Assembly (NCBI GenBank): GCA_949752745.1
Contig: OX457027.1
Span: 17,874,603 to 17,938,602 of the forward strand
DNA: 64,000 nt
Reading direction: 5' to 3'
From: Protula sp. h YS-2021
Lineage: Eukaryota > Annelida > Polychaeta > Sabellida > Serpulidae
Positions 1 through 64,000 of this stretch are shown here, piece after piece. Positions within the stretch are counted from its first letter, which is position 1. Each line of letters starts with the position of its first letter. The position numbers were made by a program, and so were the translations under genes. The notes under the pieces are model-generated. The model saw only the letters and a list, made by a program, of their open reading frames with translations. It was not told where the DNA came from and did no database searches.

Positions 1-261
1 ACTGACCTATTCAATGGGTGTTTGTCGTATTGAAATCCTGTGTTTGCACGCCTGCGTTCGACTTAGTCAGTTTTACTGATATACTTGCTTTACATTGCTT
101 CCTTGCCGGTTTTTGCTATATCTCTGTTTTTCATACTATATTTCTCAACCAAAGATCATCAAAATAACAAAAATAAACAATAATTTGAGATGTTATTCTA
201 GCCAAGAGCGTGTGTAATTTGCCAGTGATTATTGTTGATATTGTGTATTTATCACAGGCTC

Positions 262-20352
<20,091 letters not shown>

Positions 20353-20399
20353 ATTTGTTTTATCTTGAATTATTTAGAAACAAATATCAGTGCTAGCAC

Positions 20400-23300
20400 C
20401 AGTAAGTGATGCACAGCTGTAAAAAAAGAACCTGAAATAAATTAAGGAGACCTGACACAAAAAAACATACTATTAAATTCAAGAGGCAAAAGCATCGGGG
20501 CGTCTCAGATAAATGTAGACGCATCACCTGCAAAACATTGTGCCCTTGTGTTTGCCCTACAAGTACAACCTACGTTCAAAATTTGAAAAACTTTGAAAGG
20601 AAAAATCGAAAGTGCTCAGGTATGGGAGATAAACGATTTGAATCTTGGTGGATTTGTCTTTGGCAAAAGTTGTCTATGCATGCTTGTCATCAATTCCAGT
20701 CTTTAAATGTCAAAAAAATGGTTAAGTAATACACAGAAAGAGTGCCTTACTTAGGGTGGGATCCTCAGCGTAATGTGTTTGAAAGGTGAAAAGAGACACA
20801 CAACAATGAAATGTATTGCGGATGCTGAGCAAGAAGATGGGAGGGGATGGGAGAGGTGACGATACTTGGTCTGGCATGTGCTAGAAGTGTGGGACGTGCA
20901 TTTTGACTATAATTATTAGTCACAAAGAAAGAATTGCAAAAAATCGGCTTCAGTCTAAATTACTTTTTAAGAAGAAAGCTACTTGAAAAAAAAACACTTA
21001 ATTTTGAACATTTGCTGTTTAAATAATCTGTTGAAATATTTCGATTTCAGGTGAGAAAGGTTAATGGAAATTTCTCTTAATTTGTAAAGCGTTGCAAAAT
21101 GTTTCTGCTTGGTTTTATGTTTTAAAAATGTGTTTTCACACAGTATTTTACTCACGACTTTTGTGGCTTAAGTCAGCTTGAAGCAAAACAGTTTTACTTT
21201 TGGCCGATTTAAACCTATGTATGATAAGTGAACGCACCGCAATATGATATGATATGTATAACATAATAAATTAGAATATGATTTAATATAATCTGACATA
21301 ATATTATATGTGAACTGATCATAACAACCAGTTACTACAGTGATGCTGCATGGAATTTTCCTTATCAGTAGCAGAGTCATAAAAATATAAATCTATTATA
21401 ATATTAACCAGGCAGAATATTATATCACTCATCATCAGACCGCACTCAAATTATTTGTCAATTTCTTCAACCTATCGGTCATAAACAAGGGCCGTTTGTC
21501 CAGTTTTCACGATATGTGCATTGCCTCCCACCCTAAGAAAGATACTTTATTTGTGCATAAGCCACATACGCCAATTTCAGAAAAGAGAAATTTACACAGA
21601 TCCAAATCGCTAATCTCTAAGCGTCGACAATATAAAAATTTTCCTTCACAGTTATTCACATTTCGAAAGTATGCTCTATAGCAAGTGAGTTTGGAATATA
21701 TTCAATAGCTGAAGAGAATTTCATGATTCCTTATTCACAAGCATCTGTATTTATTTAAAAATCTCTACTTGAACATAACCGATTTCCCTACCGAGAGCGA
21801 AATCAAACTTAGAAATGCATAAAAATAATGATTGTCATACAATGTGCACCAAATAAAAAATGAAATGAAATTAGTTTAATTTTAACCCTGAACGACATTC
21901 GTACTCCCGTCTTCATAAAAATTATCTAAATTTCAGTTGTAAATGGACAACAATTTTGCTGCAAGATTATATTGTCACTATTTTATAAGATAAGTGACAA
22001 AACTACTTGCATTTTGTTAAAGTGTAAAGATTTAGCAGTGTCAGTTGTTATTTAAAAAAATTTCTGACATACATCACAGTCATGAAACGCATTCTCGTAA
22101 AAATCACACAAAACGATTAAAGCTTACTCGAAATTATCCCTGTCAAAACTGATCGCCTCCAACAGGGGTTTTCTCAAAACTGACAAACAGTATTCTGTAC
22201 GTATAAAGGTATAGCGATCAACTCTGTTCAGTCTTTTGATTACATTTTTTTTTCATTTTCAGAAGGTTGGGGTTGTTGTAAAAAAAACGAACGTTTGATC
22301 AATCACCACGTGGTAAAATCTTTTTTAAAATAAACACATAATGTCGTAGGCGTAATGGAGTTCATGTCCAGTTAATGATAAAACCCCTGAATGCGGAGGA
22401 CACGCAATAGGCCTACGTCCTCCTTTTGGGTTCAAATCAAGGGAAATAGTAAGGAAGGGAATTCTAATCTTTCGCCTTTTGGATATTTTTTCAAATACGT
22501 CATGTCACATTAATTAATAGTGAATAAATTTTCTACTACCCCCAACAAAGATAACAAATGTGAAAGGGTGAACTTAAAAACAGTGTTATTCAGTAATTGA
22601 AAAGCCTCTTTATTGTGTTTACAAGTGACAAAACTGTAAACGTAACAATTCTTCCAACCAACAGTTCATTTCTACGTTGCACTTGTATTTTTACATTTCA
22701 ATGCTTCTTTCCCAACCCCTCCTTCCACTGCAAAGATAACTTCGTAGAACTGATTCCGAATTGTTGAGCGTTGTGAGGAGTTAATTAACGTGGGATATGT
22801 TAATTGGTGTGTTGATTAACACCAGTCACGTAGTGAATTGTATATTGTTTATCAAGACATAAATAATAAGAACTACATTATTTAAAGTATGAATTGATTT
22901 TAAAACAGATCTGAATTCTTTAGTCAAGTTTTATGGAACTGTATGTGATTCGTTTACAAATACATACAGATTTCGAATTCTTCAAGTCGAAAATATCCAA
23001 CCACTAGGATGCAAAGTCCCTCAGCGGAATAACCAGGTGAATGATTAAGAAGTACCAACTATTCTATAAATTTGAAAGTATACATCTATTAACATATGTG
23101 CTTGAACTAATTATTCTCTATTCGCATATATTTTTACAAAGGTGTAATTTGCAGTTCTAAGTCCGAGAGTATAGTACAGGAAGTTGGGCGTTCAATATAA
23201 TGTCAAGGCTCTGGCTCTGTGGGTAGCTAATGCATGAGCTTGAGGGGCAAAACTTCAAGGTCATGTTTTACAGATAAAACGAAACGAAGTTTAAGTCAAA

Positions 23301-23985
23301 ATAGATAACAGTTGACTCAATACATTGCAGTATGTTTTTTTTCGCCTTTTGTCTTTAATTTTCTTACTAAATGTGAATAAAATAGGTAATTTTTAACAAG
23401 TACAGTGCATTTAGTAGTGCTCAACTACTGAAGCTTGACATCAAAACTACATACAAAGTTGTATTGATGCATTCATCGATGGGCTTGATTGACATGCGCT
23501 GAGGGTAGTGCAATACTTGTGTTGATTTTATAAGAAAGAATTGTTAGTACAAAATTTAACCCAGTTAAATTTAACACACTCAGTATGCATATAAATCTTC
23601 CACTACGGGTTTTGTAGAATTCTTGGATGTTATTCCGAATAAAGTGGACATTTTCACACATAACAGTGTAATAAGGTATTAGTTTAAAAAATCAAGCCTA
23701 GTGCACCTGGCGTTTTATAAAGCGGGTAATTTGTTCTATAGTTAGTTTTGCGAAATTGGTTCTTGTTACATTAGGTTTACATCAGAAATCAGTCAAAAAT
23801 CTACGAGTAAGCACTTTCCAAACATTTATAAAAATTTACACATTTTGAGGCTTAGAACTCTCAACTCAAGAAGCAATCAGGTTACAGCGTTTTGAAACTG
23901 TACATATGACAAATATATATTGTAAGTATGCGTGCAATAATACTTATTACTTTTGAAATCGGTGAAAAATTTATGAATCATCATT
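20400..23985. other. Intergenic DNA upstream of the Msp130-like gene
   Basis: AT-rich with no recognisable exon, RNA gene or long repeat. No clear TATA box could be assigned to the gene starting at 20352. Confidence 0.6.
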
Positions 23986-26724
23986 TGTCAATTTTAATTT
24001 CGAAAATATCGGCTTATAGACTACGAAGCCATCACTATGGGTTTTCCATTGTACCAACATATCGTGATCCATCATAAAAAATTCTATGGAACACTGAGCA
24101 TCACATGGGTACCCTTACCAGTGCCCTGTTGCTATGTTTACAATGCCTGTCAACCAATCGACCAATCAGCATCGGTGCAGTTCATATGAACAAACCATTC
24201 CCAACTTATCGCTATCCGAATAACAGGAGATTTTTCTCCGGTGTAAATTTTGGTAAAATGACGGATCAAAATCATGTTAAATGCATAGTTTTCTATATTG
24301 TTCATCATTGTATTATCTCTAGGCAAACTGTAAGTTTTTACTAGTTATGGGTACGTTTTGCATGGTTTTGCTGACTTTTCTGATTTCTACACGTGATAGT
24401 TCTGGGTTTTGTCAGACCGGTTTTCGTTCGGTAAATGCTTTCCTGCCATCAGAACGTAGTTTAGGTTATGTGTAATACACAGTGAAATGGTTTCTGGGCG
24501 ATTTTCTCAGTTTCCATTTCGAGGGTTTCGCTCATGGTCAGCAAACAGTTTGCTTTGAGTCGGCTCTGCAAACAGGAAAGTTTCAACTTTCCACCGTCCT
24601 TTTTTCCTTCTGCCCGCAACAGGGCACTGTAGGGTGGTCGGACACGCAGTTCCACGGGTTTAGGAAGTTTGGCCTTCCATTCCCTCGATAATGCAGCAAT
24701 TTTCTTTGGCGAGTTGCATATACTATCTCTGTCTGTTGATAAATCAGCCAACATTTACTGTTGTGACGATTTATCATGGTATGGAGTAGTGTAGCCGCTT
24801 ATGTCCACATATTACTCCATGACGAACCGATCATATTGTCGTCACAGCGGCGTCGTACCTGTAGCGGGTACGACAACTCGGCACTGTGACGGGTAGTCGC
24901 AACACCAACATGCTGATAGCATCGATCACTTGTCGTGGTATGAGGTCAGCATGGGGCTGTTTCCCCTTGGAGCCTATTACACCGTGTTGGTTATCACCCG
25001 TGGCAGTGACAGGTACAACACAGGCGGATACTTTAGGTTTCTGCCAACAACTGGTTAGTCAGTGTCGCGAATCGAACGTAAATGTGCCCGTAACGAGAGG
25101 GCTAACGAAGTTTTGGCAAGCTTGGCAAGATCTGAGAGCTCTCAAAAAGTCGGGTCCGGTGGTTGCGCTGGGGTTACCCCTTACCGTTTGCAAGGGACAG
25201 GTCGGTTTGCCAAATTCTTACACCGCTAGCCAAGCTTCCTAATCTTTCTTTAGTCACAACGTACGATCACAACCCAGAGAAGCAACTTGTGTTGCAACAG
25301 ATGGTGGAAGATCTGGTACGCAAAAGGGCTATAGAAAAAGATGTCGATAGGGACTTCCACGTTTTTCAGTCGCATCTTTCTCGTACCGAAAAAATCATAG
25401 GCTTGTTGCATCTCAATCAATTCCTTTATCTCACATCCATCACGATGGATACTTCCCAGTTGATCAAATCCACCCTAAGTCGGCGCATGTGAGCGGTATC
25501 TGTGCATTTATCCGATGCATATCTACACGTTCCGATGCACGAGGCATCGCGTTGTTTTCTCGTCTTCACGGTAACGGATCAGATTTATTGGTTTCTCGCC
25601 CTACCATTCGCTTTGTCAACGGCCCCGTTTGTTTTTACCCAGGTTATGAAGCTAGTCATGCGGTGGAGTCGACAAATAGGATTGCTGCTGTTCCAATATA
25701 TCGACGATTGGTTGTTAGTAAGTGTGGATAGACAGTCGCTTCTAACCCGACTGGATCTTCTGTTGGGTCGGTGAGGGGTTCTAGGGCTGCTTGTCAATCA
25801 CAAGTCAGAGTTGGTTCTAGGGCAGAAAAAAGAGTTTCTGAGAAAGTTTTTGGCGCCAGAGCTTTTCCCACACAAAGCCGAGTTCGGAAAATAATGTCAC
25901 TCATTGTCAAGGTTCTGTCTGCACGCAGGCCTCGGGTGGCATAGTTAGAGTCTCTTCTAGGTTTGTTAGTGGCAACGGAAAAGACAGTGTCAAGCTAGGC
26001 AGGTGTCATTTTCGGGAGTTTCAGCGTGTGATCCTGAAGAATGTGCGTCGGAGCATGTTGCCGGGTCATCGCACGGTTTCGTTGCTGGCTCTCAGGAATC
26101 TAGGCTGGTGATCGTGCTAACCCAATCTGATGGTTGGAGTACCTTTTCATGTCTCAGCTCCATCGAAGCAAGTGCAAACCGACGCTTCTAACACCGGATT
26201 GGATTTCGTTTTCCAGGGTCATATGTGGAAGGGTGTCTGGTCCAATCACGAACGGGGTTGCATATCAATGTGGTGGAATTGAAAGCGGTTTTGACAGCTT
26301 GTCAACTCTGCAAACATTTCTCGACTGTAACGTGGTTTAGTTTCTGATAGACAATCAGACGGTGGTGTCGTATTTGTCCAAGCAGGGCGGCCCGCACTCA
26401 CCCATCCTGTCTCGTCTCACCAAACAGGTCTTGTTGTTTGCTCAGGACTGTGGTTTTGTCATTCAGCCCTCTCATATTGCAGGCAGTCTGAATGTTCTCG
26501 CTGACTTAGCCTTCACGGATCGGTCAGGTTGTTCACACCGAGTGTGCGTGAGCGGGTGACAAGTTTCGCTGGATTGCGCTGCGGTCCACCTCAGGTCGAT
26601 CTATTTGCGAATCGACTTATCATCTTTTTTATTTGTTAATACAGTTGAAAACCCCCAGTGATGGCTTCTACGTCTACGAGATATTTTACTCATAAAACTG
26701 AGTATTAAGAAATTAAATACTTCA
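23986..26724 (+). mobile_element. Decayed DIRS-type retrotransposon
   Basis: Contains a broken reverse transcriptase and RNase H (see the pseudogene entry). Its right end 26658-26724 (from TGATGGCTTCTACGTCTACG) is the reverse complement of the left end of a related element at 48782. The left edge (about 23986, 'ttttaatttcgaaaatatcggctt ... gaagccatcactatggg') is shared with that element too. Inverted terminal repeats with this type of reverse transcriptase fit DIRS elements. No tyrosine recombinase was recognised. Confidence 0.7.
25160..26560 (+). pseudogene. Broken DIRS-like reverse transcriptase / RNase H
   Basis: Reverse transcriptase blocks in order: a palm-like segment around 25340-25450, HLSDAYLHVPMHEASRCFLV at 25505, LALPFALSTAPFVFTQVMK at 25591, and the catalytic YIDDWLL at 25698. 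The degenerate RNase H follows: QTDASNTGLDFVFQGHMWKG near 26178, HINVVELKAV near 26263, and a tail with DNQTVVSYLSKQGGPHSPI at 26350 ending LNVLADLA. The blocks lie in different frames, separated by several stops and frameshifts (for example around 25480 and 26330), so no full protein can be made. LSDAYLH, the ALPF.LSTAP.VFT block and YIDDW are typical of DIRS1-type elements. Confidence 0.82.
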
Positions 26725-26729
26725 GATAC

Positions 26730-28740
26730 ATAGAGTTACTTAAGAAACATGGCAGAATGCTGCGATAATTTCGTACGGAGGAGAGATATTTGTATTTTTT
26801 GAAGGATCAGTAGTGGGTACAAATATAAAGGCGTCACAAGGGACTGGAGAGGTGAAAACATACTTTGACGTGCTGATTATACCATTCCGCTCTCAAAAAT
26901 ATGAACAATTGTGGAGGGGAGAAAAACATGCTACGTTTGTTTTTCCACTCCAGTCTTCATTCTTAATTAATCGTTATTTGTTGTTAAGCTTCGTATCTTA
27001 AAACTTTGTTTATTAGAGTTCAAATTAAGATATTTTACGAAATAATGTGTCTTTTCAGCTCCAACAATTATTCTTTTTTTATGCTACGGCAAACTCACCT
27101 CCACTTTATTCAAGTCAAAAATTGAAGAGTAAAATTTAGGACAGCTCGTTTGTAAAACAGACTCAAAATCAGCTCTCTGAGAAAGTCGATCGATTTAATA
27201 ACAAATGGTCCTACTTACAACACTTGTAATTGTTTTTGTATAATATTTTGAATTTGTTAAGTTGATTTTTTTTTGGTTAACTTCTGATAGGGGTTTTCAC
27301 CGGTCTTTAGTTCTTTTCGTGTTGGTATTTTTATTCAACTTAATTCTGGTTCTGATGATTCCGCTTTGAAGTTAACATTTCTAGTCTCAAGCCTTTCTGG
27401 CAACTTTTGCCACATTCTTGCCATTATTTCACTTTCATGGGCATAAGTCATTTGAAAGTGTTTCTGCTTTTTATATGTTTATTATGTACATTGTTTCTTT
27501 TGTTTCTGATTTTTAATACTTCAATACATATGCCTCGATTTGATTCAATATATCTTCTGTAAATTTATCTCACTCTTTTTAGTCATTTGATTCCTAGCGT
27601 TCTCATATCTCTTTTGACCACTTTATAGGGTTCAGGATGATATTTGCGCGGTTAGAGGATGCCAGTCAGCCAACAAGTCTGGTCCCACATTAAACAAAAC
27701 AGTAAGTTGATATGTTTCCCATAAAGTGTGCGTACTGTACATTGTTTTATAAGCAAATACTACATGACGTTATTGCTCCTTACAATTATTGATATAATCT
27801 TTTCTTGAGAAAACCCAGGAATAAATTTTTCTAGTTTCAATTCTGTTTAATATTTCTTAAGGATTTGCTTCATTATGTGACATCAAAAAAGGAGTTCCTT
27901 GCAAGTAATGTTAACTGGAAAAGCACAACTTGGTCTTATAGTTATCACTTCATCTACTAGAAATGTAAACATTGTAAGGGATATCGAAGGATCTAATTCT
28001 ATGTTTTACCAAGACACATTTTATTTTTACAGAATGAGGTCACTAAAGTATTAACGTTATATTTTAACGACTTGCTGTAGTATGATGTTGCATGAAATCA
28101 AAATTATATTTAAAGGGGTAAAGATAATTTTAGCCCATAGGTATGCCCAGAAAATCAACATTATTTTAGCACTCGCCATGTTTATTTTAAAATTGAACAT
28201 GTTTAAAAAATTTACCTGTTTTTATATTACAAGTTTTGTTTTTAGCTTTATAAATAATTTTTAATGACAGTTTCTCATCAGTGTTTTAAACATGATCTAC
28301 CAATATAAAAGTGATAAAGAATACTTTCTAATTTGCTTTGATTTTGCCCAACACCCAGTATCTACGGCTGCTCTGTATGAACCAAAATACCTTGTGTAAA
28401 TAGGCACCAAGCTAATTTGCTCTAGTGATAAGAAAACATTAGAACTTCTTGTTCAGCAGATCATCTGGGGATTCCACGAAAAGAGTATTAATTCAAGAAA
28501 GGAATTTTTAAATTCATCAGATTTATATTATACATAACAGATGGATATCTTTTTAGTTGTTTTGTTGTTTTATAACACTTAGGAACACATGACTAACCTG
28601 AAATCTGAACTAGAATGATTAGTGTGATCATCGTCAGCTGCCGCGTGTTTAGCCGGTGTACACATAGCTAGTGCAACTTCGAGCTCATTTCTGCTACACA
28701 TGTTGTCTGTTTAAAAACTGTTTTAAGCCGCTTGAACCGT
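26730..28740. other. AT-rich intergenic DNA, nothing recognised
   Basis: Lies between the retroelement relic and the NAA10 first exon. No coding exon, RNA gene or structured repeat was recognised. The small open frame at 28082-28264 is AT-biased and has no family resemblance. Confidence 0.6.
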
Positions 28741-28744
28741 AACT

Positions 28745-34482
<5,738 letters not shown>

Positions 34483-34499
34483 CGGCCGGTCCTGCAATG

Positions 34500-37220
34500 A
34501 TTTATAGTCAAACCTCTTGTTTCCTTATTGTTTTATCGTGTAAGACTGAGCTGTTTAACGGTATTCGCAATTCCCTAAAATCCACGGCTGTGTCAAAAGT
34601 TTGCTGCACTTAGCCGCGGCGAATAAGTGCTTTCGGTCGATGGAATCAATGGACCGGATGTGCGACACCTTGTTGCTTCTTTGCCTCGAAGGTTTTCATG
34701 TGAAAAACATAATAATGGTTTCTATTAAACTGTAAAAATTGCGAGTTAGTGTTAAAGGTTTTATCTAAAAGGAAATGTTCATGAGTTAAATCTGTTATCG
34801 ACCGCGCTGTTTACATTGTGAGTAAATAGAGACACTACACGTAAACGTTTAAGGTCTACATCGTTGTGTGTGATACGAGTAGAATCCGCTTCTCACCCGG
34901 GTATTCTTCTTGCGAGGAAGTACTCTGGCGTGAGTTTAGGTATTCTCATAGGCCTGCTGGCAGATTTAATGAGAGCGATAATAAGTGGAATGACAGGGTA
35001 GAAGACGCGAGTAAGGACGGCACCGGATAAGAAGCAAGAAGTGCTCCTGGTCATGTGATCTACTGAGAAACGAAAGCCCTTAGCATAAGCAGAGTATTAT
35101 ACTTACTGTGCTTTTATTCTAACATTAGAGCAAGCCCTCTAGAAGACATTTGTTCATGTGTGTTATTTTCTTACCATTTTCACATTCATAATTACTTTTT
35201 TGTGAGTAAACATCAAAGAATAAATTCATAACAGACAATATCTCTTTTTTTTATTCTTTTCTTGGTGATCCGTAAACAAATTGCTAAAAGATGGGCCAGA
35301 GAATCCAGCATGAAAATTGCATGAAAATTGCTGTATCGTCCACTCAAAGGAATCTGAACCAGGAAGACACAGTCTAGTGAATACTTGTCCAAAATTAGAC
35401 AGTGATTTAACCGAAACTGTTTTTAGTCTCACTTATGGAAAAATTAAGCTGTGAAATTTTTTCAAAGTTCTGCCAGTATTTGGCAGATTACTTAACAAAA
35501 TTGTCTGGATAAAAAACCGGAAACACTCTAGTCAAACTTGACCGATTCCACCATAAGTTCCTCAGCTTTAGTTTTTTATATCCTAAGATTTGAAAACCGT
35601 TGCCGTTCTTTTTCACTTCATATATACCGAATAATTCGGCGGCACATGTGTCTTTCAATCCATGAACCGTTTCCAAGACTTGCTATGTCGGACCCGAGTG
35701 ATTCAGTGGAGAATGTTTTTGACTTGACTATGAACCTGTCCGTCCGTGTGTCACTCTTTCCTTGTTAATACGAATCTGGTAAATGCTGCTAACGGTTTTG
35801 ATAACACTTCACTAATCTCTGCTGATTACTTTTGGTGACCGTGAGTGGCCAGTCACCGCAGGACTTTGAATGTTTACCGTTTATATTTGCCTAAAGTTGG
35901 TTCATGTGCGTCTTGTGAACACGATTCTGCCGAAGCATGTGAAGAAATGGAACTCGGTGCTCTTACGGATAATCTTTCGGGCTGATTAAAACTGGGTTAC
36001 CTTAAGATGGTCAGAGTCATCGCAGCCGAAATGCAAAACAGAAGTATAAAATTTAACGTGATTTACTACAAAATCAAGATCCTGGATGCGGTCGGACGGA
36101 CATTATAAAAAGAAATGTCTCAAGTAAGTTAAAGAAATCGCGGAAATTATTTCACGGGCTGGAATCCGTAAGAATCATCACTTCAAAGAAAAACAAAGCC
36201 ATTTTTTTATGAAAGAAATCAAATACTTACAATTATCAGATTCTCAATTTATTATTCACTTGTAATTATAGAAAATGCCCAAATATATTCAAAAACACAT
36301 TCATCTCAATTACGTACGTTTCTTGAAGAAGTTGCACAGGATTTTTCTCCGTTTTTTTTTTAGGACAGTGAACGAAAACTAGAGCAGATAATGGAATAAC
36401 TTAAGTGCATCTTATTAAAATAAGTAACAATCTGTACACAAACAATATGAACACATTAATGCATCTGTAATATCAGTTTTTGTTTGTCCGGATAATACTA
36501 AAATTTATTGATTTCCCAATCAAATCACAGAAAGTACCCTGCTGAGGGACGAATCAAAATATATATAGTTTAATCAATCTTGGCACAGTTCACGCCGAAA
36601 ATATTCAACGAAGTAACACAGGCCGCTGACCATTTATTTAATATCACAGAGAAGCTTTCTAAAAATAGTCTTCACAACATAAAAATATACAGTGTTCTAT
36701 CAAGCAACAACTGAAAATAAAGTCTTAAACAAAAGCAGAAAGGGCAATAGCCTCGCCTCCTTCTGATGATTGTGCTCCTGATGCTCGAAATTTGCAGGGG
36801 AAAAAAGCACTTTCCAAAAGTGGAGGTTGGGTTTGGGGGGGGGGGTGGTAGGGAATGAACGAAAAAAGAAAAAAGCTTAGTCTCCCTGAATTTGTCCTTA
36901 TTTAAAAGACTACCAATAAATTAGTTTTCATGAGATTTTCGAGGGTTAAGACCATTCCGTGTACAAACTGAAATTTCTGTCCTGGTCTAAGACTAACATG
37001 AAACATCATGAAGCAAAATTTAACCAAAAATTTTCCCGGATTCGCTATAACAATTTAACAGCTTCGCAACCCCATTCCTCTAAAGCACTGTAACCTGTTT
37101 ATATCCATAAAATCTCCAATTCTAAAATAGAAATATAAATAGTTTCCACTATGGGTACGCATGCCCGCTCCCATAGAACCGCCTATAGACAGGTGTGAGA
37201 GCAGTCGACCGACGCCGCCA
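34500..37220. other. Intergenic DNA between NAA10 and the EF-hand gene (convergent 3' ends)
   Basis: The two genes converge here. An AATAAA at 35219-35224 is a possible plus-strand polyadenylation signal for NAA10, though distant. An AATAAA on the minus strand near 36636-36641 could serve the EF-hand gene. Apart from a (G)n run at 36833 no structured repeat or gene was recognised. Confidence 0.5.
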
Positions 37221-37226
37221 GAAGAG

Positions 37227-37458
37227 CTAGGCGATGGAGCCGTACTGCACATAGCCTCGGTCGTTGACAGGCCAGGTGAGGAGGTCATTGTTCATGCCGA
37301 GATTGGTGCGCTTCTCCTGGCGCGTCGAGTGCAGGATGGACGACTCGAGCGGCTCACGCTCGGGCATACACAAGTGCAGCTTGTCCAGCAGGTGACCCGG
37401 CCAGAACGCGTTAGGGTCCGTGCGTCCGTAGATGTTCACGTAGCGCGTGGCTAGGCTC
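37227..37458 (-). CDS. EFCAB12: EF-hand gene exon 10 (terminal)
   Basis: SLATRYVNIYGRTDPNAFWP, GHLLDKLHLCMPEREPLESS, then NNDLLTWPVNDRGYVQYGSI, Ala and TAG at 37229-37227. GC-rich coding exon; the FWPGHLLDKL block is the most recognisable part of the family. Confidence 0.92.
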
Positions 37459-40400
37459 CTGCAAATCAAACGCCACACGCTCCCTGGTGAATATATGCAT
37501 ACGCCGTGACAGAACTCACAGAAATGGGCATCCAATGCTATCAGTCCTTGTGGAACAATATCAGTTAAGTTACCTACGTCCGAGGTTCAAATCTCCTTCA
37601 GTAAAACACAGAGGAGAGAAGACATATTTACATTTTCCTTTTTTTAAAAGATATTCTGTCGGTAGCATACATTTTGCAAGAGTGAAAACAATAACCCATC
37701 AACTACTTTAATATTAGCTGTGTGACATCAATCGTTTGTGTAGATTTTGGTGATTTGGCCCACAGACGGACGCACACGTTTGGTTAGTTACTTAGTTATA
37801 TGATTTGTTTAACGCCACGACCGACCCTTAGTGTCAACACATGTCAATAATCAGTTAAAATCCAGGTAAGTTAAAACCGTGTATATTCCAAAATTATAAA
37901 ATAAGCAGCGTCTAGAAATATTGATGTTGAGACGGACAGACCTGGTGAGGCGCTCATACTCCTCAAACGTAAGCCAACAGTCGACTTGTCGTCTGATGAT
38001 GGCCTTCCCGCTCGACAGCGCCATCTTGTGGGGTATGGGCGCGACCTTTGACCTCTTCGGATAAGCCCGCCGGCTGTCCACGTACACTTCTATCTTGCCA
38101 TCCTTGGCTACTTTAACCTGTAGAAATGTTCTCAACTATGCACTGAGATTTTCACACAAGGCTCTAAAAAGAACTTTAAATGCCCAAGTCTATAACCACA
38201 ACATTATTCTAATTCACGATGCTCGCTTATTACTTTTTTAAAACTCTTTTCATATCACGTGGTCGGGGAAACAATTATACTTTCAATGTTACATCTCAAC
38301 AATTCAAGGAAGGTTGTTGCCAAGGAGGAGGGTTGTTGCCAAAGAGGAAGGTTGTTGCCAAGGAGGAGGGTTGTTGCCAAGGAGGAGGGCTGTTACCAAG
38401 GAGGAGGGTTGTTGCCAAAGAGGAAGGTTGTTGCCAAGGAGGAGGGTTGTTGCCAAGGAGGAGGGTTGTTGCCAAACAGGAAGGTTGTTGCCAAGGAGGA
38501 GGGTTGTTGCCAAGGAGGAGGGTTGTTGCCAAAGAGGAAGGTTGTTGCCAAGGAGGAGGGTTGTTGCCAAGGAGGAGGGTTGTTGCCAAGGAGGAAGGTT
38601 GTTGCCAAGGAGGAGGGTTGTTGCCAAAGAGGAAGGTTGTTGCCAAGGAGGAAAGTTGTTGCCAGGGAGGAGGGTTGCTGGCAAAAGTCAAAAGACTAAA
38701 TTACGGAGAGACCAATACTGTTACTTAATTGTGTTCTGTGGGTCAGGATAAAGACTGGTATTATCCCTCACAGCAGGGATGGGCGATTTAACACTGCCTG
38801 AGTTGCAAAGGTGAAATGTGTGTATATTGACTTTTGGGAGGAAGGCGAGGATCGGGCCATGATAGAGTACCGCCTTACTTTTGTCGTCTGCTTCACCATT
38901 TCGTCCTCTTGCGATGGAGACTTGTGAGTGGGGAGGGGGGGGGGGGGGGGGCGAGGGTGAGGACGGGGGTTAGGGGGGCGATGATAGGGTACCGCCCTAC
39001 CTTCGTCGTCTGCTTTACCATTTCGTCCTCTTGCGATGGAGACTTGTGTGTGGGAGGGGGGAGGGGGGGGGCGAGGGTGAGGAGGGGGTGAGGGGCGCGA
39101 TGATAGGGTACCGCCTTACTTTTGTCGTCTGCTTCACCATTTCGTCCTCTTGCGATGGAGACTTGTGAGTGGGGAGGGGGGGGGGGGGCGAGGGTGAGGA
39201 CGGGGGTGAGGGGGGCGATGATAGAGTACCGCCTTACCTTCGTCGTCTGCTTTACCATTTCGTCCTCTTGCGATGGAGACTTGTGTGTGGGAGGGGGGAG
39301 GGGGGGGGCGAGGGTGAGGAGGGGGTGAGGGGCGCGATGATAGGGTACCGCCTTACCTTCGTCGTCTGCTCTACCATTTCGTTCTCTTGCGATGGAGACT
39401 TGTGTGTGGGAGGGGGGAGGGGGGGCGAGGGTGAGGAGGGGGTGAGGGGCGCGATGATAGGGTACCGCCTTACTTTTGTCGTCTGCTTCACCATTTCGTC
39501 CTCTTGCGATGGAGACTTGTGTGTGGGAGGGGGAAGGGGGGGGCGAGGGTGAGGAGGGGGTGAGGGGCGCGATGATAGGGTACCGCCTTACTTTTGTCGT
39601 CTGCTTCACCATTTCGTCCTCTTGCGATGGAGACTTGTGAGTGGGGAGGGGGGGGGGGGGCGAGGGTGAGGACGGGGGTGAGGGGGGCGATGATAGGGTA
39701 CCGCCTTACCTTCGTCGTCTGCTTTACCATTTCGTCCTCTTGCGATGGAGACTTGTGTGTGGGAGGGGGGGGGGGGGGGCGAGGGTGAGGAGGGGGTGAG
39801 GGGCGCGATGATAGGGTACCGCCTTACTTTTGTCGTCTGCTTCACCATTTCGTCCTCTTGCGATGGAGACTTGTGTGTGGGAGGGGGAAGGGGGGGGGGC
39901 GAGGGTGAGGAGGGGGTGAGGGGCGCGATGATAGGGTACCGCCTTACTTTTGTCGTCTGCTTCACCATTTCGTCCTCTTGCGATGGAGACTTGTGTGTGG
40001 GAGGGGGAAGGGGGGGGCGAGGGTGAGGAGGGGGTGAGGGGCGCGATGATAGGGTACCGCCTTACTTTTGTCGTCTGCTTCACCATTTCGTCCTCTTGCG
40101 ATGGAGACTTGTGTGTGGGAGGGGGGGGGGCGAGGGTGAGGAGGGGGTGAGGGGCGCGATGATAGGGTACCGCCTTACTTTTGTCGTCTGCTTCACCATT
40201 TCGTCCTCTTGCGATGGAGACTTGTGTGTGGGAGGGGGAAGGGGGGGGGCGAGGGTGAGGAGGGGGTGAGGGGCGCGATGATAGGGTACCGCCTTACTTT
40301 TGTCGTCTGCTTCACCATTTCGTCCTCTTGCGATGGAGACTTGTGTGTGGGAGGGGGGAGGGGGGGCGAGGGTTAGGAGGGGGTGAGGGGCGCGATGATA

Positions 40401-43400
40401 GGGTACCGCCTTACTTTTGTCGTCTGCTTCACCATTTCGTCCTCTTGCGATGGAGACTTGTGTGTGGGATGGGGGGGAGGGGGGCGAGGGTGAGGGGGTG
40501 ACGGGTGAGGGGGGCGATGATAGGGTACCGCCTTACTTTTGTCGTCTGCTTCACCATTTCGTCCTCTTGCGATGGAGACTTGACTTGTTTCTTTGGCTCT
40601 TTTGGTGGCTCAGCAAAATGCTGGGAAAATAACTCCATGGCAGGCTGTCGGATCTTCCTTTTTAAATCTCTATGAATTCTTTCCGGTGGAAATAGCAGCA
40701 CTGAAAAGTGGTTTCAGTAATATTTTGCGTTTTACCAAAATTAAGCCGTTATCTGACGTAAGTTACGGTTCAGTTTCTTCTGCAAATTTAAGGTGTGATC
40801 ACTTGTTCTGTTAATACTGTTAATGTAGAAAATCTGTACTCTTCAAACACAACAGAATGAACAACCTAAAAACAGCTGTAAAACTAAAGGACATACGAAT
40901 TTAAATCTAGTTTAAATTGTAAACTGCTGCAAATAATATCAGCTCGCTACAAGAAATTGAGACCTTTAACCATGATAGAAACTACAAAATTTCACGGCAG
41001 TTCCGACATCCTGGTCGCCACTCGGCTATATATGTCGGCATACTACGAGCACCGTCTGGCAGAGCACAGAGCTCTGTTTTTATGCAGCACACGGCGTTAC
41101 CTTTCTTGAGCAGGTCCTCGCTCAGCGGCACGTTACGCTCTTTACACAGCTTGCAGATATCGTTGTATTCCTTGAAGCGCAGCTGGCGGAATTTGTTGAC
41201 CTGCTCGGCGACTTCGCCGCTCAGCGTGGACGGCGTCAGGTGGCTGTCGATAGCCGCGTCCCCTACAACCGAGCGTCATAACGTGTGTCCTTACGACGGG
41301 CCATTGTTCCGGCACCAAAATAAGGGGCACGGAAGCAGTTGTTACTGCATATTTTAAGACAGATTCAATACCATAAACATAAGTGCGTTATTATTCAATC
41401 ACACAATTAAACTAGAACCTCACTTCGCTAGCGAAATGTTAAACACTTGACAAAAATTAAAACGCAAAAATACTTCCTTCAATAAGTTATTTCTTGAATA
41501 ATATATTGCAAACAACACAGCTTGAACACGTCTTATAAGCCGAGTAGCGTTTGGTGTCTGTTGACTTCAGGTTTTATTGACTATCTAGCATACGCCGTGC
41601 TATCTATTTACGCAGTGAGAGCTCACACAAAACTGACTGTGCAAGTGTGTGTGATGTGGGTTAAATGCTATGCATTTACTTGCAAAAAATACACTCTTTT
41701 CACATGGCGTTTTAACAAAGAAAACGAAATCAAAGACGAAAATAAAAAGTGACATGCACATGTTCAGATCAAGCTCTTCATAAGTCCCAAGTTTCATGGT
41801 CGTAGGGCCCATAGTGTCAGAGAAGAAGAAGACACAAAAAATCGGAAAAACTGTCAAGAAGAAAAAAAAGGACGAATTTTGCTCGCCTAAATTCATATAA
41901 CCCTTACAAGCCAAAGGCTTGTCAAGTGTTAATTAATAGACTTTAAATTTAATAGCGTGCATTTCTGTGTTCATCATTTTAATATATCGATCATTATATA
42001 TAAAATATTATATATATAATTCATTAATTGTCATAAAGTTTTCGATGTAGTTGCTGCTCATCGAATTTCAAGTTATAATGAGTGTGTTATAATTCAATCA
42101 TATAATTAAACTATACATTATCAAGTCCAAGCGACCGTCCAGTATCAAAGGGTTTCATAATAGCGGATCAAATTTCGCAGATCAACTTGAAAGCTTTGTG
42201 CTGATTAACATTTTCAGAGATCATGTTCGATAAGCTCCTTGCTAGAATCCTATTAAAGACGAGCGTTCTAAAACTAGAACTGCCGAACACACTAACTCAG
42301 TCCTCCCCATCCATCCTGAATCCAAAGGATGGAAAAAGTGCGGCGAAGATAATTTTCTGGTAAAGTCCTCACCTGTTTTAAGAACATTCTTAGCATCCAG
42401 ATTGCTCGTCTCTCTTCTTTTAATTGGTTTCTGCGAATCATTTGGCTATAACATAAAACGCAACATGATTTAAACATCACACACAACAAATAAAAAAGCA
42501 ATGAAGGCAACTAGAACAGAAAACTGTACACATATTTATTCACACAACTGAGGCAATACAAGCCAACATGTCTTCTCTCAACCGCCATGTTGGTTTGTTC
42601 AAATACTAGTAGTCTGTGAGCAAAGATAGTTTCACATCGACACTTAGAGCTGACCGTGCGGGGTTTTAAGGGCGACAAGCGGAGGTCACACTTACCCCCT
42701 TCTTGCCTGTCAGCTTAGCCAGCGCCTCCCTGTCGCGTTTCCTCAGATCCAACATGGCCTCTTCCGAGTCAGCAATTCTCGTCTCTACTCTCGTATCGGG
42801 CGGCGGCGGCTCGAGATTTCGTGTCGATGACGTGGAGCTGATGGTACTCAGCGCTGATTTCACCCGCGACGGACTCTGTGTACGGTCCTGGAACACGGCA
42901 GCACATCACCACCGATACATACAGTCAAACTTCCTCACAACGATCACCTTCCCGACCGACTAAATGTTCAGTTGTTAACTAAATACAGATGTATTTCAGA
43001 ATGAAAGCTAGAAAGTGGAAGACAATAGTGTTCATTGGTTAGGTTATTTACAAAGTAGAGGTGTTCGCTAATGGAGGTTTTGCTGTGCTGATAACTGCCA
43101 GACACAGATGAATACCACAAACGGTCACCAGCTACAAGCACATCGAAAACGGTTAGCTGTTAAATTTGATTTAAGAAAGCGAATGACATAGAAATGCGCC
43201 TTTCCATGACAGTGCCCCTTTACAAGGACGCAACAAGGAATATATCTGCGAATGATAACGCCAAGCAACATGCCGAATAATGCTCAAAATGGTTTGCTCC
43301 ACTCGCATCGAGGTCTTAGGGCAAACCTGGCTGTGATCTGTGAAACTTACATGAGAAGTAAAGGTGCGGTCACCCTCTCTGTGGGCAGACGGCATGCTTC

Positions 43401-45895
43401 CCGTTCCGGCACTAGATATGGATTTCGTGACGTTTACTCTTTCATAGTCTGGAGACTCAAATCCCGACAGCTGTGAAAACTTGCCTAAAACAACACACAT
43501 TTTTTCGATGTCTTATTAGTCCTGATACATTTCGTTATTTCACTATTATTGATGCTGATGAATCGCATTACATTTCATCCACATGATTATGAAGATTTAT
43601 GTGTCATTTTTGTTGCCTTTGTTTGTCAATTGTATGACTCCAGCACGGGACCCTGGATATCCAGGCCATGCACTCACTCGGCGACGCAGAGAAGGAAGCG
43701 CTGTGCAGCTGTTTCCTCTTCGATTCCCGCTTCTCGATTTTCCACAGGCCCATTCCCTTAGCTAATTCTCTGTAGTCCAGCTCGTTGTTTAAATCGGTGT
43801 CCAGCGCCAGGATGAGATCTTCTAGAACCACTTCTGATATGGGGATGTTTGCCTGGAAATGTGTGCCCGAACTTACACTTACATGAAATGACAGTATGTT
43901 GCTTTAACGCCGACAAGCAAGTTCACTGTTGCGCTCACTTCGGCGAAAATGCGTATCTCGGTGAAACATTTGTGGTTAAAGCTCGATAGATTTCGAATGG
44001 CGCTTATTTCAAGCCAGTACGGGCGAACAAGTGACGTAATCAGACAGTACAAGCCGACCCCTTCCAACAGAGCAGTTATTTCTGAGCATTTAAGTCTCTT
44101 ATTACGATAAGTTGTTAACGACCACAGACTGCTCCTACGTTTTATGAAAACAAAGTACTTTTAAGTACCTTTAAAAGTGCACATCACAACACGTGTGTAA
44201 AACGTATCTGCATGGATACCACACAGTACCACACATGGTAAGTTACCTTCTGAATGGCGGTCCTGAATTCGTCTCTGGATACTTTCCAGTCCTTATCTTT
44301 GTCTACGCTCCGGAACAGATCAATCAGCCGGAGCTTCTTCTCGTGCAGAAACTTCTCTATAATCTTAATAGCTAATGGTGAAGGACGCTGTACTAATGGG
44401 ATCTCTTCTGGAAGGACAGCTTCAAGAGGAGTTTCTTCCCTCGGCTAAATATTGAAACAAGTAACCGGCAACGGAATTTTGTTCATTCAAAATTCAATAT
44501 CTACAAGTTAACTGCGAGGTTGGAAATGGTTGCCTGGCTTTAAAAAAATGTAACAGTTCGGTACAACTCTAACCAAAATATCCAAACTCTCATTTATATT
44601 GATCAGCTACCGCGACCGACGACGGGGGGAGGGGGGACGGCAAAGGCATGGGGATAAAGACCGAAGGAAAAGGGCACGCAAGGAGTAAAGGCCAAGGGGG
44701 TTAAAGGCCTGTTTTCGACGAAATCATAGTCTCTTAAAGCCAAAGAGTGTTGAATATCATATTTTTTATTTAGATGAATTACTTCCTTTCGTTTGACTGA
44801 GCCTCCAAAAAATAAAAGAAAAAAAAAAAACAAAAAAAAAAAAACAACAAAAAAAAAAAAACAACAAAAAAAAAAAAACAACAGAACACAGATTTAATGG
44901 CGGACTGGTAAGAGACTACATTCGCACGTACGCAGAACTGGAAAACATTCATTTGAAAGTGATCCTGCGGCTCAGATCCCAAGTTCGTAGGGTTAATGCA
45001 CTTAAAATATATATGAACCACCAGAGACGTTAGAAATACCAGCCAACTGACTTGTAAGATGCGCATGCGTACTTACAGGTCCTTACTACCGCGCATGGAA
45101 CAGTGCCATTTAAAAAAACCATCAGGACCAAAATAGCCATTAGAACTCTCTCATCTTTAGAAAACAGCAAAGAAGATATGTAAAAAATACAAGTAATTAT
45201 ATGTTTTGGGGTCTGCTATAGAAAACAGTCGAAAATAAAGTGTAACTAAATCAGCATTTATCAAAATAACTAACTTTCGTTCCACTGTTATATACGTTAA
45301 TGAAGACATGACAAATGCATACCGGCGTAGGCGGTCGCTTCGGATATTTCTCATCAAGCAATCTTCTCAGAACTCTTTTTTCAAGAGGTGTTTTATCGGG
45401 CTTTTTGCTTAAATACTCGTCATTCAATCCCATACTGTCTAAATCTTTCCTAAACGCCTTTCTATCATCCATCCATTTCTTATATTTAGCCACTTTGTCT
45501 TTCTCAAGTTGTTCCTGGATGATTTCTTTTGACGGTCCAAAATCAACCCGGACTGGGGGCTGCAACTCAGCAGTGACGCAGGTTGGCTCGATATAATCCC
45601 CAATTTTCTTGTCTTTGTCCGTGTACATTGGAGGTGCAACAATAAATCGTTTTCTACTGAGCGGAGCCCCCCAGATTTTCACAGCATATTTATAAGACTT
45701 TGTCTTCTTTAAGTCTCGATGCGCGTATCTTTTGAGCTGCTCTTCAATAGGCAGGTGATCTATGCGATCGGGGTCGAACAACCAGTCAAAGTTGAAGCTT
45801 GACCAGGTATCCATGTCGTCCGAAGCCACTGAAGCACTGCGCTCTGTCTCCATGGAGCCCGTGGTGACAGAGGCCTCCGTGATAACAGCTGCCAT
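37227..45895 (-). CDS. EFCAB12: Two-EF-hand protein, EFCAB12-like, 10 exons
   Basis: Exons in order: 45895-45323, 44444-44247, 43852-43678, 43484-43351, 42887-42696, 42445-42373, 41262-41093 (or -41101), 40620-40537, 38117-37942, 37458-37227. The start MAAVITEASVTTGSMETERS is followed by a charged N-terminal region with DLDSMGLNDEYLSKKPDKTP. EF-hand loop 1 (DKDKDWKVSRDE, ~239-250) and loop 2 (DTDLNNELDYRE, ~275-286) both have the calcium-binding acidic residues. A Ser-rich linker leads to the C-terminal block RYVNIYGRTDPNAFWPGHLL, and the protein ends VQYGSIA. The FWPGHLLDKL block and the DLDSMG..EYL..KP motif recall EFCAB12, a poorly characterised EF-hand protein; the exact family is inference. 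Calcium binding is likely, further role unknown. One exon is expanded into a tandem array (see separate entries). Confidence 0.85.
37942..38117 (-). CDS. EFCAB12: EF-hand gene exon 9
   Basis: VKVAKDGKIEVYVDSRRAYP through PHKMALSSGKAIIRRQVDC and WLTFEEYERLT. Acceptor TCTACAG in phase 0; the donor needed by frame is GTCTGT at 37941 (phase 2), a non-optimal site, and joins to give LTR-SLATRYVN. Confidence 0.85.
38306..38680. repeat. 18-bp minisatellite (GGTTGTTGCCAAGGAGGA), ~20 units
   Basis: Near-perfect 18-mers with GAGGAG/GAGGAA variants. The unit is a multiple of three, so every frame without a stop stays open, giving the 70-170-codon artefact ORFs on both strands. In the same intron as the micro-exon array. 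Confidence 0.97.
38879..40456 (-). repeat. EFCAB12: Tandem array of 14 splice-competent 42-nt micro-exons (~118-bp unit)
   Basis: Fourteen copies of a ~113-121-bp unit, each with a C-rich tract ending (A/T)CACAAG (transcript sense), 42 nt coding SPSQEDEMVKQTTK, and donor GTAAGG followed by CGGTACCCTATCATCG. First and last copies are 38879-38920 and 40415-40456; copy 15 is the authentic exon 8. The 42-mers come in only three versions: one common, a synonymous one in copies 2, 4 and 8, and copy 5 with SPSQENEMVEQTTK. All are free of stops and in phase 0/0. Copy 2 has donor GTAGGG. The G-runs on the plus strand vary in length. The array lies in the intron between exons 8 and 9, so each copy could be spliced in without shifting frame; use is not shown by the sequence. 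Confidence 0.92.
40537..40620 (-). CDS. EFCAB12: EF-hand gene exon 8: full-length source of the exon array
   Basis: Acceptor ATTTTCCCAG, then 28 codons: HFAEPPKEPKKQVK followed by SPSQEDEMVKQTTK, donor GTAAGG, phase 0 at both ends. The second half (42 nt, 40578-40537) is the unit that is repeated 14 more times downstream with its donor. The product is a charged Lys/Glu linker. Confidence 0.85.
41093..41262 (-). CDS. EFCAB12: EF-hand gene exon 7
   Basis: DAAIDSHLTPSTLSGEVAEQ then VNKFRQLRFKEYNDICKLCK through PLSEDLLKKG. GC-rich. Two donors: GTAACG after 41101 (phase 1), or GTGTGC after 41093 (phase 0). The next recognisable exon needs phase 0, so the second is used here; alternatively an unseen small exon lies between. 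Confidence 0.8.
42373..42445 (-). CDS. EFCAB12: EF-hand gene exon 6
   Basis: PNDSQKPIKRRETSNLDAKN then VLKT, ending phase 1 at donor GTGAGG (42372). Acceptor GTTATAG. The frame is fixed by the flanking exons; the longer open frame seen here is a different one. Confidence 0.8.
42696..42887 (-). CDS. EFCAB12: EF-hand gene exon 5
   Basis: 64 codons, DRTQSPSRVKSALSTISSTS through EEAMLDLRKRDREALAKL ending TGKKG. Low-complexity Ser/Thr and a PPPP run, then a charged helix. Acceptor GTTCCAG, donor GTAAGT, phase 0. Confidence 0.88.
43351..43484 (-). CDS. EFCAB12: EF-hand gene exon 4
   Basis: Acceptor TGTTTTAG; completes a Ser, then KFSQLSGFESPDYERVNVTK and a Ser/Thr-rich stretch ending DRTFTSH. A second AG (TTCACAG, 14 bases on) would put a stop in frame, so the first is chosen. 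Donor GTAAGT, phase 0. Confidence 0.85.
43678..43852 (-). CDS. EFCAB12: EF-hand gene exon 3: second EF-hand
   Basis: ANIPISEVVLEDLILAL, loop DTDLNNELDYRE, then LAKGMGLWKIEKRESKRKQ. Acceptor TTTCCAG, donor GTGAGT at 43677, phase 1. Reading past the donor stays open to the intron stop, which explains the longer frame. Confidence 0.9.
44247..44444 (-). CDS. EFCAB12: EF-hand gene exon 2: first EF-hand
   Basis: 66 codons, PREETPLEAVLPEEIPLV through the helix IIEKFLHEKKLRLIDLFRSV and loop DKDKDWKVSRDE, ending FRTAIQK. Acceptor ATATTTAG, donor GTAACT; phase 0 at both ends. Confidence 0.92.
44603..44885. repeat. A-rich low-complexity tract in EF-hand gene intron 1
   Basis: Poly-A runs punctuated by CAACA at 44817-44882. 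The poly-F frames on the minus strand are artefacts. Confidence 0.9.
45323..45895 (-). CDS. EFCAB12: EF-hand gene exon 1
   Basis: 191 codons, the longest real exon in the window. ATG at 45895 in good context (GTCGACATGG). Ends LLDEKYPKRPPTP at donor GTATGC, phase 0. Rich in Lys/Asp/Glu, without a signal peptide or membrane segment, so a cytosolic or ciliary location is likely. Confidence 0.92.
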
Positions 45896-45959
45896 GTCGA
45901 CAAATTTCTCTTATTACTGAAATGCCAAAATGAATTTATTTCACAAATGTAACAAAATA

Positions 45960-46040
45960 GTACCGTAATTTCGGGACTATAACCCGCACTAGACTTGCTT
46001 GTTTGTAAATTCGCAATATAACCCGCGGGTTTATACCGTT
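45960..46040. repeat. Transposon-end-like sequence (CCGTAATTTCGGGACTATAA)
   Basis: Lies just upstream of the EF-hand gene start. CCGTAATTTC.GGACTATAA resembles termini of short elements common in aquatic animals; the opposite end was not found. Confidence 0.35.
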
Positions 46041-46859
46041 AATTTAACCTCCGATATTAATCCATGGACAAACACATTACTTAATCCTTTGAAGAGCCTG
46101 TTTCCCCGAATTTTGTCCGACAGTCAGGGCCACTTTCCCCCCCCCCCCCCAACTCTGCACCCCACCCACTCTTGAACAGACTTTAAAATGGAATTGAAAA
46201 AAAAATCGGACGAACAGGCATCTATTCTGTGTAAATATGGAAGCAGTTTTTTCCAAGTCAAAAGTTGAATATTTTATGGCTTATGAATAAATGTATACAG
46301 TACATGATTTTATCTTATTGCAAATAAACTCATTTCGATATTGGCAAAGATGGAAGGATTAAGGGACGTTTGCCATCACAACAATTTACTTTCGCGCAAT
46401 TTGCCGTGATGACAAACGTCACTATTTACTTGTGGGCTTAAACAAAAGACAACAGCAAATAAGGTTAAGGGACGTTTGCCATCATTGGGTATTTTCCTCA
46501 CACCCCGGTGCATTCCCGGAAACGTCGGCGTTTGCCATCACAACACTGCGATCACCCAACACCGGAGTACGTTGGAGATATCGATGCTACCGGGAGTTTC
46601 TGAAGATAAGTTTGCGATTACACATCCACTACAGAGTACTTGCTCAAACAGTGGTAAAAAATACTATGAGACTCAAGGGTTTCTTTTCCAACACCACAGG
46701 CAGTTACCTGCTTAAAGCGTGCTGCCCCTAACTAAACCCTTCTCCCCACCTCGGAGGCTCATGTGCACTAATAAGCGTACCATATGAAATGCCTTGTTTA
46801 AACAAAGGCGCCTCCAAGTACCTTCAGTGAACACAGTCTGAATGACACACATTTTAAAT

Positions 46860-47090
46860 AGAAAAAAGAAAACAATTAAAAAAATTTTAAAAAAATCAAA
46901 AATCGTGATTTTTTTACATTGATTTAAATCACGATTTAAATCATGATTTAAATCATACCAGCCCTGCTTTGAATGTGCCTTGATTTTTCCAGATTTGACC
47001 AGATTTTGCCAGATTTTCCCGGCAATTGCCAGATTTGGCCGCCGGCAAGACAAAATCTAAATTTGACCGGTTTTTGGCCAACCCTGGTTA
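46860..47090. repeat. Tandem (GATTTAAATCAT)n palindromes and hAT-like ends
   Basis: ATCACGATTTAAATCATGAT-type self-complementary repeats end at CAGCCCTG (46961-46968). A second segment made of 'ccagattttgccagatttt' repeats ends at CCAACCCTG near 47087. Both read as CAGGG... from the minus strand, like hAT-type element termini. No transposase. Confidence 0.4.
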
Positions 47091-47286
47091 TATTCCCGAA
47101 ATTAAGATACTCTTTGTAGATTGGATGTTTAACATCATTTTCTTTAATCGGTTGATTTACAACTAAAGTGCGGAATTTTGTGCATTTATAAGGAACATTC
47201 AAAATAATAAAGGAAACTTGATAAAAGTTAACGCAAACTGTCACTCAATGGCATAGGAAAGCAACAACTTTTCAGGTTGGAACGAA

Positions 47287-47495
47287 CCAATAAGCGTAAT
47301 CACACTTTGAATGTTTCAAATAAAATGCGCAAGAATGTTGAGTTTCGACTGCAAGGGAACTGGGTTAAAAATGAAAGAGCTGATGGAAGAAATATAGCAA
47401 AAACCAGCTCATACTGGGAACCTAAAAGAAACTGAAACTTAAAACTATTTTTCTAACTTTGAATATTTTTTAACAGAACACGGGTAGTCCGAGAT
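47287..47495. repeat. Partial second copy of the NAA10-intron element
   Basis: AATCACACTTTGAATG, AAAATGCGCAAGAATGTTGA and CAGCTCATACTGGGAACC correspond to segments of the element at 28918-30306, with the interior deleted. Confidence 0.65.
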
Positions 47496-47779
47496 GACTC
47501 TTGCTTCCTTCCCAGCAAGAGTCACAGTACCTATAATAGAACATGTCATTGATCTCAATTTTGCCAAGTTCGGCGCACGACTGGGGCCAATGGCGTTATT
47601 TTAAAAGGTGCATGGGAGTTTCGCCGAGGTCGAAAATAATGCGCCATGGTACTTTTGAGTATACTTTTTAAGAAAAAGCCTGCTAATTCGAACCTCAGTG
47701 TCCTGAAACGTGCGCCGAAAGATCCAGAGCCTGGAAAATTGAGGTCAATGGTCATTTCTATTACAGGGACTGTGACCCT

Positions 47780-48780
47780 TTCTGTCCCAGGAAGATAGAA
47801 AGGACCCTCCGGGACTACTTACAAGTACACGCGTTGCGGAGCACGAAAATTGTATCATTTGGGCTAGGTTGAGATTCGTGGCTGTTTACAGATAGGAAAC
47901 ATATGAGCACACATTAATTTTCAGTCCCCTAAACTACACTCTCACAGTTTAAAGTTCACATAATAACGTGTAAAGCTTTAAAATTATACCATTTTCACAC
48001 AGAATCTGGACACTTCCGTTACTATTGTAAACAAAATGAATTATGGGATATCATTCTCGAAGAAAGGAGTTTTCAAATTCGTCTACCGAGTTGACCCGGT
48101 GCAAGTATTGACTGACAAGCTTTGTTAAACCTCCCCAGGATGGCTGTGAGTACCAATTTAGTGGAAGCATTCCAGCCTCTGTCTTTTATCCAAATAGGGG
48201 CTGACCTCCAGCAGTAAAGTATAACATACTATAGTTGAAAACCTTTCTGTGTCTATTCAGAGGTGAAAAATACTTCTATGGTGTTCTCATTTGGGATGAT
48301 CAGGAAAAAAAACTTTATATGAATTTCGATGAAGAATGTTCACAGGACATTTATTCTTCCAAATGCGACAATTTGGTGGCTTAACACCTCTTTTAGAAGA
48401 TCGTACATGCCCAATACTTGAACTTGAGAGTTTTTATTACTGAGTTGAATTAACTTCTTTAAAAATTCTGAATTCTTTGAAAGATCTTTACTAAAAGTCA
48501 TACTAAATTTCCAGTTGAAAGAAAACTCCAAGTAGTACAGATTTAAACAATATCCCAGTAAATATTCTATTCTCCATCAAACATCGATTTGAGGCTTTGC
48601 CACTGACTCGGCCAAATCGCAACATTTAATTTGATTATACCTTGGTTTTGAATGATCGCGACTATAGATCAACGTCTTTGGCATAGCTTTTGATAGGGGT
48701 TGGATAAGAAACATTAAATCTTGTTGCAATTTTGTTGTTATTTATAACAAATTTAGACCAACGTATCAGCAATGTCTGTA
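47780..48780. other. Intergenic DNA, nothing recognised
   Basis: No exon, RNA gene or structured repeat was recognised in this AT-rich kilobase. Confidence 0.5.
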
Positions 48781-48781
48781 A

Positions 48782-49147
48782 CTGAAGTATTTAATTTCTT
48801 AATACTCATTGTTATGAGTAAAATATCTTGCAGAAGCCATCAGTCTGGGTTTTCCAATGTGTTAACACCGGCTGTCGCGACCCATTAAAAGAATTTTATG
48901 GGATAAACCTCCATACATGGGTACCTCTAACAGGTGCTCTGTTGCTACGTTTAACCTACTTGACAACCATCCGACCAATCAGCGTCGGTAGAGTTCCTGT
49001 CATGTGATCGAACCATACCCAGCTTATCGTACCGTAGGATCCTACTTAATGATGAGACGGGGGGGGGGGGTATAATTCGAGTGATGGCTTCTACGTCTGC
49101 AAGATATTAACTCATAAAAATGAGAATTAAGAAATTAAATGCGTCAG
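48782..49147. mobile_element. Internally deleted DIRS-like copy with inverted termini
   Basis: Left terminus 48782-48842 and right terminus 49082-49147 are ~62-bp inverted repeats (TATTTAATTTCTTAATACTC against its complement; TGATGGCTTCTACGTC at the inner edge). The ~240-bp interior matches 24020-24230 of the larger relic (GGGTTTTCCA, CATGGGTACC, GACCAATCAGC.TCGGT). The reverse transcriptase region is absent. Confidence 0.75.
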
Positions 49148-50109
49148 TTTTAATTTCGAAAATATCGGCTTGTTGACAAAGAAACCATCGCTATGGATAA
49201 CTCAAACTGGCAGTAGGAATTGAATACCTAACGCATACGAACTGTTGACACACAGTCTACAATATATTACCTTGAAAAAAGACTGAAATGAAAGACATCG
49301 AGTTCGATTTATCTTTTAAATTTCCTCGAGGTCTCATGAATAATTCAATAACAATAACAACATTCAGTTGGGTTTCATTACGCCCATTGTGAACAATATA
49401 AAGCTCGACCATACCAACGTCGTCATATGAGCCAATGTTGCCCACCTCTTTTCACAAAGACAGCAATCCAGTAAATACCTAACTTGCCTGCTATGCCATA
49501 TGCTGACCCGTCGCAGTAGCGTATTATACCATGTGTATAGGTATAGAAGTCGCATTTACAAATACTTTTTGACCTCTTTTGACAATAAAGGCAATAATAA
49601 TAGAAAATAATGAAAAATAACCAATAAAGCACAAAAGAAAGATAGCTGGTAAATCAAATAATATAAGTGTGGAAGTAGATTTCAACGAAATCCGCATCCC
49701 CGCTAAAATATTTGCTCTTCATCAAGATACAATACATAGCACACAAGCGCTACGTTTGCTCACTCACTGGTGATAGAGGGGCGTTCAACATGTTGTACAG
49801 TGGGTTATTACAGTCTAATATGTGGGCTTGAATGTCAAAATTTTAATGTCCATTTTTGCAAATAAAATGTTAATGAATTTCTGAAAAAAGAATAAAGAGG
49901 GCCACATGGACATACTACTGTATATCTCCGTTAAATATTTGCCTCTGCAACTGTACGTCTGCCAAACATTGTCACTAGTATGTGTGACAATAATATGGCG
50001 CAAAATCAAAAGGAATCCTACTGAAATACCTTATCGCATTCCATGAATACAATAAACCAAGTCAAATAACTTTGAAGCTTGTCATGTAACACACATACAC
50101 ACACAAACA

Positions 50110-50118
50110 CACACACTA

Positions 50119-50189
<71 letters not shown>

Positions 50190-50197
50190 CTCTCTCC
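50110..50197. repeat. (TC)n microsatellite
   Basis: About 40 CT/TC units with few interruptions, preceded by a short (AC)n run. Confidence 0.97.
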
Positions 50198-50364
50198 GGT
50201 GCCCCTCCAGGAATAACTGTACAACTGTATGCGGCAAGAGGTAGCACTGCAGGGTCACACTCAAAGCAACACTACATACCCTATCCTCTTTTTTTCTTTT
50301 TTTTTTTTTGGTCCTCGGACTTGAAGTCAAGGACTCTTTAGCCTGAAAGCATTACATTTCAAGC

Positions 50365-51130
50365 GTGCCTTTCCTCCTGTACTCGGTTTACCAACCATTT
50401 GGGACCTATTACTCGGAGTGTGCCCGCGACTTACCCCCAACCCTTCGGCGCCCCACCAACCTTGTTCCGTTAAACCGAACCGCCGTTTTTAGCGTTCCCT
50501 CAACACAACCTAGAAGGCACCAGAAGGGAGCACCAATGTGGTCACCAATCCTACGTGCCCCCACAATTGTCGCTTGCAGCCGCTCCCAATATGTTGGCGG
50601 ACCGCGGATACTTTGTCACGAAAAACTACGGGGATGTGTCACCAGTCTGTGGGTGCCTCTCGCTTTTCTTTCGTTCCCGCTTTATGGTTCTCCTCTCTCC
50701 ATGTCGTGACGCCACACTAAGTTTATCGGCACGTGCTGTATGTTCATTGCCTGTGTCGACGCCGGTTGTGGGCCCTTGCAGTGTTTGAGAAAACTTGCTT
50801 TTGTAGGCGCATCCGGCGTTGTGGATCATTGTGCGTATGGCTCTTCTCAGTTGTCGATACCTGGCTCCCACTTGCTGGGACCGAAGTACCCGACCGCGGG
50901 CCTGAACTTTATTTCTCACACGGCTGTGTAGATATAGCACACGGAGCCGCTGAGCGGGTATACATGGTTTCTGTTGGAATATTAGAGCCTTCTCCTGTAA
51001 TGCCTTCTTAACAAAGCCTCTCTTTCCAGTTGTCGAGCCACAGATGCTGTGCCAAATGGGCAATCGATGTTGTGGTATATGTGCTGACAGGCATGGTCGG
51101 AGGGGGGATCCATGCGTCATCACGCCGTAA
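50365..51130. other. GC-rich block of unknown origin
   Basis: Distinctly GC-richer than flanking DNA and rich in CpG. Several overlapping open frames exist (for example 50626-51123 minus, 165 codons; 50733-51011 plus), but none shows a family motif I recognise. Composition resembles that of the DIRS-like relic's coding part, so a decayed mobile element is possible. No function is claimed. Confidence 0.4.
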
Positions 51131-53556
51131 CACTCTGGTTTACTGTATCTTGTAGCACAATCTTGGCAGTCATTGTGAGGATCGTGTTTTCTTCACCATA
51201 GCAGAACAACCCTGTAACATAAAACTGCCATTCATTTCACAGTAATGCTGCTAGGCGGCGCCCACACTAGAGGATGGTGGTCTCTCTCATAGAAATAAGT
51301 GTGCTGTTGGCCCTTTCGTGGTAGAACATATGACCCAAGCACCTGGTGCGTAAAGCTGCTAAACCCTATTCCTCCCATGCCTGGAGACAAAGAATGTGGA
51401 ACTGATTGTGCCAGCGAGGTACTCTGAAGACGCAGTACCAGGGAAATTTCCAGTCACAACAATCCAAACGTGAGAAAAAATTGGCTGAGTTATGGGTGCA
51501 TTTTCGCTAAAAACGCATTTCACGAGAACTCCGCAGTTCTTAACGATGACGAAATCCTGACACAGGGAGTGGCTAACGACCCAGTCAATGTCATCGCAAA
51601 CGTCCATGAGGCACACATATTAGGTGTGCCCTCTCACATGCTGCTTTATAGCAATTAGTAGTGGGCGTGAAAGTCTGTAACCGAAGCGCCAAATTGGGCA
51701 CATCGTTCACCAAGACTCAAAAACATTTAGACGCTTACCAAGGCTGGTGAAACAACAAAAGTCTTCGGTTCGTGAAGAAATGCTAGAAGTCGAGGACACC
51801 CGGGCATAAATAACATGACTTACCTATCACCATCCGAAACTCAAGTTCTGTTCCTAGAGCATAGTTAGACCGATCGGGTCGTATCTTCTGCTACAACTTT
51901 TCGATGTTGTTTACAAACCTTCTTCAAACGCATCTTCCCATAATTGTCCTGGTAATCTGTGTTTCGAAGCAAAAATAAAGAATTGTTTGGACTTCAGGAT
52001 GAAAAGTGAGAAAACTGGCGCCACCTGCAGGAAATATACAGGAGCTAAAAATTTCATGAACTGGAAAATCTCACTTCGCTTAGGATCTCCAGTTCTATTA
52101 TGCTGCAGATGAGAAAATATATCGATGACCTTTTTTCAGACGTCCGTTCGATCCAACGGCAGCTGTAAGTCATGAACATATATATATCGTTGGACTTCAT
52201 TTTTTGCTTGTATATTAACTTAGCAAAAAATTTATGGCTGGGTTCCAAGATTTTTTATCTGGTTATAGAAAGTATCTGTGTTTTGATGAAATGTTCAAGA
52301 CAATATGCAAAACAGACACAACACGAATATGCTGTGTGGGGTAAACATTTGTACTTAATTTAAAGTTGTACTTTTGCTAGATGTGAGTCTACCAAGGGTG
52401 AATATGTATCGCCGCTCTATCCACACTCTGAATCAATTGTGAGTGAATATACGTAACTGTATTTAGGGCGATGCCTAGAATGAAGGGCAAGTGTAGCGGG
52501 CATTCAGAATCGTGCCGCTCCAGATTGGCGGAGGGATTAACGATCTTCCATATTTCTTCCCAGAAACATAAGTAAAGTTATTGATGTGCCATTTAGAGTT
52601 GCATCCATATTAGCCGATGCGAGCAGGTTGAGTTCCAAATCACAAAAATGTTTGGTGAGGTTTTTGAGAGCCTTTCCTGGAACTGAGTAGGAGGGGAGTG
52701 GTTATGAATTACTCCCATCCTCTCAACAAAAGTAAAAAGTGGTTATATGGTTTGCTTAACGATACGACAGGTAACATTATGTCAGTTTATGTTAAGGACT
52801 AGAAAACAGTAGAATCACAATTAAAATCCAGCGTGAACAAAACCTCATGCATATTCTAAGTTGATAGAATAAACATCGCATCTAGAAATACTGATGCAGG
52901 TTGATTTCTTTTAAAACTTGTATAATTTTACTAGATTCTACTTCATCAAGCAGCTAAATATTATGCCCTTTTCGATATTTCAGCAAAAGTACCAGTCTCC
53001 CATATATTGTTTATTGTTGGATGTCGATGCTCTGATATGGGGGATGTTTTAGCACTTGGTAATGTATGCAATCAGGACCCGCGGTTGAATTTTGGGAATC
53101 ATTTATAACCTAGGATAGGGGTGAATAATAGGACCAGCTGCAACAGCTATTATTCTGCTTTATCAAATTTCCACTTTGGTACCCTTCCTTCACGAAATGG
53201 TTCCTTCTGCCTCATCTAGTTCAGAGATGTGTTCTGCTTGGACAGCGATGGTGGAAGTACGCACAAAATCGTAAAATTAGTCAGGTTATTAGGACCAAAC
53301 TAGGACTGGATGGAAACTGATGCTCCAACCCAAATAACGGATGCAGGGCGAGGTTGCATTCAGAGCCAAACTGAAACTGGAGTACCAAAAACGAATAGAG
53401 TGAATGTATATTCAGGATGCAAAGTTAGTATGCACAGACAGAATGCTTGCAAAATTAGAATGATTTCTTATATCGTTTCGTTCAACGCCTATTATTATTA
53501 TTTTAAGACCAAATATCTTCATTTTTTTCTGTTGCCATAAAATTTTACGTATTAAT
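51130..53556. other. Intergenic DNA, nothing recognised
   Basis: No exon, RNA gene or structured repeat recognised. The open frame at 51359-51616 (minus) is without family resemblance. Confidence 0.5.
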
Positions 53557-53562
53557 TTTATT
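53557..53562 (-). promoter_or_regulatory. Candidate polyadenylation signal AATAAA
   Basis: Minus-strand AATAAA about 180 bases beyond the ankyrin gene stop codon; a plausible 3' end signal. Confidence 0.45.
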
Positions 53563-53742
53563 TTTGTATAGACTATACAATATACATTTTGCTTTCTACG
53601 ACTATTTTAAATGCATAAAATAATTAAGGTAAGTAAAAGCGATCATGATTCTATAATGTTATAAATATAAATTCTGACACACATTGCTCAGCAAATCATG
53701 TACGAACAATTGCTACTATTTCACTGGCATGCAACTTTGATT

Positions 53743-53943
53743 TCATGACATTTTAGATGACGTCTTGGAAAATCTAGAGCCGGGTCTAGAGTCAGTTTTT
53801 CCTTTAAAAGACATTTCAATTTGCCTAGCCGATCCCTTATCATGTGTGCTTGGCCGCGGTCCTATTCCGCTGTGTGAGATAAGAAGTGACACGATATCAC
53901 CATAATCCTTTTCCCTGGCGAGGGTTAGAGCATCTTTCCCATC
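53743..53943 (-). CDS. Ankyrin gene exon 9 (terminal)
   Basis: DGKDALTLAREKDYGDIVSL then LISHSGIGPRPSTHDKG and the basic tail, TGA at 53745-53743. The first 21 residues are a clear ankyrin unit. Confidence 0.85.
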   Translation of the reverse strand, partial: DGKDALTLAREKDYGDIVSLLISHSGIGPRPSTHDKGSARQIEMSFKGKTDSRPGSRFSKTSSKMS

Positions 53944-56900
53944 CTTAAAACATTTAAATAGAAGAAGGCATCAATGCATTTAAAGACATACAAATATACA
54001 GTGGACACATTAACGACGGTAAGGTCACAAAGAATATTGGGAAGTACACCAGCTGGTACACTTGTTAGGTATAAACCTTTAACAAAAAAACTACAATTGA
54101 GATTTACGGGGTTTTTGTTTTTATTTTTTGCTGAAATAAAAAGTGTTTGAAGCGATCTAACAATACAGCATAACAAATGTTTAGATAAAAGGACAAAGTC
54201 CAGTCAAATAAGCTGTTACTCTAATAACCGTTTGAGATTACTACTCAGTGATACGGCCAGAAATATAGCAGGAATAATGCTCTACACTTTATCAAAGTGA
54301 TAATAATGCTTTGTGGAACGACAGAAGCCTACAACTTCTAATCATTGAAAGAATTAAGTGGATAAAAGTTCGGCATGCAACCATTATAGTTTAGTATATA
54401 TTTAAAAAAAACATTTGTATGTTTAGATAAGAATGGTTCAGAAAAGGAAAAGTTTTATTTTCAGACAAACTCAAGCGATCAATTATATCTATTTAAGATA
54501 AAACTGCTGTGTGCTTTGATTTTAACATATCTTTAATCAAATGACCAATACGATCCGTTTGGTTTAGTGTAAAGTCCCTTGTCAGTACTGGAATGTAAGC
54601 ATAACTTACAAGATCTTTTTGCTTCGTATTTGTTCCCCATTCCAAGAACTTTGCAACCAAGTTATACATTTCATCGTCCTCGTGAAGTTTTTCCGTCTTA
54701 ATAACTAAATTGAGTGCAGTATCATTTTCCTTTACATGAAAATATAAACATGCAATTATTATTGATAAAATAAAAATATTACAAAATAATGCATTATCAA
54801 TGTTGTGTCTAACAAAGTATATCATTGGAGGAAGATTATTATCTCATTGCAGCTAGAAGTGCGAAACTGAACTTCAGTCAGAACCTTTGCTAGATACCTG
54901 TTGCATAAACCAACAAGCAAATTTACACATTTATATCACAGACATTTTGTCTCTTCATGTCAAATGTGGGATTTATTCATTGCATATCCAATACGATGAA
55001 ACTTGATTTAAAAGAAAATTTTATCGCATGAAATAAGATCAATAATATCTAAGACGATAAAACACTACCTCAAAGTGAGAACACTGTTACACCAATTAGA
55101 ATTGTCTTTACCAAAAAATAGACTAATTTACGATGTAATTGTTAAGGAAGTAACAAGTATATGAACGTTGGTAAACTAACGTATTTTTTAAACTTTGTCT
55201 TCCATACATTGAGGCATTCACATAATCTAACTAATATGATAATATTATTATCTAACTAGTCTAATAGTATTATTATATTTCTGCAAGAAGAGTTTCCATT
55301 CCGAACACGCAAAGTCACAGAGGCATTTGCGATTTTTGCAAACCTTTAGAAGATTTAATTCTTCATATTTATTATATGTAAATTAGGAAAACTATATCAC
55401 AATAAAATCTTATAGGCTTACAAAACTCAGAGTTACACAGTCCCAAAAACAGAACATTAAGCTGTTGCAAAGTATCGATAATATATACAATAAAACCTCC
55501 GTTACTGAACGTCTCTATATAATGAACGATTTGTTTGGTCCCAAATATTGCTATTGACTTAACCATAGGTATTTTATTGTAATTTCTCGTTAGTGAACAC
55601 CTCTATACTCTGAACAGTGAACACATGCTAGGGTCCAAAATTATCAATGTCAGTGCAAACAAACCTCTAATTAGCGAACACAAGATATTTTACCGGTACA
55701 TTTTCCCAGTTTGATTATACAGTTACTGGTCCCTTATCCGCGGTGTAACCCATATTAGTGGAGCATTAGTTATGTTTACTTTGTTGCGGCCTGAGTTATG
55801 TGCTCATCGCCTCCACGTACTTGAGGATAATAGGACAAAGGGGTTGAAATAATGAAACATTACGACGAAGGGAATAAAATAATGAGACATTACTTGTTGC
55901 GGTGGCGATCAAACAAGACAAGACAAGGAGTTTTGAAATCAGTCGAGTTACTCAAGGCATTTATCGCATCAGACAATAGTGTTTTCAGTGCTGTAGTGAC
56001 TATGGAGTCACTAATCGTTGGGACGAATCTTGATCAAGGGCGACATAAAAACAAACCCGTATTACGGACTTTCTTTGTCTCAAAAGTGCCTCTGTGTAAT
56101 AATTTTACACGAACTATGAATAATGGACAATAATTTCATTGACACTGTGACCTGTAAATAGATGCATATTCAGTTCATAAAATTTCTTACACATTACAGA
56201 ATGCATCGAAACGCGAGAATATGAGGAATTTCGAAGGCGCCTTCCCCTGTACCCCGTCAAAATACCGCACTGTTGTAATGAACCCACCACCCCCTTTGAA
56301 TTCAAATCCTAATTCTTCATTCGCACTTTAAAGCAAAACTTTTTGTCGAGCTGATTTCTGTATACTTTACTAGTCTTTTCTGCGTCACAATCGGGTCGAT
56401 TTTTCTGAGGATTCTGTAGCTCACACACGTTTTTGTAGCTGTGCGAATTTTAAAACCTTACTTTTATGTCTATGCTTTTAAAACACAGAATGTTTAACAT
56501 ATCCATTGTTTAGAGTCATGTCTTTAAGCATTTGGTGTCTTTCTTAAAACTCTTGTAAGCCTTACAGTAGTACTTACATATGTCAGAAGGTTGACATCCG
56601 CCTTCGCCTGAAGTAATGCCTGAAGGACGGGTAGCTTATCCAACGGACTATGCGTTATAGTGTAATGAATTGCAGCAGCACCATGCTTGAAACAGTCAAG
56701 AGTATAATTAAATGGCATAATTTAAAAAAACACTTACTAAATATTGACTGGCTTCTGACATTTATATTGGAATTTATATGCTAAACTCTCACTTAAGAAT
56801 GTTTCGATCCAAAACCTGCAGTTACTGCATTTACTTACAAAATTCATATTGGTATTAAATATTTAGTCAATGCATTGTACCTTGTTAATAAAATTAGGAT

Positions 56901-58736
56901 CTGCTCCTTGTTCAAGACAGGCCACGACATCAGCTAGGGTTCCGTTTCCCATTACCATACTTATCAATTTATCCTGTATATTTAAATTTTAAGATGATTA
57001 TTGTATTATCATAATTATAGTTTAAATAAGGTATTTTACAGTTTCATTTGTGGTAATATATAAAATATAAATCGAGTTGACAAACTAGACCAAATTGCGC
57101 TACCACAATTTGTATCACTCACACCGTAGTGCTCGACACGTTCCCCCTTAAGCTGTTTAGCAGCCTCTTCTGGCTTTATTTCCTGGGTAAGCATTTCTGC
57201 AAGTTTTAAATCTCCTTTTGCCATCGCTATGTCGTAGGCAGTCCTCTGATTCTGTTTGGTTAAAAGATTGATAAAAGAAGAAATAAGTTTATTGATTTAA
57301 TAGTCATTTGATCATTTGTGATGTTCAAATGTGGCAGGATGAACGGCTATGGCGTTTTATTGACTACAATATACTTAAAAGACAAATCAAGGTATTTTGA
57401 AACAAGTCCTTAAACTTGTGAAACAACTGTGCATACATTATTTTTGAATAAACAAAGTATTCATTCGTGTACAACAATAAGTAAACCAAGCTCATGCATG
57501 AAAAAGCTCACATCATTTCTGTAATCGGGATCTGCTTCAAGACTTAACAGTTTGTAACACAGCATCATAGCATCACTTCCATTAAAATCCGCTACCACCA
57601 TGTGTAAGGGTGTATTTCCTTCTCGCAATGTTCGAGCATTGATATCGGCATTGTGTGTATAAAGGAGACCCAGTACTTGTTCAATGTCAGCACTTTCCCG
57701 TCCAATGCTGTAGTGGATGGGTGTAAATCCTCTCTAAAATGCAATTGCATGCAAGTTCTTTTTTTTAAATAATAAATTTCAAGTACCTTACTGATAAATA
57801 TTAGCCTCTTGCTGTGAACTATAAATATACATAAATACATGTTGGTCTTTTGTCAACTTTTAAGCAATTACTTGCGTTGTATTGTGTTGGAAATATTCAG
57901 GGTGCTGCGTCATCCAGCATAGTGTGGCCTGTTCTGTAGCACGTACGTGTATGTATGGGAGTGGTTCACTCGTCAAAGCTTTATTATCGTGCTTTAAATG
58001 TTAAAACACTATTTTAAAAAAGGGGCTGGGTTTAGATGGATCCAGACAGATGGCGAACATTAAGACTGGCATGTGTCTTGTTTTTCTTAGCAACATATAC
58101 GGTTGTTATGCTTTAATACCTTGTCATACTGGTTCACTTCTGAATTGTCTTTCTCGAGATAACTGAATATATCTTCCAATTTTGCAGTACTACAAAGACT
58201 GTGTAGTTGAAACTCTTCCTAAAATAAATAAATCATCCCGACGATGTACTATAGACACCAAACGTATATAAACAAGCGTGGTAACTGATCACAACAACGT
58301 TAATAGTTTGCATCGTACGTCTTTTCATGGAGTCGTTATCAATTTGTTTTTGCAATGTTTTACAAAATACTCTGAATTATTGAAATATTGTTTAGATGTT
58401 TCAGAACGTAACCCTGTAACCTTGCCATTATTCACAATGGTATTGCTATATAACAACAGTAAAAGTTTCTTTTTATAAAGGGAGTTTTACTGAAATAAAA
58501 AATTATATCACCCAGCCTGATTTCTGGCAAAGTTTTAACCCACAAAGCATTAATGTTTTTTCTTTCTGTTTATCTTCTGAGCGAAAATATTTAGATATAA
58601 AAGGCATGTTTGTGTATTTCAGGGAACCATACGCCTCTTAAACACGTGTAAAATATCGTTTTCCTAACTATTAGAGGTGCATCAAATGCCTATCCCAGCA
58701 TAGTAAATCGGGCAGTTTTACCTTTCCGGCAGCCAT
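53743..58736 (-). CDS. Ankyrin-repeat protein, 9 exons, complete
   Basis: Exons in order: 58736-58722, 58218-58120, 57991-57872, 57733-57512, 57251-57123, 56973-56881, 56685-56578, 54729-54505, 53943-53743; 403 residues and a stop. Every junction is phase 0. Ankyrin units are visible as GFTPIHYSIGRESADIEQVL, EGNTPLHMVVADFNGSD, QRTAYDIAMAKGDLKLAEML, GAAAIHYTITHSPLDKLPVL, NDTALNLVIKTEKL and GKDALTLAREKDYGDIVSLL. The tail is basic and Ser-rich (GKTDSRPGSRFSKTSSKM). No signal peptide or membrane helix, so it is probably an intracellular protein-binding scaffold. I do not recognise the orthologue. A minus-strand AATAAA at 53562-53557 lies about 180 bases after the stop. The weakest junction is exon 8 to 9 (donor GTTTTA). 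Confidence 0.85.
54505..54729 (-). CDS. Ankyrin gene exon 8
   Basis: ENDTALNLVIKTEKLHEDDE ... VAKFLEWGTNTKQKD ... MLKSKHTA. If the weak donor GTTTTA at 54504 is skipped, the frame ends four codons later (VLS, then stop at 54495-54493), giving an alternative shorter protein. Confidence 0.8.
55490..55720. repeat. Pogo/Tigger-like relic in ankyrin gene intron 7
   Basis: Segments AATAAAACCTCCGTTACTGA, CTCTATATAATGAACGA, CGTTAGTGAACACCTCTATA and CCTCTAATTAGCGAACA recall the 'aaaacctct.t.aacgaac' termini of pogo-type elements. No ORF. Confidence 0.45.
56578..56685 (-). CDS. Ankyrin gene exon 7
   Basis: HGAAAIHYTITHSPLDKLPV then LQALLQAKADVNLLTY. Acceptor GTTTCAAG, donor GTAAGT. Confidence 0.9.
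56881..56973 (-). CDS. Ankyrin gene exon 6
   Basis: DKLISMVMGNGTLADVVACL then EQGADPNFINK, half of an ankyrin unit. Acceptor ATATACAG, donor GTACAA. Confidence 0.9.
57123..57251 (-). CDS. Ankyrin gene exon 5
   Basis: NQRTAYDIAMAKGDLKLAEM then LTQEIKPEEAAKQLKGERVE ending HYG. Acceptor CCAAACAG, donor GTGAGT. Confidence 0.9.
57512..57733 (-). CDS. Ankyrin gene exon 4: two ankyrin repeats
   Basis: RGFTPIHYSIGRESADIEQV ... NADINARTLREGNTPLHMVV ... LEADPDYRND. Two canonical repeats with TPIH/TPLH. Acceptor CATTTTAG, donor GTGAGC. Confidence 0.93.
57872..57991 (-). CDS. Ankyrin gene exon 3
   Basis: HDNKALTSEPLPYIHVRATE then QATLCWMTQHPEYFQHNTTQ. Acceptor CATTTAAAG, donor GTAATT. Confidence 0.8.
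58120..58218 (-). CDS. Ankyrin gene exon 2
   Basis: EEFQLHSLCSTAKLEDIFSY then LEKDNSEVNQYDK. Strong acceptor TTATTTTAG, donor GTATTA. Confidence 0.85.
58722..58736 (-). CDS. Ankyrin gene exon 1 (five codons)
   Basis: ATGGCTGCCGGAAAG then donor GTAAAA: MAAGK. Context AAATATGG. Chosen because it is the nearest upstream ATG that ends in phase 0 at a donor. Confidence 0.72.
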
Positions 58737-58739
58737 ATT

Positions 58740-61290
58740 TATTCGTAGGATAACATTACATAATGCTTTCCTGTAACAAAAAAGGATACGATTATGTGTA
58801 AGATCTATTCTTGCTCAAGTTAAATGTGTGTAAGCGAATTAGTAAGTAAGCCATATCATTTTTATGAAACTTCATCACATGTCTTAAAGGGAAATGCGGG
58901 TATCTCACCTACAATTGACATTTCCTTCATACTTTCACAATTTAATGCTTTGAGGGTACACATTCAAAAATTGAAAAGAAAAAGGGGGATCACCGATGTT
59001 AAAAGAGACTGAAAGGTCGCGTACTTTTACTGTAGAAACCATTGGGAAAACCAAGAAATTTCAATCAAAATGCAAAATTCACACATAATCACAACTGACA
59101 ATTGCCTCATTTTCCCCTGTTTGAAGAACACGTCATACGAAATGTTTTAAGCAAATAAAAAATATATGTCACCGTATCAATAAGAAAATTATACAATCTT
59201 TTTGACAAAATCCCATTGACTCAATGGATAAATGGTGAAAACAGGGTAATGTGATTTTAATGGACAGTATTTCAACACAGGCCCTTGTAGGAACAAAATA
59301 TCAATACAGACCATTTCCAGACACGACCCTGTTTGTTCTTTGAAAAGAATTTTTCGATCTAGACGGATTTAGTAGAAATTTATACTGTGTAAACATGGAT
59401 TCAAACTCAGCGATATTCAATGTAATGCGCATTTCGATCGCTAGATGGCGCAGAGATACCCGCATTTTCCTTTAAACCCACGCAGCACATTCACTAAACT
59501 ACTTACATGACCCACTTCCTGTTCTCAGTGTAATCAGATAAAATACTTGACATAGTTCTTTTTTCACGTGCCTTTTCAATTGACTACTCCAAACTTGTTA
59601 TCAAGAAAAATATCTAGATCGTATGATAAATCAACTATTTAATGTCTGTTAATATTACAACAATATAAAAAATATTACTGTTAATAATAATAATAATAAT
59701 AATAATAAAAGCCTATATTTTTCTGCGCAAGCTGTTGTATACAACGACATCAAACCTACTTGCAGCGTGTCAGCAAATTGCTACTGGGATAACGTTTGAG
59801 ACGGGAATCTATCCGTTCATATTGTGAACTTTTTGTTTTTCTATTACTGTTCACTCTTTTTAATATAAGAAATATCAAGACCTTGTTGTATCAAGCATAC
59901 AGATCTGCCTCATTGATCCAGTACAGAACAGAAGTACCATTCAGTATTGTTAGTGTTTGGCGAGTTCTATATAAGGCTCAGTATCCATGTCCAATAACGC
60001 ACTGGATCGACTTACTTAGATCTTGGGACCAAAGCATACTTATCAATAGGCCTTGAGGCATACCAACGTTACTCGTGAATCAAAGGCTGAGTTCCGACAG
60101 AAATGTTCCAATGCGACGGATGCACACGAGTTACTGCCATGCACTGGCGACTGAGAGGGGGTGGTGGGTGTGGGGTGCAATTTGACGCTTGAATTGCGGT
60201 TAAGAGGGGCTTTTTTGTCGCTCACATTCTGCATCGCGGAATGTATATAGCGGGATATATTGGAACCAAACCGAAAATTAATTTTTTCTTTAAATGTTTT
60301 CAAAATGTTAAAACCAGTAGCTAAAGGCAACAATCACTATGTACACCAGAATCCCGGAAATTGGGCCGGCCTTTGGGACTGTACGAAAGTGTTTCGATTT
60401 CATAGGTGGTCCGATTGCCGGGGTTCTAGTAATTTTTATTATATATGAGTGCATAATTATCTATAATAATGTACCCGAATAATAGTCTAAATATAACACA
60501 TTGTTTCCGTTTTAGCGCTCATTTCAATCAGTTTTATTGCAAACAGAATTATGAAAACGACTACTGCTTAATCATAATCTGTTAAAGAACAGATTATGAT
60601 TCAGAAATTAAGTTCGAGATAACATATGGGACTGGCAAAAGTGGTCCTTTCGTTCTATTTGTGGCGTGATATGATTTGCGGGGTGGCCTGATTTGCGGAG
60701 CTCCTCAGTAATGGAAAAGAATGGAAGAATGTCGGTTCTGGTGAAAAGTGACCCAACTTGAGGGATGGTCCGTTCCCGGGGTTCTGGTGCCTGAATACTA
60801 ACCCAGAGGTCATTTAGTCGCTCGGACACGTAGCTCCGAGGTCAATACAATTTTAAGGTTGTAATGGAATCGTTTTTGGAATAGTTTCTGCAAGATATGT
60901 GGCGACATTGCGGCGTTACAATAACGTTGTGACGTCACTCGTCGTCATTCTGACTTTTTTTATTCGTTATTAAAAATTTATTATAACGTCTTTTTTTTTT
61001 TTTTTGGTTGTATGAGGGCCTTCTTTCTGTTGGTATTGGCGTCGCTTCTCCGACATTAAAACGATCAATTACATATTTGAAATTTACAGCATGTCGTGCC
61101 GATGCACTTGGAAACAAAGCAATTAATCACTAAAAGTAAAAAGCAATCATCATTGCACGATATATGACACGACTTTTCATTTGAAAAGTGGCATCAAAGA
61201 AGAAAAACAAAACGTGCTCACCCATCCCCCAGTAACAAGAGAAGCATTTTTCCATACTCTTTTATGCACTTTTTTAATACTTTTTTCAGA
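58740..61290. other. Intergenic DNA upstream of the ankyrin gene
   Basis: AT-rich with a short (AAT)n at 59683-59708, a perfect hairpin at 60570-60601 and a poly-T at 60990. No convincing gene. The open frame 60043-60333 (minus) has no family resemblance. Confidence 0.55.
60570..60601. repeat. Perfect 14-bp inverted repeat (hairpin, 4-base loop)
   Basis: AATCATAATCTGTT, loop AAAG, then the exact complement. It is not followed by a T-run and lies in intergenic DNA. Confidence 0.9.
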
Positions 61291-61299
61291 ATGGTTTCA

Positions 61300-61700
61300 T
61301 ATTCCGGTGAGCAAGAAATATTGTGTCATTTTGCCGTCAGAGCGGCGTCGATAATGACCCTGACACGACGTAACGACGTCGCCCTTTGAGCTCTGTTTGA
61401 TCGTTTTGACATCGTCGTTTTTAGGTGCCCAGTTGACCCAAAGTTGATTAGAGGTTGCGACGGCAATCCGACCTGATTCGTCGCAACTATAGATCATCAT
61501 CACCGTCTGATCAACGTCTTTCACACAACGACCTATAGATGTTGGATTATCAACGTTGTAAAGATGTCGGAAAATCGGCGTTGCATAAACCACACAACCA
61601 AACAACAGTCTCGTTATGCCATGGTTCACCAGAAATAACGGCTATGACAGGTGACGTCAAAAATAGACAAACACAGAGGAAGTAACATATGGGATTTTAG
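61300..61700. repeat. Relative of the GACGTC-rich element
   Basis: ACGTCG/CGACGT-rich interior flanked by CCGGTGAGC (61302) and GGTTCACCAGAAATAAC (61622) with GAGGAAGTAAC after it, matching the right flank of the 15.7-kb element (GCTCACCGGAAATG ... GAGGAAGTAA). Confidence 0.5.
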
Positions 61701-62439
61701 GATCGCGCAAGTTTTTTTCCCTATCTACTGGAAAAAATTATTGAAAAAAAATAAAGGAAAATTTATTTGATAATATCCTACATAACCGTGGATAACCCAA
61801 AGGGTTCTGTTAGGGCTGAACTGACCACGACATTCCCTGATTGCCACTGTCCAGATGGCGATTCTAGACAAATATCTTTTTCTCTGCCTCTATACAACGT
61901 TGTTTCGTCGCCCATTTGAAAGCTTTTCACAACGTTGATTACACGTCAGATAATCGACGTTTTTGCCAAGTCGTTATAATTATTTTCTTTAGGGGTGGGA
62001 TTGCGGAGGGGGGGGGGGGGGGGTGGGGAGTGCATCTAGGTTTGTCCCGAGACACTTCAAAAATAGACCCTGGGAAAATCGAAACGTCTTCCCTAATGAC
62101 CTCATGCAGGTGTCTCGTAATAAGTACAGGAGTACGATGCATCCGGATGTATTCGGAATAGCTGCGAGCAATGTTTCAAAACTGCAGTATCGAGAAAGAA
62201 ATTCAGTTTATGGCCCAGTCGTCGATGTACAGTCATTCACAAAGGTTTGATATGCATCAAAGTTAATATAAACGATGGCATGATTGTAAAATATAAACTG
62301 AAAGGGAAGGGTAAAAGCTATAAATAACTGCATGTGGAATAACAAACCTGCCAAAAATACACGCTCGGCCGTGCTACCCGGATATGGCAAATGAGGAATA
62401 AAGGCTCCAGATTTGTGTACAATTTACGAAGGCTTGTGG

Positions 62440-63070
62440 GGAGTGCACGGATCGGGAGAGTCCGTCCGTCCGTCCGTCTGTCCGCAGTGAGTTCTTATGA
62501 AATTAATGAGTCGATTTGTCTCAAAACATACATACATATTGGGGTACATGTCTAGATGATGCCCGTGTTATTTTTTTCGTTTCCTCATAAATTCTATTTT
62601 TGGGAAATTTTTTAACATAGCGGGGGTTTTCGTGCATTTCTTTTCACTTTGGCAGGCTATATCTCCAAAACAGTTTGTTGGATTAGGCTGAAACGTGGCA
62701 AGAACAGCACACATATAGTGCAAATGTTTACTGCGAAGTTTTTTTTTCATTTCCGCTGAAAATGTATTTTTGGCGAATTTTTACATTTTTGATTTTGAAC
62801 TTTTTTGGCCATATTGTTGCGATATCTCCAAAACGGTTTGTTGGATTAGGCTGAAACTTGGCAAGAAGAACTCACAAAACGTGCAAAATGTTTACTGCGA
62901 AGTTTTTCTTCATTTCCATGAAAAATGTATTTTTGGCGATTTTTTTAATTTTTGATTTGTAACTTTTTTGGCCATATTGTTGCGATATCTCCGAAACAGT
63001 TTGTTGGATTAGGCTGAAACGTGGCAAGAAGAACCCACATATAGTGCAAATGTTTACTGCGAAGTTTTTT
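62440..63070. repeat. ~170-bp tandem repeat 'ccatattgttgcgatatctcc', three units
   Basis: Units begin near 62654, 62820 and 62986 with GGCTATATCTCCAAAAC or GCGATATCTCC(A/G)AAAC, then TTTGTTGGATTAGGCTGAAA and AATGTTTACTGCGAAGTTTT. A (CCGT)n block at 62460 precedes them. Confidence 0.88.
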
Positions 63071-63072
63071 TT

Positions 63073-64000
63073 AGACCAGCCGACTATGTCGGGCTGGTCT
63101 TATCCTATCAATAGAGGGGTATCCGTCGTCCGTATGTACTTCTCTTTAAAAATTATTTTTTGTGGCGCTCCGCCAAAAATTGGCCAAATGGGGGGCATTT
63201 CAAATTTTTCGGTTGCCAATTTTCAAAATGCTTCTTCTCCCTCAGTTTTGATCGGATTCCTCTCAAATTTTACACGAATATGCCCTAGGTAGACCTCTTT
63301 TGAAAAATTACTCATTTAGGCGATCCGCTAAAAATTGGCTAAATGGGGGACATTTTTTTAAGTTTTTGGTGTCAAATTTTCAAATTGCTTCTTCTCCCAC
63401 AATTTTGATCGGATTCCTTTCCAATTTTGGATAGTTGTTTTCAAGGTAGACCTGTCGTGAAAAATTACTCTTTTGGGCGATCCGGCAAAAATTGGCCAAA
63501 TGGGGGACATTTGTAATTTTGTGGTTGCCAATTTTCAAAATGCTTCTTCTCCTACAATTTTGATCAGATTTTCTTCAAATTTTGCACCCATATTCCCTAG
63601 GTAGACCTATTTTGAAAAATTACTTATTTTGGCGATCTGCCAAAAATTGGCCAAATTGGGGACATTTTCAAATTTTTTGGTCTACAATTTTCAAATTGCT
63701 TCTTCTCGCACAATTTTGATCGGATTCCTTTCCAATTTTTGATAGTTGTTCTCAAGGTAGATCTCTCTTGTAAAATTACTTGTTTTGGCGATCCGTCAAA
63801 AATTGGCCAAATGGGGGACATTTTTTTAATTTTTTGGTGTCAAAGTTTCAAATTGCTTCATCTCCCACAATTTTGATCGGATTCCTTTCCAATGTTTGAT
63901 AGTTGTTCTCAAGGTAGACCTCTCTTGAAAATTTTTTTTTTTTTTTGGCGATCCGCCAAAAATTGGCCAAATGGGGGATATTTGTAATTTTGTGGTTGCC
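63073..64000. repeat. Hairpin-headed ~155-bp tandem array running off the window
   Basis: Starts with the hairpin AGACCAGCC / GGGCTGGTCT (63072-63099), then about six units of ~155 bp, each with TTGGCGATCCGCCAAAAATT, GGCCAAATGGGGGACATT and TTCTCCCACAATTTTGATCG. Alternate units are more alike (GTGGTTGCCAATTTT versus TTGGTGTCAAATTTT), giving a ~310-bp higher-order period. Confidence 0.9.

What the first reader, a model, noticed from the sequence alone, without database searches (positions are those of the whole stretch)
38879..40620. Exon turned into a minisatellite: 14 in-frame, splice-competent copies of a 42-nt micro-exon
Seen: a ~118-bp unit is repeated 14 times beside exon 8 of the EF-hand gene. 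Each unit has a C-rich tract plus AAG, 42 nt coding SPSQEDEMVKQTTK without a stop, and a GT donor. All are phase 0/0, so any number could be included. The 42-mers exist in only three versions (one synonymous), while the linkers vary. The copies start half-way into the 84-nt source exon, so the expansion made a new 3' splice site. Inference: the locus may yield proteins with 0-14 extra 14-residue charged repeats and differ between individuals. Tandem micro-exon expansion of this size within an ordinary gene is unusual.
Basis: partly seen in the sequence, partly recalled or inferred. Interest (0 to 1): 0.86.

Follow-up and report, generated by a model that had tools for sequence, protein, structure and literature searches.

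The report
Minisatellite multiplying an exon's splice end
In an animal gene for a calcium-binding protein, the last 42 bases of one exon and the start of the next intron have been copied 14 more times as a probably unstable DNA repeat; each copy could in principle be read as an extra in-frame exon, but the sequence gives no clear sign that the copies are kept for coding, and their splice entrances look weak.

Summary
On the minus strand of an EFCAB12-like EF-hand gene of an unidentified, apparently lophotrochozoan animal, a 113-122-nt unit gives 14 extra head-to-tail copies (38879-40456) after exon 8. Each has a C-rich tract, AAG, a 42-nt open stretch in phase 0/0 and a GT donor. The 42-mers vary as much as the linkers (5 of 42 against 10 of 62 columns, C tract and gap columns aside, p=0.78). 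Donors match the native one in 10 of 14. Acceptors (AAG after C runs) score below all 13 native acceptors I could place, and no better than most ordinary intronic AGs. I read it as a young, G-quadruplex-prone minisatellite, born by tandem duplication across the exon 8-intron 8 border, mostly removed with intron 8, perhaps disturbing splicing like the human ABCA7 VNTR. Use as a variable cassette-exon array is not excluded (about 0.25) and needs long-read cDNA. Small tandem exon arrays are known elsewhere (IGHG3 hinge, Tetrahymena LRR genes). No transcript or population data were reached.

The parts
45323..45895 (-). EFCAB12-like gene, exon 1 (ATG at 45895)
   Evidence: open frame and donor; homologue tblastn
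44247..44444 (-). exon 2 (first part of the EF-hand region)
   Evidence: Pfam EF-hand_6 25.6 bits, cut-off 25
43678..43852 (-). exon 3
43351..43484 (-). exon 4 (frame and splice sites; one weak tblastn match, E=0.001)
42696..42887 (-). exon 5
42373..42445 (-). exon 6 (placed by frame and splice sites only)
   Evidence: no tblastn match
41101..41262 (-). exon 7, ends in phase 1
   Evidence: homologues align unbroken from 40701; acceptor cacttttcag, donor gtaagg
40537..40578 (-). source 42 nt at the 3' end of exon 8 (type A, SPSQEDEMVKQTTK)
40415..40456 (-). copy 1 (type A)
40298..40339 (-). copy 2 (type A)
40179..40220 (-). copy 3 (type A)
40066..40107 (-). copy 4 (type A)
39948..39989 (-). copy 5 (type A)
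39828..39869 (-). copy 6 (type A)
39710..39751 (-). copy 7 (type B, synonymous)
39592..39633 (-). copy 8 (type A)
39474..39515 (-). copy 9 (type A)
39357..39398 (-). copy 10 (type C, SPSQENEMVEQTTK)
39238..39279 (-). copy 11 (type B)
39120..39161 (-). copy 12 (type A)
39001..39042 (-). copy 13 (type B; donor GTAGGG)
38879..38920 (-). copy 14 (type A)
38817..38878 (-). tail after the last copy: aligns to the linkers up to ACACACA, lacks most of their C runs and the G-quadruplex motif; probably like the single-copy intron start from which the linkers grew
   Evidence: ancestry is inference
38307..38677 (-). second, unrelated 19-bp minisatellite (19.5 copies) in the same intron
37942..38117 (-). 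exon 9, entered in phase 0
37227..37458 (-). exon 10 with the stop codon

Best explanation
A tandem duplication that spanned the exon 8-intron 8 border of an EFCAB12-like gene joined the pyrimidine-rich, CA-ended start of intron 8 to the codon AAG that lies just before the last 42 nt of exon 8. The unit then grew into a C/G-rich minisatellite (14 extra copies, C runs lengthened, G-quadruplex motifs on the plus strand) by unequal exchange of one or several units. Each copy holds a native-like donor and a weak candidate acceptor (C runs, then AAG). Shown: anatomy, phases, equal divergence of coding and linker parts, weak acceptor scores with a locally trained model. Inferred: the origin; that the array is normally removed as part of the 2.4-kb intron 8; that single copies are at most occasionally included as a 14-residue insert; and that the array may lower correct joining of exons 8 and 9, as a donor-bearing VNTR does in ABCA7. 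Copy number probably differs between individuals.
For: Unit and copies. Exon part varies like the linker: 5 of 42 against 10 of 62 columns, p=0.78. Array acceptors score below all 13 placed native ones (native leave-one-out), and 66-68% of 211 other intronic AGs score at least as well as the best of the 14; six versions trained on nine sites agree that all 14 lie below every native site, with 55-85% of 213-214 AGs at or above the best array site. 14 of 14 units with a full linker, but not the last copy with its tail, carry a plus-strand G-quadruplex motif. Type B units (copies 7, 11, 13), each followed by a type A unit, point to multi-unit exchange. In the printed part of an alignment of 24 of the 36 homologues I saw no repeat at this place (by eye). 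ABCA7: VNTR that begins at the donor; skipping of the next exon rises with its length (passages).
Against: With mammal-like acceptor weights written from memory the array sites (-3.6 to 0.0) overlap the lower range of the nine native sites of this gene (-1.9 to 3.7), and 13 of 14 lie above the decoy median of -3.4. In 14 of 14 copies the first AG after the one inside the donor is the in-frame acceptor, with a CTCAC or CTAAC branch-like motif 30-38 nt upstream. All three A/B differences are silent: 0.030 (transitions only) or 0.008 (all substitutions) by chance if taken alone, 0.18 or 0.057 for at least three of the five changes. C-rich tracts can serve with poly-C-binding proteins in mammals (abstract). 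In ABCA7 the retention of a repeat unit through a repeat-borne donor did not change with VNTR length. No RNA was examined.
Confidence: 0.6

Rival explanations
1. A working cassette-exon array: copies are spliced in, in varying number, giving EFCAB12 proteins with 0-14 extra charged 14-residue repeats that vary within and between individuals.
For: All 14 copies in frame and open; donors identical to exon 8's own in 10 of 14 and AAG|GTAAGG in 3 of 14 (the scoring model there included exon 8's donor); no AG between donor and acceptor and a branch-like motif before each; all three A/B differences synonymous; IGHG3 and Tetrahymena precedents.
Against: Weak AAG, C-run acceptors; no excess conservation of the coding part; with so few changes in a young array, intact frames are expected anyway (inference); introns between copies would be 71-80 nt while the nine native ones are 193-2419 nt. 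Two homologue searches showed no protein with the array, but this says little, since no protein of the same species was among them.
Confidence: 0.25
2. The array is mainly a splicing hazard: repeated donors are used without the acceptors, so linkers are retained and the frame stops early.
For: Reading on from exon 8 through the first linker meets a stop in copy 1; in ABCA7 a repeat-borne donor is used and the next exon is skipped more with longer VNTRs.
Against: No RNA here; in ABCA7 unit retention was rare (2 +/- 1%) and independent of VNTR length. It may hold alongside the best explanation.
Confidence: 0.1
3. Copy number is an assembly artefact.
For: C-run lengths differ between otherwise identical units, as sequencing error would make them; genome, reads and other haplotypes could not be reached.
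Against: Units carry distinct, linked substitutions in a regular order; even a wrong count would leave an array.
Confidence: 0.05

Closest known systems
ABCA7 intron 18 VNTR, human (PMC5954066, passages read)
   Same: Tandem repeat that starts at an exon's splice donor, its first two bases being the donor GT; associated with splicing of the next exon.
   Different: 25-bp units, no exon piece or new acceptor described in the passages; 12 to about 427 units, with measured effects. Here units of about 118 bp with 42 nt of exon, and no RNA data.
IGHG3 hinge exon multiplication, human (PMC8674132, passages read)
   Same: Small exon repeated in tandem, number differing between alleles (2-5 hinge exons, 15 residues a step).
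   Different: Few copies, repetitive element of about 200 bp, part of an expressed protein.
90-bp exon arrays of Tetrahymena LRR genes (PMC6564038, passages read)
   Same: Tandem exon-intron units with uniform exon size and intron phase; unequal exchange proposed; 1-51 such exons a gene in T. thermophila.
   Different: Large gene family, phase 2, RNA-seq support and purifying selection; here one gene, phase 0, no RNA data and no excess conservation.
Tandemly repeated 81-base exons (Davis et al. 1988, title seen in a reference list only) and micro-exon genes of Schistosoma mansoni (PMC10526429, start of abstract and one passage)
   Same: Small repeated exons (by the title).
   Different: Micro-exon genes encode secreted proteins and are built of short exons; here an ordinary gene with one partial exon multiplied.
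[quoted passage not shown]
   Same: A duplication supplies new splice sites and a possible new intron.
   Different: The cases in those passages duplicate exonic AGGT or an intron-exon piece, mostly once (two fission-yeast genes with several 24-bp copies); here the junction makes AAG after an intronic pyrimidine tract, and the unit is repeated 14 times.

Membership tests
Minisatellite / VNTR | Head-to-tail units of about 10-150 bp with signs of unequal exchange | tested here: met
Minisatellite / VNTR | Copy number differs between individuals | not testable with these tools
   one sequence only; the search of the window's own genome did not complete
VNTR carrying a splice donor (ABCA7-like) | Units carry the exon's donor | tested here: met
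   13 of 14 copies GTAAGG, 1 of 14 GTAGGG
VNTR carrying a splice donor (ABCA7-like) | Length alters splicing of the host gene | not testable with these tools
   no RNA
Tandem cassette-exon array (IGHG3, Tetrahymena LRR) | Equal-sized, phase-symmetric exons | tested here: met
   14 of 14 are 42 nt; phase 0/0 between exon 8 and exon 9
Tandem cassette-exon array (IGHG3, Tetrahymena LRR) | Acceptors of native quality | tested here: inconclusive
   below all 13 placed native sites with the locally trained model; overlap with the lower native range with recalled mammal-like weights
Tandem cassette-exon array (IGHG3, Tetrahymena LRR) | Coding part more conserved than the intron part | tested here: not met
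   p=0.78 and 0.60; low power
Tandem cassette-exon array (IGHG3, Tetrahymena LRR) | Copies present in transcripts | not testable with these tools
   no sequence of this species found in two protein searches
Micro-exon gene (schistosome MEG) | Gene built of short exons (3-81 bp) | tested here: not met
   exons of 573, 198, 175, 134, 192, 73, 162, 164, 176 and 232 nt; 1 of 10 is under 82 nt
[quoted passage not shown]
   each copy has GT and AG from the duplicated piece; tail aligns to the linkers up to ACACACA
[quoted passage not shown]
   no RNA
EFCAB12 | Homology to named EFCAB12 proteins and an EF-hand | tested here: met
   36 homologues, several named EFCAB12-like; EF-hand_6 25.6 bits, cut-off 25, other EF-hand models below theirs

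The most novel reading that the evidence does not exclude
A hypervariable cassette-exon array caught at birth: one duplication across an exon-intron border made a complete acceptor-exon-donor module, its G-quadruplex-prone linker drove it to 14 in-frame copies, and poly-C-binding proteins let a variable number of 14-residue repeats enter an EF-hand protein, differing between individuals.
Probability: 0.2. Interest if true: 0.75.

Novelty: new variant of a known kind. Interest (0 to 1): 0.45.

Why it matters
It is a clear example of a minisatellite whose unit holds candidates for every element of an exon, so it would test how unstable repeats feed new exons or disturb splicing, and how weak a C-rich AAG acceptor the spliceosome of this animal accepts. 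If copies are included, protein length would become a repeat-driven variable trait in an otherwise ordinary gene.

Tried and rejected
Rejected: the 84-nt exon 8 (stop in frame after exon 7; homologues cross 40620 without a break), although the AG at 40620 scores well by the recalled mammal-like weights (2.4). Rejected: selection as the needed explanation of the sameness of the 42-mers. Tried without result: a search for short pieces of the species' own proteins with repeats (741 candidates, none at E<=0.001); naming the organism (tree of 24 of 36 homologues plus the window; P0023 and P0026-P0036 left out; the window groups with five unnamed sequences, 98/98); papers on EFCAB12 (16 listed, titles and abstract starts only; none mentions this feature there). 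Paper searches for tandem duplication/microexon/minisatellite/alternative splicing (19 listed), exon array/VNTR/exon duplication (9 listed), tandemly repeated exons (15 listed of 1,694) and cassette exon/minisatellite/tandem array (4 listed) showed no minisatellite of this build in the titles and abstract starts listed, apart from the relatives named under Closest known systems; that is no proof that none is in print. Limits of the tests: splice scores rest on 9 or 13 native sites, four of them placed by eye in a neighbouring gene; the mammal-like weights are recalled; the limits of the C tract were my choice (with all 83 linker columns: 14 of 83, p=0.60); the protein search scored only the 7995 candidates sharing most words.
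Full report
Gene. The minus strand of 37227-45895 encodes an EF-hand protein. A homologue search with a 665-aa joined query gave 36 proteins at E<=0.001 (only the 7995 candidates sharing most words were scored), several named EFCAB12-like (Haliotis, Ylistrum, Crassostrea, Lineus, Branchiostoma); the best has E=3.3e-168 and 45% identity over 98% of the query, and the highest identity listed is 51% over 40%, so the same species is not among them. Pfam gives EF-hand_6 just above its cut-off and other EF-hand models below theirs. In a tree of 24 of the 36 homologues plus the window protein, the window falls with five unnamed sequences (98/98), inside a 22-row set with the mollusc, nemertean, Lingula and Owenia rows (87/97, not a starred fork); I call the host apparently lophotrochozoan and no more. 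The corrected model has 10 exons, 692 residues and one stop at the end.

Correction to the finding. Homologues carry VLLYPPDKPH...RQPG...LLSSHFADPPKRP without interruption, and the window has VLLFPPERIHRDLKRKIRQPAMELFSQHFAEPPKEPK in one frame from 40701. Exon 8 is therefore 164 nt, 40700-40537, phase 1 in and phase 0 out. The multiplied piece is its last 42 nt, starting 122 nt into the exon.

Array. There are 15 occurrences of the 42-mer: one in exon 8 and 14 after it. Units are 113-122 nt, linkers 71-80 nt. Type A occurs 11 times of 15 (source included), type B 3 times with three synonymous changes, type C once with D to N and K to E. All 14 extra copies follow AAG and are followed by GT; included together they make an 888-residue frame. 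The frame claim is worth less than it looks (inference): the length is divisible by three because the first AG after the C tract is a codon-aligned AAG of exon 8, roughly a one-in-three chance, and the stop-free frame is inherited from the exon.

Selection. In an alignment of the 14 units with complete linkers, variable substitution columns are 5 of 42 in the exon part and 10 of 62 in the linker once C tract and gap columns are left out (p=0.78), or 14 of 83 with all linker columns (p=0.60). Mean pairwise differences are 0.038 and 0.044 with the source unit, 0.040 and 0.041 without it. Of five exon changes three are silent (P for at least three: 0.18 under transitions only, 0.057 under all substitutions). 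The three that separate types A and B are all silent, which taken alone has a chance of 0.030 or 0.008; that subset was picked after the fact, but it is the best sign for selection that I found. Youth and homogenisation of the whole unit are enough to explain the sameness of the 42-mers; weak selection is not excluded.

Turnover and origin. Type B units (copies 7, 11, 13) are each followed by a type A unit and share their own linker type; units 7 and 11 differ at one column, units 4 and 8 at none. This is the pattern of multi-unit exchange. The sequence after the last copy aligns with the linkers up to ACACACA and then differs, where the linkers run into AAGTCTCC of exon 8. I infer that a duplication joined the intronic CA run to CAAGTC of exon 8; a junction at the shared AAGTC is also possible. 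Each of the 14 units with a full linker, but not the last copy with its tail, carries a G-quadruplex motif on the plus strand; 14 of the window's 23 plus-strand motifs lie in the array (8 more are on the minus strand). G-quadruplex-forming minisatellites are unstable in yeast tests (abstract starts in the listing).

Splice sites. Array donors equal exon 8's own in 10 of 14, are AAG|GTAAGG in 3 of 14 and weaker in copy 13; the model used for scoring included exon 8's donor. Acceptors: 13 native sites could be placed in the window, nine from this gene and four, by eye, from a GNAT-family gene at 32156-33201 on the plus strand; 0 of 13 is AAG, and they have 3-7 T in positions -14 to -4. The 14 array acceptors are all AAG with 1-2 T. 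With weights trained on the 13 sites, native leave-one-out scores are 2.2 to 11.5 and array scores -4.9 to -3.1 over 20 positions; 66% of 211 intronic AGs outside the array score at least as well as the best array site (68% over 14 positions). Six versions trained on nine sites also put all 14 below every native site; the share of AGs at or above the best array site runs from 55% to 85%. Against this, mammal-like weights that I wrote from memory put the array sites (-3.6 to 0.0) beside the weaker of the nine native ones (-1.9 to 3.7), 13 of 14 above the decoy median; each has a branch-like CTCAC or CTAAC 30-38 nt upstream and no AG between that of the donor and the acceptor; and mammalian alpha-CP proteins promote exons with C-rich tracts (PMC4797308, abstract). 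The acceptors look weak but are not excluded.

Likely working. Most transcripts probably join exon 8 to exon 9 and discard the array (inference). The nearest documented case I found is the ABCA7 VNTR, which begins at the exon 18 donor and varies from 12 to about 427 units; a rare isoform (2 +/- 1%) retains one unit, independent of VNTR length, while skipping of exon 19 increases with length (PMC5954066, passages). Here each unit adds a piece of exon and a possible acceptor. Reading through the first linker stops in copy 1, so use of a copy's donor without its acceptor would truncate the protein.

Compared with what is known. Tandem small exons exist: IGHG3 hinge exons, 2-5 per allele (PMC8674132, passages); 90-bp exon arrays in Tetrahymena, up to 51 exons a gene (PMC6564038, passages); tandem 81-base exons in Schistosoma (title in a reference list). 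Tandem duplication as a source of splice sites is established (PMC3443670, PMC4974935, passages). What sets this locus apart is an array grown from a partial exon in an ordinary gene, with the candidate acceptor made at the duplication junction. I call it a new variant of a known kind.

Noticed in passing
window 38307-38677: A second minisatellite, 19-bp unit in 19.5 copies, in the same intron 8 between the exon array and exon 9; it may be unstable too.
   Followed up: no
window 32156-33201, plus strand: Exons of a GNAT-family acetyltransferase gene (Pfam Acetyltransf_1, 38.8 bits for the 51-aa piece 33049-33201; other pieces read by eye). It resembles NAA10, a name recalled and not tested. 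Used for four native acceptors.
   Followed up: partly
window 8544-9113, 19280-19534, 62659-63996: Further tandem arrays (20-bp unit x 28.6; 37-bp x 7; 163-bp and 157-bp units near the window end): the region holds several minisatellites, of which the exon array is one.
   Followed up: no
window 38860-38878 and the linker after copy 11: The linker of copy 11 and the tail after copy 14 share GTACTCT where the other linkers have GTACCCT, a trace of past exchange or of the ancestral state.
   Followed up: no
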